Part shown: positions 1 through 64,000 of the stretch, piece after piece
Layout: the number at the start of each line of letters is the position of its first letter
How positions within the stretch are numbered: the stretch's first letter is position 1
DNA from: Thalassospira profundimaris
GTDB taxonomy: Bacteria > Pseudomonadota > Alphaproteobacteria > Rhodospirillales > Thalassospiraceae
Reading direction: 5' to 3'
Assembly: GCF_003326675.1 (NCBI RefSeq)
Contig: NZ_JPWF01000001.1
Coordinates: 124,001-188,000, forward strand
Length of the DNA: 64,000 bases
Notes under the pieces: generated by a model
Database searches by the model: none
Seen by the model: the letters and a program-made list of their open reading frames with translations, nothing else
Told to the model about the DNA's origin: nothing
Translations under genes and position numbers: made by a program

Positions 1-593
1 GGTCCAAGCACCCGCTTGCCGACAACACCTTGCCCACCGCCTGTATCCTGGGCGTTGGGATCAAGTGACAGGCCATGCTGGCGCCCGCCAAGAAGTTCAA
101 GATAGACCTGTGCAAGAAGGTCGGAGTCAAGCAGCGCCCCGTGCAGGGTACGGTTGGAGTTATCGATCTTGAAACGACGGCACAGCGCATCAAGGCTTAC
201 CGGTGATCCCGGAAACTTTTTGCGCGCCATCTGCACGGTATCAAGGGCGCGATCCATGGCAATGCGTGGCTTGTTAAGCCATTCAAGTTCCGCATTCAGG
301 AACTTCATATCAAAGGCAGCATTGTGGATGACCAGGACCGAATCATCACCAATGAACTCGATGAAATCATCGGCAACTTCGGCAAAGACCGGCTGATCTT
401 TCAGGAAATCATCACCCAGTCCGTGAACGTCAAAGGCCTCTTTGGGCATCGGACGTTCCGGGTTGATATATTGGTGATACTGCCGCCCGGTCGGCATGTG
501 GTTGACCAGTTCGATACAGCCAATTTCCACCAGACGATGGTCGGCATAGGGATCAAGGCCGGTGGTCTCGGTATCAAGCACAATCTCGCGCAT
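1..593 (-). CDS. dnaQ: DNA polymerase III epsilon subunit (3'-5' proofreading exonuclease), 3' end cut by window
   Basis: This is the proofreading exonuclease of the replicative polymerase. It is read from the ATG at 593 down to the window edge (197 codons visible). It begins [14 protein letters not shown], the ExoI motif with metal ligands D7 and E9. [13 protein letters not shown] (about 88-100) is ExoII with D95, and [12 protein letters not shown] (about 150-161) is ExoIII with H151 and D156. These are the DEDDh set, so catalysis should be intact. The family is usually about 230-245 residues, so roughly the last 40 are missing; no stop is visible. coaE ends 29 bp upstream on the same strand, and the pair is typical of alphaproteobacteria near the origin. 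Confidence 0.93.
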
Positions 594-622
594 ATATTCC
601 AGTATCCGGTGGCAGTTTTCAG

Positions 623-1207
623 TCAGCTCAATTCGTCAACAATGCCTTGAATATACTGAAAAGTCACGGCCCGACCCAATCCGGTTGGAATGACGTAATC
701 GGCCCGCTTGCGCTTTTCGATATCCGGCATCTGTTTGGACAGAATGGCGGAAAATTTTTCATCCGTCATCCCTTCTCGCGCAAGAACACGCTGGCGTTGA
801 ACAAATCCCGGTGCGGAAACAACCGAAACGACATCACAGCGTTTCTCACCACCCGTTTCGTATAAAAGCGGAATATCAAGCACCACCAGTTTACGTCCAA
901 GCATCTGCTGGTTTCGCAAAAACCGGATTTCTGCCGCACGGATCAGGGGATGCAAGATCGCTTCAAGCCGTTTAAGGGCCTTGGCATCGCCAAATACGAT
1001 TTTACCCAACGCCTGCCGATCAATCCGGCCATCGCGGATCACATCAGGAAAGAGTTCCGCAACACGATCAAAGGCCGCACCACCCGGCGCCATCAGGCGA
1101 TGATTGGTTGCATCGGCATCATGAACCGGCACCCCAAGCCAGCGAAACATTGCCGCCGCCGTCGATTTACCCATTCCAATTGAACCGGTAAGTCCCATTA
1201 TCACCAT
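623..1207 (-). CDS. coaE: Dephospho-CoA kinase
   Basis: Last step of coenzyme A synthesis: ATP-dependent phosphorylation of the 3'-hydroxyl of dephospho-CoA in the cytosol. The 194-residue length is normal. The N-terminus has the P-loop GSIGMGKST (about residues 8-16), followed by [10 protein letters not shown], where the aspartate-rich segment binds substrate, and [10 protein letters not shown], the CoaE lid/core motif. The ATG at 1207 has AAAGG about 10 nt upstream; an internal ATG at 1198 is possible but worse placed. It lies between aroE (21 bp) and dnaQ (29 bp) in one leftward run. coaBC for an earlier CoA step is at about 60.4 kb, so the pathway is split. Confidence 0.95.
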
Positions 1208-1228
1208 AATAAGATTACCTTTGTATAC

Positions 1229-2095
1229 TTAATCTGGCGAAAGAACAAAATCACGCAGTTCCTGCGTCACTTCCGGGTCAATCCCGAACCAGCGATGAAA
1301 ACCCGGCCGGGCCTGATGCAACAACATGCCAAGGCCATCGACAACCGGATTACCCCGTGCCTTTGCCTGTGCCAGAAGGTCGGTAATCAGCGGGGCATAG
1401 ACAATATCGGTCACAAGCGCCGATTTGGGCAGGCCATCAAGATTGATCTCAAGTTTGGGCTGACCAACCATGCCAAGGCTTGTTGTATTGACCACAAGTG
1501 CCACATCGGAAAGCGACTTGGGATCAAGTGGCCAATCGACAACTTTCAAACGCGGGTCATTGAATTCCTTGGCCAGATCCTCGGCGCGCTTGCGGGTCCG
1601 GTTGGCAATGCGGATTTCAGGGCTTCCTTCATCCAAAAGCGCAACCAGAACAGCCCGTGATGCGCCCCCCGCCCCCAGAACCACCGCCGGACCGGACGTA
1701 AAATCGATATTGGCTGCTTCCTGACGCAGGTTTTCAATAAAGCCGAACCCGTCGGTATTATCGCCCCAAAGACGACCATCCTTGGAAAATGTCACGGTAT
1801 TGACCGCGCCGATGCGCCGCGCACGATCAGAAAGCTCGTCACATTCAGGCATGGCCATTTCTTTTTGCGGCACGGTCACATTGACCCCGGAAAAACCAAG
1901 ATTTCGCAGGGAAATCAAAGCAGCCTGAAAGTTTTCCGGCTCGACCGGCAAGGGCATATAACTGCCATCAATCCCGTATTTCGCAAGCCAATAGCCATGC
2001 AGACGTGGCGATTTTGAATGCGATACCGGCCATCCCATCACACCGGCCAGGCGCGAGGTTCCAGAAAGCGTACGGTAAGGAATACGGGTTGTCAT
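1229..2095 (-). CDS. aroE: Shikimate 5-dehydrogenase
   Basis: NADPH-dependent reduction of 3-dehydroshikimate to shikimate in the aromatic amino acid pathway. The protein is 288 residues, normal for AroE. Visible motifs are GWPVSHSKSPRLHG (about 21-34, the shikimate-binding SxS loop), NVTVPQKE (about 73-80, catalytic lysine), NTDGFGF (about 112-118, catalytic aspartate) and the nucleotide-binding GAGGASRAV (about 141-149). The basic segment ANRTRKRAE following the Rossmann glycine loop fits NADPH preference. It is the middle gene of the maf-aroE-coaE-dnaQ run leading away from the origin, an order common in Rhizobiales and Rhodospirillales. Confidence 0.95.
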   Translation of the reverse strand: MTTRIPYRTLSGTSRLAGVMGWPVSHSKSPRLHGYWLAKYGIDGSYMPLPVEPENFQAALISLRNLGFSGVNVTVPQKEMAMPECDELSDRARRIGAVNTVTFSKDGRLWGDNTDGFGFIENLRQEAANIDFTSGPAVVLGAGGASRAVLVALLDEGSPEIRIANRTRKRAEDLAKEFNDPRLKVVDWPLDPKSLSDVALVVNTTSLGMVGQPKLEINLDGLPKSALVTDIVYAPLITDLLAQAKARGNPVVDGLGMLLHQARPGFHRWFGIDPEVTQELRDFVLSPD

Positions 2096-2140
2096 GATGC
2101 GGGGTTTCCTGCCTGAAATCAGAGTATCTTTTTGTTTTTA

Positions 2141-2740
2141 TTATGCCTTAAGCACGCCATGATCGCGCAAGAAACCGATCAATGGCAATAACGGCAAACC
2201 AAGAACCGTGAAATAGTCGCCGCGCACTTCAGTAAAGAGCTGCGCACCAATGCCTTCAAGCTGGTATCCGCCAACACAATTGAAGATCTCGTCGCCCGCA
2301 GCATCAAGATAATCTTCAAGCCATTCTTCAGTAAAATTGCGCATGGTCAGATGGGCCGTATCGATGGTGCCCCAGATGCGCGATCCCTCTTTATATATAA
2401 CAGCGGCCGAAACAAGCTGATGGGTTTTGCCGCGCAGGGCCAAAAGCTGGGCCCTTGTATTGTCACGGTCGCGCGGCTTGTCAAACCAGATGCCATTGCA
2501 TTCAAGCATCTGATCAGCGGCAATGACAATTCCGTCGGGTTGCTGACGATACATGCGCAACGCCTTCATTTCTGCCAGTGTTTCGGCGGCTTCGGCGGCA
2601 CTGGCACCTTCGGCCTTCATAGATTGCTTATAGCCTTCCTCGTCAATCATCGAGGCGATGGCTTCGCATTCGACACCTGCATTTGTCAGCATGGTGTGAC
2701 GGGCCTTGCTGCTGGACGCCAGAATAAGCCGGTGATTCAT
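2141..2740 (-). CDS. maf: Maf-family nucleotide pyrophosphatase
   Basis: House-cleaning nucleoside triphosphate pyrophosphatase that hydrolyses non-canonical or modified nucleotides; the older name is septum formation inhibitor. The 199 residues start with LILASSSKARHTML, the Maf substrate motif (ASxSxxR). The catalytic aspartate lies in IAADQMLEC (about 73-81) and a conserved KP occurs in WFDKPRDRDN. The ADQ form in place of the commoner ADT is seen in one alphaproteobacterial Maf group, so it is not read as damage. Substrate specificity cannot be told from sequence alone. It sits 15 bp downstream of the ppsR-type gene and 45 bp before aroE, and is probably co-transcribed with both. Confidence 0.9.
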   Translation of the reverse strand: MNHRLILASSSKARHTMLTNAGVECEAIASMIDEEGYKQSMKAEGASAAEAAETLAEMKALRMYRQQPDGIVIAADQMLECNGIWFDKPRDRDNTRAQLLALRGKTHQLVSAAVIYKEGSRIWGTIDTAHLTMRNFTEEWLEDYLDAAGDEIFNCVGGYQLEGIGAQLFTEVRGDYFTVLGLPLLPLIGFLRDHGVLKA

Positions 2741-2755
2741 TCTTTTGATATCCTG

Positions 2756-3580
2756 TTAGTGACCGCGCCGGTCATACATGGTTGCCAAGATCATGGCCGC
2801 GGTTTCTTCGATAGATCTGCGGGTGACATTGATAATCTTCCATCCGCGATCGGTAAAATAACGTCTTGCCTGATGCACTTCGTCACGTACGGCAACCGGA
2901 TCGACATAATCGCCGCCCTCGCCGCGTTCGATCTGACGCAGGCGGTTTTTGCGGATCGAGACCAGCTGATCAACATCCTTGATCAGACCAACCACCAGCG
3001 GCTTTTTAAGTTTATCAAGTTCAGGCGGTAACGGGCACCCTGGCACAAAGGGAATATTGGCGGTTTTGATGCCGCGATTGGCAAGATAAACCGAGGTCGG
3101 CGTTTTCGAGGTTCGCGACACGCCGACAATCACCACATCGGCTTCTTCAAGGTCCCAACCCGATTGCCCGTCATCATGGGAAAGCGTGTAGTCAATCGCT
3201 TCAATCCGACTGAAATATTCCTCGTCCATTTTATGAAGGGCACCGGTGCGGCCACGGGATTGTTGTCCAAGGTAACCGGCCATCATGGTCACTGTATTAT
3301 CAAGCACATGACTGTGGGGGACCTGAAGGCGTCGGCATCCTTCTTCGAGTTTGCGGCGAATATCGCTGTCAAACACCGTGTAAAGGACAATACCCGGATT
3401 GCGTTCAATATCGGCAAGAACACGGGCAAGTTGGGCGTCGGTGCGGATCAGTGACCAGACATGTTCATGGGCACGAACATCTGGAAACTGGGCAATGCAG
3501 GCACGGGCGACACCGTCAACGGTTTCCCCCGTTGAGTCCGAAACCAGATGAAGATGAAAAATATTGTCTGCCTCGACCAT
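2756..3580 (-). CDS. ppsR: Pyruvate phosphate dikinase / PEP synthase regulatory protein (DUF299)
   Basis: Bifunctional serine/threonine kinase and phosphotransferase that switches PEP synthase or pyruvate phosphate dikinase off and on. The start is placed at the ATG at 3580 (protein MVEADNIFHLHLVSDSTG), giving 274 residues, the family length. The open frame continues to 3736 with a non-conserved extension that I reject. Key motifs are HLVSDSTGET at the N-terminus and the P-loop-like GVSRTSKTP near the middle, followed by the family segment IPFVPGCPLPP. In Caulobacter the same family borders the replication origin opposite hemE, and here too it is the first leftward gene from the origin gap. 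Whether the partner is PPDK or PEP synthase cannot be seen. Confidence 0.9.
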   Translation of the reverse strand: MVEADNIFHLHLVSDSTGETVDGVARACIAQFPDVRAHEHVWSLIRTDAQLARVLADIERNPGIVLYTVFDSDIRRKLEEGCRRLQVPHSHVLDNTVTMMAGYLGQQSRGRTGALHKMDEEYFSRIEAIDYTLSHDDGQSGWDLEEADVVIVGVSRTSKTPTSVYLANRGIKTANIPFVPGCPLPPELDKLKKPLVVGLIKDVDQLVSIRKNRLRQIERGEGGDYVDPVAVRDEVHQARRYFTDRGWKIINVTRRSIEETAAMILATMYDRRGH

Positions 3581-3760
3581 CCGCGATCCGTCTTTTCGGT
3601 CAAATTTCAGCGATGCAAGCCCGCTTTTTCCACTTTTTACGCACCAAGCGATTTTTAAAACTATTTTGAAACCCGGATTCAGGTGTTCAAAATTTTGATC
3701 ATTACCCGAACGGATAGAGCATATTAGCCCAACCAAGAGTTAAGGGGTTGGAGTCGGGCC

Positions 3761-3779
3761 TGTGGACAATTGTGGATAA
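3761..3779 (-). promoter_or_regulatory. Pair of DnaA boxes
   Basis: Two minus-strand DnaA boxes separated by one base: TTGTCCACA at 3761-3769 (one difference from TTATCCACA) and a perfect TTATCCACA at 3771-3779. Close pairing suggests cooperative DnaA binding. Confidence 0.8.
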
Positions 3780-3916
3780 CGGGAACGACTCCGGTCCAAT
3801 TTTTTCCACAGGAATTATCCTCCACCTCATACAAACTTTCTCAAACCAGCTGTCCCGACTTGGATAAGTGATTAATTTTTCCCGTAATAGCAGGGATAAG
3901 ACGGCAAAAACCAGCC

Positions 3917-3934
3917 TTATTCACATTATCCACA
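3917..3934 (+). promoter_or_regulatory. Pair of directly abutting DnaA boxes
   Basis: TTATTCACA at 3917-3925 is immediately followed by a perfect TTATCCACA at 3926-3934, in the same orientation with no spacer. Confidence 0.8.
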
Positions 3935-4039
3935 TTATTCAAAATCGGCTTTTCCCAAGCTCAGGTCTGGGAGTCGTTCGGAGTCGTACACAGTTTTCCC
4001 CAAACCGGTTTGAGATGAATCATTTTTCCCGAGTCGGAA

Positions 4040-4081
4040 TGTGAATAAACTGTGCACTAAATTTAATCCCTGTTATCCACA
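4040..4081. promoter_or_regulatory. DnaA boxes next to the AT-rich stretch
   Basis: A minus-strand TTATTCACA (4040-4048) and a plus-strand perfect TTATCCACA (4073-4081) face each other. A weaker GTATCCACC follows at 4083-4091. They lie just left of the A/T run that could be the unwinding element. Confidence 0.72.
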
Positions 4082-4105
4082 GGTATCCACCTACAAACAA
4101 CATCC

Positions 4106-4120
4106 TTTTTTATTAAATAA
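4106..4120. other. AT-rich stretch, candidate DNA unwinding element
   Basis: Fifteen consecutive A/T bases beside the last DnaA box and upstream of hemE. This is the most easily melted part of the origin gap by eye. Assignment as the unwinding element is inference. Confidence 0.5.
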
Positions 4121-4262
4121 GGTTTTGTTAGGCAGAACGTGGAAAACGTCCTGGCACAGGTTTCAGGACAAAATTCACGTGAACGAAACTGGCCACCAGG
4201 TCATCGGGTCAAAGACCGGAACCAGATAAAAAAGCGATCGGGACAGACGAACAGGAAACCAG

Positions 4263-5300
4263 ATGCCCAACAATACGAAGACTTTCTTGCGCGCCCTGAA
4301 TGGTGAAACCCTTCCGGTGCCACCAATCTGGCTTATGCGCCAAGCCGGTCGATATCTTCCGGAATACCGAGCAACCCGCGGGGATGCCGGCTCGTTCCTT
4401 GATCTTTGCTATAATCCCGATCTTGCATGCGAAGTCACCTTGCAGCCCCTTCGGCGCTATGACTTCGATGCGGCTATTCTGTTCTCCGATATCCTCGTTA
4501 TACCGCAGGCACTTGGACAGCATTTGGCATTCAAGCAGGGTGAAGGCCCGCAGCTTGATGCCATCCGCGATGCTTCAGGCCTTGGCAAGCTTTCGGTCGA
4601 TGGCATTCATAACACGCTTGGACCGGTCTATGAGACGGTTTCAAAGCTTTCGGCAGCCATCCCCTCCCATACCGCTCTGATCGGCTTTGCAGGCGCCCCA
4701 TGGACCGTGGCGACCTATATGGTCGAGGGTAAAGGTTCCAAGGACTTTGCCAATATTCGTCGCTTTGCCTATGGCGATCCGGATGGCTTTGCCCGGCTGA
4801 TCGACATTCTGGTCGAGGCAACCACGCAATATCTGCTCAAACAGGTTGAAGCCGGTGCAGAATGCATTCAGCTGTTTGAAACCTGGGGCGGGGTATTGTC
4901 CGAAACCGGTTTCAAGCGTTGGGTGATTGAGCCGACCAAACAGATCGTTGCCAATTTGCGCGCCGTTCATCCGGATTTGCCGATTATCGGCTTCCCGCGC
5001 GGGGCCGGATTGCACCTGATTGACTTTAAAAATCAGACCGGTGTGACCGGTGTTGGCCTTGACAGTGGTGTTCCGTTGGAATGGGTTGCGCAAAACCTTC
5101 AGAAACTGGGGCCGGTACAGGGCAATCTTGATCCGATGTATCTGATCACTGGTGGCGATGCGATGCTTGATGAGACCAAACGTATTCTTGATACGCTTGG
5201 CAACGGACCGTTCATCTTTAACCTTGGTCACGGCATCACACCGGAAACCCCGCCAGAAAATGTTGATAAGCTGGTGAAATTTATCAGAAATCAGCACTGA
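4263..5300 (+). CDS. hemE: Uroporphyrinogen decarboxylase
   Basis: Decarboxylates uroporphyrinogen III to coproporphyrinogen III in haem synthesis, in the cytosol. The 345 residues match the family. Near the N-terminus [17 protein letters not shown] (about 20-36) is the UroD signature with the substrate-binding arginines, and [16 protein letters not shown] (about 65-80) carries the catalytic aspartate. [16 protein letters not shown] is the second signature, and [12 protein letters not shown] closes the C-terminus. The ATG at 4263 is preceded by AGGAAA. It is the first gene right of the origin, as in Caulobacter, and begins a haem set with hemH and hemJ. The gap to hemH is about 170 bp, so hemH may have its own promoter. 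Confidence 0.97.
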
Positions 5301-5474
5301 TTTTTGAAATCAATCAAATCGATTGAAAAATTCAATGCGTATAATGGCTTAAATCCGTTGCGCTCCGAGCCTGCTTGACCAATATAAGGCGCGGAGCGGG
5401 ACGGGTTTATCCAACAATGTATTTCCGGTTTTCGGGAACTGGTCATAACGCGATATGCCATGAAGGATAATCCA

Positions 5475-6590
5475 ATGTCCGAGACGACGCGCAAGAAACG
5501 CGCCATTGTTCTTTTCAATCTTGGCGGACCGGACAGCCCGGAAGCTGTCGAACCGTTTCTGTTCAATCTGTTCAATGATCCGGCGATCATCAGCCTGCCC
5601 AATCCGTTCCGGTTTTTGCTGGCAAAGCTGATTTCGCGTCGCCGTGCGCCCATTGCCCGCGAGATCTATGATCATATTGGCGGGAAATCACCACTTCTGG
5701 AGCTTACCCAGGAACAGGCAGACGCGCTTCAGGTTGCCCTGAATGAAGAAGATGACGGCTATGAAAACCGGTGTTTCATCGCCATGCGTTATTGGAAGCC
5801 GTTTGCCGATGACACGGCACAAGCGGTCAAGGCCTGGGGGGCGGACGAGCAGATTCTGCTGCCGCTTTATCCGCAATTCTCGACAACGACGAGCGGATCT
5901 TCGGTCAAGGACTGGAAACGGGCCTGTCACAAGGTTGGCCTGACCGCACCGATCAAGACCGCATGTTGTTATCCGACCAATCCGGGCTTTGTTGAAGCAT
6001 CCGCCGAGATGATCCGCGCTGGCTATGACCGGGCCTTGGCCAAGGCCAACGAGCTTGGCATTGATAAGCCGCGTGTTCTGTTCTCTGCCCATGGTGTGCC
6101 AAAGGCGGTGATCACCAAGCGCGGTGATCCCTATCAGTCACAGATCGAAAAAACCTCGGCCGCGGTGGTCGAAAAGATGGCGATCGAAGGTCTTGACTGG
6201 AATGTCTGCTATCAAAGCCGGGTTGGCCCGATGGAGTGGATTGGCCCGTCGACCGAACACGAGATTGAACGTGCCGGCCGCGAAGGCAAGGCCATTGTTG
6301 TTGTTCCGATTGCCTTTGTGACTGAACATTCGGAAACCCTGGTCGAGCTTGATATCGAATATGGCGAGCTTGCCTACGAAAAGAATGTGCCGATCTATGA
6401 ACGTGTCCGCACGGTCTGTTCCCATCCAAAATTCATCAACGGTCTTGTTTCGGTTGTAAAACAAACACAGGCCGAACTCGATGAAAAGGGATCGGACGAT
6501 TATACGGTTGAAAGCCGTGGCTGGTGGTGCCCGGACGAGCATTCCTGTGCGGTGGCCAAGCAGCCGGGCTTGAAACCCGCTGGTGTCTAA
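5475..6590 (+). CDS. hemH: Ferrochelatase
   Basis: Inserts ferrous iron into protoporphyrin IX, the last step of protohaem synthesis, at the inner face of the cytoplasmic membrane. The protein is 371 residues. Motifs are LFNLGGPDSPEAV at the N-terminus, YPQFSTTTSG (about 136-145), LFSAHGVPKAVI (about 202-213, catalytic histidine) and VPIAFVTEHSETLVELDIEY with the conserved glutamates. The ATG at 5475 is preferred over 5460 because AAGGA sits 6-10 nt upstream of it and the sequence MSETTRKK follows. The C-terminal tail WWCPDEHSCAV carries two cysteines. Some alphaproteobacterial ferrochelatases hold a [2Fe-2S] cluster, but I cannot assign ligands here. Confidence 0.95.
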   Translation: MSETTRKKRAIVLFNLGGPDSPEAVEPFLFNLFNDPAIISLPNPFRFLLAKLISRRRAPIAREIYDHIGGKSPLLELTQEQADALQVALNEEDDGYENRCFIAMRYWKPFADDTAQAVKAWGADEQILLPLYPQFSTTTSGSSVKDWKRACHKVGLTAPIKTACCYPTNPGFVEASAEMIRAGYDRALAKANELGIDKPRVLFSAHGVPKAVITKRGDPYQSQIEKTSAAVVEKMAIEGLDWNVCYQSRVGPMEWIGPSTEHEIERAGREGKAIVVVPIAFVTEHSETLVELDIEYGELAYEKNVPIYERVRTVCSHPKFINGLVSVVKQTQAELDEKGSDDYTVESRGWWCPDEHSCAVAKQPGLKPAGV

Positions 6591-6608
6591 TCAGAAACTT
6601 CAATGATT

Positions 6609-6639
6609 TCAGGCCGGTTTCCTTTCGAAACTGGCCTGA
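6609..6639 (+). terminator. Hairpin after hemH, possible terminator
   Basis: A 13-bp inverted repeat (6609-6621 with 6627-6639, one G-U pair, 5-nt loop) lies 18 bp past the hemH stop. The downstream strand is only modestly T-rich, so it may attenuate or stabilise rather than fully terminate before hemJ. Confidence 0.45.
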
Positions 6640-6721
6640 TTGCTGTTATGGTTTGAAAAATTTTCCCGCAGTATGTCTGCCAGAAATGGCCGGATCAAAA
6701 CGATAATCAGAGAAGAGAGAG

Positions 6722-7150
6722 ATGGATACATACAGCATCGTCAAGTCCCTGCATGTCATCAGCGTCATTGCCTGGATGGCAGGTCTTTTGTATTTGCCGC
6801 GGCTTTATGTCTATCACTGCGAAGTTGAACCGGGCTCGGAAGCCAGCGAGAAGTTCAAGGTGATGGAACAACGTCTTCTGCGTGCCATCATGAACCCGGC
6901 GATGATCGCGACCTGGATTTTTGGCGGATATCTGATCCATGTTGCCGGTGTGATGAGTGACGGCTGGTTCCATGTGAAACTGCTTTGCGTGGTACTGATG
7001 ACCATCGCACATATGATGCTTGCCCGCTATCGCCGGGCATTCGAGGCGGACGCGAATACCAAATCACAGAAATTCTATCGTATTTTCAACGAAGTACCGA
7101 CTGTCCTTATGATCATTATTGTCTTTATGGTGATCGGTCGTCCGTTCTGA
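6722..7150 (+). CDS. hemJ: Protoporphyrinogen oxidase HemJ
   Basis: Membrane protein that oxidises protoporphyrinogen IX to protoporphyrin IX, replacing HemG/HemY in most alphaproteobacteria. It has 142 residues with four hydrophobic segments. The first carries SLHVISVIAWMAGLLYLPRL with the conserved histidine (His11), and the motif RLYVYHCE follows. A conserved lysine is in WFHVKLLCVVLMT. A purine-rich AGAGAAGAGAGAG lies just before the ATG. With hemE and hemH it forms a haem cluster at the origin, a common alphaproteobacterial layout. In many relatives rho follows; here a terminator and the convergent secB follow. Confidence 0.93.
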   Translation: MDTYSIVKSLHVISVIAWMAGLLYLPRLYVYHCEVEPGSEASEKFKVMEQRLLRAIMNPAMIATWIFGGYLIHVAGVMSDGWFHVKLLCVVLMTIAHMMLARYRRAFEADANTKSQKFYRIFNEVPTVLMIIIVFMVIGRPF

Positions 7151-7200
7151 TCATCAATGATTACCGGGCAATTCGGTAAAATATTACGATATAAAAATAA

Positions 7201-7230
7201 AAAGGCCGCCTGTTGGGCGGCCTTTGTTTT
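7201..7230. terminator. Bidirectional terminator between hemJ and secB
   Basis: Perfect 10-bp stem (7201-7210 with 7216-7225), loop TGTTG, with a T-rich tail to the right and A-rich flank to the left. It can stop both hemJ and the convergent secB transcript. Confidence 0.85.
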
Positions 7231-7263
7231 GGTTTCGAACCAAATAGATATTTATCGGGTCAA

Positions 7264-7755
7264 TCAGGCGTTTCCAGCCGGCTGACCTTCCATCTGTTTT
7301 GCAAATTTCTTGCGGAAAAGATCAGCAAAATCAATCTGCTGCATCATCAGCGGCGGGAAGCCACCATCGGCAGTCAGATCAGCGATGATCTTGCGAACAT
7401 ACGGGAACAGAAGACGCGGAACTTCGATCATCAGAACCGGCAGACGATGTTCATCAGCAACGTTCAGCGTCACAACGCAGCCATACTGCAATTCTGCAAT
7501 GAAGGCGACTTTGTCGGCGACTTCTGCTTTGACGTTGATCTTGATGGTTACTTCGTGAAGTTTCTGATCCTGGGTGGTGCGTGCCTCAACATCGACATCG
7601 ATGTTGATTTTCGGCTGCTGCTGCAGGGCAACGCTTTCCGGTGCATTCGGATTTTCAAAGGAAAGATCCTTGATGTACTGGGTATGGATCGTGATCGGAT
7701 TTGCGGCTGGCTGCTGCTGTGCGCCGCCTTCTGCACCGGTGGTATTCTCGGCCAT
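7264..7755 (-). CDS. secB: Protein-export chaperone SecB
   Basis: Cytosolic chaperone that holds preproteins unfolded and passes them to SecA. The 163 residues are normal. After a flexible, glutamine/alanine-rich N-terminus comes the family start ITIHTQYIKDLSFENPN (about 21-37). YGCVVTLNV and PRLLFPYVRKIIADLTADGG (the family C-terminal signature) complete the fold, and the tail is short. In alphaproteobacteria secB lies beside the Tim44-like gene and fxsA, as here, though fxsA sits between them on the same strand as secB. The GTTTCC/Shine-Dalgarno-like AGGGAGCT is just upstream of the ATG on the minus strand. Confidence 0.95.
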   Translation of the reverse strand: MAENTTGAEGGAQQQPAANPITIHTQYIKDLSFENPNAPESVALQQQPKINIDVDVEARTTQDQKLHEVTIKINVKAEVADKVAFIAELQYGCVVTLNVADEHRLPVLMIEVPRLLFPYVRKIIADLTADGGFPPLMMQQIDFADLFRKKFAKQMEGQPAGNA

Positions 7756-8069
7756 TAAAGTCTAGCTCCCTTGAGTCTTTCGGTCTTGGTCAGAAAAAAG
7801 CCTTCAGACAGGTGGCTTATGGCGAATGCCCGTGATGCTTGATCCTTCATCGGGATACGACAGCAATCCATCTGACATGCTTGTTTCTGACGCCGTGCAA
7901 TCACGGCAGGTCAATTGGCCTAGCACGGATAACGGTGATGGGCAAGCCAATCACACCATGCACAAAGCCCATATTAAAGCCCATATTTCTGCGGGTTTGG
8001 ATGATGGGGAACGGTGCTGCGATCCTGCCCGGGTTTCAGGAACGGTTTCAATTTGCAGGGAAAAGATAA
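7756..8069. other. Intergenic stretch upstream of secB
   Basis: Gap between the secB start and the fxsA terminator. It must contain the secB promoter. Short open frames on the plus strand (for example 7826-8077) have no ribosome site, no recognisable product and atypical codon use, so I see no gene in it. Confidence 0.5.
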
Positions 8070-8098
8070 AAGGCTGACCAGGGTATCTGATCAGCCTT
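8070..8098 (-). terminator. Terminator of fxsA
   Basis: 8-bp stem (8070-8077 with 8091-8098) with a 13-nt loop. Read on the minus strand, it is followed by TTATCTTTT. It lies 32 bp past the fxsA stop. Confidence 0.65.
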
Positions 8099-8130
8099 CT
8101 TGAATTGTGATTCTTCCTTGAAATCAGCAC

Positions 8131-8715
8131 CTAGTCTTTGGGTGGCAAATTTCGTGGCGTTTCGGAAGAAGACGGATCATTTTTCTGATCATTGGCAGGA
8201 TGGCTGCCTGCACTGACATCTTCAAAATCGCCATCAATGATCGGGCCATTGCCGCGATGTTGCGTACCGCCTGCACCCATGCCGCCAGTGTGACCCCTGC
8301 CTCGATTACCGGGGCCGGCGCCAAATCCGCGGCCACCGAAATTTGTGCGGATGTTACCCGATTGGACCAGTTTCATGATGACCTTCGCCCCGACCAGCTG
8401 ACGCAGCGGCGGGACCAGCAACAGGAAGCCCATGGTATCGGTGACAAAACCCGGTGTAAGGAGCAACACACCAGCGATCAGAATGCAGATGCCGTCAAAC
8501 ATCGCACCGATCGGCATTTCGCCCTGATCCATCTGGCTTTGGGCCTTTGCAAGGGTTTGCAATCCTTGCGCCCGCATCAGCGACGTTCCGAGAATAGCCG
8601 TCAGAATGACAACGCCGATGGTCGGCCACAAACCGATCAGTTCGCCGGCCTGGATAAAGACCGCGATTTCGATAATCGGTATTGCGACGAATATGGCGAG
8701 GACATAAAAACCCAT
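8131..8715 (-). CDS. fxsA: FxsA family membrane protein
   Basis: Small membrane protein of the FxsA family, named for suppressing F-plasmid exclusion of phage T7 when overexpressed; its cellular role is unknown. It has 194 residues. Hydrophobic segments at about 3-20, 26-44 and 73-100 contain the family motifs IFVAIPIIEIAVFIQAG, GTSLMRAQGLQTL and LLTPGFVTDTMGFLLLVPP. The C-terminal 60 residues are polar and glycine-rich with many charged residues, as usual for the cytosolic tail. It is transcribed toward secB, with its own terminator between them. It is divergent from the Tim44-like gene across a 341-bp gap. Confidence 0.88.
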   Translation of the reverse strand: MGFYVLAIFVAIPIIEIAVFIQAGELIGLWPTIGVVILTAILGTSLMRAQGLQTLAKAQSQMDQGEMPIGAMFDGICILIAGVLLLTPGFVTDTMGFLLLVPPLRQLVGAKVIMKLVQSGNIRTNFGGRGFGAGPGNRGRGHTGGMGAGGTQHRGNGPIIDGDFEDVSAGSHPANDQKNDPSSSETPRNLPPKD

Positions 8716-9056
8716 TTTTACTCCGTTCCTTGGTCAGCCTGACCGCAGATTTCATCAATGATTGTGCGGTATTTTAACGTCATTCCTGACAATGTGCTTA
8801 AACATTTGCAGAAAACAACTTGGATTTCAGTGATTTCCCATTAATCTGCAACTGGTAATGGTCGAGAAACTAATGTCATAACGCGACAAAAATGCGGCAG
8901 GACTAATGTTCTGGCCCCATATAAGGGTGAAGACGATCACAGCAAAGAATGTGATCATTGGTTGCCCTTGCATTTGGTTGGGTTCATACCATCTCTCGAC
9001 CACGGTTGGGATGCAAATCCCGCCTGTTTGAAACCACTAGGATCAAGAGATCGGTC
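8716..9056. promoter_or_regulatory. Divergent promoter region of fxsA and the Tim44-like gene
   Basis: 341-bp gap between two genes transcribed outward, so it must hold at least two promoters. An inverted repeat GATCACA (8935-8941) / TGTGATC (8950-8956) with an 8-nt spacer lies about 100 bp before the Tim44-like start. It is the reverse of the CRP arrangement, so not a CRP site; it could be an operator. No gene is seen. Confidence 0.4.
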
Positions 9057-9761
9057 TTGCAGTATTTCGATATCTTTCTATTCGCTCTGATTGCTGTTTT
9101 TCTTGTGCTGCGTCTGCGCGGCGTACTTGGCCGTCGCACCGGCAATGAAAAACAGGGGCCATCCGACATTTTCGGCCGTCAGTCCCACGACAATGACGCC
9201 AATGGTGCCCAGAACGACCAGGTTGCCAAGCAGGACAACGTGTATCGTCTGCCTGAAAATGCAAACGGTCAGGATGCGGAAAATGTTCCGTCCGGCACCT
9301 TTGCAACCCTGCAAAAGATTCAGAAATCCGATCCGAACTTTACCCAGCAGGACTTCCTGAATGGCGCGCGCATGGCATTCGAAATGATCGTCGAATACTT
9401 TGCCAAGGGCGACAAGGATGGCCTGAACCCGCTGCTTTCGGCCGAGGTTTACAAAAACTTTGCCGCGGCAATAGATGCACGCGCTGAAAAAGGCGAGCAC
9501 GAGGAAACCACCCTTGTCGGCATCAAAAGCGCAACCATCCACGATGCCAGCCTCGAAGGCCGTACCGCCTATGTCACGGTGAAATTCGTTTCAGAGGAAG
9601 TTTCGGTTATTCGCAATGACGAGGGTGACGTGGTTTCCGGTGATCCCAACAAGGTGATCGAAGCTGAAGACCTTTGGACCTTTGCGCGCAACATCGAAAG
9701 CCGCGATCCGAACTGGCAGCTGGTGGCGACCGAAACCCCGGAAGAGGAAACCACCGAATAA
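9057..9761 (+). CDS. Tim44/TimA-like inner membrane protein
   Basis: Bacterial member of the Tim44 family, whose mitochondrial relatives anchor the import motor; the bacterial role is unsettled. The start is set at the TTG at 9057, with AAGAGA upstream. From there the protein begins with the membrane anchor YFDIFLFALIAVFLVLRL, followed directly by the family sequence GVLGRRTGNE. The alternative ATG at 8958 adds 33 residues with no family resemblance. A low-complexity linker follows (about 35-70). The Tim44-like NTF2-fold domain occupies about 90-225, with FLNGARMAFEMIVEYFAKGD and DLWTFARNIESRDPNWQLVATE. The chosen length of 234 is the family's usual size. Position beside secB and mltA is conserved in alphaproteobacteria. 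Confidence 0.88.
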   Translation: MQYFDIFLFALIAVFLVLRLRGVLGRRTGNEKQGPSDIFGRQSHDNDANGAQNDQVAKQDNVYRLPENANGQDAENVPSGTFATLQKIQKSDPNFTQQDFLNGARMAFEMIVEYFAKGDKDGLNPLLSAEVYKNFAAAIDARAEKGEHEETTLVGIKSATIHDASLEGRTAYVTVKFVSEEVSVIRNDEGDVVSGDPNKVIEAEDLWTFARNIESRDPNWQLVATETPEEETTE

Positions 9762-9786
9762 GGCGGTTTTCGATCATCAAAAAATC

Positions 9787-9819
9787 AAAGGCGATCCGAC
9801 AATCGGGTCGCCTTTTTTG
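9787..9819 (+). terminator. Terminator of the Tim44-like gene
   Basis: 12-bp stem with one G-U pair (9787-9798 with 9804-9815), loop ACAAT, then a T run. It begins 25 bp past the stop. Confidence 0.88.
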
Positions 9820-9889
9820 TTTGCCCTATCGGGACAGGCTGATCGGCAAATTATCGGCTTGTTAAGCATGTGACAGGCAAGATCACCCT

Positions 9890-11212
9890 TTGTGTTCCGC
9901 CCTTTTCAGGGTGGCTTGTCTGCCTTGTCAAATAACGGGTTCTGTCTTGAAACGTCGTCTGGTTCTTTCGCGCAGTCTTTCGATTATCTCTGTCCTTTTC
10001 GGGGCGCTTGCAGCCCTGGTCTGGATGTTCTGGCCACAATTGACCGGGCAGATCGAAACCCCGCCCAAAGCCGAAGATAAACTGACCTTGCGCCCGGCAA
10101 GCTTTGCCACCCTTGACGGATGGCAAAGCGACGATATGCGCCCGGCCATTCGCGCATTTGCGCGCTCTTGCAAGGCGATGCTGCGCCGTGACGATGGGAA
10201 ACCGGTTGGTCCCGATCCCCGAATGGGAACAATCGGCGACTGGCGCAAAGTCTGTGAAATGGCTGTATCGATTGATATCGATGCGATGCGCAAGGAAGAC
10301 GCCCGTGCGTTCTTTGAAAGCGATTTCAAACCCTATCTTAGTGGCAATGACAATAAGGCAGAGGGCCTTTTCACCGGTTATTACGAACCGGAATTGCGTG
10401 GCAGCCTGACCCGCGAGGGGGCATATCAAACCGCGATCTATCTGAAACCTGATGACATGGTCTCGGTCGATCTTGGCGATTTCAGTGACGAGTTCAAGGG
10501 CAAGAAACTGGTCGGGCGCCTGACAGGCAGCAGCCTTAAGCCCTATTACGATCGGGCAGAGATTGAAAAAGGTGCTTTGTCTGGGCGCGATCTTGAAATG
10601 GTTTGGGTCGATGATGCGGTTGATGCCTTTTTCCTGCAAATTCAGGGGTCCGGCCGGGTTGTTTTGCCTGACAGCAGTGTGTTGCGGATCGGATATGCCG
10701 CGACCAATGGCCATCCCTATTTTGCGATCGGCCGTGAATTGATCGATCGTGGGGCACTCACGCGTGAAACGGTATCGCTTCAGACCATTCGCAAATGGCT
10801 GCATGACAATCCCGATCAGGCCGATGATGTGATGAATACCAACGCATCCTTTGTCTTCTTCCGTCCGCTTAAATCCGATCCGACTGATCCGACTGCGGGT
10901 CCACTGGGGTCACAGGGGGTTGCGCTTGAAACCGGTCGTTCTTTGGCGGTGGATCGCCGGTTTCATGCGATGGGGGTTCCGGTCTGGATCGAAACCCGTG
11001 ATCCGATGAATGAGGATCGCAGTTTCAACCGGTTGATGGTTGCCCAGGATACCGGCGGAGCAATTCGCGGGCCGGTGCGTGGCGATATCTTTTTCGGGCC
11101 CGGTGAGGATGCTGCCCTGTTTGCAGGCCATATGAACAGAAAAGGCCAGAAATTCGTTCTGTTGCCAGCCACGATTGATCCGCAAAGCTGGCCCAAGGAC
11201 GAAATGCAATGA
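9890..11212 (+). CDS. mltA: Membrane-bound lytic murein transglycosylase A
   Basis: Cleaves peptidoglycan glycan strands with formation of 1,6-anhydro ends in the periplasm. The open frame gives 440 residues. A TTG at 9947 (protein LKRRLVLSRSL) would give 421 and puts the basic residues directly before the hydrophobic segment SLSIISVLFGALAALVWMFW, so it may be the true start. There is no lipobox cysteine, so a membrane anchor is likelier than a lipoprotein. The MltA domain contains GLFTGYYEPELRGS and IQGSGRVVLPD. The C-terminal 3D domain has the three aspartates, including MVAQDTGGAIRGPVRGDIFFG. It follows the Tim44-like gene, the usual alphaproteobacterial order. The smr gene often found next is absent. 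Confidence 0.92.
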   Translation: MCSALFRVACLPCQITGSVLKRRLVLSRSLSIISVLFGALAALVWMFWPQLTGQIETPPKAEDKLTLRPASFATLDGWQSDDMRPAIRAFARSCKAMLRRDDGKPVGPDPRMGTIGDWRKVCEMAVSIDIDAMRKEDARAFFESDFKPYLSGNDNKAEGLFTGYYEPELRGSLTREGAYQTAIYLKPDDMVSVDLGDFSDEFKGKKLVGRLTGSSLKPYYDRAEIEKGALSGRDLEMVWVDDAVDAFFLQIQGSGRVVLPDSSVLRIGYAATNGHPYFAIGRELIDRGALTRETVSLQTIRKWLHDNPDQADDVMNTNASFVFFRPLKSDPTDPTAGPLGSQGVALETGRSLAVDRRFHAMGVPVWIETRDPMNEDRSFNRLMVAQDTGGAIRGPVRGDIFFGPGEDAALFAGHMNRKGQKFVLLPATIDPQSWPKDEMQ

Positions 11213-11335
11213 TCTGTAAAAATTGCATTGGCGCAAAGCTGTGAGGTGACAAAGTCCCGTCAGGCTTTAAACTTGTCGCAGCTTTTGTATTGCCAAATTG
11301 ACCTGCCCCCGCCATGACAAGGGAAATGCCTGCCG

Positions 11336-11701
11336 ATGCTGCGTCATATTGTTCTTTTGCAGGTGGCTGATCATGTTGCACCTGATCAAGTCAAATCGAT
11401 CATCGACCAGCTTGCCAATGCGGCCATGTCCCTGCCCGGTACATTGGCGTTTTGTGGTGGTGAGAAGAAAGCTGGCAGTGGCCTAAGCCAGGGATTCACC
11501 CATGGCTTTAATATCGACTTTATCGATGAACAGTCGCGCGATGACTATCTGGCGGAACTCGATAGTGACCGGGTGGGCAACAGGCTTTCTGAAATTACGG
11601 TCGGTGGTCTTGGCGGGATTCTTGTGATGAATATCGATCTGAATGATATCCGCACCCCGGATAAGAACCCCGACCGTAAACCACAGCTCCGCTGGGTGTG
11701 A
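11336..11701 (+). CDS. Dabb (stress-responsive alpha/beta-barrel) domain protein
   Basis: Small 121-residue protein of the dimeric alpha/beta barrel (Dabb) superfamily, related to plant Hs1 and SP1 stress proteins. Most members have no assigned reaction. The fold is suggested by the N-terminal MLRHIVLLQVADHVAPDQVK with the conserved histidine, the central strand HGFNIDFIDEQSRDDYLAE, and the helix typical of EthD/Dabb domains. The C-terminus after about residue 105 is charged and probably unstructured. It stands alone, 123 bp past mltA and convergent with the EamA gene across a 31-bp gap, so it may be co-transcribed with mltA. Confidence 0.75.
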   Translation: MLRHIVLLQVADHVAPDQVKSIIDQLANAAMSLPGTLAFCGGEKKAGSGLSQGFTHGFNIDFIDEQSRDDYLAELDSDRVGNRLSEITVGGLGGILVMNIDLNDIRTPDKNPDRKPQLRWV

Positions 11702-11732
11702 TTGATATAAATATATTTATTTGATCTTATAT

Positions 11733-12626
11733 CTATATTTCTTTGGGCTGTTTTCTGGAAAACACCCCCATAAGCTTTCCACCGAACACATTAATCATCA
11801 AGCCGGCCATGACCAGAATGGCCGAGATAATCTTGATCGGTCCAAAATCCTCGCCCAGAACCATTGCCGATGTTGCCATGCCGACAATCGGCACCAGAAG
11901 TGTAAACGGCGCAACAAGCCCGACCGGCAAGGTTGACAGCAACCGTCCCCAGATCGCAAAACCCAGCAAGGTTACAGGATAAGCCAGATACAGGATCGAC
12001 CCGACCCCGATCCAGCTGATCTGATCACCAAGTGTTGCAAGATTGGCGCGGTCCTCGGTCAGGAAGGACAGGATGGCAAGCGGGATTGGCGGAATAAGGC
12101 TGGCCCAGACCACGAAAGACAGCATTTGCACCGACCCTGCCCGCTTCATAATGATATTGGCAACACCCCAGGCCGCTGCCGCGGCGACAACAAGCGCAAG
12201 TCCGATGGCGGTAATCGATCCGTCAGAGACAAACAACAGCAACCCGACCCCGCAAAAGGCCACCAGCATGGCGATATAGCGATGCGGGCCGATCTTTTCA
12301 CCAAGCAGAAAGACACCGAGGATCAGGGTAAAGAAGGCCTGAAGTTGCAGGACAAGCGACGAAATCCCGGCCGATAACCCCAGATCCATGCCCAGAAACA
12401 GCAGGGAAAACTTGATACATCCCAGAACCACGCCAAAACCGACCACATATTTCCAGGGACATTTGGGGCGTGGCAGGAAGAACACCGCGGGCAAGGCCGC
12501 AAAGGCAAATCGCAATGATGACAGCAAGATCGGCGGCATTTCACCAAGGCCAAGCTTGATCACCGTAAAATTCGCCCCCCAGATGGTGACGACCAGTAGG
12601 ATTGCGAAAAACTGTCCGAGTGACAT
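11733..12626 (-). CDS. EamA/DMT-family transporter
   Basis: Inner-membrane exporter or permease of the drug/metabolite transporter superfamily, with about ten membrane segments in two EamA repeats. It has 297 residues. The first repeat begins LGQFFAILLVVTIWGANFTVIKLGL, a typical EamA start with GxNF. The first repeat ends near LLLFVSDG, and the second runs from ALVVAAAAAWGVANIIMKRA to the C-terminus, which ends in charged residues. The sequence resembles the O-acetylserine/cysteine exporter YdeD/EamA (the VAPFTLLVPIVGM segment), but substrate cannot be told. It lies downstream of the rlmN terminator and is therefore probably separately transcribed. Confidence 0.85.
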   Translation of the reverse strand: MSLGQFFAILLVVTIWGANFTVIKLGLGEMPPILLSSLRFAFAALPAVFFLPRPKCPWKYVVGFGVVLGCIKFSLLFLGMDLGLSAGISSLVLQLQAFFTLILGVFLLGEKIGPHRYIAMLVAFCGVGLLLFVSDGSITAIGLALVVAAAAAWGVANIIMKRAGSVQMLSFVVWASLIPPIPLAILSFLTEDRANLATLGDQISWIGVGSILYLAYPVTLLGFAIWGRLLSTLPVGLVAPFTLLVPIVGMATSAMVLGEDFGPIKIISAILVMAGLMINVFGGKLMGVFSRKQPKEI

Positions 12627-12753
12627 AACCGTTTGTGACCTTGCGATAATTTCGTGGGGAAATTCACGCTATGCCTGTCGGGGTTGATCGACAATCAAAA
12701 CAATGTCATGGCGACAATTTTGCGCAAGGATGTGAAACGACCCGGAACGCAAA

Positions 12754-12783
12754 ACACCGGATAGCTGGGCCATCCGGTGTTTC
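12754..12783 (-). terminator. Terminator of rlmN
   Basis: Perfect 9-bp stem (12754-12762 with 12772-12780), 9-nt loop, with TTTTGCG following on the minus strand. It lies 40 bp past the rlmN stop. Confidence 0.7.
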
Positions 12784-12820
12784 TGAACGCATTTTTATTC
12801 TGATGAAGGTCAGGTTTGCA

Positions 12821-14065
12821 TTACTGCGCGGCAACCACGCCTTCGTCGCTGGCACCTGCACCGGATTGGCCGCAACCCGATACGCGTGATTTACGCTGAC
12901 GCTGGCTTTCGGATTTCAGCTGACCACAGGCGGCCAGAATATCGCGGCCGCGCGGCCAGCGGATCGGAGCTTCATAGCCGTTATCAAGCAGGATCTGCGC
13001 GAATTTCTTGATATCGTTGGTCGGTGTGCATTCATAATCCGAACCCGGCCATTTGTTGAATGGGATCAGGTTGAACTTGCAGTGAATGCCTTTGACCAGC
13101 TTTGCCAGTGCACGGGCATGTTCCGGTTTATCGTTCACGCCCTTGAGCATCACATATTCCATGGTGATCGGACGGGAATTGGACATGCCCGGATAGTTCC
13201 GGCAGGCATCCATCAGTTCCTTAAGCGGGTATTTCTTGTTGATCGGCATGATTTCATTGCGCAGATCATCATCAGGTGCATGCAGCGAAATCGCCAGACC
13301 AACACCAAGTTCCTCGCCGCACCGCACGATTTCCGGAACCACGCCGGATGTCGAAAGCGTCACACGGCGGCGCGAGATCGAAATACCTTCGCCATCCATG
13401 GCAATGCGCAGCGCATCGCGGACATTTTCATAGTTAAACAGCGGTTCACCCATGCCCATCATCACGATGTTGGACAGGCGACGGATACCATTGGCCGGGG
13501 TCGGCCATTCGCCATAGCTGTCACGTGCAACCATGAACTGGCTGACGATTTCGCCAGGTGTCAGGTTGCGCACCAGAAGCTGGGTGCCGGTATGGCAGAA
13601 TTTACAGGTCAGGGTACAGCCAACCTGGGACGAAATGCAGACCGCACCACGATCTTCGTTGCGATCAGGGATATAGACTGTCTCGGCCTCGTTACCGTCA
13701 TGGAATTTCATCAGCCATTTATGGGTATCATCGGTGCTTTTCTGATCGGCTGTCAGGACCGGGCGACCGATATAGAAATCCTGTGCGATGCGATCGCGCA
13801 GCTTTTTGGAAATATTGGTCATATCGTCGATGTTGGTCACACCGCGGTTATAGATCCAGTTCCAAAGCTGTTTGACGCGGAACTTGCTTTCGCCCATGTC
13901 GGCCATAAGCTCGGTCAGTTCTTCACGGGTAATCCCGACCAGATCGCGACGTCCGTCGGCAGCCAGCCCATTGGCAGCGCGCGAAACGAAGTCAGTCAGC
14001 GACGGTCCGTCCTGAAGGGCGGATGCGTTGGTCTGGGGTGCATTTTCGGTCAGGACGTCGGTCAT
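12821..14065 (-). CDS. rlmN: Dual-specificity 23S rRNA/tRNA adenine-C2 methyltransferase RlmN
   Basis: Radical SAM enzyme that methylates A2503 of 23S rRNA and A37 of some tRNAs. The start is set at 14065 ([10 protein letters not shown]); the longer frame to 14185 is non-conserved, and GAGAGAG precedes this ATG. From that start the 414 residues have the iron-sulphur motif CTLTCKFC (C150, C154, C157) within [17 protein letters not shown]-binding segments include [13 protein letters not shown], and the C-terminal [14 protein letters not shown] holds the catalytic cysteine, with the first methyl-carrying cysteine in the mature fold. The C-terminal tail after this motif is about 25 residues longer than in E. 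coli and of low complexity. It ends in a terminator. Confidence 0.96.
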
Positions 14066-14198
14066 CCCGGGCTCTCTCTCTTGGTTTTGGTGGTCTTGCC
14101 GGTTGCATCTGGCGCGCTTTGCGCTTCTGCGCAATAGCGGGACTATAGCAGAAAAAACGCCAAAATGCGTCGGGCAGATCAACATGTCTATAAAGCTT

Positions 14199-14219
14199 GG
14201 CCCCGCATATAGCGGGGCC
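14199..14219. terminator. GC-rich hairpin between rlmN and the IalB-like gene
   Basis: Perfect 8-bp stem (14199-14206 with 14212-14219), 5-nt loop, 107 bp past the IalB-like stop on the minus strand. There is no proper T run, so termination is uncertain. Confidence 0.4.
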
Positions 14220-14326
14220 GGGCAAAATTAGAAACGATAAATTTCACATTGCTGCTATCGCGCATATGCAATCAGGGTTGCACATCAGGCCCGTACAGCA
14301 TCACTTACCGGTTCGAAATAAACGGA

Positions 14327-14890
14327 TCAGTTGACCGGCTTGGTATTACAAGCCTTTGAAATCGCGTTATAGGCGGCGGTAAAGCCTGACAGGGAATAGG
14401 TGTCGGTGGTTTGTGTTCCACGTGTGGAATAGCCGACGACAACCATACTCGATCCCGATTTCATCGCACTGACAAGTTTGCGGTCGGTTTCGGCATCAAC
14501 GGCCCAGGCGGAATCAGCATGGGTAAACAGGCTGAATTTCTTGGAATCGATTCGAAGATCAACCGTGCTTTTGTCCTTGAAGGTGTAACCGGTAATGAAG
14601 CTGACTTCATTAAACAGTTTCAACCCCGGACGGTGCGTAACCATCACATAAATCTTGCCGCGCTGGGTATAGTCACCTTTGGCCGAGGTCGGCTGACTGC
14701 CCATATAGCAGACTTTCTGGCCTTCTTCGGAATAGGTATAGCCTTCCCATTTGCCAAAGACGTCAATCAGCTGAGGCGTATTCTGGGCCTGCGCACTGGT
14801 CGCAGGAATGCTGAGTGCAATCACATAGACAAAAGCCGACAGGGCAGCGGCAATCGAAGTTCTGACGAGACGATGGGCGTGTTTTTTCAT
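14327..14890 (-). CDS. Invasion-associated locus B (IalB) family periplasmic protein
   Basis: Secreted or periplasmic protein of the IalB family, widespread in alphaproteobacteria. The original member is a Bartonella invasion factor, but free-living relatives have no known role. The ATG at 14890 (MKKHAHRLVRTS) starts a clear signal peptide with cleavage likely after ATSAQA (about residue 33). The mature part has W-containing GKWEGYTYSEEGQKVCYM, with the conserved early cysteine, and a C-terminal ISKACNTK cysteine that would pair with it, as in the family. The 187 residues match. The frame upstream to 15052 is rejected because it would bury the signal peptide. It is isolated by gaps of about 260-290 bp. 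Confidence 0.85.
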   Translation of the reverse strand: MKKHAHRLVRTSIAAALSAFVYVIALSIPATSAQAQNTPQLIDVFGKWEGYTYSEEGQKVCYMGSQPTSAKGDYTQRGKIYVMVTHRPGLKLFNEVSFITGYTFKDKSTVDLRIDSKKFSLFTHADSAWAVDAETDRKLVSAMKSGSSMVVVGYSTRGTQTTDTYSLSGFTAAYNAISKACNTKPVN

Positions 14891-15183
14891 GAGGTCGCGT
14901 ATCGTGTCTGAAGTTTCGGGACGGGCCCAAACGGGCCGTGAAGGAGGTAATAAAACCATCTGATATGGCAAATTTATGAGGTCGCTTATCGGAGCCTGCC
15001 AACAAAAGGTAAAGATTAAACCAAGGAATTCCGATTGGGCTGGTGAAATCACGCTTTTACCTGAAATTCAGGCGATTTCAGGATGTTTGCAAGCAATCCA
15101 TGACCGAAAACACACAGTTTTGGTGTGATCGCGATAACAATCATATGCGGTCATCGGGGATATCAGGCGGTGCAGATTTGCAA

Positions 15184-15714
15184 TCAGCCTTGGTTCAGAC
15201 CCAGTTTGACGATCTGGTCGAGGCAATCCTGCACTGTGATTGCCGAATTCCCGCGGCGCATGCGTGCCAGCATATGGCGCAATTCCCGCGGGGCACCTTC
15301 GGCTTTGGGCACAAAGAATGCGTCAAACGAACATTGTTCGGACCGGTATTGCCAAACCTGGATATCGCCTTCGCCACGGATCATTTCCGGCGTGCCAACT
15401 TTGGCTGCAAACGCATCTTCTGACAGGCCCTTAAGGGTGTCGCTTGGAATGCGCTTGAACGGGATTGCCGCAACAGTTTTGCCGGTTTTACTGGTTTCGG
15501 GTTTTTTGCGCACAACCGGACGGGTGGTTTTGACCGGTTCGGTTCGGGCCGCAGGTTTGGATTGACCGTAACTGGTGTTGGTCGTGCCCGGCGGCACGGC
15601 ATTGCCGCCACACGCACTAAGCCCCACAACAATCAGGGCCAGAATGCACAACACCCCGAACGGACGGGTGATGTCCGTTCGGGGTGTTGATATGGTCAAA
15701 CCGGCTACGCGCAC
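15184..15714 (-). CDS. Putative lipoprotein (unrecognised)
   Basis: 176 residues. The N-terminus has basic residues, a hydrophobic stretch and the lipobox LSAC (about 32-35), so it should be lipidated on C35 and exported. A proline- and basic-rich linker follows (about 45-80). The globular C-terminus contains LKGLSEDAFAAKVGTPEMI, which resembles the SmpA/OmlA-type start of short lipoproteins that test a sequence against a downstream pair, then QVWQYRSEQCSFDAFF with a second cysteine. I do not recognise a named family. Its start is 5 bp past the bactofilin stop, so the two are co-transcribed. Confidence 0.7.
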   Translation of the reverse strand: MRVAGLTISTPRTDITRPFGVLCILALIVVGLSACGGNAVPPGTTNTSYGQSKPAARTEPVKTTRPVVRKKPETSKTGKTVAAIPFKRIPSDTLKGLSEDAFAAKVGTPEMIRGEGDIQVWQYRSEQCSFDAFFVPKAEGAPRELRHMLARMRRGNSAITVQDCLDQIVKLGLNQG

Positions 15715-15719
15715 AGGAA

Positions 15720-16427
15720 TTAGGAGTCTTCTGATTTGCGCGGAATGGTGATGGCAGCCGTGGTGCCAGCACGCGAGGTGCCGTCGTCGCTACCTTCAAG
15801 ATAGTCAAGTTCACCCTTGATGCGGGCGCCATTTTCGATCTGGATCGACCCATAGGTGATTTTGCCGGTGATTTCGGCAGAATTGATGATCGTGACGCGA
15901 CGCGCGTTCAGATCGCCTTCGAACTTGCCGCTGATTTCTGCTTCGTCAACCTGTGCCGAACCGATGAAGGAACCACCGTCGGAAACTTCCAGACGGGTGC
16001 AATCCTTGATCTGTGCTTCGACAACGCCTTCGACAACCAGAACGTCACAGGAACCGATTTCGCCCTTAAGCGTGATATCACGACCAACCGTCAGCTTTTT
16101 GCCTTCGGCATTGTTGGCGGCACTTGCCGGGCGGCCTGCACTGCCGCGGGTCGGGATTTCCAGCGGGCGTTTCGGGATTTCCGGGCGGAAGCTGGTGGAA
16201 TGCGGTTTACTGGACATTTGCGGTTCATCCTTTGTGCGCGGCTTGGTGAAGAGCTGCGGCTCGGTTCGTTTTTCTGTTTTTTCGGCAATGCCGGCGACCT
16301 GGTCAACTTGTATTTCAGCGGCCTTGGTCGTGGTCCCGGAAAGCGTGCCTGATCCATCCTTGACAGATGTATCGGACGAAGCCGCACTGCTGTCGACTGT
16401 TTTATTGGCTTTTTTCTTTCCAAACAT
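15720..16427 (-). CDS. Bactofilin (polymer-forming cytoskeletal protein)
   Basis: Bactofilins polymerise without nucleotide into filaments or sheets that position cell-wall enzymes or chromosome-segregation factors. The protein has 235 residues. The first 115 are a disordered, basic and serine/threonine-rich N-terminus. The beta-helical bactofilin core follows at about 122-215, with GRDITLKGEIGSCDVLVVEG, EVSDGGSFIGSAQVDEAEI and SIQIENGARIKGELDYL. The polymer-forming core is of normal length; the tail is longer than in many relatives. It lies in the run EI24 (upstream, 72 bp) then bactofilin then lipoprotein (5 bp), all leftward. A role in envelope shape is suggested by the lipoprotein neighbour, but this is inference. 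Confidence 0.9.
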   Translation of the reverse strand: MFGKKKANKTVDSSAASSDTSVKDGSGTLSGTTTKAAEIQVDQVAGIAEKTEKRTEPQLFTKPRTKDEPQMSSKPHSTSFRPEIPKRPLEIPTRGSAGRPASAANNAEGKKLTVGRDITLKGEIGSCDVLVVEGVVEAQIKDCTRLEVSDGGSFIGSAQVDEAEISGKFEGDLNARRVTIINSAEITGKITYGSIQIENGARIKGELDYLEGSDDGTSRAGTTAAITIPRKSEDS

Positions 16428-16499
16428 TGGATGACCAGGTCCTTCAAGTTGCAGTTTTGGTTCAGGGGTCCGTTTTCCGCAAGTCGCTTTACATCCGCA

Positions 16500-17177
16500 T
16501 TACGCGGTTTGCGGCACAAAGGTGCCAAGGCGAACGGAATAATGGACCATAAAGGCTGTGGCGATGATCGGCGCGACCAGATTGACCACCGGAATGGTCA
16601 TTAGGAAAGTCAGCGCGATACCGGCAACCCAAAGTTTTTTCTGGCGGCTTTTGCGAATGGTTTCGACGGTGCGCGCATCATAACGGCGACCAGCAACCAG
16701 TTCAAAATATTCGCGCGACAGAAGATAGCCGTTCATGGTGTAGAAGGCGATAATATAAAGCGGCCCTGCCAGAAGAAGCGGCAAAATCAGAATGTTAAGC
16801 GCAAGGGCGGTCAGGGCAAATTTAAGACCGCTGATCAGGGCCTCGGAAACCGGCTGCGGGCGGGTATCGGGCAGGGTCGGGTAATGCTTGTCTTCGACCG
16901 CGTCGGCAATCTGGTCCAGCAGCAGGCTTGAAATCAGAACCGTGGCTGCGGGAAACAGCAAAATCACCAACAGGGTCAGACCGATGCCAAGCAGCCAGTC
17001 GACCGCACTTTCAAGCCAGCCGCCATCGGTGAAGAAGGTAATCGAACTCAGACCAAACCAGATCAGGAACCAAAGACCAATAATGGTTGCAAGCGCACCG
17101 GCAACCCCGATCAGAACAACTTTGCGAAAACGCGGGTCGGAAAATTGTGCGATGGATTTCAGAAAGTCGTTGATCAT
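16500..17177 (-). CDS. EI24-domain (CysZ-like) inner-membrane protein
   Basis: 225 residues with about four to six hydrophobic segments, of the EI24/CysZ family (Etoposide-induced 2.4 domain). CysZ in E. coli is a sulphate permease. The hydrophobic stretches are at about 19-42, 61-90, 105-135 and 190-215. Family cues are LISGLKFALTALALNILILPLLLAG, YTMNGYLLSREYFELVAGR and the C-terminal VNLVAPIIATAFMVHY. Alphaproteobacterial members are commonly of unknown function, so sulphate transport is not claimed. It is upstream of the bactofilin gene and probably leads that transcript. Confidence 0.8.
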   Translation of the reverse strand: MINDFLKSIAQFSDPRFRKVVLIGVAGALATIIGLWFLIWFGLSSITFFTDGGWLESAVDWLLGIGLTLLVILLFPAATVLISSLLLDQIADAVEDKHYPTLPDTRPQPVSEALISGLKFALTALALNILILPLLLAGPLYIIAFYTMNGYLLSREYFELVAGRRYDARTVETIRKSRQKKLWVAGIALTFLMTIPVVNLVAPIIATAFMVHYSVRLGTFVPQTA

Positions 17178-17358
17178 CGAACGTGTCGGTCCTGTTCAGT
17201 CTTGTGCCGGTCTTTCCCGATGCGGGAACATGTCTGATATTCTAAGGGCAAAACCCTAGGCAATTAAAATTAACAGCCTGTGAAATCCTTTATCAGAAGA
17301 CCGGAATTTTCACCAACCGATCCTGAATGATTTTCGTCATAGCTTACAGGTTGGGCAG

Positions 17359-17500
17359 AAAAAAGGCGTCCGGCCAGGGGGGAGAACCGGACGCCAGCGC
17401 TCCGATGATCTGGAGCGTGAGGAAAGGTAGGGGAGACCTTTTCCTCACACCGGGTTCCCGTCATTTTGGGGAACCTTGTGACAGACTCACATATAGGAAG
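17359..17500 (-). ncRNA. Candidate small RNA with four hairpins and a strong terminator
   Basis: On the minus strand a chain of hairpins ends in a perfect 9-bp GC-rich stem (17365-17373 with 17387-17395) followed by six Ts (17364-17359), a textbook Rho-independent terminator. Upstream are stems at 17453-17459/17469-17475, at 17418-17428/17436-17447 (with one bulge), and at 17398-17403/17412-17417. Two loops, in the terminator hairpin and in the 17418-17447 hairpin, both expose TCTCCCC (RNA UCUCCCC, at 17379-17385 and 17430-17436), complementary to purine-rich ribosome sites. The lolA terminator lies 120 bp upstream, so it needs its own promoter, which I cannot place. The 5' end is an estimate. 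It matches no RNA family I know. Confidence 0.7.
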
Positions 17501-17620
17501 CTGACCGCCCCTCCGCCATAGTATCGCGGCTGAATTTTCTGCGATTTCACGAAGGTTTGAATGATTCCGAACTATCCTGGAATTCGTTACGAAACCCCAA
17601 TGTTGCCAAGGGCTTGAATC

Positions 17621-17664
17621 AAAAAATAATTACGCCCGACTGGTTCAAAAACCGGCCGGGCGTA
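17621..17664 (-). terminator. Terminator of lolA
   Basis: 8-bp stem core (17631-17638 with 17657-17664) that extends with mismatches inward, followed on the minus strand by ATTATTTTTT. It lies 40 bp past lolA and separates lolA from the candidate small RNA. Confidence 0.8.
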
Positions 17665-17704
17665 TTGTGATTTTCGGATCTTGGAAGAATGAAAAAATTC
17701 AGGA

Positions 17705-18403
17705 TCAGTTGCCGCTTTGCGGCCAGATACGCTTGAATTTGAACAGCTCGGGATCAAGCGTCAGACCTTCTTCGGTATTGAAAAGCGTCACAGTGGTTTC
17801 AATGCCGGTCGGGTCGGTGACGATCCATTGACGCAGCTGCATCGGCTTTTCGGCAAAGACCAGGGTCACACTGCCCGCCCCCGGATCGGATTTGCGAACA
17901 AGTTCAACACGGATGGTTTCGGCGGTGCGCTGAAAATTGACGACCTTGACCTTGTCAGTCAGGGAAATGTCCTTGGCCAGAATGATCCCGGCCGGGGTTT
18001 CATCGATGTCAAAATAGGTCGGCGCGTTGATTTCCTTGTCGAAGTAAATGAAATCATGCCCGGTCGAGACCAGAAGGATCTGGGCAGGCGGGTTATATTC
18101 AAACCGCATTTTGCCCGGACGTTCCATGAACAGTTCACCCTCGGCGGCACCGCCGTCTGACGAAATCTGAACGAAATCGGCTTTAAGGGTCGTGATATTG
18201 GCCAGATAGTTTTCGATCTTGGCAATCATTTCCGGACTGATTTTATCAGCCGACTGAGCGTGGGCCGCCTGTGGCAGAAAGGCGACGCTTGTAACAGCAC
18301 CAAGACCGATGGCGGTGGCAATGACACTTGCGGCAATCATGGCGCGGCTTTTACGGCCGATATGGTGCAGTGTTGCCTTTGAATTATTGCGGGTGAACGT
18401 CAT
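17705..18403 (-). CDS. lolA: Outer-membrane lipoprotein carrier protein LolA
   Basis: Periplasmic shuttle that takes lipoproteins from the LolCDE complex to the outer membrane. It has 232 residues with a long N-terminal signal peptide; the hydrophobic part is IAASVIATAIGLGAVTSVAF, with cleavage likely after AAHAQ (about 50). The mature domain has the family pattern KIENYLANITTLKADFVQIS, then GELFMERPGKMRFEYNPPAQILLVS (about 90-114), which is the LolA beta-sheet signature. DKEINAPTYFDIDETPAGIIL follows. A conserved arginine near FMERPGKMRFEY matches the lipid-binding site region. The ATG at 18403 gives a slightly long leader; a downstream ATG at about residue 22 (MIAAS) is an alternative. Confidence 0.92.
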   Translation of the reverse strand: MTFTRNNSKATLHHIGRKSRAMIAASVIATAIGLGAVTSVAFLPQAAHAQSADKISPEMIAKIENYLANITTLKADFVQISSDGGAAEGELFMERPGKMRFEYNPPAQILLVSTGHDFIYFDKEINAPTYFDIDETPAGIILAKDISLTDKVKVVNFQRTAETIRVELVRKSDPGAGSVTLVFAEKPMQLRQWIVTDPTGIETTVTLFNTEEGLTLDPELFKFKRIWPQSGN

Positions 18404-18544
18404 ATGCCTGCCTGGTCTTCAAAACAAATAATTGATCGCGATTGCGGAACAGGAATGGCGGATGGTAAAAATCCTGCCAAATGTAATCGCAATATCTTAC
18501 ATATCGCATCATTTGGCCGGGAAGGCCAGCCGGGTCAAGCCATG

Positions 18545-18588
18545 CCCGCAAATGATCACAATTGGCCGCTTTGGGCCATAATTGCGGG
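18545..18588. repeat. Nested inverted repeat upstream of gshB
   Basis: Arms CCCGCAA (18545-18551) and TTGCGGG (18582-18588), with inner TGGCC (18563-18567) and GGCCA (18574-18578). It lies 46 bp before the gshB ATG in the lolA-gshB divergent gap and has no T run. It could be an operator or leader hairpin. Confidence 0.35.
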
Positions 18589-18634
18589 TTGGCAGGGGTC
18601 ATGACCGTGACCGGCATAAAGGAGAACGCGTTTA

Positions 18635-19579
18635 ATGAGCCGTATTGTCGCCATCCAGATGGATCCGATTGAATCAATTGATATCAAGGGCGATTCCACC
18701 TTTGTCATGGGCCTTGAAGCCCAGGCGCGCGGATATGAACTTTTGCATTATCATCCCGATGACATGTTCTATGACCGGGGCCGCATCAAGGCAGAAGTCC
18801 GTCCGATGACCCTGCGTTATGAGCATGGCAATCACCATGATCTTGGCGCGACCAAAATCATTGATCTGGCAAAGGAAACCGACGTCATCCTGATGCGCCA
18901 GGACCCGCCGTTCGATATGAATTACATCACGGCGACCCACCTGCTTGAAGCCGTTCATCCGGAAAGTTTTGTGGTCAACCATCCCGGTCATGTGCGCAAT
19001 GCACCGGAAAAGATCTTTGTCACCGAGTTCCCGGACCTGATGCCGCCGACCCTGATCACCCGGTCTGCCGCCCGCATTCGTGATTTCCGCGAAGAATTCA
19101 AAGACATCATCGTCAAGCCGCTGTTTGGCAATGGCGGGGCTGGTGTGTTCCATCTTAAACCCGGTGACGAGAACCTTAATTCCCTGCTGGAACTGTTTGC
19201 CGCACAGTCGCGGGAACCGCTGATGGTTCAGGCCTACTTGCCTGATGTGCGCAAGGGCGACAAACGCATCATTCTGGTTGATGGCAAACCGGTGGGCGCG
19301 ATCAACCGTGTTCCGGCCGAGGGCGAAGCCCGTTCGAACATGCATGTCGGTGGCGTTGCCGAGAAATCGATGCTGACCGAACGCGAACTCGAGATTTGTG
19401 ATCGCATCGGGCCGGAACTTAAAAAGCGTGATCTGATCTTTGTCGGGATTGATGTGATCGGCGATTATATGACGGAAATCAACGTCACCTCGCCGACCGG
19501 CTTGCAGGAAGTGAACCGTTTTGACGGATCGAAGCTTGAAAGCCTGATCTGGGATGCGATCGAGACGCGTCTTTCCTGA
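18635..19579 (+). CDS. gshB: Glutathione synthetase
   Basis: ATP-dependent joining of glycine to gamma-glutamylcysteine, giving glutathione in the cytosol. It has 314 residues, normal for bacterial GshB. The N-terminal domain begins [20 protein letters not shown], an exact family start. The ATP-grasp part has [38 protein letters not shown] (the DxRxGxKR loop) and [21 protein letters not shown] with the metal-binding EIN. AAAGGAGAA precedes the ATG at 18635. It is divergent from lolA and ends in a good terminator, so it stands alone. gshA is not in the window. Confidence 0.97.
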
Positions 19580-19600
19580 TCAGACAACGTTTGCAAATTC

Positions 19601-19636
19601 AAAGGGCAAGTGATCAAGGTCGCTTGCCCTTTTTTG
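19601..19636 (+). terminator. Terminator of gshB
   Basis: Perfect 10-bp stem (19601-19610 with 19623-19632), 12-nt loop and a T run to 19635. Confidence 0.88.
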
Positions 19637-19763
19637 TTCCGATTGCTTTGCTGAACTTCAAGGCGCCGTTCCGGGTGCTGCAGGTTAAATACCCGTCAAC
19701 ACGGAACCGACGCACCGTTTGAACGTATTACGAACGTATCATTTCCGCAGGTAACAGCAACGC

Positions 19764-21233
19764 ATGACCGCCATCGCACCAGAAATCCTTACCGATAACA
19801 TCCTGTTCGGGCCGTTCCTGTTTGCGCGTGGGGGGACTGATCAAACATCAAGGCTGGCGGCCCTTGTCGTTGCGCCCGAAGGGGCGGACATTCCCGAATT
19901 TTCAACATGTAGTGATGATCTGATCACACCGGAATTGCTGGCAACACTTTTTGGGCGCAGCTATTGGCGGTTTGATTTCGACCTGCCTGCCAAAGTCGAT
20001 ACCTGGTATCGTTTCGGAAAGGAAACATATTCCGTTTGCACGGATTTCACCGGGGATATGCGGATCGGGTTTGTGTCATGCAACGGGCAGGAAGACGGTG
20101 ATCTTGATCGTCCCCTTGCCGAACGCAATGCGCTTTGGATTGATTTGGCCCAACAACATCAAAAGCAACCCTTTGCGCTTTTGCTTCATGGCGGGGATCA
20201 GATTTATGCCGACGGGGTGTGGGAATGCCATCCCGAGATCATTGCCTGGGACAAGGCACGACGTCGATCAAAGCTTGCCACCCCGTTTGGGGATGAGCTG
20301 CGCGATGCGGTTCTGAAATTCTATCTGGATCATTATCTGGCGATTTATGGTCAGCCCCAGATCAGCCATATGCTTGCTCGTGTGCCATCGCTGATGATGT
20401 GGGATGATCATGATATTTTCGATGGCTGGGGCAGTCACAAGAAATGGTTTCAGGGCTCTGAAGTGGCACGCGGTATGTTTGCTTGTGCCCGGGCGGCGTT
20501 CTGTCTGATGCAATTGGCAACAAGCCCTGAAACCGGTCCGGAAACCCTGCCGGAAATGGTGTTGGATCGGGATGGCAGAAGCCTTGCCTGGCGGGTGGAT
20601 TACCCGCGGCTTAGTCTCATAGCGCCGGACTTGCGGTCTGAACGGACACCCAGTGACATTATGGGCGATCATGGTTGGCGCGATATTCCCGCAGCCCTTG
20701 AAACCATGCCGGACGGCAATCGTATCCTGTTGTTGTCAAGTGTGCCGGTGATTGGCCCGCGTCTGTCACTGGTCGAGATGTTTTTGCATATGTTGCCCAG
20801 TGCCCAGAAATATGAAGATGATCTGCGGGATCAGTGGCAAAGTCGCTGGCACCGGCGTGAATGGTGCCGGTTTCTTGAATTGCTTGATCGGGTTGCCAAC
20901 GATCATGATCACGAGATCACCATCCTGTCGGGTGAAATTCATGTTGCAACCCGGGGCACCTTTGAAACCCTTGGTAAAACAGTGCATCAACTGGTGGCAT
21001 CGGGCATTTCGCATACAGCACCACCAGTGGCTTTTGCCCGCGCGCTTGGCCTTTTGGCATGGATCGGGGATCATCCCTTGCCTGATCGACCGACCAGACT
21101 AAAACCACTTCCGGGGCGCAAAGGAACCTATTGTGCGGCGCGAAATTATCTTACACTGATGCGCAAGAATGAACGCTGGGATGCAAACTGGCATCTCGAA
21201 GGGATTGGCTGGACACCGGATTTGACGATCTAG
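19764..21233 (+). CDS. PhoD-like phosphatase / metallophosphatase family protein
   Basis: 489-residue protein with the PhoD-type metallophosphatase core in the middle: RIGFVSCNGQ, then FALLLHGGDQIYADGVW (metal-binding aspartate), SLMMWDDHDIFDGWGSH (typical PhoD WDDHD) and the late ILSGEIHVATRG histidine. The N-terminal 95 residues are a separate beta-rich domain. No signal peptide is visible, unlike the classical secreted PhoD, so cytosolic action is likely. The natural substrate cannot be told; this subgroup is mostly uncharacterised. It is preceded by two direct copies of GAACGTAT (19721-19738), possibly part of its promoter region, and followed 43 bp later by a glutathione transferase gene. 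Confidence 0.78.
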   Translation: MTAIAPEILTDNILFGPFLFARGGTDQTSRLAALVVAPEGADIPEFSTCSDDLITPELLATLFGRSYWRFDFDLPAKVDTWYRFGKETYSVCTDFTGDMRIGFVSCNGQEDGDLDRPLAERNALWIDLAQQHQKQPFALLLHGGDQIYADGVWECHPEIIAWDKARRRSKLATPFGDELRDAVLKFYLDHYLAIYGQPQISHMLARVPSLMMWDDHDIFDGWGSHKKWFQGSEVARGMFACARAAFCLMQLATSPETGPETLPEMVLDRDGRSLAWRVDYPRLSLIAPDLRSERTPSDIMGDHGWRDIPAALETMPDGNRILLLSSVPVIGPRLSLVEMFLHMLPSAQKYEDDLRDQWQSRWHRREWCRFLELLDRVANDHDHEITILSGEIHVATRGTFETLGKTVHQLVASGISHTAPPVAFARALGLLAWIGDHPLPDRPTRLKPLPGRKGTYCAARNYLTLMRKNERWDANWHLEGIGWTPDLTI

Positions 21234-21276
21234 GCTGTTGTAAAACCGGCAAGACCGGGTCACGGCAAAGGGGCTT

Positions 21277-21903
21277 TTGATGATGCAACTTTACTATTCA
21301 CCTACCTCACCTTTCTCGCGCAAGGTTCGGGTTGTGCTGCGTGAACTTGGTCTTGAAAAGCAGGTCAGTGAAATCCTGATTGATCCCTGGACCGATGCGG
21401 CGCTGCGCGCCCATAATCCGTTGGCCAAGGTCCCGACTTTGGTTCTTGAAGACGGGATGACGGTGTTTGAATCCGCTGTCATTTGCGATTATCTCGACCA
21501 GCTTGCCCGATCAACCGGGCAGACGGATGGTGTCATTCCCCAGGACGGTATCGAACGGCTGAATGCCCTGAAATGGCAGGGGCTTGCCGATGGTATGATG
21601 ACCGCCACAGGTCGGTTGTTTGCCGATTCAAAGCGCGATGAAAATGATCGTTCTGATTTCGTAATGGATCGTCAGGCGACTGCTGTTCAAAGTGCAATTG
21701 ATGCCGTTCTTGATGGGTTGCCGCAATTGCGGACCGCGGCGCCCAATATTGGCACATGGTCGGTTCTGATCGGGCTTTATTATATTGATTTCCGCTGGCC
21801 GGACCGGCGATTTGATATTCCGGTGCGCGTGCGCGACTGGATGGCAATCATGTCCGAACGGGAATCTCTGACTGAAACGGTGTTCCACCTGCCCCATGAT
21901 TAA
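21277..21903 (+). CDS. Glutathione S-transferase family protein
   Basis: Cytosolic GST of 208 residues. The N-terminal thioredoxin fold starts MQLYYSPTSPFSRKVRVVLRELGL, with serine (S10 region) as the probable thiol-activating residue instead of cysteine. It contains NPLAKVPTLVLEDGMTVFES, where VP is the conserved cis-proline pair and ES binds glutathione. The helical C-terminal domain is about 85-205. Physiological substrate unknown. An ATG pair gives starts at 21277 or 21280 (the second Met); TTT TGATG upstream gives no help. It lies in the same direction as the PhoD-like gene with a 43-bp gap. gshB nearby supplies its co-substrate. Confidence 0.85.
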   Translation: MMMQLYYSPTSPFSRKVRVVLRELGLEKQVSEILIDPWTDAALRAHNPLAKVPTLVLEDGMTVFESAVICDYLDQLARSTGQTDGVIPQDGIERLNALKWQGLADGMMTATGRLFADSKRDENDRSDFVMDRQATAVQSAIDAVLDGLPQLRTAAPNIGTWSVLIGLYYIDFRWPDRRFDIPVRVRDWMAIMSERESLTETVFHLPHD

Positions 21904-21928
21904 GCCGGATTGATCATGGCAGGCCGAG

Positions 21929-21960
21929 AAAAAACCGCCTGCTTTTTGCAAAGCAGGCGG
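21929..21960 (-). terminator. Terminator of the AhpD-like gene
   Basis: Perfect 11-bp stem (21935-21945 with 21950-21960), 4-nt loop TTGC. On the minus strand it is followed by TTTTTTC. It serves the leftward AhpD-like gene whose stop is at 22018, and the convergent GST may also use it. Confidence 0.82.
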
Positions 21961-22017
21961 CATAAATGATGAACGGGGCGGGGAGCATTCATTCATCATT
22001 TTCAGAAAAAGATTTGA

Positions 22018-22590
22018 TCAGGCGGCGTTTTGATCCTTGGACACTTTTTCCCAGGCAAAGCGCTGGAACGGTGCGTCTACCGGCGTCTCGGCGACGTGAT
22101 TGACGTAGTTCGACATCACTTTTTGCGCCAAACCCAGAATGATTTCGAGTACCTGTTGCTGGCTGTAACCCGCTGTATAAAAGGCATCAAGCTGGTCTTG
22201 GGTGACGTTGCCACGTTGACGGGTGATTGCCAGGGTGAAGTTGCGCAACGCTTCAAGTTTATCCGAGGCCAAAGGCGTCTCATCGCGAAGCGCGCTGATA
22301 ATGTTAGAATCAACATTCATCATGTGGGCAATTGCAGTGTGAGCCGGGACGCAATAATGACAGGCATGCTCGACATTGATGGTTAGCCAGACCACGGTCA
22401 GCTCGTCGGCATCAAAACTTGTCTTCTGAAACAGGTCATGCAGAACCTGATAGCCTTCCAAAACAGCCGGGGCTTCGGCCATGACGCCGTGAAGACCCGG
22501 AAGCATGCCGAAATTCTTCAAAGAGGTTTCAAGCAGCGGTTTTGAATCTGCCGGTGCAGAGGCAACATCGTGGATTTTAAAGTCTGTCAT
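22018..22590 (-). CDS. AhpD-like carboxymuconolactone decarboxylase family protein
   Basis: Alkylhydroperoxidase-type (AhpD core) protein of 190 residues, probably a peroxidatic or oxidoreductase enzyme. The motif VEHACHYCVPAHTAIAH (about 77-93) has the CxxC plus histidines of the AhpD active site. The start is set at 22590 (MTDFKIHDVASAPADS); the frame to 22638 overlaps an operator. A TetR gene is divergent, with two matching operators in the gap, so it is very likely the TetR target. The substrate is unknown; a peroxide or quinone is a guess from the family. The stop is followed by a strong terminator, so the gene is probably monocistronic. Confidence 0.82.
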   Translation of the reverse strand: MTDFKIHDVASAPADSKPLLETSLKNFGMLPGLHGVMAEAPAVLEGYQVLHDLFQKTSFDADELTVVWLTINVEHACHYCVPAHTAIAHMMNVDSNIISALRDETPLASDKLEALRNFTLAITRQRGNVTQDQLDAFYTAGYSQQQVLEIILGLAQKVMSNYVNHVAETPVDAPFQRFAWEKVSKDQNAA

Positions 22591-22609
22591 ATCGGTATCT
22601 CCAGAATTG

Positions 22610-22625
22610 TTGAGTGATTGCTCAA
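22610..22625. promoter_or_regulatory. Probable TetR operator 1
   Basis: Inverted repeat TTGAG-TGATTG-CTCAA, 20 bp upstream of the AhpD-like start. It shares the arm TTGAGTGAT with operator 2. Confidence 0.6.
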
Positions 22626-22672
22626 TAACGATTGGCAAACCCTAACTTGACGCCGACAAAGCTTGCAAGTAA

Positions 22673-22694
22673 TTTTTGAGTGATCATTCAAAAA
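22673..22694. promoter_or_regulatory. Probable TetR operator 2
   Basis: Near-perfect palindrome centred on TGATCA (arms TTTTTGAG and CATTCAAAAA, one mismatch). It lies 12 bp before the TetR GTG start at 22707, placed for self-repression. Confidence 0.65.
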
Positions 22695-22706
22695 CAAGGA
22701 ACCAAT

Positions 22707-23306
22707 GTGGCCAGACCAAGTTCATTTAATCGTGAAGATGCGCTGGAAAGTGCGCGGAACCTGTTTTGGCGCAAGGGATTTCATGCGACATCCCTTAAGG
22801 ACATAGAAGCCGCTCTTTCTCTGCGTCCCGGAAGCATTTATGCCGCATTCGGAAGCAAGAAAAACCTGTTTGCCGAGGCCCTTGAATATTACACCACGGG
22901 GGTAGAGGAAGAATTCCGTACCTATCTTGCGCGGGCAGAGACGCCTATATCGGGTTTGATTGCCTATGTGCGGTCCATTACCCTGCCCCGGGACAGAGAT
23001 CTTCCGTCAAACGCCTGCATGATCTTCAAGACAGCCCTTGAACTTGCCGATGATGAGTCTGATCTTAAACAACTTGCCCGCAATCAATTGGCTTGCGTGA
23101 CAAGACTGTTTATCGAGGCGTTTGAGCGTGCCCGTCAAAGCGGTGAAGTCCCCGATACACTTGATCCGCGCCGGGCGGCCCTGAAACTACAATCGGGTAT
23201 TACCGGCTTACGGGGGATGATTGAAAGCGGGCTGACACAGGCCGATGCCATCAACCTGAATGACGATATCATTGCTGAAGTGGAACGAATGCGTTCGCAA
23301 CAGTGA
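22707..23306 (+). CDS. TetR/AcrR family transcriptional regulator
   Basis: DNA-binding repressor of 199 residues. The start is the GTG at 22707, preceded by AAGGA at 6-10 nt; the ATG at 22680 would overlap the operator. The N-terminal HTH is SFNREDALESARNLFWRKGF (helix 1), then TSLKDIEAALSLRPGSIYAAFGSKKNLF, the typical TetR helix-turn-helix with SIYAAFGSK. The C-terminal ligand domain (about 60-190) has no recognisable ligand motif; a cysteine in NACMIFKTALEL and another at NQLACVTRLF may sense electrophiles. It is divergent from the AhpD-like gene with two similar palindromes between them, a classic self-regulating pair. Confidence 0.88.
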   Translation: MARPSSFNREDALESARNLFWRKGFHATSLKDIEAALSLRPGSIYAAFGSKKNLFAEALEYYTTGVEEEFRTYLARAETPISGLIAYVRSITLPRDRDLPSNACMIFKTALELADDESDLKQLARNQLACVTRLFIEAFERARQSGEVPDTLDPRRAALKLQSGITGLRGMIESGLTQADAINLNDDIIAEVERMRSQQ

Positions 23307-23389
23307 TATCGTCCGTTTGCCAAATGCATGCGACAAGTGCTGCCAAACGTGCTACGGCCCTTTTTTTACATTGAAATGCGAACTTTGCC

Positions 23390-23620
23390 ATGACCGAACC
23401 GACTATCACCAAAGCCATGCGTGAACGTGCCTGGGCCCGTGCCGCCAGGATCGATGGCGAAGACGCCAGCGTGGTGCGCAAACACGAAGCCAGCGGCATC
23501 ACCATGAAAAAGGAAAGCTTTGGCAAGTTTCGCAATTTCGGCTGGACCGTCGTTAACGAAGAAGCCGTGCCTTGCCGCAAGGAATTCCTGCCGCCACGTG
23601 AAGCAGACGAAAAGTCCTGA
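23390..23620 (+). CDS. Small conserved-looking protein of unknown function
   Basis: 76 residues, highly charged: TKAMRERAWARAARIDGED, then the motif KHEASGITMKKESFGKFRNFGWTVV and a C-terminal KEFLPPREADEK. I do not recognise it. Codon use (GCC, GGC, ACC, GAA) is like the surrounding genes, which supports a real gene. A longer frame on the minus strand (23269-23664) has none of this. No Shine-Dalgarno is obvious; AACTTTGCC precedes the ATG. No membrane segment or signal peptide. The gap to TetR is 83 bp, so it may be co-transcribed or separate. Confidence 0.55.
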   Translation: MTEPTITKAMRERAWARAARIDGEDASVVRKHEASGITMKKESFGKFRNFGWTVVNEEAVPCRKEFLPPREADEKS

Positions 23621-23742
23621 ACGGGCCGCTTGCAAGATCGTGATGGGTTGTGATCGGCCCGCAAATTGACAAGTCACGCGATAAACGGCGCAATGAAGCA
23701 TGCTTCTTGCGCCTTTTTCATGTCCGGGCTGTCAATTCCGTA

Positions 23743-24243
23743 ATGGTTTCATCAAAAACAACATCTCGCATTCAACGCGATATCCGGTTTGTTCCCCTTG
23801 CCGAAATCGCCGCCGATAAGATCATTGCCCATATGTCTGATCCGCGAATGGCATTGCATATGCCATTGCTTGAAGGGTCTTGGGATCAGGCAGCTTATGA
23901 CCGCTTCATGGCGATCAAAGTCCGATACTGGCAGCGCGACGGACTGGGACACTGGGCGATCCTGTGCGGCGGCGCCTATGTCGGTTGGGGTGGATTTCAA
24001 AAAGAAGGTAATGACTGGGATTACGGCCTGGTTTTGCGGCCTGAATATTTCGGGCTTGGCATGGCGATCACGCGAAAGGCCCTGGCATTTGCGCGCTCTG
24101 ATCGGCGTATTTCCCATGTCACATTTTTACTGCCCCCAACCCGCACAAAGCTTGGGGCATTGAAACGCATCGGGGCCATATTTGTCCGACAGATTACCCA
24201 CGATGGCGCGGTATTTTTGCAATACCGGCTGGAAACTGCCTAA
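23743..24243 (+). CDS. GNAT-family N-acetyltransferase
   Basis: Acyl-CoA-dependent N-acetyltransferase, 166 residues from the ATG at 23743 (MVSSKTTSRIQRDIRF). Typical of the RimJ/RimL-like part: IRFVPLAEI, then YVGWGGFQKEGNDWDYGLVLRPEYFGLGMAI, where the segment RPEYFGLGM corresponds to the acetyl-CoA-binding R/Q-x-x-G-x-G motif with G in the third position conserved. LGALKRIGAIFVR follows. Substrate unknown. The frame extends upstream to 23650, but that part is not conserved in style. It has a short gap of 15 bp to the convergent MarR gene. Confidence 0.75.
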   Translation: MVSSKTTSRIQRDIRFVPLAEIAADKIIAHMSDPRMALHMPLLEGSWDQAAYDRFMAIKVRYWQRDGLGHWAILCGGAYVGWGGFQKEGNDWDYGLVLRPEYFGLGMAITRKALAFARSDRRISHVTFLLPPTRTKLGALKRIGAIFVRQITHDGAVFLQYRLETA

Positions 24244-24258
24244 GCGATTTTTGGCAGA

Positions 24259-24735
24259 TTATTCAGATTCTTGCGACAGGCTGATCAGATCGGCCAGAAG
24301 TTGCTGGGCGTTGGAATCGGCAACTAGACTTTCCAACTGATTTTGCGTTTCCTTCCAGATCGGAAAGGCGCGCACCAGAAGGGCCATGCCATCCTTGGTC
24401 AGACTAAGCAAACGGCCACGCTTGTCTTTCGGGTCCGGGGTGATATCGACAAGTCCACGCCGTTCCAGTGGTTTCAGATTGGCCGTAAGCGTGGTGCGAT
24501 CCATCGCCAGAAGATCTGCCACATCCTTCATATGTGGCGGCGATGGCCGGTTTAACGACATCAACAACGAATATTGCCCGCTGGTCAGATCAAGCGGCCG
24601 AAACGCATCGTCAAATCGCCGCGCAACTGTCCGTGCCGCCCGCCTGACATGCAGGCAAAGACACGAGTCCCGAACCATAAGGGTATCGGCAAACGGGACG
24701 GTCTGATCGTTCTGGTTGAAATCTTTTTTTGACAT
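24259..24735 (-). CDS. MarR family transcriptional regulator
   Basis: Winged-helix repressor of 158 residues. The wHTH is at about 60-110: LTSGQYSLLMSLNRPS, PPHMKDVADLLAMDRTTLTANLKPLERRGLV (recognition helix), and the wing ITPDPKDKRGRLLSLTKDG. The N-terminus has SCLCLHVRRAARTV, a cysteine pair found in the redox-responsive subgroup of MarR, so oxidation sensing is possible. A perfect 12-bp palindrome lies 12 bp upstream of its start. It is divergent from a three-gene set of PhnB, SnoaL and PhnB-like proteins, the likely targets. Confidence 0.88.
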   Translation of the reverse strand: MSKKDFNQNDQTVPFADTLMVRDSCLCLHVRRAARTVARRFDDAFRPLDLTSGQYSLLMSLNRPSPPHMKDVADLLAMDRTTLTANLKPLERRGLVDITPDPKDKRGRLLSLTKDGMALLVRAFPIWKETQNQLESLVADSNAQQLLADLISLSQESE

Positions 24736-24746
24736 GGAATAATTAT

Positions 24747-24758
24747 GTTGATATCAAC
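24747..24758. promoter_or_regulatory. Probable MarR operator
   Basis: Perfect 12-bp palindrome GTTGATATCAAC, 12 bp upstream of the MarR start and 100 bp before the VOC gene, in the divergent gap. Size and symmetry suit MarR binding. Confidence 0.6.
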
Positions 24759-24857
24759 GTATTTGTCAAACGGGAAAAACACAAAAGACTAATCAATTAC
24801 CCGGTTTGATCGATGCCACCGACTTAAGCCCATTCTGCCCGGCGAGGAGGATGCCCC

Positions 24858-25331
24858 ATGCAGAAAGTAAGCCCCTTTTTATGGTTCAACGGTACCGCCG
24901 AAAAGGCGATTGATTTCTATTCTACGGTTTTCCCGGGCACCAAAATCGGCAAGATCATGCGTGCAAGTTCTGCTGGTCCCGGACCGGAAGGTCAGGTTTT
25001 GACCATCGGGTTTGAACTTTTTGGCCAGCAATTCACGGCCCTGAACTATCCGTCGGACTTCAGATTCACCGAGGCCGTTTCCTTTGTCGTTGATTGCAAG
25101 GATCAGGCAGAGGTCGATTATTACTGGGATTGCCTGTCCGAAGGCGGCGAACCGCGGGATTGCGGCTGGGTCCGCGACAAGTTCGGGGTGTTTTGGCAGA
25201 TCACACCGACCCGACTGATCGATCTGATGACCGACCCCGATCCGAACATCGCCGCACGGGCCGCCACGGCGATGATGACCATGCAAAAAATCGATATTGC
25301 CCGGCTTGAACAGGCTTGTGCCGCGGGATGA
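24858..25331 (+). CDS. PhnB-like VOC family protein
   Basis: 157 residues of the vicinal oxygen chelate fold in the PhnB-like 3-dmu-9_3-mt domain, also called 3-demethylubiquinone methyltransferase-like by sequence; that enzymatic name should not be taken literally. Motifs are MQKVSPFLWFNGTAEKAIDFY, then FELFGQQFTALNYPSDFRFTEAVSFVVDC, and WVRDKFGVFWQITPTRL, the typical WxxDKFGVxWQ ending. GGAGGATG precedes the ATG closely. It heads a probable operon with the SnoaL-like and the second VOC gene, and is divergent from MarR. No reaction is assigned. Confidence 0.8.
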   Translation: MQKVSPFLWFNGTAEKAIDFYSTVFPGTKIGKIMRASSAGPGPEGQVLTIGFELFGQQFTALNYPSDFRFTEAVSFVVDCKDQAEVDYYWDCLSEGGEPRDCGWVRDKFGVFWQITPTRLIDLMTDPDPNIAARAATAMMTMQKIDIARLEQACAAG

Positions 25332-25407
25332 CGGTAATTGGGGCAATTACGCCCGGCGTGCCTGTCAGCCATCCAACCCTTCGTGCCATCCCCAAAGGAA
25401 TTGTTTG

Positions 25408-25845
25408 ATGAAACAACCAGCCACCAAAGAATTTCAGGAAATCAAAGACGTCCTGGGCCGCTGGATTGACGCGGCAAGTAATCGCGACATCGACGCGATC
25501 ATGGAGCTTTATCACGACGATATTTGTTCCTATGACGCGGTCGGACCGCTGCAATTTAACGGTCGGACCGAATACCATGCGCATTGGAAACGCTGCATGC
25601 CCGATCACGGCGAGATGATTTTCCAATCCCGCGAGCCGGTCATCCGGGCATCGGGCCAACTGGCGGTGGCGCATTTCCTGATCCGCTGTGGCATCCGCAA
25701 CGAGGATGGCAGCGAACAGGCAAGCTGGATGCGCGCAAGCAAACATCTCGAAAAGCAGGACGGTCAATGGAGGATCGTCCATGAACATTTTTCCGTGCCT
25801 TTTGATATCGAAAGCGGCGAAGCCCAGTTCGGGCTTGCGCCATAA
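25408..25845 (+). CDS. SnoaL/NTF2-like protein (nuclear transport factor 2 fold)
   Basis: 145 residues with the NTF2-like fold. The start at 25408 (MKQPATKEFQEIKD) is chosen over the upstream frame; AAAGGAATTG lies before it. A helix, DVLGRWIDAASNRDIDAIMELYHDDI, is followed by SYDAVGPLQFNG and the strand-rich C-terminus GQWRIVHEHFSVPFD. This resembles the ketosteroid isomerase-like and SgcJ/EcaC domain families found in such gene sets. No catalytic residues are recognised. It is 76 bp after and 36 bp before two PhnB-like genes in one direction, hence probably an operon. Confidence 0.75.
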   Translation: MKQPATKEFQEIKDVLGRWIDAASNRDIDAIMELYHDDICSYDAVGPLQFNGRTEYHAHWKRCMPDHGEMIFQSREPVIRASGQLAVAHFLIRCGIRNEDGSEQASWMRASKHLEKQDGQWRIVHEHFSVPFDIESGEAQFGLAP

Positions 25846-25881
25846 CCCTTCGCGTTCACCAACATGACAAGGAATGCTTCA

Positions 25882-26307
25882 ATGAAACTGGTTACATATC
25901 TGAATTTTAACGGTAATTGCCGTCAGGCTTTTGAATTCTATCAATCCGTTCTGGGCGGCGAACTGATCATGATGGCCTTTGGCGATACGCCGATGGCCGG
26001 TGATATGCCCGAACATAATGACAAGATTGCCCATGCCTGTTTGATGGGTGATGGTTGGCACTTGATGGCATCTGACTGCCCGCCGGAATATTACAACCCG
26101 ATGCAGGGCATGAATGCATCGCTGCATTTTGAAAAGCCCGAAGACGCAAAGAAAATCTTCGATGCACTTTCGGTTGGTGGCACGGTGACAATGCCGTTTG
26201 AAGAAACCTTCTGGTCCCCGGGATTTGGCAATCTGATCGACCAATTCGGCACACCTTGGATGATCAATACTGACATGCCTGCCGATGCACAGGCCGGTTG
26301 CGCCTAG
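25882..26307 (+). CDS. Second PhnB-like VOC family protein
   Basis: 141 residues. The start is the ATG at 25882, preceded by AAGGAATGCTTCA. The PhnB-like features are MKLVTYLNFNGNCRQAFEFYQSVLGGEL (typical opening), MASDCPPEYYNPMQGMNASLHFEKPED and the C-terminus FWSPGFGNLIDQFGTPWMINT (the GxxxDxFGxxWMI signature). It has a short gap to the SnoaL-like gene and is the third of the MarR-linked set. PhnB itself has no proven role in phosphonate use. Confidence 0.8.
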   Translation: MKLVTYLNFNGNCRQAFEFYQSVLGGELIMMAFGDTPMAGDMPEHNDKIAHACLMGDGWHLMASDCPPEYYNPMQGMNASLHFEKPEDAKKIFDALSVGGTVTMPFEETFWSPGFGNLIDQFGTPWMINTDMPADAQAGCA

Positions 26308-26390
26308 TCCCCTGTTGATAAACGATTTGTTGCCCTGATCCCTGTTTCCCGTCAAAGTAATACAACTTGGGGTTACGGGGGTCAGTCAGC

Positions 26391-27902
26391 ATGACAGCGC
26401 GGGTTACAACAGTTGCCTTTGCCGGGATTGAAACCATCCCCGTTGATGTTCAGGTGCAAATGGCAAGTGGCCTGCCGGCCTTTACCGTGGTTGGGTTGCC
26501 TGACAAGGCAGTATCAGAGGCCCGCGAACGGGTACGTTCCGCCCTGTCGGCCATGGGGTTGGCCCTGCCGCCAAAGCGCATTACGATCAACCTTGCACCG
26601 GCTGATTTGCTTAAGGAAGGATCGCATTTCGATCTGCCGATTGCCTTGGGCCTTTTGGCCGAAATGGATGTGATCGGGCACGAGGATATCGAACGGTTTC
26701 TTGTGCTGGGTGAACTTGGCCTTGATGGTGGTATTACCGCCGTGGGTGGCATTTTGCCCGCCGCGATGGAGGCCGCGATGGCCGAATGCGGCATCATTTG
26801 TCCTCATGATAACGGGGCCGAGGCCCTTTGGGCCGGTGATCTTGAAATCCTGGCACCCAAAACCCTGATCAGCCTGATCAATCATTTCAAGGGAACACAA
26901 ATTCTTGCCCGTCCGACCCGGCGTGAAGACGGGGAAATTAACGAATTTTACGGTGATCTTCGCGATATCAAGGGACAGGAAAGCGCCAAGCGGGCGCTCG
27001 AAATTGCTGCGGCCGGGGGGCACAACCTTTTGATGTCGGGCCCGCCCGGATCAGGCAAATCAATGTTGGCGGCCCGCTTGCCCGGTATCTTGCCCGATCT
27101 TGATGCCAGACAGGCGCTTGAAACCACCGTGATCCATTCGGTTTCTGGATTGCTGCCCGCAGGCGGGCTTATTCGCACCCGACCATTTCGTCAGCCTCAT
27201 CATTCGGCCTCCATGCCGGCCCTTGTCGGTGGTGGACATCGGGTGCGACCGGGCGAGATTTCACTGGCCCATAATGGCGTACTGTTTCTTGATGAATTGC
27301 CGGAATTTCAGCGCAATGTGCTTGATGCCCTGCGCCAGCCCCTTGAAACCGGGCAGGTTTCAGTCGCGCGCGCCAACGCGCATGTGACCTATCCCGCGCG
27401 GGTGCAACTGGTGGCGGCGATGAACCCGTGCCGCTGCGGATATCTGGGCGATAATGATCTTGCCTGTACCCGCGCGCCAAGATGTGGTGAGGATTATCAG
27501 GCCCGCTTATCGGGGCCACTTCTGGACCGCTTTGATATTCAGATCGAAGTCCCGGCCGTAAAACCCGAAGAACTTGATCTTCCAGCCAATGGCGAAAGCA
27601 GTGCGACCATTCGCGAGCGTGTCTTTCTGGCCCGTGAACTGCAAATGCTGCGCTATAAAAACCAGAACATATCGACCAACGCGCTTGCCGATGGTGAAGT
27701 TTTACAAGAAGCCGCGGCTTTGGATGCCGATGGACGCGGATTGCTTCAGGATGCAGCGCGCCAGATGAAGCTTTCAGCGCGTGGTTATCACCGCATCTTG
27801 CGGGTGGCGCGCACCATTGCCGATCTGGCCGGAAGTGGCGGTGTCAAACGCGGCCATATTGCCGAGGCGTTAAACTACCGGCAGATGGTCTATCGCCGGT
27901 AG
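26391..27902 (+). CDS. comM: Mg-chelatase-type AAA+ ATPase ComM/YifB
   Basis: YifB/ComM family AAA+ helicase. ComM promotes branch migration of recombining strands during natural transformation; in many bacteria YifB is of unknown role. From the ATG at 26391 the protein has 503 residues. The N-terminal domain starts VTTVAFAGIETIPVDVQVQM. Walker A is GPPGSGKSML (about 217-226) and Walker B lies at NGVLFLDELPEF, followed by the Mg_chelatase sensor LVAAMNPCRCGYLGD with the cysteine-rich loop that continues to CTRAPRC. The C-terminal domain has QMKLSARGYHRILRVARTIADL. It is convergent with the cyclophilin-like gene, an 11-bp gap. Confidence 0.9.
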   Translation: MTARVTTVAFAGIETIPVDVQVQMASGLPAFTVVGLPDKAVSEARERVRSALSAMGLALPPKRITINLAPADLLKEGSHFDLPIALGLLAEMDVIGHEDIERFLVLGELGLDGGITAVGGILPAAMEAAMAECGIICPHDNGAEALWAGDLEILAPKTLISLINHFKGTQILARPTRREDGEINEFYGDLRDIKGQESAKRALEIAAAGGHNLLMSGPPGSGKSMLAARLPGILPDLDARQALETTVIHSVSGLLPAGGLIRTRPFRQPHHSASMPALVGGGHRVRPGEISLAHNGVLFLDELPEFQRNVLDALRQPLETGQVSVARANAHVTYPARVQLVAAMNPCRCGYLGDNDLACTRAPRCGEDYQARLSGPLLDRFDIQIEVPAVKPEELDLPANGESSATIRERVFLARELQMLRYKNQNISTNALADGEVLQEAAALDADGRGLLQDAARQMKLSARGYHRILRVARTIADLAGSGGVKRGHIAEALNYRQMVYRR

Positions 27903-27913
27903 GGTTAGTCCGG

Positions 27914-28384
27914 TTAGTCCGTGACAATCCCGATCTGGATGGTACCCGAAAGGTTGCGGATATGTTCCGCGCCGGAAATTGCATGACCAAGTTCATATAA
28001 TCCGCTGGCCGCGCCAAAGCGATCATAGAACATCACGACATCCCCCCACGGCGCGTAATAAGCAAGCGTACCGTTCTTGGCCGATTTGACCAGTGGTGTG
28101 TCAGACGTTGCGAGCTTTTTGGGCGGATAGAAAATTTTTTCAATGCCGCCATAATTCTCCACCTCGATGGTCATGGGCAATTGCGCATAAAGTTCGCGTG
28201 CGGCTGTGCTGTCATTAAGGACATAGACAACGTCTACGCCATTTGCACTTACTGCGATTTGCATGGCTTTGTCCCTTGAGGGTATGGTGGTTTGTGCAGC
28301 TCCGGCACCGGCCGGACTGTAAAAGCAGGACAGAAAAACACATAAACACGCAAAAGCCTGGATCAAGCGGTTCTTGAACTTCAT
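27914..28384 (-). CDS. Secreted cyclophilin-like fold protein
   Basis: 156 residues with a signal peptide at the N-terminus (AFACLCVFLSCFYSPAGAGA, cleavage near residue 29). The mature part has a cyclophilin-like (DUF369) fold. Typical cues are YVLNDSTAARELYAQLPMTIEVENYGGIEKIFYPP and GTLAYYAPWGDVVMFYDRFG, with the family's PWGDVVMFY. It lacks the residues of true proline isomerases. Fourth of a leftward set SDR, cupin, CMD-like, cyclophilin-like; 27 bp from its neighbour. Its role is not known. Confidence 0.75.
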   Translation of the reverse strand: MKFKNRLIQAFACLCVFLSCFYSPAGAGAAQTTIPSRDKAMQIAVSANGVDVVYVLNDSTAARELYAQLPMTIEVENYGGIEKIFYPPKKLATSDTPLVKSAKNGTLAYYAPWGDVVMFYDRFGAASGLYELGHAISGAEHIRNLSGTIQIGIVTD

Positions 28385-28411
28385 GGTCTTTCTGTCCTGT
28401 GATCCTAAATC

Positions 28412-29146
28412 TTATTGGCCGCGCGCTTTAAGGACTTCCGCGAGCAATGAAGCGGTATCTTCGGCCTGTTGCGAACCGACCTGTGCGCCAAGCACCAGAA
28501 CGAAGTCGCTCATTTGTGCTTTGCTTAGTCCGGTATTCATTGCCGCGCCCAGATGATAACGCAACTGCCCGGCGGTGCCGGTCATATTGGCAAGGGCGGC
28601 AATGGTTGCCAGTTCGCGTTGCTGATGATCAAGCACATCGCGGACAAAGATATCTGCAAACAGATGTTCTTTGAGGAACGTATCAATAATCGGCGAGAAT
28701 TCCTGCCAAGCGGCAGGTGGTGGAATATCGTCAAGACCTGAAAGATTGGCGCGAACCCGTGCGCCATAGGCATCCCGGTCAAAATTGTCCGGGATCGGTC
28801 CGGCATCCTTGCCGATTTCGTCATTGATCCCGGTTGCCTTGCGTTCTTCAAGCGTGTTCATCAAGGCAAACATCGCACTCAGGCTGCGCGGAAACCCGGC
28901 ATAGGCATACATCTGCACCAGGATTTCCTTGACCTCGTTCACCGTCAGTCCGGCGTCGAGGCCGGCATTAAGCGCCGGGGTCAGGCGATCGATATCGCCA
29001 CTGGCCGTAAAGGCCGCAATGGTGATGATGCTTTGCTGCCGGGTATCAAGTGCCGTAATCTCGCCTTCCGCTTTTGATTGCGAGGCCGAAACGATACCGG
29101 TCATGAGGGCGATGGCGGCGAGAAAGTTTTTCATTTTCAAAAACAT
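28412..29146 (-). CDS. Secreted two-domain carboxymuconolactone decarboxylase-like protein
   Basis: 244 residues with an N-terminal signal (MKNFLAAIALMTGIVSASQ) and two CMD domains. The first (about 35-110) contains ALNAGLDAGLTVNEVKEILVQMYAYAGFP, the second (about 165-240) HQQRELATIAALANMTGTAGQLRYHLGAAMNTGLS. There is no cysteine at all in the protein, so the AhpD-type CxxC chemistry is excluded. True carboxymuconolactone decarboxylases lack cysteines too, but they are cytosolic. The start at 29146 is 3 bp past the cupin stop, pointing to translational coupling. Role unknown; the neighbours suggest oxidative or electrophile stress (inference). Confidence 0.78.
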   Translation of the reverse strand: MFLKMKNFLAAIALMTGIVSASQSKAEGEITALDTRQQSIITIAAFTASGDIDRLTPALNAGLDAGLTVNEVKEILVQMYAYAGFPRSLSAMFALMNTLEERKATGINDEIGKDAGPIPDNFDRDAYGARVRANLSGLDDIPPPAAWQEFSPIIDTFLKEHLFADIFVRDVLDHQQRELATIAALANMTGTAGQLRYHLGAAMNTGLSKAQMSDFVLVLGAQVGSQQAEDTASLLAEVLKARGQ

Positions 29147-29149
29147 GGA

Positions 29150-29641
29150 TCATTCACCGTGATATTGTTCATCGGTGACATGTTCTTCCCAGATGACGTT
29201 TTTGCCGTCTTTGGATGCCGTAACGACAAGATGGGTCATCGCGGTTTCCGGTGCGGCACCGTGCCAGTGTTTCACACCGGGCGGGCACCAGATCACATCA
29301 CCGGCCTTGATTACGTCGATTTTGCCATCTGATGTCCCGGTAAGACCAACGCCCGAAGTTACGATGATGTGCTGTCCTGCCGGATGCGTATGCCATGCAG
29401 ATCGTGCGCCGGGTTCAAAGGTGACATAGGCGCCTGAATAGTTTGCGACGTCATTTTCCGGGAATAGCGGATCAATGCGGGCATCACCGGTAAAGAAATC
29501 GGCCGGACCCTTGACCGAGGCCTGGGTTCCGGACTGTGCCAGGGTTTGCTGCGGGGTTTCAGCCAATGCAGTTTCGCCAGCCAGAACGCCAGCAACAGCG
29601 AGAGCTGTCAGGGAAGGAAGATTGGGGGATACTTTCTTCAT
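29150..29641 (-). CDS. Secreted cupin-domain protein
   Basis: 163 residues with a signal peptide (LPSLTALAVAGVLAGETALA, cleavage near 28). One cupin domain carries the two motifs: EPGARSAWHTHPAGQHIIVTSG (metal histidines) and GDVIWCPPGVKHWHGAAPETAMTHLVV (third histidine). It resembles small (R)-mandelonitrile lyase-like cupins, which use manganese, but activity is not established. It overlaps functionally with the CMD-like protein, often fused or adjacent in proteobacteria. It lies between the SDR gene (about 150 bp) and the CMD-like gene (3 bp). Confidence 0.82.
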   Translation of the reverse strand: MKKVSPNLPSLTALAVAGVLAGETALAETPQQTLAQSGTQASVKGPADFFTGDARIDPLFPENDVANYSGAYVTFEPGARSAWHTHPAGQHIIVTSGVGLTGTSDGKIDVIKAGDVIWCPPGVKHWHGAAPETAMTHLVVTASKDGKNVIWEEHVTDEQYHGE

Positions 29642-29790
29642 AACCTGTTCCTTTAAAATGCTTTTCAGGGGGATTGCAGCGAACGCACAGCGCTTTAGGC
29701 TCGTGCGTTCGCCATGATGCCGGGCAGGATCACAGGGATCCGGCCTTAATGCCCCGCAAATGCGGGTAAACTGTTTGATTGAACTGCGCG

Positions 29791-30537
29791 TTACTGCGGC
29801 TGAACCGTCGGGCGGAACAGGATTTCATTCACGGTAAGGTCGTCGGGCTGAGAAATCGCAAAGGCGACCATGCGCGACATGGTGCTTGCCGGAACGCCGA
29901 TATTATTGACGGCATCGGTCACTGCCTCGGCCAGACCCGGTTCGGTGATGTGGCTGGTCAGTTCGGTGGCAACTGCCCCCGGGGAAATGGTCGTGACGCG
30001 GATATTGTAATCCTTCACTTCCTGACGCAGACCTTCGGAGATCGAACGTACCGCATGTTTGGTCGCGCAATAAACTGCGCCGGTGGCAACGGTGATATGG
30101 CCATAGACCGACGACACATTGATGATCTGGCCGGATTTCTGTGCCTTCATATATGGCAAGGCCGCGGCAATGCCATACAGTGTGCCCTTCATATTGACGT
30201 CGATCATCTGATCCCATTCATCAACGCGCAGGCTTTCAAGCGGTGAAAGCGGCATCAGGCCGGCATTGTTAAACAGGACATCCACGCGGCCAAAAGTTTC
30301 AACTGTCTTGTCGACCAGATTCTGTACGTCGGCGCGTTTGGTGACGTCGGTCGTAATCGCGATTGCCTCGCCACCGGCGGCTGTGATTTCGGAAACCAGT
30401 GCTTCGAGCCGGTCCGCACGGCGTGCGCCCAATACAACCTTTGCACCCTGTGCGGCCAGATCGCGGGCGGTTGCCGCTCCCATGCCGCTTGATGCACCTG
30501 TGATAACCAGAACTTTTCCTGTGATGTTATCTGTCAT
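29791..30537 (-). CDS. SDR family oxidoreductase
   Basis: Classical short-chain dehydrogenase of 248 residues. [10 protein letters not shown] (about 13-22) is the nucleotide-binding glycine motif, followed by GARRADRLE, which suggests NADP preference through the two basic residues. NNAG (about 90), the catalytic serine in [10 protein letters not shown] and YCATKHAV (YxxxK) complete the active site. Resembles clavaldehyde/serine dehydrogenase-like SDRs; the substrate is probably a small carbonyl compound. It is divergent from the AraC gene with 289 bp between and is thus the first gene of the regulated set. It is 149 bp ahead of the cupin. Confidence 0.88.
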
Positions 30538-30826
30538 TTACCTAATCCTTACATGGTGAAGTGCTACTGGAAGTAAGGTTTCACCGGGCTTCGAATGACT
30601 CTACGGCGGAAAATCCAGACAGCACGTCATGAGTTTCAGGGGAAATTCCCCCTTTTTTCTATGAGATGATCTTACGCCTTCCGGTCAAAGGGCGTTAAAC
30701 TGATCCTGCGTGATTCTTGCCTGATCCTATTTCAGTACGGAGCATTGTGTTGTCGATCACATATGCCTCGTGATAGGTTTTTCTCGATCAAGCGGCTTGG
30801 AACGTGGCAGCAGCCAGAGAAATTCA

Positions 30827-31753
30827 ATGACGACAGCGACCACTATTAAAAAGTTTTCGGCACCTGTATCGGCATCGACTGATAGCGGTCTGGCCGAACG
30901 CATTACCAAATGGACCGTTGGCACAAATGCGGTCAGTGATCTGATCCCGGGCGTGACGCTCCATCGTTGGGAAACACCGACCAAGCAGACCAGCTATATG
31001 CTGGCACCAAGCATTTGCCTGATTGGTCAGGGTCGGAAACGGGTCATGTTGGGCGAGGATATTTTTGAATATGATGCGCATGGATTTCTGATCACTTCGG
31101 TGGACTTGCCCGTGGTGTCCAACATCATCGAAGCATCCGTCGACAAGCCGTATCTTGGCTTGACGCTTGATCTTGAAATCCGGTCGATGGCGCAATTGAT
31201 CATGAATACGGAAATGCCCGCACCGCGCCCGTCAAAGGACCCGCGTGGCATTGCGGTGAATGCGATGTCGGCACCGTTGCTTGATGCATTTTACCGGTTG
31301 CTTGATCTGATCGACACACCAAGCGATATCCCGGTGTTGGCCCCCCTGATCAAACAGGAGATCCTTTATCGCCTGTTGATGAGCGATCAGGGGGCCCGTT
31401 TGCGTCAGATTACGTCGTCGGAAAGTCACAGCTATCAGATTGCCCGGGCGATTGACTGGCTGAAGAAGAATTTTGCGCAATCGATAAAGGTCGAAGACCT
31501 CGCCAATATCGCCGGGCTGAGTGCCTCGGCCTTCCATAACCATTTCCGCAATGTCACGGCAATGAGCCCGCTTCAGTTTCAAAAACGCATGCGTCTGAAC
31601 GAGGCACGGCGTTTGATGCTGATCGAACGGGTTGATGCGTCAACGGCCGCATTTGAAGTCGGCTATGAAAGCCCGTCGCAGTTCAGCCGTGAATATAGCC
31701 GTCATTTCGGCGCCCCGCCGGCGCGTGACATCAAGAATGTGATGCAGGGATAA
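30827..31753 (+). CDS. AraC family transcriptional regulator
   Basis: 308 residues from the ATG at 30827 (MTTATTIKKFS). The N-terminal half (about 20-185) is the AraC_N sensor domain, with the opening SDLIPGVTLHRWETPT and PSICLIGQGRKRVMLG, the same layout as YqhC-type regulators of aldehyde stress. The C-terminal double HTH (about 210-300) has IKVEDLANIAGLSASAFHNHFR and RLMLIERVDASTAAFEVGYESPSQFSREYSRHFG. It is divergent from the SDR-cupin-CMD-cyclophilin set, the likely target. It ends in a GC-rich hairpin shared with the ABC ATPase gene. Ligand unknown. Confidence 0.87.
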   Translation: MTTATTIKKFSAPVSASTDSGLAERITKWTVGTNAVSDLIPGVTLHRWETPTKQTSYMLAPSICLIGQGRKRVMLGEDIFEYDAHGFLITSVDLPVVSNIIEASVDKPYLGLTLDLEIRSMAQLIMNTEMPAPRPSKDPRGIAVNAMSAPLLDAFYRLLDLIDTPSDIPVLAPLIKQEILYRLLMSDQGARLRQITSSESHSYQIARAIDWLKKNFAQSIKVEDLANIAGLSASAFHNHFRNVTAMSPLQFQKRMRLNEARRLMLIERVDASTAAFEVGYESPSQFSREYSRHFGAPPARDIKNVMQG

Positions 31754-31755
31754 GC

Positions 31756-31787
31756 GGCGGGGCAACCATGGCCATGTCTGCCCCGCC
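31756..31787. terminator. GC-rich hairpin between AraC and the ABC ATPase gene
   Basis: Perfect 9-bp stem (31756-31764 with 31779-31787) between convergent stop codons. No T run on either side, so termination would be weak or Rho-aided. Confidence 0.4.
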
Positions 31788-31797
31788 CCCGTGATTT

Positions 31798-32550
31798 CTA
31801 TGCCGCATCCTGCTGCTGCAGGCCGGTAATCATGCCGATGATTTCGTTTTTATCGGTTTTGGCGGTTTCGCGAATGCCGATTTGTTGACCACGTCGTAAT
31901 ACACAAATCCGATCCGCCAGACGGAACACCTGATCAAGGCTGTGGCTGATGATCAGAACTCCGATATTGCGGGCCTTAAGCGATTCAACGATTTCTTCGA
32001 CCTTGGCGGTTTCGGCAACGCCAAGGGCGGCGGTCGGTTCATCAAGCAGGATGACTTTCTTGGCCCAGCGGGTGGCGCGTGCAATGGCGACACCCTGGCG
32101 TTGCCCACCCGAAAGATCGCGTATGGTGGCGTGCGGGCTTGGAATACGGACATCAAGTTCGTCGACCAGCTTCTGGGTTTCGGCAATCATGGTTTTGCGA
32201 TCCAGAAGACCAAACCGATTGGTGATTTCACGCCCCAGGAACATGTTCATATAAACACTTTGCTGATCGGCAAGGGCAAGGTCCTGATAAACCACCTCGA
32301 TCCCGTGGGATCGGGCGATTTCGGCACTGGCCATCGAAACAGTTTCATCCTCGATCGTGATCGTGCCGGAGCTTGGTGCATAGACGCCCGAGATGATCTT
32401 GATCAGGGTCGATTTCCCCGCGCCATTATCGCCGACAAGGGCAACGATCTCGCCCGGATGAATATCAAGCGAGAAATTCTCGATGGCCGTTACGGCACCG
32501 AAATGCTTTTGAATGTCTTTCAGGCTCAGGACCGGTTTCTGGCTGCTCAT
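31798..32550 (-). CDS. Sugar-type ABC transporter ATP-binding protein (single domain)
   Basis: Energy-coupling ATPase, 250 residues, with one nucleotide-binding domain as in FrcA, not the two of RbsA. The start is 32550 (MSSQKPVLSLKD); the frame to 32736 enters the racemase gene. Walker A is VGDNGAGKSTLIK (about 40-52), the Q-loop VVYQDLALAD, signature DLSGGQRQGVAIARA (about 143-157), Walker B KVILLDEPTAALG and H-loop LIISHSLD. It ends the six-gene operon, 10 bp after the racemase gene. It would pair with the permease at 33.8 kb and the binding protein at 34.8 kb. Confidence 0.93.
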   Translation of the reverse strand: MSSQKPVLSLKDIQKHFGAVTAIENFSLDIHPGEIVALVGDNGAGKSTLIKIISGVYAPSSGTITIEDETVSMASAEIARSHGIEVVYQDLALADQQSVYMNMFLGREITNRFGLLDRKTMIAETQKLVDELDVRIPSPHATIRDLSGGQRQGVAIARATRWAKKVILLDEPTAALGVAETAKVEEIVESLKARNIGVLIISHSLDQVFRLADRICVLRRGQQIGIRETAKTDKNEIIGMITGLQQQDAA

Positions 32551-32560
32551 CCCTAGTCTC

Positions 32561-33760
32561 CTATACCGGCCAGGCGGCAGTTTCGCCAAAGCTGTTTTCA
32601 ATGGTTTCAACAACCGGATTGCCGGTCGAAATACCTGATACACCAACCACATAGGCGCGCGTGACAAAGGCCTGACCGCGGAAGCCGAACACGGCAGTAT
32701 CGCCCGGTTTCGGGGATTTTGGCCCGGTGGCATCAATCATCGCGTAGTAATCGATCATGGAGGGCGGTGGTACTTCGACCGATCGCAGTGCCGTGCTTGC
32801 GGTGGTCGGTTCATCGGAAACGATGGCCTGCACGTCGTAATCGGGGAAGATCGGATCAATATAGAATCCGCCGCCAAAGCAATATGCCTTGCCGCCAGAA
32901 AGATGCGAGACCTCGGTCAGATAAAGAACAGCCGGCAGTTCCGGCAAATCTTCAACCACATGAAGGGCCGTTGTGCCGTGAATGCCATTGCCCGGTTCGC
33001 ACTGGGTCGCACCTGCTTCGGCAAGACCGGCCAACAGGACCGATGACGTGGTGCCCGGTGCATTGATTTCGATATCAAAACGACCGCGTTTTGCCAAAAG
33101 ATCGGCTGCCTTGGCAAGGGTGCCCAGATTTTTGGTCGGCAGGACCTTACGGCTGTCATGATCAAACAGCAAGGCCGGGAATGTCGTGATACCGGCAAAG
33201 CGTCCGCCATCCAGACCATCAAGGAAATCAGCGACTTCGGCGATATCATCAGCAGCAAAACCGCCTTCATGCCCACGATAGAATGTGTCGCCCTCGGCGT
33301 GGATACGGGCCAGAAGGTTTTGGACATAGCCGGCCTTTTGGGCCGCGGATGCGGCTTCCTTGGCCTTGATGTCGTTAAAGACTGTCCAGTAATCCGGGCG
33401 GAACCGTTCGGCGGCGGCATCGGCTTCGAACTTTGCCACCTGTTGCAGATGACCCAGATGACCGACCCGCAGACCGGCATTATGGGTTGCGCGCGCGCAG
33501 GCCATGTCGACCGCGACCGAACGATCAATACCGCCGCGCATAACCGCGTGCGAGAACGAGCTGGCACGTCCGACCTGCTTGGTCATGGCAAAGATTTTAA
33601 GGCCGTTTTTGTCGGCCTCGGTCTTAAGGGTGCGGGCATTGGCCTCGACCGCATCAAGATCAAGGATATAGGCATTTGCCGGAACCTTGCCTTCGCGGTG
33701 AAGGGCCATGGCGGCTTCGATGAATTTCGGGTTGCGGCGACGCAATACATCAAGAAACAT
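32561..33760 (-). CDS. YhfX-like PLP-dependent amino acid racemase
   Basis: 399 residues of the alanine racemase-fold family, YhfX subgroup. The N-terminal TIM barrel starts ALHREGKVPANAYILDLDAVEANA and contains the PLP lysine in LKIFAMTKQVGR (K61). Further cues are GHLGHLQQ, GGFAADDI, GSTSS-like APGTTSSVLLAG and GNGIHGTTALH. The C-terminal beta domain contains GGKAYCFGGGFYIDP. E. coli YhfX is uncharacterised in detail and belongs to a cluster with a transporter and phosphotriesterase-like enzyme. Here it is between an ABC permease and ATPase gene, which suggests the transported compound contains or yields a D- or L-amino acid. Substrate unknown. Confidence 0.82.
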   Translation of the reverse strand: MFLDVLRRRNPKFIEAAMALHREGKVPANAYILDLDAVEANARTLKTEADKNGLKIFAMTKQVGRASSFSHAVMRGGIDRSVAVDMACARATHNAGLRVGHLGHLQQVAKFEADAAAERFRPDYWTVFNDIKAKEAASAAQKAGYVQNLLARIHAEGDTFYRGHEGGFAADDIAEVADFLDGLDGGRFAGITTFPALLFDHDSRKVLPTKNLGTLAKAADLLAKRGRFDIEINAPGTTSSVLLAGLAEAGATQCEPGNGIHGTTALHVVEDLPELPAVLYLTEVSHLSGGKAYCFGGGFYIDPIFPDYDVQAIVSDEPTTASTALRSVEVPPPSMIDYYAMIDATGPKSPKPGDTAVFGFRGQAFVTRAYVVGVSGISTGNPVVETIENSFGETAAWPV

Positions 33761-33781
33761 TTTTTGCTCCTGCGTTCGGGA

Positions 33782-34765
33782 TTACCGCGCTTTTTCGCGC
33801 AACGAGACAGCAACCGCCGCCAGAATGATCAGGCCCCGGACAATCATTTGATCGGATACCGAAAGCCCCATCAGGATCAGACCGTTATTAAGCATCCCCA
33901 TCATCAGTGACCCGATCAACGCGCCAATGATCGTGCCCTTGCCGCCATGAAGAAGGGTGCCGCCAACAATGACAGCGGCAATAACGGTCATCAGGTCGGA
34001 CTCGCCCAGGGTATATTTGGCCGCCTGCAAACGCCCGGCATACAGCAGACCTGCAAGACCGGCCAAGCCACCCGAAAGGGTCAGGACATAAAGGCGAATA
34101 CGTGCAACCTTGATCCCTGAAACGCTTGCCGCACGCGGGTTATCGCCGGTTGCCATGACATGGGCACCAAAGCGGGTTTCGCGGTAAATGAAATGTCCGA
34201 TGGCAACCGCCATCACCGTCCACCAGATCAGTGACGGAATGCCAAGGAAGCTGCCCGATCCAAAGAAACCGGCAAAATCAAGATCAAGCACCGGGATCGA
34301 GCGCAAATTGGTCATCGACCGCGCAATACCGGCAAACAATCCCATGGTTGCAAGGGTCACCAGAAACGATGGCAAACGCACAAAGGCCACAACCGCCCCG
34401 TTAAGCGCACCGGCGACAATGCCGGTTGCCATACCCGCCAGAATACCTGCGGTCATGCCGTATTCATTCATCACAACGGCGGCCGCAAGCGCAGACATGG
34501 CCACGATGGAACCGAACGAAAGATCAATTTCACCCGCCGTCAGGACAAAGACCAGACCAATGGCAAGAATGGTGGCAGGTGCCGTTTGCAAGACAATGTT
34601 TGAAAGGTTTCTGACCGACAGGAATCCGTTATCGCCAAGGGTGATGGCAAAGAACAGGAAGATCGCCAAAAAGCCGAAATAAACGACATATTGCTGCAAA
34701 TTAAGGCCAAGTGCGAAGCGGATGGCAGCGGGCTTCTGCGCAGCACCAGATTGGGGACCGGACAC
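33782..34765 (-). CDS. Sugar-type ABC transporter permease
   Basis: Inner-membrane permease of the RbsC/FrcC family (BPD_transp_2), 327 residues. About nine or ten hydrophobic segments. Motifs include AIGLVFVLTAGEIDLSFGSIVAMSA (family consensus VLTGGIDLSVG), GALNGAVVAFVRLPSFLVTLATM and GGTLLHGGKGTIIGALIGSLMMG. The first 20 residues are a cytosolic tail. It lies between the binding protein gene (68 bp) and the racemase gene (21 bp) on the same strand. Import of a monosaccharide or similar polyol is typical of the family, but the racemase and deacylase neighbours suggest a non-sugar or amino sugar cargo. Confidence 0.92.
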   Translation of the reverse strand: MSGPQSGAAQKPAAIRFALGLNLQQYVVYFGFLAIFLFFAITLGDNGFLSVRNLSNIVLQTAPATILAIGLVFVLTAGEIDLSFGSIVAMSALAAAVVMNEYGMTAGILAGMATGIVAGALNGAVVAFVRLPSFLVTLATMGLFAGIARSMTNLRSIPVLDLDFAGFFGSGSFLGIPSLIWWTVMAVAIGHFIYRETRFGAHVMATGDNPRAASVSGIKVARIRLYVLTLSGGLAGLAGLLYAGRLQAAKYTLGESDLMTVIAAVIVGGTLLHGGKGTIIGALIGSLMMGMLNNGLILMGLSVSDQMIVRGLIILAAVAVSLREKAR

Positions 34766-34833
34766 GGAAGTCTCCCTCCTAGGATGTATTCAGGGAATGC
34801 AGGCGCACCATTGCAGCACGCCTGCATACGCGC

Positions 34834-35895
34834 TTAGTTGAGGGTCTTGATCACGGATTCCGGTGCTTCGCGATTAAGCGATTCTTTCCAGCCATCAAGA
34901 ACGTTGGCTTTTTCCACGGTCAAAGCCGGTGCCACGATAAAGGCCGGGGTTTCTTCACCCAAAAGGGCCTTAAGGCCGGTTGCCGCCATTGCACGGCCAA
35001 GCTCATAGGCCTTGTCGGCAACAATTGCGGTGACATTGCCACCCCGTACCATGTCAAGCGCGACCGGTTCGGACAGATCAAGGGTCACGATCTTGGTATG
35101 TTTGTTGCCGCTTGCGCGAAGGGCCGCCAGAACACCATCAGCCGGTTCGGCCCAGGTGACATAGATGCCGTCAAGATCGGGGTGCTGAAGCAGCATGGCC
35201 GATGCCAGTTCCTCGGCGCGGGCCGGGTCAGTGATGCCCTGTTCGGCAACGATTTCAATGCCCGGATAGTCCTTTTCAATCGTGGTCTTGAAGGCATTGT
35301 CACGCTGGTTGGTGACGTAATAGGTAGCGTCATGGAAGATCCAGCCAACCTTGCCCTTTTCGCCGATATCTTTGGCAAGGGCGTCTGCGGCCTGTTTGCC
35401 CATCTGGAACAGGTCATCGGTCACGATGGCGGCATAGTCGCTGCCATGTTTGTAATCGGATGGCAGGTTCGACAGGAAGACCAGTTTGGTGTCATTGGCA
35501 ACCGCTTCGCGGAAAGCCGCGGCCGAGGTCACCGGATCAAGCGGCAGGGCCAGAATGACGTCGGGTTCGGCGGTAAGCGCAGTTTCAATGTCGCTGCGCT
35601 GACGGGCGGCATCAAATCCGGCATCGGTGGTCACTGCGATAGAAACGCCTGCCTTGGCGAATTCATCGGTCGCACCGGCGGAAACCGCATTGATGAAATC
35701 AGACGAGGTATGCCACAGCAAAGCGGCCTTAAGACCCTTTTCCTTCAGGCTGGCGAACTCGGCGTCCGAAAGGGTGATTTCGGCACTTGGCGTTGCGGTT
35801 TCGCCGTTCGGACCAACGGTTTGGGCATGGGCGAGTGCGCTTGTCATCATGATACCGGCAATCAGACCGGTTTTAAGCAATCCCTTGATCAGCAT
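34834..35895 (-). CDS. Sugar-type ABC transporter substrate-binding protein
   Basis: Periplasmic binding protein of the type I (RbsB-like) fold, 353 residues from the ATG at 35895 (MLIKGLLKTG). Signal peptide GLIAGIMMTSALAHA, cleaved near residue 24. The mature protein has SLKEKGLKAALLWHTSSDFINAVSAGATDEFAKAG and DVILALPLDPVTSAAAFREAVA, typical of the two-lobed fold, and GWIFHDATYYVTNQRDNAF where the ligand loop should be. The opening LLWHTSSDFIN differs from the usual sugar-binding start, where aspartate follows (N-F-F), so the ligand is uncertain. The upstream frame to 36003 is rejected. It follows the M20 gene by 89 bp. Confidence 0.9.
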   Translation of the reverse strand: MLIKGLLKTGLIAGIMMTSALAHAQTVGPNGETATPSAEITLSDAEFASLKEKGLKAALLWHTSSDFINAVSAGATDEFAKAGVSIAVTTDAGFDAARQRSDIETALTAEPDVILALPLDPVTSAAAFREAVANDTKLVFLSNLPSDYKHGSDYAAIVTDDLFQMGKQAADALAKDIGEKGKVGWIFHDATYYVTNQRDNAFKTTIEKDYPGIEIVAEQGITDPARAEELASAMLLQHPDLDGIYVTWAEPADGVLAALRASGNKHTKIVTLDLSEPVALDMVRGGNVTAIVADKAYELGRAMAATGLKALLGEETPAFIVAPALTVEKANVLDGWKESLNREAPESVIKTLN

Positions 35896-35984
35896 GAGCC
35901 ATTCCTCTGATAGATGATGTGTTTTTGTTGTGTTGTCTGGTTTTGTTTTTTGTCGGTTCGGTGGTCGTAAGCTGTCGCCTGATA

Positions 35985-37262
35985 TCAGTCTGCGACCCCG
36001 CAATAGCGGGCCATAAAGCAGGCAAAGGCGACAATGCCTGCAAAATATTCTTCGATATCAACCCGTTCTTCGAACGTGTGGCAGTTGCGAATATCGCCCG
36101 GCGCGCAATAGACTGCCGGTGTTCCCAACTCGTTGACAAAGAACGGCGTTTCCGACCAGAACGGTGCGCCTTCAATGGTGCCGCGTCCGGCCATTGCCCC
36201 GGCAACCGCATCGGAAAGCGTGCGAACTTCGGGCAGGTTCGGGTCAATTTCGGCGGCCGACCCGCCAAGGGCATGGTCGCGTCCGGCCGGATAGCTTATG
36301 GAGACGCTGATTTCCGGGTCATCGATGGCGCCATGAATGACTTCTTCCATTTCACGCGCTGCATCATCAAGGCTTTCACCCGGAAGCAGTTTGCGGATCA
36401 GGGATAAATTACATTCTTCCGGGACCGCAATGAAACCGCCGCCAGTCAAGCCGGTGATCAGAAGGAAGCCTTCCCCGATCAGGTCATGATGGCCGCGTGA
36501 TTTCAAATCATCGGAATGCGCCCAAAGTGCGGACATAACCGAATGTGCGGCTTTCAGTGCATCTTTGCCCAGTTCAGGGACACCGAAATAGGCCGATTTT
36601 CCGGTAATTTTAATGTCGGCAATGTAAAAACCGATCTGGGCCGGATAGACCGCAAGGCGGGTTGGTTCGACATAAACTGTAAAGTCCGGTTTGGCGATGT
36701 CACCGGCCTTGATACGGTTGGTGTAATCCTTGACCCCGGCCGAAATGCCCGATCCGGGCTGACCGCTTTCCTCATCTCCGACATAGGCAAAGGCAAGATC
36801 ACCCCTAAGTTTGATCCCGGCCGCATCCAGAAGGCCCAGTGCGGCAAGGGATGCGCAAATCCCGGCTTTAAGATCACCTGATCCCCTGCCCCAGATTTCG
36901 CCATCAATCAGTGGTGCGCCAAACGGATCTTCGCGTTCGGTGCCCTGCCAATGTTCGCGCCAGCCATCGACATGGACCGTATCGGTGTGACCGATAAACA
37001 AAAGTCGTTTCGATTTGCTATCGGTATCGCAAGCGGTTCCTTTGCGTTCCCCCCAGATATTGGGGCGTCCGGGTTCAAACTCGGCGGTTTCGATGGCCCC
37101 GACGCCGTGTTTTTCCATCTGTTTGGCAAGATAGGCGACAAAATTGGCCTCGTTGCCGGTGATGCTGTGCGCGCCAATTGCACCGCGGAACAGATCAAGC
37201 GCATCATCGCGATCAAGTGCGGCAAGGAGTTTGGCGTAAAGATCGTCGTTTGATCTGGTCAT
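35985..37262 (-). CDS. M20 family metallopeptidase/deacylase (ArgE/DapE/CPG2-like)
   Basis: Zinc amidohydrolase of 425 residues. Ligand motifs: LLFIGHTDTVHVDGW (His and the following Asp), GRGSGDLKAGICASLAALG (bridging Asp), then GDEESGQPGSG (catalytic Glu pair) and the late FFVNELGTPAVYCAPGDIRNCHTFEERVDIEEY with the last histidine. The dimerisation domain is about 210-320. M20 enzymes cut N-acyl amino acids or small peptides, releasing free amino acid. Its start overlaps the ROK stop by 4 bp (ATGA, 37259-37262), so translation is coupled. It could prepare the racemase substrate (inference). Oddly, two separate DGxG segments make a long N-terminus. Confidence 0.88.
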   Translation of the reverse strand: MTRSNDDLYAKLLAALDRDDALDLFRGAIGAHSITGNEANFVAYLAKQMEKHGVGAIETAEFEPGRPNIWGERKGTACDTDSKSKRLLFIGHTDTVHVDGWREHWQGTEREDPFGAPLIDGEIWGRGSGDLKAGICASLAALGLLDAAGIKLRGDLAFAYVGDEESGQPGSGISAGVKDYTNRIKAGDIAKPDFTVYVEPTRLAVYPAQIGFYIADIKITGKSAYFGVPELGKDALKAAHSVMSALWAHSDDLKSRGHHDLIGEGFLLITGLTGGGFIAVPEECNLSLIRKLLPGESLDDAAREMEEVIHGAIDDPEISVSISYPAGRDHALGGSAAEIDPNLPEVRTLSDAVAGAMAGRGTIEGAPFWSETPFFVNELGTPAVYCAPGDIRNCHTFEERVDIEEYFAGIVAFACFMARYCGVAD

Positions 37263-38473
37263 TTGCCTGCCCCCTGCAAAAGAACGCTGCTGGCTGGCGG
37301 CAGTGAAATGCGCCCGTCCGGGGCATCGGCCCCAAAGAAGGTATTGTGCAAATGGCCAAGCCCGATGGCCGCTGCCCCGATAATGGCGGCCTGCTGTTGC
37401 AGGCTGCTTGGCATGATATCAATCGGTTGCGGTGTGATTTGCGGCAGGAATTTGCGCGCCCGTTCGATCAGTTCAGGCCGCACCCCGATGGAGCCGCCAA
37501 TGATGATCTTTTCCGGATTGGCGATGGCCGAAATCGCTCCGACGCCAAAGGCAAGATAGCGGGCGGTTTCATCAAGAACCTGGCTTGCTGCTTCTTCGCC
37601 GGTATTGGCGGCGGCAAAGATTTCCGGGACTTTGACATCGCGGCCGGTAAGTGCCTTGTAACGCTGTGCCATACCGACCGAGGCAACCACGCGCTCATAT
37701 GCACCCGCGCGAATGGATTCACTGTCAAACGGGTCGGCCCCGAAGGGTAAAAAGCCAAGCTCGCCCGCGGCATTGCCCGCACCACGGACCAGCTCACCAT
37801 TGACCATCAGACCGCTACCGATCCCGGTGCCCAGTGCGATAAAGGCCAGGTTATCGATGCCCTGCCCTTCACCAAGCCAGTTTTCCCCAAGAACCGCCAG
37901 ATTGACGTCATTTTCAAGCATCACATCAAAGCCGAATGCTTCTTCGAACGCGGCAAAGACATTCATGTCGGCAAATCCGGCAATGTTCGGTGCCAAAAGA
38001 ACCCGGCCGGTTTTGGGATCAGGCGCACCGGGCACGCCAACCACGGCAAGACGGATGCGGCTGCGATCAATTTTCTGGGTTCTGGCGGCTTGCCAGCACA
38101 GTTCGGCAATCTGATTGATCAGATACTTTCCGCCGCGTGGATCGGTGGCTGCGACTTCCTCGGCAAAGACCTGACAGGCAAGGTCGGCAATGGCGACCCG
38201 AACCTTGGTGCCGCCAAGATCAACCGCGGCAATGAACGCCGCATCGGGGATCAGTTCATAGGTAACGGCGGTGCGCCCGATATGGCCTGTTGTGCGTCCG
38301 GTTTCCTGAACCCAGCCGGCTTCTTCAAGCTGGCGAACGATTTCGGAAATCGTCTGTTTGGACAGTCCGGTTTGCTTGGCAATCGATGCACGCGAAATCG
38401 GACCATTCTGAACAATGGCCTCCATCACTGCACGTTGGGAAAACTTCCGGGAAATGCGCAAAGTTTCGCTCAC
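37259..38473 (-). CDS. ROK family transcriptional repressor
   Basis: 404 residues. The N-terminal winged HTH (about 15-65) is RAVMEAIVQNGPISRASIAKQTGLSKQTISEIVRQL. The ROK/actin-type fold begins at FIAAVDLGGTKVRVAIADL (ATP-like phosphate loop), with VVGVPGAPDPKTGRVLLAPN and GTGIGSGLMVNGELVRGAGNAAGEL. The usual zinc-binding CxCGxxGC motif after AGELGF is missing (GFLPFGADPFDSES instead), so this repressor probably does not need the zinc site. It starts the operon of M20, binding protein, permease, racemase and ATPase. A 7-bp arm inverted repeat lies 26 bp upstream, probably its operator. The inducer is presumably the transported compound or a product. Confidence 0.88.
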   Translation of the reverse strand: MSETLRISRKFSQRAVMEAIVQNGPISRASIAKQTGLSKQTISEIVRQLEEAGWVQETGRTTGHIGRTAVTYELIPDAAFIAAVDLGGTKVRVAIADLACQVFAEEVAATDPRGGKYLINQIAELCWQAARTQKIDRSRIRLAVVGVPGAPDPKTGRVLLAPNIAGFADMNVFAAFEEAFGFDVMLENDVNLAVLGENWLGEGQGIDNLAFIALGTGIGSGLMVNGELVRGAGNAAGELGFLPFGADPFDSESIRAGAYERVVASVGMAQRYKALTGRDVKVPEIFAAANTGEEAASQVLDETARYLAFGVGAISAIANPEKIIIGGSIGVRPELIERARKFLPQITPQPIDIMPSSLQQQAAIIGAAAIGLGHLHNTFFGADAPDGRISLPPASSVLLQGAGK

Positions 38474-38498
38474 CGGCCTCTCCTGATGATCTGATTTT

Positions 38499-38531
38499 GT
38501 TCGGTTTATTTAATTCGTTCAGTTACCGAAC
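38499..38531. promoter_or_regulatory. Candidate ROK operator
   Basis: Inverted repeat GTTCGGT (38499-38505) and ACCGAAC (38525-38531), separated by 19 nt, 26 bp upstream of the ROK start. A third half-site-like TTCGTTCAGTT lies between. Long spacing fits a dimeric ROK/NagC-type repressor. Confidence 0.45.
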
Positions 38532-38657
38532 TATCTATATCAGAAGAAGACGTGTCAAGCACCTTCTGCACGGAATATGCAACCCCAGCGCAATAAGTCA
38601 GGTTTCGCACGGTTCTTAATTGCTGCTTATGTGATTGTTATTGTGTAAAAAATAAGA

Positions 38658-38687
38658 AAACGCCGGAGAACATTTTCTCCGGCGTTT
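38658..38687 (-). terminator. Terminator of the 99-residue protein gene
   Basis: Perfect 13-bp stem (38658-38670 with 38675-38687), loop CATT. On the minus strand T-rich sequence follows (TTTTCTTATTTTTT). It lies 56 bp past the stop. Confidence 0.85.
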
Positions 38688-38742
38688 GCCAAAACTGCCG
38701 CGATTGATCGCTCGGGGTTCAAAACCTGAACGGCATCTGGCC

Positions 38743-39042
38743 CTAGGCCGAAAGGCGGTTGCGGCGGAGCTGATCGATGATGCGGGCCTTGTGCGGATCG
38801 GTGTGAAAAGCGTCGGCGACGATCATGACACCTCGCGTACCGTCGTTGGCTTCGATCATGAACAATGTCGCTTCATCACCCGGATCGGTTCCGTGATCCG
38901 TGCCATTTGAGTGGACCAGTCGCAATTCGTCGGGGTGATACAGATGCCCGGTGCCGTCACTGCGTACGCCATCACGTTCGCACATGAAATGGTGAACAAA
39001 TCCATGTTGTTTTGCATTTGCCTGAAGATCTGCAAGGGTCAT
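38743..39042 (-). CDS. Small protein of unknown function
   Basis: 99 residues, acidic, with no signal or membrane segment. HGFVHHFMCERDGVR, HLYHPDELRLVHSNGTDHGTDPGDEATLF and IEANDGTRGVMIVADAFHTD stand out. It resembles small proteins mislabelled phosphoribosylpyrophosphate synthetase-like in some genomes (pattern ending in ANDGTKG), but the match is weak and no catalytic role is implied. I do not recognise a named family. It has a good terminator downstream, and the ATG is preceded by AGGAAGAAATG. It stands between the ROK operon and the GNAT gene on the same strand as both. Confidence 0.6.
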   Translation of the reverse strand: MTLADLQANAKQHGFVHHFMCERDGVRSDGTGHLYHPDELRLVHSNGTDHGTDPGDEATLFMIEANDGTRGVMIVADAFHTDPHKARIIDQLRRNRLSA

Positions 39043-39124
39043 TTCTTCCTCCCGGGATTGGTTGCCCTGATGAGTCTGAAACGCCGGTGTGCAAAGGATG
39101 TTCCCGGTGGGAACTTGCTTGTCC

Positions 39125-39604
39125 TTACAAAGCCATCTTCATGCCTTCGTGGCTGGCGACAAACCCAAGCCGCTCATAAAACCGATGGGCATCCTTGCGG
39201 GTCTTGTCGGTGGTGAATTGCACAAGTACCGCGCCAAGTAATTTCGAAATCGAAATAGACTCGGTGATTAGCTTCTCGCCAATCTTCTGACCACGCACCT
39301 TGCTGGATACCCGGACCCCTTCGATCTGGGCGCGCAATTGCCCGCGACGTGACAGCCCGGCAATCAGGGTCAGTTGCAAGCAACCGACAACATCATCACC
39401 CAGAACCGCCAAAAGGTATTTGTTTGGCAAAGCCTCAGTTGACTGGGATTCCATCGCGTCAAAGGCCGCGTAATAGGCATCGGGCAGCGGATCGGTAAAT
39501 TCCTCGCGGGTTTTGCCTTTTTCGTCATCGGCCAAAAGGGCAACGATGGCGGGCAAATCATCACGGGTGGCATAGCGGAACGCGATTTCGGTGCTGTCTG
39601 ACAT
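39125..39604 (-). CDS. GNAT-family N-acetyltransferase
   Basis: 159 residues. The N-terminal strand is AFRYATRDDLPAIVALLADDE (typical GNAT opening), followed by AVLGDDVVGCLQLTLIAGLSRRGQLRAQIEGVRVSSKVRGQKIGEKLI, in which VRGQKIG is the acetyl-CoA-binding R/Q-x-x-G-x-G/A loop. The C-terminus KTRKDAHRFYERLGFVASHEGMKMAL is the GNAT ending with FYxxLGF. Target unknown. It sits 82 bp upstream of the 99-residue gene on the same strand and could share its transcript. Confidence 0.85.
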   Translation of the reverse strand: MSDSTEIAFRYATRDDLPAIVALLADDEKGKTREEFTDPLPDAYYAAFDAMESQSTEALPNKYLLAVLGDDVVGCLQLTLIAGLSRRGQLRAQIEGVRVSSKVRGQKIGEKLITESISISKLLGAVLVQFTTDKTRKDAHRFYERLGFVASHEGMKMAL

Positions 39605-39848
39605 GGAATCCCTTTCAATACTGGCCGGGCATCATGGCCGAAAGATCGTGTTTGCGACAAGTTTGTTCAAAACCGGGAGCCATAGAAAATCGCGACCGGG
39701 ACCATCGTCAAATAGCAATGACGTCGCCTGATACCAGATCAGACAACGCCAGTTGCTTATCATCGCGGGCTTGGGTCTTTGCGGGTAAGGGGTTGGGGGA
39801 AGTTACCCGCAACTAACCCCGGTTTCCGGGATGGTAATCAGATGAAAA

Positions 39849-40589
39849 TCACGCCAGCCCGCCATTGGCACGGATGGTTTGCCCGTCAACCCAGCCGGAA
39901 TCGAGTCCGGCAAGGAAGGAAACCACACCGGCGATGTCTTCGGGCTGACCCAACCGTTCAAGTGGCGGCATTTTCGAAAACTGGGCAATCTGCTCGTCAG
40001 TTTTGCCACTCAGGAACAGTTCGGTCGCGACCGGGCCGGGTGCGACGGCATTGACCGTGATGTGACGGCCGCGCAGTTCCTTGGCATAAACCGCGGTCAT
40101 CGCTTCGACCGCGGCCTTGGTGGCGTTATACACCGCATAACCCGGCAGTTTCAGGTGCAAGGCCGTGGTGGAAAAATTGATCACCCGGCCATGATCGCGC
40201 AGGTGTTTTGCCCCTTCGCGCAGCATGTTGAATGTGCCGCGGACATTGATATCCATCATCGCGTCATAGGTGGCATCGTCCATCTCGGCGATTGGTTGGG
40301 TCGTCATGACACCGGCATTATTGACGATGACATCAACCCCGCCAAATTCGGTGATGGTTTTGTCAAACAGCGCAGTGACGGCATCGGGACGGGCAATATC
40401 GGCCTTGATCGCGATGGCCTTGTGCCCATTGGCCTTCAGGTTTTCGGCCAGTTCCTCGGCCGCCTGGGACGAGCTTGCATAATTGATCACGACGGCAAAG
40501 CCGTCAGCCGCCAGACGTTTGGCAAGGGCAACGCCGATCCCGCGCGATGCGCCAGTGATGATGGCAGTTCTATTTTGATTGGCAGACAT
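39849..40589 (-). CDS. SDR family oxidoreductase (FabG-like)
   Basis: 246 residues: TGASRGIGVALAKRLA (about 12-27), NNAG at about 92, serine in NFSTTALHLKLPG (about 141-153), and YNATKAA (YxxxK at about 154-158). It is the common 3-oxoacyl-ACP reductase-like form, but the context points to a stand-alone detoxifying or sugar dehydrogenase. It is divergent from a LysR gene with 126 bp between, so likely LysR-regulated. The C-terminal half contains GRHITVNAVAPGPVATELF, the family's NAVAPG segment, and the ending GWVDGQTIRANGGLA is normal. Confidence 0.88.
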   Translation of the reverse strand: MSANQNRTAIITGASRGIGVALAKRLAADGFAVVINYASSSQAAEELAENLKANGHKAIAIKADIARPDAVTALFDKTITEFGGVDVIVNNAGVMTTQPIAEMDDATYDAMMDINVRGTFNMLREGAKHLRDHGRVINFSTTALHLKLPGYAVYNATKAAVEAMTAVYAKELRGRHITVNAVAPGPVATELFLSGKTDEQIAQFSKMPPLERLGQPEDIAGVVSFLAGLDSGWVDGQTIRANGGLA

Positions 40590-40650
40590 GAAACGTCTCC
40601 TTGGGTGGATGCGGTGGTTGAATGCGATGACCGCACTATGCCCCGAATGA

Positions 40651-40695
40651 CATTTCGGATAATTGCCCTATATTGGAATTAACTATTCGAAAATG
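40651..40695. promoter_or_regulatory. Two inverted half-sites between SDR and LysR
   Basis: CATTTCGGATAATT (40651-40664) and an inverted similar copy at 40679-40695 (reverse complement CATTTTCGAATAGTT), with one 1-nt gap. Two sites 15 bp apart suit a LysR tetramer. Confidence 0.4.
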
Positions 40696-40715
40696 ATAAA
40701 CAATCAGGATGTGTG

Positions 40716-41615
40716 ATGGACCGGTTCGAGGACATGCGCAATTTCGTCCGGGTGGTCGAACGCAAAAGCTTTACCAAGGCCGCGGCCGATCTTCTGATCC
40801 CGCGCGCCACCATGACCAATTCGATCCAGCGCCTTGAAGACCGGCTGGGCACACGGTTGCTTGAACGCACCACGCGGACGGTTAATACGACCCACGATGG
40901 TGCCGCCTATTATCAGCGCTGCGTGCGCATTCTGGCCGACCTTGATGATGCCGATACCAGCTTTACCAATCCCGATCCCAAGGGGCTCTTGCGGGTTAAC
41001 CTTCAGGGGACATTGGCACGCACCTTTGTCATTCCGGCCATTTCCGGCTTTCGCGAACGATATCCGGGCATTGATCTTGTGATTGCCGACGGGGATCGAT
41101 ATGTCGATCTGGTCCATGAAGGATTTGACTGCGTGTTGCGCAGTGGCGATCTGGCGAGTTCATCCATGATCGGGCGGCGCGTGGCGTTAATGCGCGAAGT
41201 CACCATTGCCAGCCCGGATTACATTACCCGTTTCGGAATGCCGCAATGCTTTGATGACCTTGAAACGCAGGGTCATCAGATGGTTTGCTTCCTCTCGGGC
41301 GCGGACGATAAACCGATCCCGCTTGATTTTGTGGTGGATGGCAAGGTGCGCAACATCATCCTGCCCGCCAGTATTTCAGTGACCGGGGCGGACAGCTATG
41401 CCGCCTGTGCTGCTGCCGGGCTTGGCCTGATACAGGTGCCGCGCTATCGCGTGGCCGATGATCTTAAGGCCGGAAAGCTTGTTGAAATCCTGCCCGACTG
41501 CCCGCCCGAACCGATGCCGGTTTCAGTGCTTTATCCGCAAAACCGACAGCTTTCCACACGTGTGCGGGTGTTTGTCGATTGGCTGAGTGACCTGTTTGCG
41601 AGAACCGAGTTCTGA
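40716..41615 (+). CDS. LysR family transcriptional regulator
   Basis: About 300 residues. An ATG at 40716 follows a GTG at 40713, either of which could start; the ATG is chosen. The N-terminal HTH is DMRNFVRVVERKSFTKAAADLLIPRATMTNSIQRLEDRLGTRLLERTTR (LysR signature). The substrate domain (about 90-295) has RVNLQGTLARTFVIPAISGF, DLVIADGDRYVDLVHEGFDCVLRSGDL. Related to the AaeR-like and DhcR-like group often next to SDR genes. Divergent from the SDR gene. Effector unknown. Confidence 0.88.
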   Translation: MDRFEDMRNFVRVVERKSFTKAAADLLIPRATMTNSIQRLEDRLGTRLLERTTRTVNTTHDGAAYYQRCVRILADLDDADTSFTNPDPKGLLRVNLQGTLARTFVIPAISGFRERYPGIDLVIADGDRYVDLVHEGFDCVLRSGDLASSSMIGRRVALMREVTIASPDYITRFGMPQCFDDLETQGHQMVCFLSGADDKPIPLDFVVDGKVRNIILPASISVTGADSYAACAAAGLGLIQVPRYRVADDLKAGKLVEILPDCPPEPMPVSVLYPQNRQLSTRVRVFVDWLSDLFARTEF

Positions 41616-41636
41616 GATTTGCGGGCTGAGGCGTTT

Positions 41637-42146
41637 TTAGTTGCTGGTGGTTTCCTGACTGGAAAGCGACTTGATCCGGTTTCGCAATGAAACCAGATGG
41701 GCTTGCCAGTAATGGGTTATCATTGGCTTGAACCGGTTGTCATTCAGGCCATTGCGTGCCGGATGGGCGGCTGATAGCTTTTCCAGACCAAGATGTTCAA
41801 GCGTGATGCGGGTTTGATCGCCCGCCGGGGCAAAGCGGATATCAACCACTGTAACCGGCTCTGTCTTATCGGCCGCTGGCCAGCGCCATTCAAAGCGCAG
41901 GCGTTTTCCGGGCTCAAAGCTTGTGACTTTACCGGCTTCAACGACAAAATCCGGGCGGCGTTTGTCGGCCTCCTGAATCACGTATGTCCCGTTCTTTTCA
42001 ACAAACTGCATGATGCCGGGGCGAATGCCGATCAAACGGTTGCGTGGCCCCTGTTTCCACCAGTGATCGATATCGGTGACAAAGGTCTCAAACGCGGTTT
42101 CGGGATTGCATTCAACACGAAGGGCAACAAAGGTTTTGGCCGACAT
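41637..42146 (-). CDS. SRPBCC (START/AHSA1) domain protein
   Basis: 169 residues from the ATG at 42146 (MSAKTFVALRVE). The Bet v 1-like SRPBCC fold: ECNPETAFETFVTDIDHWW, then FEPGKRLRFEWRW and VDIRFAPAGDQTRITLEHLGLEKL, which matches the AHSA1-like (activator of Hsp90 ATPase homologue 1) group. The C-terminal helix is HPARNGLNDNRFKPMITHYWQAHLVSL. These domains bind hydrophobic ligands, and the ligand is unknown. The frame to 42179 is not supported. It is convergent with the LysR gene, 21 bp gap. Confidence 0.78.
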   Translation of the reverse strand: MSAKTFVALRVECNPETAFETFVTDIDHWWKQGPRNRLIGIRPGIMQFVEKNGTYVIQEADKRRPDFVVEAGKVTSFEPGKRLRFEWRWPAADKTEPVTVVDIRFAPAGDQTRITLEHLGLEKLSAAHPARNGLNDNRFKPMITHYWQAHLVSLRNRIKSLSSQETTSN

Positions 42147-42173
42147 CGATGGTCCTGTCTGAACGGGGCTTGC

Positions 42174-42209
42174 GGGCAAAGGCTGTTCTAGTCACAAACA
42201 GCTTTGCCC
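42174..42209. repeat. Imperfect inverted repeat between SRPBCC and dehydrogenase genes
   Basis: A 13-bp stem with one bulge (42174-42187 with 42197-42209), read on both strands. No T run follows, so it is not a clear terminator. It lies between the SRPBCC start and the dehydrogenase stop. Confidence 0.35.
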
Positions 42210-42220
42210 GGCAACAGGTT

Positions 42221-43168
42221 CTAGTATCCGGTCTGACGATTAACCAGACCACGCGGGGTGTCACCGCGATTGATGCGATCAATGTTTTCGGCAATTTGAT
42301 CAACCGATTCCTCGATCCGGGTTTCCGCGGCAATGTGGGGCGTGATGCGGATTTTCGGATGATCCCAGAACGGGTGGCTTTCGGGCAGCGGTTCGGTCAC
42401 CGCAACATCCAGAAACGCACCGCGCAGATGCCCGGTATCAAGTGCGCGCAGCAAGTCGGCCTCGTTGATCATGGCTCCGCGCGCCGCATTAATGATCGCG
42501 GCCCCCTTGGGCAGGAAGGAAAGGGTTGCGCTTTCAAGCACATTTTCTGTTTCCGGCGTGCGCGGCAAAAGACAGATCAGAATATCGGACTGCCCCAGGA
42601 ATTCCGGCAGGGTTTCCTTGCCGGCATAGGTGGTAATGCCGTCAATCGCCTTCATCGAACGGCTCCAGCCTGAAACGGTAAAGCCCAGATTTGAAAGTGC
42701 GGTGGCAACGGCCGCACCCAGCGCACCCAGCCCCATGACCCCGACCCGGCATCTTGAAATGCGGGCAACCGGATGTTGCGTCCAGTCGGCCTTGGCCTGC
42801 TGGGCGGCATAGACATCAAAATCGCGCATGAAATGCAGCGCGGCATAAAGGTGATATTGCACCATCTGATCGGCCATTCCGGCATCTTCGAGCCGGATCA
42901 CCGGCAAATCAGCGGGCAAGCTTGGCGAAGACACCACATGATCCACCCCGGCACCGAGCGAAAAAATCGCCTTAAGATTGGAAAGGGTTTTGATCAGCCC
43001 CTGCGGTTGCTTCCAGAACAGGGCATAGTCAATCGTTGCGGGATCGTAATTTTCGTCGTTGGTAACGATTTTCGCACCCGGCAGCCGCTCGGTCATTGCC
43101 TTTTTCCATGCTCCATCGCTTCCGGCGGCGGAAATAAGGATATTGGGGGCATTCTTGGCGGCGGGCAT
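42221..43168 (-). CDS. D-2-hydroxyacid dehydrogenase, GhrA-like (glyoxylate/hydroxypyruvate reductase)
   Basis: 315 residues from the ATG at 43168 (MPAAKNAPNILISAAG). NAD(P)H-dependent reductase of 2-oxoacids. VGVMGLGALGAAVATALSNLGF (about 143-164) is the dinucleotide fold, and SRSMK follows its acidic position, so NADPH is plausible. The catalytic Arg is in INAARGAMINEADLLRALD (about 237-255), Glu in DVAVTEPLPESHPFW and His in PHIAAETRIEESVDQI. Domain order is that of GhrA rather than formate dehydrogenase. The frame to 43345 is rejected; a 13-bp tandem repeat lies in this upstream part. Isolated gene. Confidence 0.85.
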   Translation of the reverse strand: MPAAKNAPNILISAAGSDGAWKKAMTERLPGAKIVTNDENYDPATIDYALFWKQPQGLIKTLSNLKAIFSLGAGVDHVVSSPSLPADLPVIRLEDAGMADQMVQYHLYAALHFMRDFDVYAAQQAKADWTQHPVARISRCRVGVMGLGALGAAVATALSNLGFTVSGWSRSMKAIDGITTYAGKETLPEFLGQSDILICLLPRTPETENVLESATLSFLPKGAAIINAARGAMINEADLLRALDTGHLRGAFLDVAVTEPLPESHPFWDHPKIRITPHIAAETRIEESVDQIAENIDRINRGDTPRGLVNRQTGY

Positions 43169-43199
43169 GGTGTTCTCCTGACATATGGTGGCTGTTTGA

Positions 43200-43251
43200 G
43201 GGGCCGAAGTTCGGGGTCGAAGTCTGGGACCGAAGACCGGGACCGAAGTCT
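43200..43251. repeat. Four-copy 13-bp tandem repeat upstream of the GhrA-like gene
   Basis: Units of 13 bp: GGGGCCGAAGTTC (43200-43212), GGGGTCGAAGTCT (43213-43225), GGGACCGAAGACC (43226-43238) and GGGACCGAAGTCT (43239-43251), followed by a partial GGCGAA. The core CGAAG is in every unit. It lies 31-83 bp upstream of the GhrA-like start on the minus strand, so it falls in the leader or promoter. Copies differ by one to four bases, so not recently slipped. Confidence 0.75.
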
Positions 43252-43526
43252 GGCGAAATGATGTAGCTGGCGCAATGGTCCGGTGGCGAGTTAGGTCATG
43301 GTTCCAAATGTAAAACGCGCCAGATCGCAAAGCGTTCCTTTGCAAATTCCGGCGCGTCTATTGATGGCAGTTATAACCGCGTGCGGTCAATCATTTGGCG
43401 TTTTCTGAGCTCGTGCAGCCCGTGCAGATATATGATCCTTTGGGCGACGTCAGGACGCGCATTTCATAGTGCTGTCTCGCAATGCTGCATGGATCATCCG
43501 ACTTGGCCGTGATCGACCGGCCGGTC
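43252..43526. other. Intergenic stretch with VOC gene terminator-like hairpin
   Basis: No gene seen. It includes a nested hairpin at 43315-43357: arms ACGCGCC/GGCGCGT (43315-43321 with 43351-43357) and inner GCAAAG/CTTTGC (43327-43332 with 43338-43343). On the minus strand TTTACATTT follows it, so it may terminate the leftward VOC gene. The rest is unassigned. Confidence 0.45.
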
Positions 43527-43946
43527 CTAGTGGGCGAAGATCATTGCCGGGTCACGGAACGTCTTGAATTCAAGACCATTACCAGCCGGATCTTCGACAA
43601 AGAACGTGCCCTGTTCACCCGGTTCACCCTTGAAGCGGATTTTCGGTTCCAGAAGGAACGGCACATTGGCGGCCTTCAGGCGATCAGCAAGGTCATGCCA
43701 GGTATCCCATTCCAGAACCGCGCCAAAATGCGGGATCGGCACCGCATCGCCGTCAACCGTACCGGCCCCTTTGTTCTGGCCGGCTTCGGGGCGAACATGG
43801 GCCGAAAGCTGATGCCCAAAGAAATCGAAATCAATCCATGCCTCGGTCGAACGGCCCTCGGCACAGCCAAGAATGTCGATGTAAAAGGCGCGGGTATCGG
43901 CAATCGATTTGATCGGGAATGCAAGATGGAAGGGGGGCAGTGACAT
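43527..43946 (-). CDS. Glyoxalase/bleomycin resistance (VOC) family protein
   Basis: 139 residues from the ATG at 43946 (MSLPPFHLAFPIKSIADTRAFY). Typical VOC fold: FHLAFPIKSIADTRAFYIDILGCAEGR, then EAWIDFDFFGHQLSAHV and the C-terminal QGTFFVEDPAGNGLEFKTFRD with the family's DPxGNxLEFK. Metal-ligand histidines are likely His7 and His52. Resembles dioxygenase-type VOC proteins, but substrate is unknown. Divergent from a GcvA-like LysR gene with a TGGTT-GTTGG-AACCA repeat between. Confidence 0.85.
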   Translation of the reverse strand: MSLPPFHLAFPIKSIADTRAFYIDILGCAEGRSTEAWIDFDFFGHQLSAHVRPEAGQNKGAGTVDGDAVPIPHFGAVLEWDTWHDLADRLKAANVPFLLEPKIRFKGEPGEQGTFFVEDPAGNGLEFKTFRDPAMIFAH

Positions 43947-43985
43947 GGGTGTCTCCAAGGGTCAGGGCATATATAATCTAATGCT

Positions 43986-44000
43986 TGGTTGTTGGAACCA
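43986..44000. promoter_or_regulatory. LysR-box-like inverted repeat
   Basis: TGGTT (43986-43990) and AACCA (43996-44000) around GTTGG, within the divergent gap between the VOC and LysR genes. Size and symmetry are those of LysR boxes. Confidence 0.4.
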
Positions 44001-44068
44001 TTTTAAAGCAGCATAATACCGGGCGAAAAGTCAGAAGTTCTGCATATATCATCAGGAAATCTATTGTT

Positions 44069-44995
44069 ATGGCGCTGCGTCCGACAACCCCGCCGCTTAA
44101 TGCGCTACGTGCTTTCGAGGCCGCGGCACGGCTGGGAAGCTTTGCCCGTGCGGCGGATGAACTTGCCGTGACACCGGGCGCAATCAGCCAGCAGGTTGCC
44201 AATCTTGAAGCCAGTCTTGGCATGGTGCTGTTTGATCGTAATGGCCCGAAACTGTCGTTACGCGAAGCTGGACGGGCCTATTTGCCCAGTTTGCGCCGTG
44301 CCCTGGACGAGATCGAGGCCGCCACCCTTGATCTGGTGACCCACGGGGTTGGCGAACGCCGCTTGGTAATCGGGGCATTACATACCCTGGCAAGTAGTTG
44401 GCTTATCCCAAGATTAAAACGGTTTCAAAACGAGTATTCTGATATCCGCCCTGTGATCGAGACCTTGGCGCTTAATTTTGCCACCCCGGAACGCAGTCCC
44501 GACCTTGCAACACGGCAGATGGATGTCGGGCTTTATTTTGGCGACGGGTCCTGGCCCGGTGTGCGTGCAGATAAGCTTTTTGATGAAATTCAGGTAGTTG
44601 TTGCTAAACCCGGCACTGTGACAGTGGATCAACGAACGGATTTGAATGCCCTGATTGCCAGCCAAACTCGTCTGATCCACACCACCCGGCCCAAGGCCTG
44701 GCATGATTGGGGGCAGGTCAATGGCGTCCCTATATCAGGCGCCCCCGGACCGGGGTTCGAGCATTTCTTTATGCTGATCGAGGCCGCCAAGGCCGGTATG
44801 GGCATTGCCCTTTTGCCGCGTGTCCTGATCGAAGGTCCGCTTGCCGAGGGATCGCTCGAGGTCGCCTGCGATGCCACCCTGCAAAACCCCGGCGCTTATT
44901 ACCTGATCACACCCCAAAACCGGATCGATGCGCCCGAAGTTACGGCGTTTCGCGATTGGCTGTTGCGTGAAGTCACAGACAATCACCCGGCATAA
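44069..44995 (+). CDS. LysR family regulator, GcvA-like
   Basis: 308 residues from the ATG at 44069 (MALRPTTPPLNALRAF). GcvA-type HTH: PPLNALRAFEAAARLGSFARAADELAVTPGAISQQVANLEASLGMVLFDRNG. The effector domain starts near RLVIGALHTLASSWLIPRL and contains DLATRQMDVGLYFGDGSWPG. The longer frame to 43985 would overlap the inverted repeat. Like other GcvA-group members it probably regulates the divergent gene, here VOC. A role in glycine cleavage is not implied. Followed after 38 bp by the convergent DUF6314 gene. Confidence 0.87.
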   Translation: MALRPTTPPLNALRAFEAAARLGSFARAADELAVTPGAISQQVANLEASLGMVLFDRNGPKLSLREAGRAYLPSLRRALDEIEAATLDLVTHGVGERRLVIGALHTLASSWLIPRLKRFQNEYSDIRPVIETLALNFATPERSPDLATRQMDVGLYFGDGSWPGVRADKLFDEIQVVVAKPGTVTVDQRTDLNALIASQTRLIHTTRPKAWHDWGQVNGVPISGAPGPGFEHFFMLIEAAKAGMGIALLPRVLIEGPLAEGSLEVACDATLQNPGAYYLITPQNRIDAPEVTAFRDWLLREVTDNHPA

Positions 44996-45033
44996 GACCG
45001 TATAAGTCTTTGGTTTTAATGGTTTGAGCCGGA

Positions 45034-45516
45034 TCAATCATCCTGCTTGCGCCGATAGATGCTGTGAAGCAGATAATCTTTCTTCGGGCCTGTGATTTTT
45101 ATTTTTGTTTCGAAATAATCATCATCCTGCCAGATCATGCAATGATGATAGAAATCTTCGCCGCAAGGGTGAATGTCACGTGCACACAGCCCATCAGTCG
45201 CGTCCTCGCCAAATTGCAGCATCACATAACGATTGCCAAAGCTCAGCGGATCGCGAAACAAAAGCTCGATCGCGGCGGGGTCTTTGTGCAGGACAAAATC
45301 GTATTCCCGGTAACCATCAAACCGCTTGCCATCCGGGCGGGTAAGAAACCCTTCCTCGCGATAGCGCAGGATTTCCGGCTTTGTCGGCTCTGCTTTCTCG
45401 AAGGTCACATCACCAACAAACCGCCCAACGTCGCCCAGATCGCGTTCAAGCGACCATTGCCCGGCAAGGGCGGCAAAAATATCGGATGCGGCTGGCGTGG
45501 GCTTGTTCATGATCAT
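45034..45516 (-). CDS. DUF6314 family protein
   Basis: About 160 residues, small and cytosolic, without signal or membrane parts. The opening DIFAALAGQWSLERDLGD and GFLTRPDGKRFDGYREYDFVLH resemble lipocalin-like or DUF1579/6314 domains. The middle is CARDIHPCGEDFYHHCMIWQDDDYFETKIKITGPKKDYLL; this run of conserved H, C and D could bind a metal or ligand. Start at 45516 (second Met), 45510 and 45540 are also possible. Function unknown. A strong bidirectional terminator separates it from the HIT gene. Confidence 0.65.
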   Translation of the reverse strand: MIMNKPTPAASDIFAALAGQWSLERDLGDVGRFVGDVTFEKAEPTKPEILRYREEGFLTRPDGKRFDGYREYDFVLHKDPAAIELLFRDPLSFGNRYVMLQFGEDATDGLCARDIHPCGEDFYHHCMIWQDDDYFETKIKITGPKKDYLLHSIYRRKQDD

Positions 45517-45540
45517 TCTGGCTGGTTCTGATCGGGACAA

Positions 45541-45576
45541 AAAAGGCAGGGTCGCGTTGCGATACCCTGCCTTTTT
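45541..45576. terminator. Bidirectional terminator between DUF6314 and HIT genes
   Basis: Perfect 11-bp stem (45542-45552 with 45564-45574), 11-nt loop, with A run on the left and T run on the right. The HIT gene ends 18 bp to the right on the minus strand, so it ends the histidine operon transcript. Confidence 0.82.
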
Positions 45577-45593
45577 ACTGAAATCTCAGATGC

Positions 45594-45965
45594 TTATGCT
45601 TTCGGCAGCATCAGCGGCAATTTGGTGCCGCCCAGGATATGCACATGCAGGTGCGGGACGTCCTGACGGCCATGTTCGCGGGTATTGGCGATCAGGCGAT
45701 AGCCGTCCTCGATCACGCCGGCCGCTTCGGAGATTTTGCCAATCGCGCGGGTATAGGCGATGATTTCGGCATCCGACGCATTAAGGGCAAAGTCGTCATA
45801 AGACGTATAGGCGCCTTTCGGGATCACCAGAACATGGGTCGGGGCCTGGGGCGCGATATCGTTGAAGGCCAGAACATGGTCGTCTTCATAGACCTTGGTG
45901 CACGGGATATCGCCGCGCAGGATTTTGGCAAAGATGTTTTCCGGGTCGTATGCTTTGATCGCCAT
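45594..45965 (-). CDS. HIT family (Hint-like) hydrolase
   Basis: 123 residues. Nucleoside phosphoramidase or AMP-binding hydrolase of the histidine triad family. Opening DPENIFAKILRGDIPCTKVYEDDHVLAFND is the Hint family start, and the active site HLHVHILGG (the HxHxHxx triad, about 104-112) is complete. Located 58 bp downstream of hisE and on the same strand, so it is probably the last gene of the his operon, a position seen in other alphaproteobacteria. Possibly removes AMP-adducts, but its physiological substrate is unclear. Confidence 0.9.
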   Translation of the reverse strand: MAIKAYDPENIFAKILRGDIPCTKVYEDDHVLAFNDIAPQAPTHVLVIPKGAYTSYDDFALNASDAEIIAYTRAIGKISEAAGVIEDGYRLIANTREHGRQDVPHLHVHILGGTKLPLMLPKA

Positions 45966-46022
45966 GTCGATGCTCCTGATGCCTTGTCGGGACGTTGCCC
46001 GGAATAAGTTTGGCCGTTGGCC

Positions 46023-46349
46023 TTAATCTTTGCTGCGCGATGCTTTTTCGGCAAGCCCGGAAATGCCCTGACGCTCGGCCAAAATCTGCCAGACATCTTC
46101 GGGCTTCACCCCCTGATCGGCCCACAGAACCGCCAGATGGTACAAAAGGTCTGCACTTTCCGATGCGACCTTGTCCGGGGTTTCCGCCAAAGCCGCAATC
46201 ACGGTTTCAACGCCTTCCTCGCCGACTTTCTGGGCGATTTTGGCTGTGCCCTTGGCAAACAGCTTGGCGGTATAGCTGGTGTCGGGATCGGCACCCTTGC
46301 GGGCGGCGACGGTGGCATAAAGCGCATCAAGGATGTGTTGATTTGCCAT
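46023..46349 (-). CDS. hisE: Phosphoribosyl-ATP pyrophosphatase
   Basis: Second step of histidine synthesis: releases pyrophosphate from phosphoribosyl-ATP. 108 residues. All-alpha MazG-like fold: DALYATVAARKGADPDTSYTAKLFAKGTAKIAQKVGEEGVETVIAA, where the GEEGVETVIA motif carries the metal-binding glutamates. Then LLYHLAVLWADQGVKPEDVW is the second conserved helix. It is separate from hisI, as is usual in alphaproteobacteria. It begins 7 bp after hisF. Confidence 0.95.
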   Translation of the reverse strand: MANQHILDALYATVAARKGADPDTSYTAKLFAKGTAKIAQKVGEEGVETVIAALAETPDKVASESADLLYHLAVLWADQGVKPEDVWQILAERQGISGLAEKASRSKD

Positions 46350-46356
46350 TTTGTTC

Positions 46357-47118
46357 CTACTCCTCGCGCACCGGAATACCAGCGGCCTTCATATGGTCTT
46401 TGACCTCGCGAATGCGATAGGTGCCAAAATGGAAGATCGATGCGGCCAGCACGGCGGATGCATGGCCTTCGGTCACGCCTTCGACCATATGGTCAAGCGT
46501 GCCAACCCCGCCCGATGCAATCACCGGAACATGGACGGAATCCGCAATCGTGCGGGTCAGCGGGATGTTAAAGCCCGACTTGGTGCCATCGCGATCCATC
46601 GAGGTCACAAGAAGTTCACCCGCACCATATTCGGTCATTTGTTTTGCAAACGAAACGGCGTCAATGCCGGTTGGTTCGCGACCGCCATGGGTAAAGATTT
46701 CAAACTTGTCCGGGCCGACCGATTTGGCATCAATCGAAACCACAATGCATTGTGATCCGAACTTGCGCGCAGCTTCGCGCACGAAATCGGGGTTTTTCAC
46801 CGCTGCGGTATTGATCGAAACCTTGTCCGCGCCAGCCAGCAACAGCTTGCGGATGTCTTCAAGGGATCGTACGCCGCCACCCACCGTCACCGGCATAAAG
46901 CAGGCCTCGGCCGTACGGGCAACCACGTCAAAGATGGTGTCGCGGTTATCGCTTGATGCAGTGATATCAAGGAAGCACAGCTCGTCCGCGCCCTCGGCAT
47001 CGTAAATCCGCGCCTGTTCGACCGGATCGCCGGCATCGATCAGATCAACGAAATTGACCCCTTTGACAACACGTCCGTCCTTGACGTCAAGACAGGGAAT
47101 GACACGGGTTTTTAACAT
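46357..47118 (-). CDS. hisF: Imidazole glycerol phosphate synthase subunit HisF (cyclase)
   Basis: Cyclase subunit that joins ammonia from HisH with PRFAR to give imidazole glycerol phosphate and AICAR. 253 residues, TIM barrel. [19 protein letters not shown] (catalytic Asp11), [40 protein letters not shown] and the second catalytic residue at VVSIDAKSV; phosphate loop [13 protein letters not shown] and [16 protein letters not shown]. Complete and normal. Lies 23 bp after hisA and 7 bp before hisE in the his operon. Confidence 0.97.
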
Positions 47119-47141
47119 GGTCGGTTTCCTGTTTTGCTCGG

Positions 47142-47870
47142 TTACGCAAGGGCTGCGATGGCTTCGGCCAGATCAATACGCCCGTCATAAAGCGCACGGC
47201 CCGAAATCGCGCCGTCAATGCCGGCATCCGTATGCTGTTTGACTGCAATCAGATCATCAAGCGACGATACCCCGCCCGATACGATCACCGGGGTCGAGAT
47301 TTCAGATGCCAGTGCCACGGTGCTTTCGATATTCGGGCCACCCATCGCGCCATCACGGTCGATATCGGTAAAGATGATGGCGGCAACCCCGCAATCCTCG
47401 AACTTTTTGGCAAGCTCAAGGGCGGTGACTTCGGACGTTTCCGCCCAGCCTTCAACCGCGACATAACCATCACGGGCATCAATGCCCACAGCAACGCGGC
47501 CCGGCCATTTCGCGCAGGCTTCCTTGACAAAATCAGGATTGCGGAGCGCGACGGTGCCAAGGATCACGCGGGTGATGCCCTTGTTAAGCCAGTAATCGAC
47601 CGTCTCCATCGTGCGGATACCGCCGCCAAGCTGGGTCTGGGCTTTGCCAGAAACCGCGGCCAGGATCGAATCAACGGCGGCACCATTCACCGGCTCGCCG
47701 GCAAAGGCACCGTTCAGATCAACAATATGGACCCAGTGACAGCCAGCCGCGACGAATTCGCCGGCCTGTGCGCCGGGATCATCGTTAAACACGGTGGCCT
47801 TGTCCATGTCGCCGCGCAACAGGCGCACACATGCGCCGTCTTTCAGGTCAATTGCGGGATAAAGATTCAC
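47142..47870 (-). CDS. hisA: ProFAR isomerase (phosphoribosylformimino-5-aminoimidazole carboxamide ribotide isomerase)
   Basis: Amadori-type isomerisation of ProFAR to PRFAR. 242 residues, TIM barrel related to His[20 protein letters not shown] (catalytic Asp8), the phosphate loop [31 protein letters not shown] and the second acid [14 protein letters not shown] (catalytic Asp near 130) are all present. Its start overlaps the upstream GNAT gene by 4 bp (47867-47870), so the GNAT gene is bound into the operon. Part of hisB-hisH-hisA-hisF-hisE. Confidence 0.97.
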
Positions 47871-48421
47871 TGTTCAGGGTCCTGTATTTTTTTGGTGTAG
47901 TAGTAACCTTCGACCATCTTGCCGTCGATCATCGCGTAATAGGGATTGATGCCCCAGCGGACATAGCCAAGCCCGTTATAAAGCGCGATGGCGGCCTTTT
48001 GGGTTTCCCGAAGGTCCAGTTTCAATACGCTATAGCCCGCTTCACGGGCGAAATATTCAATTGAACGCACAATCGCCTTGCCGTTGCCGCGCCCGCGTGC
48101 CCACGGGGCAACGAAATGGCCGGTAATCTGGGCGGAATGGCGCTGTGCTTCAAGGTTGGACGGCGTTTCAATCAACTGGGCCGCACCGGAAATCACGCCA
48201 TCAACGCGCGATACAAACAGGTGGCGTCCAGGCATCAGCAAAACACCGCGCCAGTATTTTTCCATATCCGGGCGATCGGGCGGCGTAAGCCAGCCAAACC
48301 CGCCACCTTCGACAATCGCCTGGGTGCAGGCATCAACAATGTCGGAAAGCTCGCCTGCGGAAAGTTCGGTCACACGTTCGGCAATGACGCCCGGCTGAAT
48401 GGTATCAGATGGTGCGATCAT
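47867..48421 (-). CDS. GNAT-family acetyltransferase inside the histidine operon
   Basis: 184 residues from the ATG at 48421 ([11 protein letters not shown]), which overlaps the hisH stop by 4 bp (ATGA); the ATG at 48430 is less likely. GNAT features: [52 protein letters not shown] with RGRGNG as the CoA loop, and [19 protein letters not shown]. It also overlaps hisA by 4 bp at its end. Coupling on both sides means it is made with the histidine enzymes. Possibly acetylates a free intermediate or histidine-like amine; this is inference and no target is known. Confidence 0.85.
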
Positions 48422-49068
48422 GGCTTCCATCCCAGGAAATTACCAATGATGGTAAGCCCCGTTTTCTGGCTTTTTTCCGGGTGGAACTGGGTGCCGATCA
48501 TGTTGTCACGCCCGATCATCGCGGTTAGGTTCCCACCATAGGAAACCGATGCAAGACGCTGATCAGGATTGGTGACATGCATGTGATAGCTATGCACGAA
48601 ATAGGCATGGTCGCCGTCCGAAATGCCACTAAGCACCGGGTGCGCCTTGCCTGCGGGATCAAGCACCAGCTCGTTCCAGCCCATATGCGGGATTTTAAGG
48701 GTCGGGTCGCTTGGCTCAATCGCCACGACCTCGCCCGCGATCCAGTCAAGGCCTGCGGTATCGGCAAATTCACGCCCGACAGAGGACATCAATTGCATGC
48801 CGACACAAATGCCAAAGAACGGCTTGCCGCCCTTGATCACCTGTTCGCTCAGAACATCAACCATGCCGGTAACGGCATCAAGTCCGGCCCGGCAATCGGC
48901 ATAGGCACCGACGCCCGGCAGGACGATATGGCTGGCGTTGCGGACCTTTTCCGGGTCATTGGTGACAATGATCTCGTCAGAAAAGCCGGTTTCGCGGGCG
49001 GCGCGCTCGAACGCCTTGGCAGCAGAGCGCAGATTGCCTGAACCGTAATCAATAATCGCAACACTCAT
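48418..49068 (-). CDS. hisH: Imidazole glycerol phosphate synthase subunit HisH (glutaminase)
   Basis: Glutamine amidotransferase subunit that feeds ammonia to HisF. 216 residues, class I GATase. Opening [23 protein letters not shown], catalytic cysteine in [13 protein letters not shown] (about Cys84), and the His-Glu pair in [14 protein letters not shown] near the end. [11 protein letters not shown] is the oxyanion strand. The start overlaps the DUF2628 stop by 4 bp (ATGA 49065-49068), and the end overlaps the GNAT gene by 4 bp. Confidence 0.97.
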
Positions 49069-49508
49069 GGGTAGGATGGGCTCCCGTTTAAGGGGGTGGA
49101 AACAGCAGCCAGCGCAGAATGTGGAACGCGCGGGCTTGTTGTATTCAATCGGACAAAGCAGCGATGCTCGGCATCGCTTTCATTCTTGCCGGCAACGATG
49201 TCGGTCATTTTCCAGCCCTTTGCGGCCAGTTTGCGGCGGCGCAGATCATTGGCAATCAGACCAAAACCGATCCCGGTCACAAGGGCCAGCGCGAAGTCCA
49301 TTTCCGGCCCGCCGTCAAACAGCATGACGGCAAGGCTGCACAAAAACGACAGCGCCAGAAGGCCAAAGAAACCCAGCCACAGCCGATGATACAACGCCCA
49401 AAGACCCGACAGCAAAAAGGCCCAGAAATTGAACCCTTCGCGGATCAGGATGGCGTTTTCCATCGGGTCGGCATCGCCGGGATGGATATGGACTGTGTAA
49501 ACCTTCAT
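49065..49508 (-). CDS. DUF2628 membrane protein
   Basis: 147 residues. [31 protein letters not shown] is the DUF2628 signature with the FxxxAFLxxGxWxL pattern, followed by two or three hydrophobic segments (about 25-65 and 70-92). The last 35 residues are polar and unlike the family. It is co-translated with hisH by a 4-bp overlap and lies 74 bp after hisB. The function of DUF2628 is not known; placement in his operons recurs in several alphaproteobacteria, so a link may be regulatory or membrane-related. Confidence 0.82.
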
Positions 49509-49582
49509 CGAAAACCGATTTTCTGGTTCCGGCAGTATCGAAACACTGCCAGTAAATTTTCGATCAGATCAAGCTGACCCGC

Positions 49583-50182
49583 TTAAAGCGAACCGCCAAG
49601 GGTTCCCTTGGTCGACGGAATGGCATCGGATTTGCGCGGATCGATTTCAATCGCATCGCGCAAGGACCGTGCAAGCGCCTTATAGGCACTTTCGATGATA
49701 TGGTGATTGTTTTCGCCATACAGGTTCTCGACATGCAGCGTAATCCCGGCTGCCTGGGCAAAGCCCTGGAACCATTCACGGAACAATTCGGTATCCATAT
49801 CGCCCAGCTTGTCGCGGGTGAAATTGACATTCCAGATCAAATAGGGACGGCTTGAAATATCAAGTGCGACACGGGTAAGCGCCTCATCCATCGGAAGCAG
49901 GCAACTGCCATACCGCGTGATGCCCTTTTTATCGCCCAGTGCCTGAGCAAAGGCCTGGCCAATCGCGATGCCGCTATCTTCGGTGGTATGATGAAAATCA
50001 ATATGCAAATCGCCCTCGGCCCGGACTTTAAGGTCTATCAGGCTGTGACGTGAAAGCTGTTCGAGCATATGATCAAGGAAACCAACCCCGGTCTGGACAT
50101 CATAGATGCCGGTCCCGTCAAGGTTCAGTTCAACCGAGATCTTGGTTTCGTTTGTATTACGCTCAACGCGGGCCTTGCGCAT
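49583..50182 (-). CDS. hisB: Imidazoleglycerol-phosphate dehydratase
   Basis: Removes water from IGP to give imidazole acetol phosphate. 199 residues from the ATG at 50182 ([14 protein letters not shown]), with AAGGAGC just upstream. The frame to 50281 is not conserved. Manganese-binding histidine clusters: [35 protein letters not shown] and [16 protein letters not shown], the two HHxxxE repeats of the family. This is the monofunctional form without the histidinol-phosphatase domain found in enterobacteria. First gene of the his operon here. Confidence 0.97.
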
Positions 50183-50338
50183 GCAAAGCTCCTTTCTTGC
50201 AGATATTGATGCATATGATGGACCGTATGTAGCAACAAACCCACGGAAAAGCCAGTTTAAGTGGCTACGTATTGGCCGCAAAATCCTGAAAACGCCATTG
50301 GTTCAACCATTGTCACATCGATTGGTACCAAATCAGGC

Positions 50339-52474
50339 CTATTTGCTTGATAGATGATTGATGCCGTCCCAGTCTTTTGGCGGTGGGCTCGCCATAAAGG
50401 CCTTGCAACGTTCAATGTAAATTTCGACCAGTTTCGGGGTGGTGGCATTGCCGATATGGACGCTGAAAGCGGCGTGGGCTTCGGCCCATTTCTGGTCCTG
50501 ATAAAGGGCAATACAGGCATCCCATGCGGCAACTTCAAGAAGCTGTTCGGCGATATTGCAAAGCCTGTTGCTGTGATCGGTTCGATCCCCGATCAGCTCG
50601 TAGATTGCCAGGGGTGACGATGTTCCGACCGGCATGACCCGATCGACAAAGCGCAACAGGAAATTGCCCGAGGCCCGCCGGACAATCGCATCACTGACGA
50701 GGATGCGTGTGCCATAAAACTTGTTCAGTCCCTCGATCCGAGATGCCAGGTTAACGGCCCCGCCAAGGGCGGTATATTGTAACCGGTGCTCTGATCCGAC
50801 ATTGCCGACAACCACCCGGTCCGTATGCAATCCGAAGCGGGTATAAAGCGGAAACAGCCGTGATTCCTGCGATATGGAATTAAGCTGCCGACCCGCCAGG
50901 CGACAGGCAAGGGCCGCCCGACAGGCATGATCAACATGATCGGGATCGTTGGACGGGGCGTTCCAGAATGCCATGATGGCATCGCCGATATATTTGTCGA
51001 TGGTGCCATTGCCGTTGGCGGTGATCTGGTGTTCCATCGCCGCGAAATAGTTTGATAGCTCGCGGGCAAGTTCGGTCGGGGAATAGTTTTCGGTCTTGGC
51101 GGTAAAGCCTTCGATGTCGGTGAACATGATCGATAGGTCGCGTGCTTCACCACCAATTTCGACCGGATTACCGTTTGCGACAATGGACCGGACAAGATCG
51201 GTCGGCACATAGGCCCCGAAGCTCTTAAGGCTGTTTCTTGTGTTGGTGATCGCCGATGATAGCGCACTGACTTCGTAGATATGCGATGTCATCTCGAAAT
51301 CACTGCCAAGATCAAACTGGCCGATTTTCTCGGCCTCGGCGGCAACAAGGTTCAGCTGACGGCTGAGCATTCTGGCAATAATCGCGATCAGGATGGTGGT
51401 CAGGATGAAAATGGCAGCGGCAATTTTCAGGATATATTGCGTGGCTTCCTTGATGCCGCCAACAAACTCGTCCTCCGGCACAATCAGTCCCAGGACCGGG
51501 GCAATCCCGAAGATTTCCGGGATGGGGGCGGCCGATACAAGGTACTTTTTGCCGTCGTCGGCATTGGTGAATTCAAAAAATGCCTTGGGATTGCCTGCCC
51601 ATTGGGTGATGGCGTCCGTGACAATCGGGTCATTGATCTGACCATTGCCGATCTTGAAAAACGTTTCGTCGCGATTGGTGCCATGCGGGCCGCTATAGGC
51701 CAGTACCCGGTTTTCAATGCCCAGCATGAAGACCCGGCCTTCTGAACCGATCCGGATGTCGTTGAGAATTCTGGTGACATTATCAAGGGTCAGGTCAGCG
51801 CCAACCACCCCCATCAGACTGCCATCAGGCTGAACTACCCGCTTGGCAAAGGTCACGCCGGGCTTGCCGGTACTGTTAAAGGTATAAAACGGGCTTACGA
51901 AAATTTCGTCCTGACTGCGCGCACCCTTGTACCAGGTGCGCCCGCGCGGATCATAGGTGACGACACTGTGTTCTTGGCCCGTCACATTGCCCCAACTGGA
52001 CTGATACAGATAGGTATCAAGCTTTCCGCCCGCATAGTCATAATTGATGGTGCGATAAACGATATTGCTGTTGTCAGGGATGAGGCTGTTTTCAGGGCCA
52101 AATGTCTTTAGATCACCGGGGAACTGGACGACCTGAAAGAAGCGACCATCATCCTCGAACCCGAAAAACAGTCCATAAATCTGTGAATGTCCGTTGATCA
52201 GACTGGCCATGATTGCCCCGCCGCGTGGCTGGCTGACGGCGTCGGGAAATGAATGGATCATGTCGACTGTGGTGTCGACGATTTGCCCGACCGGGCGAAT
52301 GACATTCAAAAGATTTTCAACGGCGTTATGCCGGGCTGTCGTCATCTTGTTGCGCCCGGTATCAAGTGCCAGCTTGTGGTTGCTTTCATACAAAAACGCA
52401 ACCGTGATACCGAGCATCAGAACGGCGATGGTCGTGAATGCAGCCGTCACGCCGATTTGAAGTTTGATTTTCAC
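50339..52474 (-). CDS. Membrane adenylate/guanylate cyclase with dCache sensor
   Basis: 711 residues. Membrane segment at about 7-28, then a periplasmic dCache_1 domain (about 40-335) with YDPRGRTWYKGA and GVVGADLTLDNVTRIL, the usual sensory pair, then a second membrane segment at about 347-370 and a linker with a HAMP-like stretch. The class III cyclase domain (about 445-620) has FTDIEGFTAK (metal Asp), YIGDAIMAFWN (second metal Asp) and GGAVNLASRIEGLNKFYG, with asparagine and arginine of the transition state. Makes cAMP (or cGMP) in response to an external ligand. Ligand unknown. Divergently placed nothing; it runs leftward toward hisB. Confidence 0.9.
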   Translation of the reverse strand: MKIKLQIGVTAAFTTIAVLMLGITVAFLYESNHKLALDTGRNKMTTARHNAVENLLNVIRPVGQIVDTTVDMIHSFPDAVSQPRGGAIMASLINGHSQIYGLFFGFEDDGRFFQVVQFPGDLKTFGPENSLIPDNSNIVYRTINYDYAGGKLDTYLYQSSWGNVTGQEHSVVTYDPRGRTWYKGARSQDEIFVSPFYTFNSTGKPGVTFAKRVVQPDGSLMGVVGADLTLDNVTRILNDIRIGSEGRVFMLGIENRVLAYSGPHGTNRDETFFKIGNGQINDPIVTDAITQWAGNPKAFFEFTNADDGKKYLVSAAPIPEIFGIAPVLGLIVPEDEFVGGIKEATQYILKIAAAIFILTTILIAIIARMLSRQLNLVAAEAEKIGQFDLGSDFEMTSHIYEVSALSSAITNTRNSLKSFGAYVPTDLVRSIVANGNPVEIGGEARDLSIMFTDIEGFTAKTENYSPTELARELSNYFAAMEHQITANGNGTIDKYIGDAIMAFWNAPSNDPDHVDHACRAALACRLAGRQLNSISQESRLFPLYTRFGLHTDRVVVGNVGSEHRLQYTALGGAVNLASRIEGLNKFYGTRILVSDAIVRRASGNFLLRFVDRVMPVGTSSPLAIYELIGDRTDHSNRLCNIAEQLLEVAAWDACIALYQDQKWAEAHAAFSVHIGNATTPKLVEIYIERCKAFMASPPPKDWDGINHLSSK

Positions 52475-52618
52475 CTGATCATCTGCCCGCCATGCAACCG
52501 TTGATGTGCGCTGCCTTTTTCGTACAGCTTTATCAACAGATTAGATCACGGCGGGTCGAAAACAATACGAAGTTGATTGTTTATAAGAAAAATATATCAG
52601 TGGTTGTTTTGACGCATT

Positions 52619-54349
52619 CTAAACAAAGTCAAACTTGTCGACATCAAACAGGCCACGGTCGGTCATTTTAAGGTGCGGAATTACCGGAAGTGCCAGGAAT
52701 GCGACCTGAAGAAACGGCTCGGGCAAAACGCATCCAAGGTCTTTGGCGGCGGCCCGCAATGTGATCAGGTCCTTTTCGACCACTTCAAAGGGCTCCGTGC
52801 TCATCAATCCTGCTACTGGCAATGGCAGTTCGGCGGTGACCTTGCCTTCATCGGCAACGGCAAAGCCGCCACCCATTTCAATCAGCCGGTTAACGGCGGC
52901 GGCCATATCGGCATCACTGGCCCCGACCACGGTGATATTGTGGCTGTCATGCCCGACCGAGGATGCAATCGCCCCTTTCTTAAGGCCAAAGCCACGGACA
53001 AAGCTGCGCCCGATATTGCCATTGATCCCGTGACGTTCGACCACAGCAACCTTGATCACGTCATTGGCAAGATCGGGTTTCAGGCCGTTATCACCAATTT
53101 CAAGCGTTGCCTCATCGCGGAAGGTCAGAATAAGCCCCGGTTTGACCTTGATGACCGGCGTCTGGTTTTGACCAGGTTTGGGATCACAAGCGAATGCCTC
53201 TGCTGTTACCGGTGTTGCCTTCATCGAGCTTAGACCGACCGGAGCAATGGTTTTGCGTTTGGCAAACAGATCGTCGCTGACCACCCGGCCACCGGCGATG
53301 ACAGCGCTAACATCGCAGGTTTCCAGATCATCAAGAATGGCAATATCAGCCCGCCAGCCCGGCCCGATCAAACCGCGATCGCGCAATCCGAAAATACGGG
53401 CCGCGGAATGTGATGCCGCGCGATAGGCATGATGGATCGGGCAATTACGTGCCTTAAGATGTCCGATCAGGCGACGCACCAGACTGTCGAGATGGCCTTC
53501 TTCACCGATATCAAGCGGATTGCGGTCATCGGTACAAAGGGCCACAAAGCTTGAACTGTTTTCGTCCAGAATTTCGGCAAGGGCTTCAAGGTCCTTGGAA
53601 ACCGAACCCTCGCGGATCAGGATGGCCATGCCCTTGGCCAGTTTTTCGCGGGCTTCTTCGGCCGATGTGGCTTCGTGATCGGTGCGGATGCCTGCGGCCA
53701 TGTAACCGTTCAAATCCATGCCGCGCACAAGTGGCGCATGGCCATCAATATGTCCGTCCTGGAACGCTTCAAGCTTGGCCATGATGCCCGGATCAAGGTT
53801 GAGTACACCGGGATAGTTCATCATCTCGGCAAGGCCGACGACCTTTTCGTGGCTGCGGAACGGCAAAAGGTCTTCGATTTCAAGCCGCGCCCCGGCAGTC
53901 TCAAACGCGGTGGCAGGCACACAGGATGACAGATTGACCCGCACATCCATGATGGTCTGTTCGGCGCAATCCAGGAAATAGCCGATGCCTTCCGCCCCCA
54001 GAACATTGGCAATTTCGTGCGGATCACACAAAACCGTTGTCACACCATGGGGCAATACACAGCGATCAAATTCAAGCGGGGTAACGAGCGAGCTTTCAAT
54101 ATGCAGGTGGGTATCGATAAAGCCCGGCACGGCAAACTTGCCGGTACAATCAATCTCGGCTTCGCCTGCGTAGCTGTCATGGGTGCCAACAATCCGGTCG
54201 CCGACAATCGCGATATCGGTCCGGGTGATTTTGCCGGTGATGACATCAAGAAGTCCGATATTGCGTAAAACCAGATCAGCCTTGATCTTGCCCTGACCGG
54301 CAAGGATGCATTTGCCAAGATGGGTTTGGGTAAGATCGGTGCTGCTCAT
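52619..54349 (-). CDS. ade: Adenine deaminase
   Basis: Converts adenine to hypoxanthine and ammonia in purine salvage. 576 residues from the ATG at 54349 ([14 protein letters not shown]). Metal site [21 protein letters not shown] (HxHxE), then [38 protein letters not shown] (typical DHE) and [13 protein letters not shown] near the C-terminus. The two-domain architecture (metal barrel and Ade C-terminal domain) is intact and normal length. The frame to 54385 is rejected. It is divergent from hslV across about 220 bp and 144 bp from the cyclase start. Confidence 0.95.
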
Positions 54350-54503
54350 GGTGTAGGTCCTGTCATTCTTGAAATTCTTTTCCAAGCATCAAGGGTAAAG
54401 CATGTGCGCCGCGCGTGCCTTGAATTTTTTATGCATTGCTGCGTTGAAACTGTGTTTCGCTCACAGTGAAGGTTCTATACGGACCATCTGGTGGCTTCTG
54501 CCC

Positions 54504-54531
54504 TTGACCGGGGCGTCTGCCGTGCTAACTC
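54504..54531 (+). promoter_or_regulatory. Candidate promoter of hslVU
   Basis: TTGACC (54504-54509), a 16-nt spacer and TAACTC (54526-54531), about 40 bp upstream of the hslV ATG. The -10 is weak. A heat-shock promoter would be expected for hslVU, but I cannot distinguish RpoD from RpoH here. Confidence 0.3.
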
Positions 54532-54567
54532 TTGGGCGAAGCAATCGATGAGATTCAAGGATTATTC

Positions 54568-55128
54568 ATGAGCGAACAACAAAGCTGGCATGGCACGACA
54601 ATTCTGTCTGTGCGCAAGGGCAATGAAGTCGTGGTGGCTGGTGATGGTCAGGTATCGCTTGGCCCGACCGTGATCAAGGGCAATGCCCGCAAGGTCCGCC
54701 GGATCGGCCAGAAAGGCGAAATCATGGTCGGTTTTGCCGGTGCAACCGCCGATGCCTTTACCCTGCTGGAACGGCTTGAAGCCAAACTGGATCGTCATCC
54801 GGGCCAGACCATGCGGGCCTGTGTCGAACTTGCCAAGGACTGGCGCACGGATCGTTACTTGCGCAAGCTTGAAGCCATGATGGCGGTGGCCGACAAGGAT
54901 GTGTCGCTGGTTCTGACCGGTCAGGGCGACGTTCTTGAACCCGAGGACGGCATTATTGCCATCGGTTCGGGTGGGAATTATGCGCTTTCTGCTGCCCGGG
55001 CGCTGATTGATATGGATATGACAGCCGAGGAAATTGCCCGCAAGGCAATGGCGATTGCCGGCGAGATTTGTGTCTATACCAACGGCAATGTCCTGCTTGA
55101 GAAAATCGAACTCGAGGATGCGAAGTAA
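54568..55128 (+). CDS. hslV: ATP-dependent protease subunit HslV
   Basis: Peptidase chamber of the HslUV (ClpQY) protease, degrading unfolded or regulated proteins in the cytosol. 186 residues from the ATG at 54568. A propeptide MSEQQSWHG precedes the catalytic TTILSVRKG, so Thr10 becomes the N-terminal nucleophile. In E. coli only a Met is removed, so the propeptide is extended as in other alphaproteobacteria. [31 protein letters not shown] is family-typical. Operon with hslU, 59-bp gap. Upstream frame to 54532 is not needed. Confidence 0.95.
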
Positions 55129-55187
55129 TCAGGGTGCCAATCCGGGCCCTGTCGCTGCATCTGTCGCAATAAGATACGGAATAAATC

Positions 55188-56498
55188 ATGACCCAACATT
55201 TCAGCCCGCGCGAGATTGTCTCGGAACTGGACCGCCATATTATCGGTCAGAAAGATGCCAAGCGCGCGGTTGCCATTGCGCTGCGTAACCGCTGGCGCCG
55301 CCAGCAGCTTGACGACACCATGCGCAACGAGGTGCTGCCCAAAAACATCCTGATGATCGGTCCGACCGGTGTCGGTAAAACCGAAATCGCCCGTCGTCTG
55401 GCCAAGCTTGCCGATGCGCCGTTTATCAAGATCGAGGCGACCAAGTTTACCGAGGTTGGCTATGTCGGACGTGATGTCGAACAGATTGTCCGTGATCTGG
55501 TCGAAGTTTCCATCGACCTGACCCGCGAAACCATGCGCAAAAAGGTCCGCGCCAAGGCTGAAATGCAGGCCGAGGAACGTATTCTGGACGGTCTGGTTGG
55601 CGAAAATGCATCGCCTGATACCCGTCAGAAATTCCGCAAGATGCTGCGCGAAGGCGAATTGCAGCACAAGGAAATCGAAATCAACGTTCAGGAAAACAGC
55701 TCGGCCTCGATGCCGACCATCGACATTCCGGGCATGCCCGGTGCACAGATGGGGATGCTGAACCTTAATGACATGTTCGGCAAGGCATTTGGCGGCAATA
55801 CCAAGCCCAAACGCATGACCGTCGAAGAGGCCTTTGATCGTCTTGTTGACGAAGAAGGTGACAAGTTGCTGGATCTCGACAAGGTCACAGCCGAGGCGAT
55901 TGAAAATGTCGAACAGAACGGCATTGTCTTCCTTGACGAGATCGACAAGATCACGGCCCGTTCCGAACGTGGTGGGGATGTCTCGCGCGAAGGTGTTCAG
56001 CGTGATCTGTTGCCGCTGATCGAAGGCACGAACGTCTCGACCAAACATGGCACGGTCAAAACCGACCATATCCTGTTTATCTGCTCGGGTGCGTTCCATC
56101 TGGCAAAGCCGTCGGACCTTCTGCCGGAATTGCAGGGTCGCCTGCCGATTCGGGTCGAGCTGAAAGCCCTGACCGAAGGTGATTTCCGTCGCATCCTGCT
56201 GGAACCGGAAGCCTCCCTGATCAAGCAGTATATCGCGCTGATGAAGACCGAAGAAGTCACGCTGGACTTTACCGATGACGCGATTGATGAAATTGCCCGT
56301 ATCTCGGCCAATGTGAATGAATCGGTCGAAAATATCGGGGCGCGCCGCCTGCATACGGTTCTGGAAAAGCTGCTCGATGACATCAGCTTCACCGCAACCG
56401 ACCGTTCGGGCGAGACGTTTAAGGTCGATGCCAATTATGTCCGCGAACAGGTCGAGGATCTGTCAAAGGATACCGATCTTTCGAAGTTTATTCTGTAA
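55188..56498 (+). CDS. hslU: HslU, ATPase subunit of HslUV protease
   Basis: AAA+ unfoldase that feeds substrates to HslV. 436 residues. [36 protein letters not shown] is the family start, Walker [13 protein letters not shown] (about 58-69), Walker [13 protein letters not shown] (about 245-256) and the intermediate domain at about 105-245. The central pore motif GYVGRD (about 88-93) is intact, and the C-terminus ends DLSKFIL, as required for docking on HslV. AATAAATC lies before the ATG; AAGATACGGA is a weak ribosome site. Ends in a bidirectional terminator. Confidence 0.97.
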
Positions 56499-56520
56499 TC
56501 GAAACGATCAATCGGATCAG

Positions 56521-56556
56521 AAAAAAGGCCAGCACATCGTTGCTGGCCTTTCTTGT
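56521..56556. terminator. Bidirectional terminator between hslU and phoR
   Basis: Perfect 11-bp stem (56524-56534 with 56541-56551), loop CATCGT, with A run on one side and T-rich sequence on the other. It serves hslU and the convergent PhoR-like gene. Confidence 0.85.
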
Positions 56557-56577
56557 TTTTAAGCGCCTTTGGCGTGA

Positions 56578-57987
56578 TCAGGCGGAATGCAGTTTCCGGA
56601 CATTGTCATCGGTCTTGGCCGGCAGATAGACCGTAAAGACCGATCCGACACCCTGTTCACTTTCGATCTGCATGGTGCCGCGGTGGCGCTGGACAAGGTG
56701 TTTGACGATGGCAAGGCCAAGGCCGGTTCCGCCAACTGCACGGGATCGTGCAGTATCAACCCGATAGAACCGTTCGGTCAGACGCGGCAGATGTTCACGG
56801 GCAATCCCGTCGGAATGGTCGCGGATGGCAACGGCCATGATGCGGTCATGACGGAAACGCGCCAGTGCACCGGGCGGGTTTTTGACCAGTTTGATCGATA
56901 CTTCGACATCGGTATTGGCATGGCCGTATTTGATGGCGTTTTCGACCAGATTGACAAAGACCTGTGTCAGTTCCTTTTCCTCGCCCACCATCTCGGTATT
57001 TTCAAGTTCGCTGGTGACGCGGATATTCATCCCCTTGGTCCCGGCCTTCATCGAAAGGCTTTCGGCGACTTTGGCGATGACTTTGCCAACATCGCAATCG
57101 CTTGACGGCGGGGTATGTTCATTCAGCTCGATACGCGCCAGTGACAGCAAATCTTCGATCAGATGCTGCATGCGCTGGGCCTGATCGCGCATAACTGGCA
57201 GGAACTGGTTCAGCGCATCGGGATCATCCTTGGCCGGACCTTCAAGCGTTTCGATAAAGCCAAGAAGAACCGAAAGCGGGGTGCGCAATTCGTGACCAGC
57301 ATCGGTCGCGAAGTCGGCCCGCATTTGTTCCAGTTTGCGAAGTTCGGTCAGGTCCGAGAAACTCAGGACAAAATTACGATCCCCGGTCGCAGCTGGCAGG
57401 CGCGCAGTCAGAACGTCAAAATGGCGGTGCGCGTCACTGGCCAGAACAAATTCGGCATGTTTCATGGTTTCGCGGGAATTCGCGACATCGTCAAAGGCAT
57501 CCAGAAGGATCGGATCACGAATAAACCGTGTCAGGTCCCGACCGGTTTCAAGATTGTGAAACAGTCCCTTTGCCGCCTGGTTAAAGCCGGTCACGACGCG
57601 GTGCCGGTTCACCATCACCACCGGATTTGGCAGATGGTCAAGGATTTCGGCATCGGTGCTGGTTTGGGCTTCAAGAAGCGCGATGCGATCCCGGAACGCA
57701 GCCGCGATCTGGGTATAAAGCGACGACAGCTCGGACGCGGCACCAAACGAGATATGCTGCGGCGGGGTTCCCTTGAATCGGTCACGCAGATCGGTGGCAT
57801 AGCGCGCCACCCGGCGCAGATCGCCGAAATAGATGCGCAGCATCGCGGTGATGCCAAGCCAGGAAAGCGTTGCTGACAGGATTGCCGTGCCCCAGCCAAG
57901 CAGCTCCATCGCCGCAAGGACGACAAAGACAATGCCCGCCGGAAAGGCAATGGCCAAAGCTGTAAGTATCAATTGGCGGAAACCCAA
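56578..57987 (-). CDS. phoR: PhoR-like sensor histidine kinase
   Basis: 469 residues. Two membrane segments at the N-terminus (about 6-30 and 33-52), no large periplasmic loop, then a HAMP-like linker and a PAS domain (about 110-205) with ILDHLPNPVVMVNRHRVVTGFNQAAKGLF. H-box FATDAGHELRTPLSVLLGF (phospho-acceptor His232); N-box NLVENAIKYG; D-box and F-box regions include RFYRVDTARSRAVGGTGLGLAIVKHLV. The layout is that of PhoR, the phosphate kinase, but in the ATP lid the usual DNGPGI/DEGPGI is DHSDGI. No phoB or pst gene is next to it, so the partner is elsewhere. Confidence 0.85.
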   Translation of the reverse strand: MGFRQLILTALAIAFPAGIVFVVLAAMELLGWGTAILSATLSWLGITAMLRIYFGDLRRVARYATDLRDRFKGTPPQHISFGAASELSSLYTQIAAAFRDRIALLEAQTSTDAEILDHLPNPVVMVNRHRVVTGFNQAAKGLFHNLETGRDLTRFIRDPILLDAFDDVANSRETMKHAEFVLASDAHRHFDVLTARLPAATGDRNFVLSFSDLTELRKLEQMRADFATDAGHELRTPLSVLLGFIETLEGPAKDDPDALNQFLPVMRDQAQRMQHLIEDLLSLARIELNEHTPPSSDCDVGKVIAKVAESLSMKAGTKGMNIRVTSELENTEMVGEEKELTQVFVNLVENAIKYGHANTDVEVSIKLVKNPPGALARFRHDRIMAVAIRDHSDGIAREHLPRLTERFYRVDTARSRAVGGTGLGLAIVKHLVQRHRGTMQIESEQGVGSVFTVYLPAKTDDNVRKLHSA

Positions 57988-58175
57988 TTAACGCTCCTGT
58001 TTGCAAGTGTGCGCAGAGATCGTACGTGCACGGATAAAAGTGGACCAAAAATGGTTATGGGCCAGTAAAGATCAAATAAAAGTTTGATGACAGTTTTCAA
58101 GTTACTCGACGGATTGAAAAAATCTGTCGGTTCCCGTCGCGACGTGCTTTATCAGAAAATCAGAAAGAGTGAATA

Positions 58176-58205
58176 TAAAAAAGGCCTCCACCGTGGGAGG
58201 CCTTT
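58176..58205 (-). terminator. Terminator of the RutE-like gene
   Basis: Perfect 10-bp stem (58180-58189 with 58196-58205), loop ACCGTG, with TTTTTTATATTC following on the minus strand. It lies 29 bp past the stop. Confidence 0.85.
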
Positions 58206-58234
58206 GGTCGATCCGGCTTGGAAACCGATCGACG

Positions 58235-58816
58235 TCAGAGAATTGCCGCACCTTCGTCAAAGCGCAGACGCGGATTGCGCGCATGCAGTTTATCGCGATC
58301 GCCATAGCCGATATTGATCAGGAAGTTGCTTTTGACAGGTGTCCCGGCAAAAAACTCGGCATCAAGTTTGGCCTGGTCAAATCCCGACATCGGGCCGCAA
58401 TCAAGGCCAAGCCCACGCAGTGCCATAATGAAATACCCTGCCTGAAGCGAACTGTTGCGAAAGGCGGTTGCCTTAATCACTTCATCATTGCCCGCAAACC
58501 AGGACCGGGCATCGGTATGCGGATACAGGGCAGGAAGCTTTTCGTAAAATTCCATGTCCTGCGCGATGATGGCGGTAACCGGCGCACTCATGGTTTGTCT
58601 GACATTGCCTTCCGACAGGCAGGGCTTAAGCCGTTCTTTGGCAGCATCCGATTTGACAAAAGTAACGCGCATCGGTTCGCAATTGCCGCTTGTCGGGCCA
58701 AGCACCGTCATGTCCCACGCCTGTTTGAGCAAATCCGTATCGACGTCGCGATCCTGCCAATAGCTGAAAGTGCGGGCATCACGGAATAACAGATCAAAAG
58801 CATCGGAACCAAGCAT
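58235..58816 (-). CDS. Nitroreductase-family protein, malonic semialdehyde reductase RutE/HadB-like
   Basis: 193 residues, FMN-dependent oxidoreductase fold. DLLFRDARTFSYWQDRDVDTDLLKQAWDMTVLGPTSGNCEPMRVTFV is the RutE/HadB opening; GYFIMALRGLGLDCGPMSGFDQ is the second family segment; FLINIGYGD near the end. RutE reduces malonic semialdehyde from pyrimidine breakdown, but no other rut gene is in the window, so the family name is not proof of that role. Free-standing between phoR and the deacetylase genes, with its own terminator. Confidence 0.83.
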   Translation of the reverse strand: MLGSDAFDLLFRDARTFSYWQDRDVDTDLLKQAWDMTVLGPTSGNCEPMRVTFVKSDAAKERLKPCLSEGNVRQTMSAPVTAIIAQDMEFYEKLPALYPHTDARSWFAGNDEVIKATAFRNSSLQAGYFIMALRGLGLDCGPMSGFDQAKLDAEFFAGTPVKSNFLINIGYGDRDKLHARNPRLRFDEGAAIL

Positions 58817-59057
58817 GGGGGCCTCATCAAGTTGGGATTATTATCTTGGTTTAATGGTAACCGCGCTGGTCCAATCTGCAACTATCCATATGAAATATGG
58901 AAAAACAATTGGTTCGCTGATACTGTTGCTTTTGCAAAACGATCCCGGAAAACGGGACGATGTCCCGGCATAAATCCAGATTGGCAAAGCCGGGATACAG
59001 GATCGTTCCGCACAGTCGGTCCTGTTTGGAGTGGTTGGTAGAAGACTGGAAACAAAC

Positions 59058-60263
59058 ATGAATTTTGAGGCCAAAGGACAAAGACCGTCAGAAATGACAG
59101 GTCGGTTTAGGCCAGATACCATGCTGCGCGGCATGGTGTTCGGGATGTCATTTGCCGTGGGACTGACTTTTGGTGCCGGACCGGGCATGGCCCAGTCCAC
59201 CGAAACCGGCACTGGCACTGGCACTGGCACCGGTGCCTCCGAAAGCATCCAAACCGATGCCCCGGCCCCGGCCCAAGCCCAAGATCCGGCACCGGAAGCG
59301 GCCGAGCCATCCGTGGTGGCAGCGGGCGGTGATGCGACATCAGCAGTGGTTTTCATGTATCACCGGTTTGGCGAAGATGAATATCCCTCGACCAATATCC
59401 GGCTCGAACAGTTCAAGGAACATATCGCGGAGCTGACCAGTGGCGGGTATTCGGTTCTCGGTCTGCCGCAGATTGTCCGTGCCCTTGAAAGCGGTGAGGG
59501 TCTTCCGGATCGGGCCATCGGGATTACCATCGATGATGCCTATCGTTCGGTCTATGAACAGGCTTGGCCGATCTTTCGCGCCAACAACATGCCGTTCACG
59601 GTGTTTGTTTCGACCGAACAGCTTGATGAAGGCGTGTCGAATTACATGACCTGGGACATGGTGCGTGAACTGGTCAAGGATGGCGTGACCATCGGCGGCC
59701 ATAGTCAGCATCATTCCCATTTGCCGGCAATTGATATCGAAGCGGTCAAAGCCGAACTGGCCCATTCCGCCGAACGCTTCAAGGAAGAGCTTGGCTTTGT
59801 CCCTGAGCTGTTTGCCTATCCCTATGGCGAAGCCAATGCAGACGTGATCAAGGCGGTCAAGGAAGCCGGATACAAGGCATCCTTTGGCCAGCAAAGCGGC
59901 GCGATGAGCACGGAATCCGATTTCACCTATTTGCCGCGCTTTGCCCTGAACGAGCATTATGGCGCGATGGACCGGTTTAAACTGGCGGCCAATTCATTGC
60001 CCTTGCGGGTTAGTGATGTGACGCCGGGTGATTATACCCTGACACGCAATCCCCCGGCCTTTGGCTTTACACTTAAGGACCCGGCACCTGATATTGCCTG
60101 CTATCCGTCTGATGGCGACGCCACCATGACCCGATTGGGGGATGAACGCGTTGAAATCCGTCTGGATGGCCCGGTGGCATCGGGGCGCTGGCGGATTAAC
60201 TGCACGACGATGGGCCCGCAATCACGCTGGCGCTGGTTCGGGATGCTGTATACCGTGCCGTGA
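59058..60263 (+). CDS. Secreted polysaccharide deacetylase family protein
   Basis: 401 residues from the ATG at 59058 (MNFEAKGQRPSEMTG), or from 59124 (MLRGMVFGMSFA), which begins at the signal peptide itself; the upstream 59031 start is the least likely. Signal LRGMVFGMSFAVGLTFGAGPGMAQ. A threonine-glycine and proline-alanine-rich linker precedes the catalytic domain. NodB domain motifs: ITIDDAYRSVYEQAWPIF (catalytic Asp pair of motif 1), GGHSQHHSHLPAI (metal His pair of motif 2) and ELFAYPYGEANADVI (motif 3). It probably removes acetyl groups from peptidoglycan or exopolysaccharide in the periplasm. The C-terminal part (about 310-400) is an unassigned beta domain. Confidence 0.87.
   Translation: MNFEAKGQRPSEMTGRFRPDTMLRGMVFGMSFAVGLTFGAGPGMAQSTETGTGTGTGTGASESIQTDAPAPAQAQDPAPEAAEPSVVAAGGDATSAVVFMYHRFGEDEYPSTNIRLEQFKEHIAELTSGGYSVLGLPQIVRALESGEGLPDRAIGITIDDAYRSVYEQAWPIFRANNMPFTVFVSTEQLDEGVSNYMTWDMVRELVKDGVTIGGHSQHHSHLPAIDIEAVKAELAHSAERFKEELGFVPELFAYPYGEANADVIKAVKEAGYKASFGQQSGAMSTESDFTYLPRFALNEHYGAMDRFKLAANSLPLRVSDVTPGDYTLTRNPPAFGFTLKDPAPDIACYPSDGDATMTRLGDERVEIRLDGPVASGRWRINCTTMGPQSRWRWFGMLYTVP
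59205..59237 (+). repeat. Hexanucleotide repeat coding for a Thr-Gly linker
   Basis: About five tandem GGCACT/GGCACC units (59205-59237) encoding TGTGTGTGTGA between the signal peptide and the catalytic domain. As a 6-bp unit, copy changes would keep the frame and only alter linker length. Confidence 0.75.
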
Positions 60264-60312
60264 TTAGATGGCTTGGGCTTTGTGCAAGCCTTTGACATAT
60301 ATAGAAAAGACA

Positions 60313-60343
60313 AGCGCCGCATTCCTGATCCGGATGCGGCGTT
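60313..60343 (+). terminator. Terminator after the deacetylase gene
   Basis: Stem 60313-60324 with 60332-60343, including G-U pairs, 7-nt loop, followed by a moderately T-rich tail (CTGCATTTCATCTTT). Confidence 0.5.
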
Positions 60344-60418
60344 CTGCATTTCATCTTTGGGTGCTTGCGCCTGATAATGAGACAATGTAGGTTAACCACA
60401 CTTTTTAACCGTAATTAA

Positions 60419-61648
60419 TTGGTAATCACAGTGTCGGCAGGCAAGAATATCCTTCTGATCATCTCGGGCGGCATTGCGGCCTATAAGGTTCTCGAGGTGA
60501 TCCGTCGGCTCAGAGATCGCGAAATCAATATTCGCGCCATCCTGACCAAGGGCGGTGAACAGTTCGTGACCCCGCTGTCTGTGGCGGCACTGACGGAGAA
60601 CAAGGTTTATCAGGATCTGTTTTCCCTGACCGACGAAGCCGAAATGGGCCATATCCGTTTGTCGCGCGAAGCCGACCTTGTGCTGGTCGCCCCGGCAAGT
60701 GCCGATATTCTGGCCAAAATGGCAACCGGTCAGGCCGGTGATCTGGCGACAACTGCCCTTTTGGCGACCAACAAGCCGGTCATGATCGCACCGGCCATGA
60801 ATGTCGAGATGTGGAACCATCCGGCGACCCAGGCCAATATTGCAACGCTTGAAAGCCGTGGCGTGATCCGCGTTGGTCCGTCATCGGGTGATCTGGCTTG
60901 TGGCGAAGTCGGTTCGGGACGTCTGGCCGAACCGGCCGAGATTATTGCATCGGTCCTTGATTTCCTGGGTGGTGTGTCCGCGCCAAAACCGCTTGCAGGT
61001 AAGAAAGTCGTTGTCACCAGCGGCCCGACCCACGAACCGATTGACCCGGTGCGCTATATTGCCAACCGGTCCTCGGGCAAGCAGGGCCATGCGATTGCGC
61101 AGGCGCTAAGCAATGCCGGGGCTGATGTAACGCTGGTTTCCGGCCCCGTTGCCCTGCCCGACCCGGCCGGGGTCAAGGTTGTGCGGATTGAAACAGCACG
61201 TGACATGCTTGCTGCGGTTCAGAATGCCCTTCCGGCTGATATCGCGATTTGTGCGGCGGCTGTGGCTGATTGGCGCACCGCCGATGAAGCCGGTCAGAAG
61301 CTTAAAAAGGATGGATCGGGGGTAATCCCCGACCTCAAGCTTTCGGAAAATCCCGATATTCTGGCAACCATTAGCCAGGCCGGGGCATCGCGCCCGGGGC
61401 TTGTCATCGGATTTGCCGCCGAAACCGAAAAAGTCACCGAACATGCGCGTGCCAAACGGGCGCGCAAGGGGTGTGACTGGATTCTTGCCAATGACGTTGC
61501 CCCGGATACCGGGACCTTTGGCGGGGATCAAAACGAAATTTGCCTGATTTCAGGCGACGATGCCAAAAGTGATGAACATTGGTCACGCCAAAGCAAAACC
61601 GGCATTGCCGAGGCGCTTTGTGCCCGCATCATCAAACATTTTTCCTGA
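60419..61648 (+). CDS. coaBC: Bifunctional phosphopantothenoylcysteine decarboxylase/synthetase
   Basis: CoaBC (Dfp): joins cysteine to 4'-phosphopantothenate and decarboxylates the product in CoA synthesis. 409 residues; a GTG at 60431 (VSAGKNILLI) is an alternative start. N-terminal CoaC flavin domain: IISGGIAAYKVLEVIRRL, PASADILAKMATGQAGDL and MIAPAMNVEMWNHPAT (the PxMNxxMW motif). CoaB half: KKVVVTSGPTHEPIDPVRYIANRSSGKQGHAIAQAL, with ICAAAVADWR and the lysine-rich LKKDGSG dimer region. Next is dut, the usual alphaproteobacterial order. CoaE is at 0.6-1.2 kb. Confidence 0.96.
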   Translation: MVITVSAGKNILLIISGGIAAYKVLEVIRRLRDREINIRAILTKGGEQFVTPLSVAALTENKVYQDLFSLTDEAEMGHIRLSREADLVLVAPASADILAKMATGQAGDLATTALLATNKPVMIAPAMNVEMWNHPATQANIATLESRGVIRVGPSSGDLACGEVGSGRLAEPAEIIASVLDFLGGVSAPKPLAGKKVVVTSGPTHEPIDPVRYIANRSSGKQGHAIAQALSNAGADVTLVSGPVALPDPAGVKVVRIETARDMLAAVQNALPADIAICAAAVADWRTADEAGQKLKKDGSGVIPDLKLSENPDILATISQAGASRPGLVIGFAAETEKVTEHARAKRARKGCDWILANDVAPDTGTFGGDQNEICLISGDDAKSDEHWSRQSKTGIAEALCARIIKHFS

Positions 61649-61716
61649 TGCGATCCCGATTGCACAGGCAATGAAGAACATCCCGGATATGACCGGGCAA
61701 GATACAAGGATGGAAT

Positions 61717-62181
61717 ATGTCGGTTCTTAATGTTGATCTGAAACAGTTGCCGCACGGGGCGGATTTGCCGTTGCCGGAATATGCAACTGCGCAATCGGCC
61801 GCCGTGGATTTGCAGGCGGCGATTGACGGCAAACTGGTGCTTGCACCGGGCAAACGTGCGCTGGTTGAAACCGGTATTGCCATTGCCCTGCCCGCCGGGT
61901 TCGAAGCACAGGTACGCCCGCGTTCCGGTCTGGCAGCCAAGAACGGTGTAACGGTTCTTAATAGTCCGGGCACGATTGATGCTGACTATCGCGGCGAGAT
62001 CAAAGTCATCCTGATCAATCATGGCGAAAACGCGTTTGAAATCGAACGCGGCATGCGCATCGCCCAGCTTGTCGTCGCACCGGTGACCCAAGTGGCATGG
62101 CGTGCGGTGGATGATCTTGACGAAACGGCACGTGGTGCGGGCGGTTTCGGTTCGACCGGGACCGCAAGCCCCGCGAAGTAG
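61717..62181 (+). CDS. dut: dUTP diphosphatase
   Basis: Trimeric dUTPase that prevents uracil incorporation into DNA and supplies dUMP for thymidylate. 154 residues. Motif 1 [14 protein letters not shown]-like segment (with Asp), motif 2 [30 protein letters not shown] (motifs 2 and 3 with conserved PRSGLA and [11 protein letters not shown]), and C-terminal motif 5 [11 protein letters not shown]. All five motifs are intact. 68 bp after coaBC in the same direction, so probably one transcript. Confidence 0.96.
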
Positions 62182-62317
62182 GTATTTAAGGCAATGTCAT
62201 GGTACCGCCTTGCGGTGCCGTGGCTGTTGCCGGTGATGGTTAAGTTACTCTGGCGAAATCAGGTCTTTATGTCATCTGGGGGGATGGCTGGACCATATGG
62301 GGAGTAAAGAAGAGAAG

Positions 62318-62773
62318 ATGCTAAAGCTTTCAAAAAAGATGCTGTTTGCGATCGAGGCGGTCGTGGATATTGCCTATAACGCGGCGGGTGAGCCGGTTCA
62401 AAGCCGTGATATCACCGCCCGTCAGGGTATTCCGAAACGTTACCTTGAACAGACCCTTCAGCAGCTGGTGCGTGCCGATATTCTGGTGGGTGTGCGCGGT
62501 CCGCGTGGCGGGTATCGTTTGGCACGTGAACGTCGCCGTATCACGCTTGCCGACATCGTTTCGGTGATCCGGTCGATGGAAACATCCGACGATCCAATCG
62601 AAGATCCGGCAGGATCGCCGTTGGGCAAGGAAGTTGTGCGTCCGCTTTGGCGGGAATTGCAGGACGAAATGATGAAGCAGCTTGAAAAAATCACGGTCGA
62701 AGACCTGTGCAACCGTGCACGTGACGCAGGCCTGCGCAGCGGGATCGAAGAGTCCCCTGATTTCATCATTTAG
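62318..62773 (+). CDS. Rrf2 family regulator, CymR-like
   Basis: 151 residues from the ATG at 62318 (MLKLSKKMLFAIEAVVDIAY). Rrf2 winged helix: KMLFAIEAVVDIAYNAAGEPVQSRDITARQGIPKRYLEQTLQQLVRADILVGVRGPRGGYRLARERRRITLADIV (the LVRAGL and GPRGGYRLA signatures). The three cluster-ligating cysteines of IscR are missing; the only cysteine is near the C-terminus (DLCNRARD). This fits the CymR group, which represses cysteine genes with cysteine synthase as partner. cysK is 203 bp downstream. Mechanism is inference. Confidence 0.85.
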   Translation: MLKLSKKMLFAIEAVVDIAYNAAGEPVQSRDITARQGIPKRYLEQTLQQLVRADILVGVRGPRGGYRLARERRRITLADIVSVIRSMETSDDPIEDPAGSPLGKEVVRPLWRELQDEMMKQLEKITVEDLCNRARDAGLRSGIEESPDFII

Positions 62774-62976
62774 TCTTCTGGGCTGGCGGCGGAGTGTTGT
62801 ATGGTTATTCAACAGAATTCCGCTGCAATTTTCGATAAACTACAGGCATCATGAATACCGTTTAGGTCAGACTTTTGTAAAAATTTCTTCTATCCATTTG
62901 ACCTTGTGGAATAGCGATATAAATACAATTGCATCATGTGCTTGATGGCTAAAATACAGAAACGTGCGAGGAAAAC

Positions 62977-63927
62977 ATGACTGAGTTTCGCGGCAAGATT
63001 TACGACAGCATCATCGACACCATTGGCGCAACGCCGCTGGTGCGCCTTTCGCGTTTGGCCGAAGCCGAAGGTGTGAAAGCTGATCTGATCGGCAAGCTCG
63101 AATTCTTTAACCCGCTGGCATCGGTCAAGGACCGTATTGGTCTGGCGATGATCGAAAATGCCGAGAAGGCGGGCAAATTGGCACCGGGCGCAACTCTGGT
63201 CGAGCCGACCTCGGGCAATACCGGTATCGCGCTGGCATTCGTTGCCGCCGCCAAGGGGTACAAGCTGATCCTGACCATGCCTGAAAGCATGTCACTTGAA
63301 CGCCGCAAGATGCTGATGCTTCTGGGCGCGCAGATCGATCTGACCCCGGCTGCCAAGGGCATGAAGGGTGCGGTTGCCCGCGCCGAGGAACTGGTTGCCG
63401 AAATTGATGGCGCCGTCATGCTTCAGCAATTTGATAACCCGGCCAACCCGGAAGTTCACCGTAACACCACCGCGGAAGAAATCCTTAAGGATACCGCCGG
63501 TCAGGTTGATATCTTTGTTGCGGGTGTGGGCACCGGCGGTACGCTGAGCGGTGTGGGTGAAGTGCTTAAAAAGCATAACCCCAACATCCAGATCGTTGCG
63601 GTCGAACCCGAAGACAGCCCGGTCATTTCCGGTGGCGCACCGGGCCCGCACAAAATTCAGGGCATCGGTGCCGGTTTCATTCCGGGCAACCTCAATACCG
63701 ATGTGATTGATACCGTCATGACCATTGGCAACGAAACTGCGTTTGCGACTGCACGCAAGCTTGCGGCCATCGAAGGCCTTCCGACCGGTATTTCGTCGGG
63801 TGCGGCTGTTGCCGCAGGTATCGAGCTTGGTCAGAAGCCGGAAAATGCCGGTAAACGCATCGTTGTGATCGTACCGAGCTTTGCGGAACGTTATCTGTCG
63901 ACCGCGCTCTTCGAAGGTCTGCAATAA
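62977..63927 (+). CDS. cysK: Cysteine synthase A
   Basis: O-acetylserine sulfhydrylase: exchanges the acetate of OAS for sulphide in a PLP-dependent reaction. 316 residues. [24 protein letters not shown] lysine in [11 protein letters not shown] (about Lys51), [11 protein letters not shown], phosphate loop [13 protein letters not shown] (about 185-197) and the final segment [15 protein letters not shown]. Length and motifs match CysK. Divergent from nothing, it follows the Rrf2 gene with a 203-bp gap that holds its own promoter region; a good ribosome site AGGAAA is 5 bp upstream of the ATG. Ends in a strong terminator. Confidence 0.96.
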
Positions 63928-63952
63928 GTCCTTTGACGGTTGGCTGAAAATG

Positions 63953-63985
63953 AAGGTCCGGTGTTGTGCACCGGGCCTTTTTTAT
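63953..63985 (+). terminator. Terminator of cysK
   Basis: 11-bp stem with one G-U pair (63953-63963 with 63969-63979), loop TTGTG, then a run of Ts. Confidence 0.88.
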
Positions 63986-64000
63986 GTCCGGCTTTCCGGC

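Follow-up and report, generated by a model that had tools for sequence, protein, structure and literature searches.

A conserved small RNA gene beside lolA in Thalassospira, most likely an orthologue of Caulobacter RusT

Introduction

The small RNA RusT (CCNA_R0199) of Caulobacter crescentus, 118 nt long and encoded between lolA and xth, has its own promoter and folds into four stem-loops (PMC11005374). Its transcription starts at 3987216, on the plus strand. RusT pairs with its targets in an Hfq-dependent way through nt 45-57, a region that includes C53, a residue of the SL2 loop that matters for these targets; the Hfq footprint, at nt 72-87, is on SL3 (PMC11005374). The rusT gene is bound and repressed by NtrX, iron starvation induces the RNA, and RusT lowers several TonB-dependent receptors together with OmpW; homologues are mentioned for other Caulobacteraceae (PMC11005374). 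As to the binding site of NtrX itself, work on Rhodobacter sphaeroides has put forward GCA-N9-TGC (PMC7240162), and for Sinorhizobium PMC9223101 reports CAA-N2-5-TTG, not GCA-N9-TGC.

A second Caulobacter small RNA, GsrN, also has an exposed C-rich loop, and many mRNAs carrying G-rich stretches were co-purified with it; its homologues mostly adjoin general stress response genes and have a sigma-EcfG site (PMC5869019). Among the papers listed by our literature searches for a small RNA at a lolA-xth locus, or for the RusT name, none but PMC11005374 describes one. Here we describe a small RNA gene next to lolA in Thalassospira profundimaris, and compare its locus, structure, upstream region and likely targets with those of RusT.

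Results

The minus strand of the window (by which we mean the whole stretch of 64,000 nucleotides that was analysed) carries, from 17484 to 17359, a conserved small RNA gene of about 126 nt adjoining lolA, a probable RusT orthologue. Its folding energy is -58.3 kcal/mol; the value for shuffles is -38.4 (sd 3.7), which gives z -5.36, and none of 200 shuffles is as stable. Four hairpins (nt 10-32, 38-67, 68-87 and 90-120) are followed by UUUUUU, and so the four hairpins and six-T terminator that a sequence-only reading had placed on the minus strand are borne out. Numbering here counts from 17484, a start predicted from the promoter box described below. Stem-loop 1 (17453..17475, minus strand, as are all elements of the RNA) gains an outer closure by the pairs nt 5-7/35-37, and is followed by stem-loop 2 (17418..17447), stem-loop 3 (17398..17417, nt 68-87, GCUCC..GGAGC) and stem-loop 4 (17365..17395), which is the terminator stem with a C-rich loop (z -4.46 when folded alone) ahead of the U run read from the sequence at 17359..17364. 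The motif UCUCCCC lies, as had been claimed, in two loops, those of hairpins 2 and 4. The loop of SL2 is CUCCCCU at nt 50-56, with a C at nt 53; by likeness to the RusT seed (nt 45-57, C53), we presume that target pairing would use nt 45-57, at 17428..17440. Two ORFs of 64 aa cross the region, but a protein-coding reading is unlikely, because the 21 distinct sequences of the genus range in length from 125 to 130 nt and the stems of the RNA are compensated.

Upstream lie a -10-like box, CCTATAT (17491..17497, minus strand), and a -35-like element, TGGCGG (17513..17518, minus strand). The combination TGG[CT]-N14-20-CCYATAT occurs in 29/30 genus loci, TGG[CT] itself being kept in 29/30. Because of the CCTATAT box, we place the 5' end, and with it the predicted start of transcription, probably near 17484; the earlier placing of the RNA's end at 17500 thus overruns into the promoter. 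A program scan for sigma-70 promoters and terminators listed neither this promoter nor either of the two terminators of the region. The second of these, a terminator-like hairpin (17620..17680, minus strand; z -4.46) followed by UUAUUUUUU, belongs to lolA, the gene upstream; lolA itself is at 17705..18403 on the minus strand (Pfam LolA, 89.7 bits, cut-off 23.6) and is the usual upstream neighbour of the RNA. The claim that lolA has its own terminator therefore holds for the window, but by eye the hairpin is not retained in all genus loci. The further claim, that the RNA is an independent transcript, is supported by the promoter-like sequence of the genus and by the conserved, compensated stems; the gene is very probably independent of lolA.

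Other elements of this upstream region were also considered. The consensus of sigma-EcfG promoters is of the GGAAC-N-CGTT type, and no such promoter was found in the approximately 60 nt upstream of the RNA in any of 30 genus, 60 order or 39 class loci. A CC[ACT][AC]TNT box, which recalls heat-shock sigma promoters, is enriched near the RNA start (15/60 order and 9/39 class loci, against a background of 3.7-3.8%); a heat-shock-sigma promoter is no more than a candidate. The interval that separates the lolA terminator from the sRNA promoter also contains, at 17583-17596 of the window, a near-palindromic TTTCGYAAYGA block, found at the same place in 21/30 genus loci, which is possibly a regulator site.

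By DNA search the RNA was found throughout the genus, in 29/29 genomes counting that of the window. In the alignment of the 21 distinct genus sequences the 3' half is nearly fixed, hairpins 1 and 2 show compensated changes, and the C run of SL4 varies in exact length; in diverged Thalassospira UCUCCCC has become UUUCCCC and UUACCCCCC. A covariance model built from these genus sequences (R1), which scores the window copy at 152.5 bits, matched 154/297 genomes of the order at E <= 0.001, including 29 of the genus, in 66/111 genera and mostly as one copy; it gave no match in 143. A second model (R2), built from 72 sequences of which 60 came from other genera of the order, matched 69/385 genomes searched at class level, four of the 69 belonging to the order, and gave no match in 316; E-values of both models are rough. 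For comparison, 60 order loci from other genera and 40 class loci were fetched, a non-random choice guided by their scores and their spread over families. Four class loci with the weakest matches (L198, L199, L203 and L204), where lolA and xthA are both missing, are probably false and are still counted within the 40.

The sequence-only reading had called for a check of relatives for base-pair compensation, and across the order the stems of the RNA have changed in this way. In the order-wide alignment A2, which leans towards the covariance model because it was fitted to it, 95.4% of cells pair and 32/35 pairs have two-sided changes, with 443 such cells against 121 in shuffles. These pairs include 7/7 modelled pairs of stem-loop 1 and 12/12 of stem-loop 2, and stem-loop 3 is seen both in the fold and in A2. 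When 59 sequences were aligned freely by MAFFT and the alignment was folded with no structural guide, 17 pairs still emerged, of which 14 have two-sided changes. They belong to hairpin 2 and the terminator; this fold did not recover hairpins 1 and 3. A run of four or more C is kept in the SL2 loop in 70/72 rows of A2 and in the SL4 loop in 72/72.

At the gathering score, no Rfam 15 family matches the RNA, whether in the window or among 60 loci taken from relatives; the one match in those loci is a tRNA elsewhere in L192. Permissive thresholds were tried and set aside, giving sub-threshold matches only, of which the best was 6C at 24.8 bits. Tables 2, 4 and 5 of PMC6413936, on Thalassospira small RNAs, hold no match by eye, and none was found for the ten sequences compared by script. 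The statement that no known RNA family could be recognised is therefore right for Rfam but not for the literature, where locus and anatomy match RusT as described in PMC11005374. In a side search, Rfam CC2171 scored above its cut-off in 3/25 tested genomes (G390, G300 and G571, each of a different family code) and in the Caulobacter control genome.

Beyond the reach of R2, 40 further stretches 3' of lolA were taken from class genomes that it had missed or matched elsewhere, and 7 had a match at E <= 1. In one family (f70), loci L306, L308 and L325, with L326 added by eye, have the order lolA-RNA-xth and a C-rich SL2 loop, but no run of C in the loop of the terminator; these copies were seen only through weak matches (12-29 bits). 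Since they keep the locus and the SL2 C run but not that of SL4, the family drifts strongly, and they are a possible bridge to RusT. In the same four f70 loci, CCCCUCCC falls within the 5' part of the RNA or immediately ahead of it, and the terminator loop has a U-rich stretch. Six class loci (L188, L193, L194, L195, L200 and L205) have a third C-rich stretch, a run of at least six C near or just before the 5' end. In one genome (G324) the RNA occurs twice on a single 4.62-Mb contig, near each end (L201 and L202), probably through assembly overlap.

Neighbouring genes were counted within the fetched flanks, of 1.5 kb or, for 20 loci, about 6 kb. Upstream of the RNA and on the same strand is lolA, in 52/60 order loci, 24/40 class loci and 3/3 genus loci tested; in a 53rd order locus, L119, the contig end cuts inside lolA. 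Downstream, xthA (its identity confirmed for L209 only) was found in 32/60 order and 23/40 class loci, and both neighbours together in 28/60 and 16/40. As xthA lies downstream in 0/3 Thalassospira loci tested, only the lolA half of the RusT locus is present in this genus; there the downstream neighbour is a gene of the EI24/CysZ family (16500..17177 in the window, minus strand; Pfam EI24, 93.1 bits, cut-off 32), in the place held by xthA in many other genera. The EI24 protein of the window is 95% identical, over the best segment, to its counterpart in T. profundimaris PR54-5, which makes Thalassospira the most likely source of the window. The gap from lolA to the RNA in the order is often 60-160 nt. 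The two are separated by at least one gene in several class loci: at L209 this is a gamma-glutamyl-GABA-hydrolase-like gene, and similar ORFs are so placed in other class loci.

An NtrX-type site precedes the RNA in much of the order. Within 130 nt upstream, GCA-N9-TGC occurs in 25/59 order loci (controls 5.6-8.6%) and 11/38 class loci (controls 4.0-5.3%); loci with less than 100 nt of upstream sequence (one order, two class) were dropped from the motif counts. A fuller 15-base form, GCATGNCNGNCATGC, at no fewer than 10 of 12 positions, is found in 27/59 order loci (controls 1.4-2.3%), lying 37-46 nt before the RNA in 23 of the 27, and in only 4/38 class loci (controls 1.1-2.7%). This suggests control by NtrYX, as in Caulobacter, and makes NtrX control of the RNA likely in the order. 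In Thalassospira, GCA-N9-TGC is present in 1/30 genus loci and is missing from the window copy, where the best 15-mer agrees with the NtrX-type site at 7/12 positions; the site is degenerate or gone. By analogy with RusT, the Thalassospira RNA may nevertheless be under NtrX and iron control. Searched genome-wide, GCATGNCNGNCATGC gives 1-6 sites in 19/20 order genomes, and its reversed control gives sites in 2/20.

Candidate targets were sought among TonB-receptor genes, the genome encoding ten TonB plug proteins and one Hfq match. The region considered was -60..+40 around starts predicted by a simple rule, which may err for some genes. GGGG is present near the start of 8/10 of these receptor genes, against 7/64 other genes of the window (Fisher 1.6e-5), and in three other Thalassospira it is present in 14/26 receptor genes, compared with the same 64 window genes (p 3.9e-5). 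The SL2 seed forms stronger duplexes with the receptor genes (median -12.35, against -9.45 for control genes, p 2e-4), also when expressed as z against shuffled seeds (p 0.003), and the window's seed does so on the 26 receptor genes of the three other genomes (p 0.009); the SL4 loop likewise pairs more strongly with receptor genes (p 0.004). The reversed seed does the same (p 0.003), so that the signal is mainly that of the G tract, and we have rejected duplex energies alone as a proof of targeting. The longer AGGGGA is not enriched (1/26 receptor genes of the three genomes against 0/64 window genes), nor is the CCCC mirror control (3/26 against 14/64).

Individual receptor genes illustrate these tracts. 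One (L256) has UAGGGGAGA upstream of its predicted start; another (L261) has AGGGGAGACC 3 nt before the ATG, with a duplex of -23.3 kcal/mol; and a third (L254) has GGGGG within its first codons, as do L274 and L273, with which it forms reciprocal best hits. The proposal that the C-rich loops could pair with purine-rich ribosome sites is thus supported by the G-rich starts of TonB-receptor genes, and target prediction with the loops gave an enrichment of GGGG that does not extend to a clear preference for the seed over its reverse. Receptor mRNAs are, from these starts, the putative repression targets of the Thalassospira RNA.

Discussion

We propose, with a probability of roughly 0.78, that this RNA is an independently transcribed, trans-acting sRNA, the Thalassospira orthologue of RusT, which uses a C-rich loop against the G-rich starts of receptor genes. 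It would be transcribed from its own promoter, from a start near 17484 to the terminator, leaving the SL2 loop UCUCCCCUA, and perhaps that of SL4, exposed for pairing. SL2 would then pair with TonB-dependent receptor mRNAs where these are G-rich, at the ribosome-binding site and in the first codons, and this pairing would lower the translation of the outer-membrane receptors. Hfq, whose binding we suppose by analogy with the RusT footprint (nt 72-87), would probably be held at SL3 and the terminator; the NtrX-type site points to control by NtrYX, as in Caulobacter, for much of the order.

That the Thalassospira sRNA is a RusT orthologue is most likely, and this homology rests on locus, anatomy and motif, RusT being compared by description. 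This same feature of the comparison leaves some room, clearly smaller than that for orthology of function, for a conserved sRNA which sits at the RusT locus but is not functionally RusT, being instead a general binder of Shine-Dalgarno sequences or G tracts, in the manner of 6C or GsrN, with other targets. The high conservation of the C-rich loops in a window copy that is without an NtrX-type site would fit such a general binder, as would the weak specificity of the seed over its reverse; against it stand the locus and anatomy shared with RusT, the NtrX-type site of the order, and the G tracts of receptor genes, which recur in three further genomes.

In the order the RNA directly follows lolA on that gene's strand, often after a gap of just 60-160 nt, and it might alternatively derive from the lolA transcript, as a 3' end left by processing or attenuation, and not be an independent gene. 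We consider this improbable: in the window lolA is followed by a terminator-like hairpin of its own, the TGG[CT]-N14-20-CCYATAT sequence precedes the RNA in 29/30 genus loci, one or more genes intervene between lolA and the RNA in several class loci, and RusT has its own promoter (PMC11005374). Least probable of all, and in our opinion very hard to credit, is that the loops act by sequestering a protein (an RNA-binding protein or Rho) with no pairing to mRNA. Both loops are indeed runs of C, that of SL4 being variable in exact length; but RusT works by Hfq-dependent base pairing in which C53 matters for its targets (PMC11005374), and matching G tracts are present in the receptor genes.

The orthologous RusT-type sRNA that we favour would have consequences beyond Thalassospira. 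The RNA family is most likely far wider than the Caulobacteraceae for which it is described in PMC11005374, and reaches much of the class. We further suggest, as a proposition on which we are evenly divided, that it is the centre of an ancient alphaproteobacterial regulon: an NtrX-controlled sRNA at lolA-xth, whose SL2 (with SL4, except in some families, as a second seed) down-regulates receptors through the G tracts at their starts, and which would be a class-wide, Fur-independent counterpart of RyhB-type envelope and iron control. The RNA itself, mostly single-copy, with strong covariation and beside lolA in many families, would be one of few widely shared alphaproteobacterial sRNAs, and NtrYX, an envelope two-component system, would gain a conserved post-transcriptional arm. 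The prediction follows that these marine bacteria adjust their surface receptors by way of G tracts located at the start codon. The genome-wide GCATGNCNGNCATGC sites could reveal the NtrX regulon, and the RNA, absent from Rfam, could become an Rfam family.

Considering other RNAs with C-rich loops, the actinobacterial 6C RNA (Rfam RF01066) shares hairpin loops with C runs, but its model has two hairpins where the Thalassospira RNA has four, and the match of 24.8 bits is below the 47-bit gathering cut-off. The CcsR or cuckoo RNAs of Rhodobacter, compared here by description, likewise have C-rich loops, but these are CCUCCUCCC loops in small multi-copy hairpins. GsrN is also an alphaproteobacterial sRNA with an exposed C-rich loop; the Thalassospira RNA differs in adjoining lolA and in being without a sigma-EcfG-type site. 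From RusT it differs in its next gene, which is xth in Caulobacter and an EI24/CysZ gene in Thalassospira, and in the NtrX-type site of the window copy, which is not intact. With RusT, however, it shares the adjoining lolA, four stem-loops including a terminator, a length of about 120 nt, a C at nt 53 in the SL2 loop and the position of SL3 (nt 68-87, against the RusT footprint at nt 72-87), together with an NtrX-type site upstream in many relatives and receptor genes as the likely targets.
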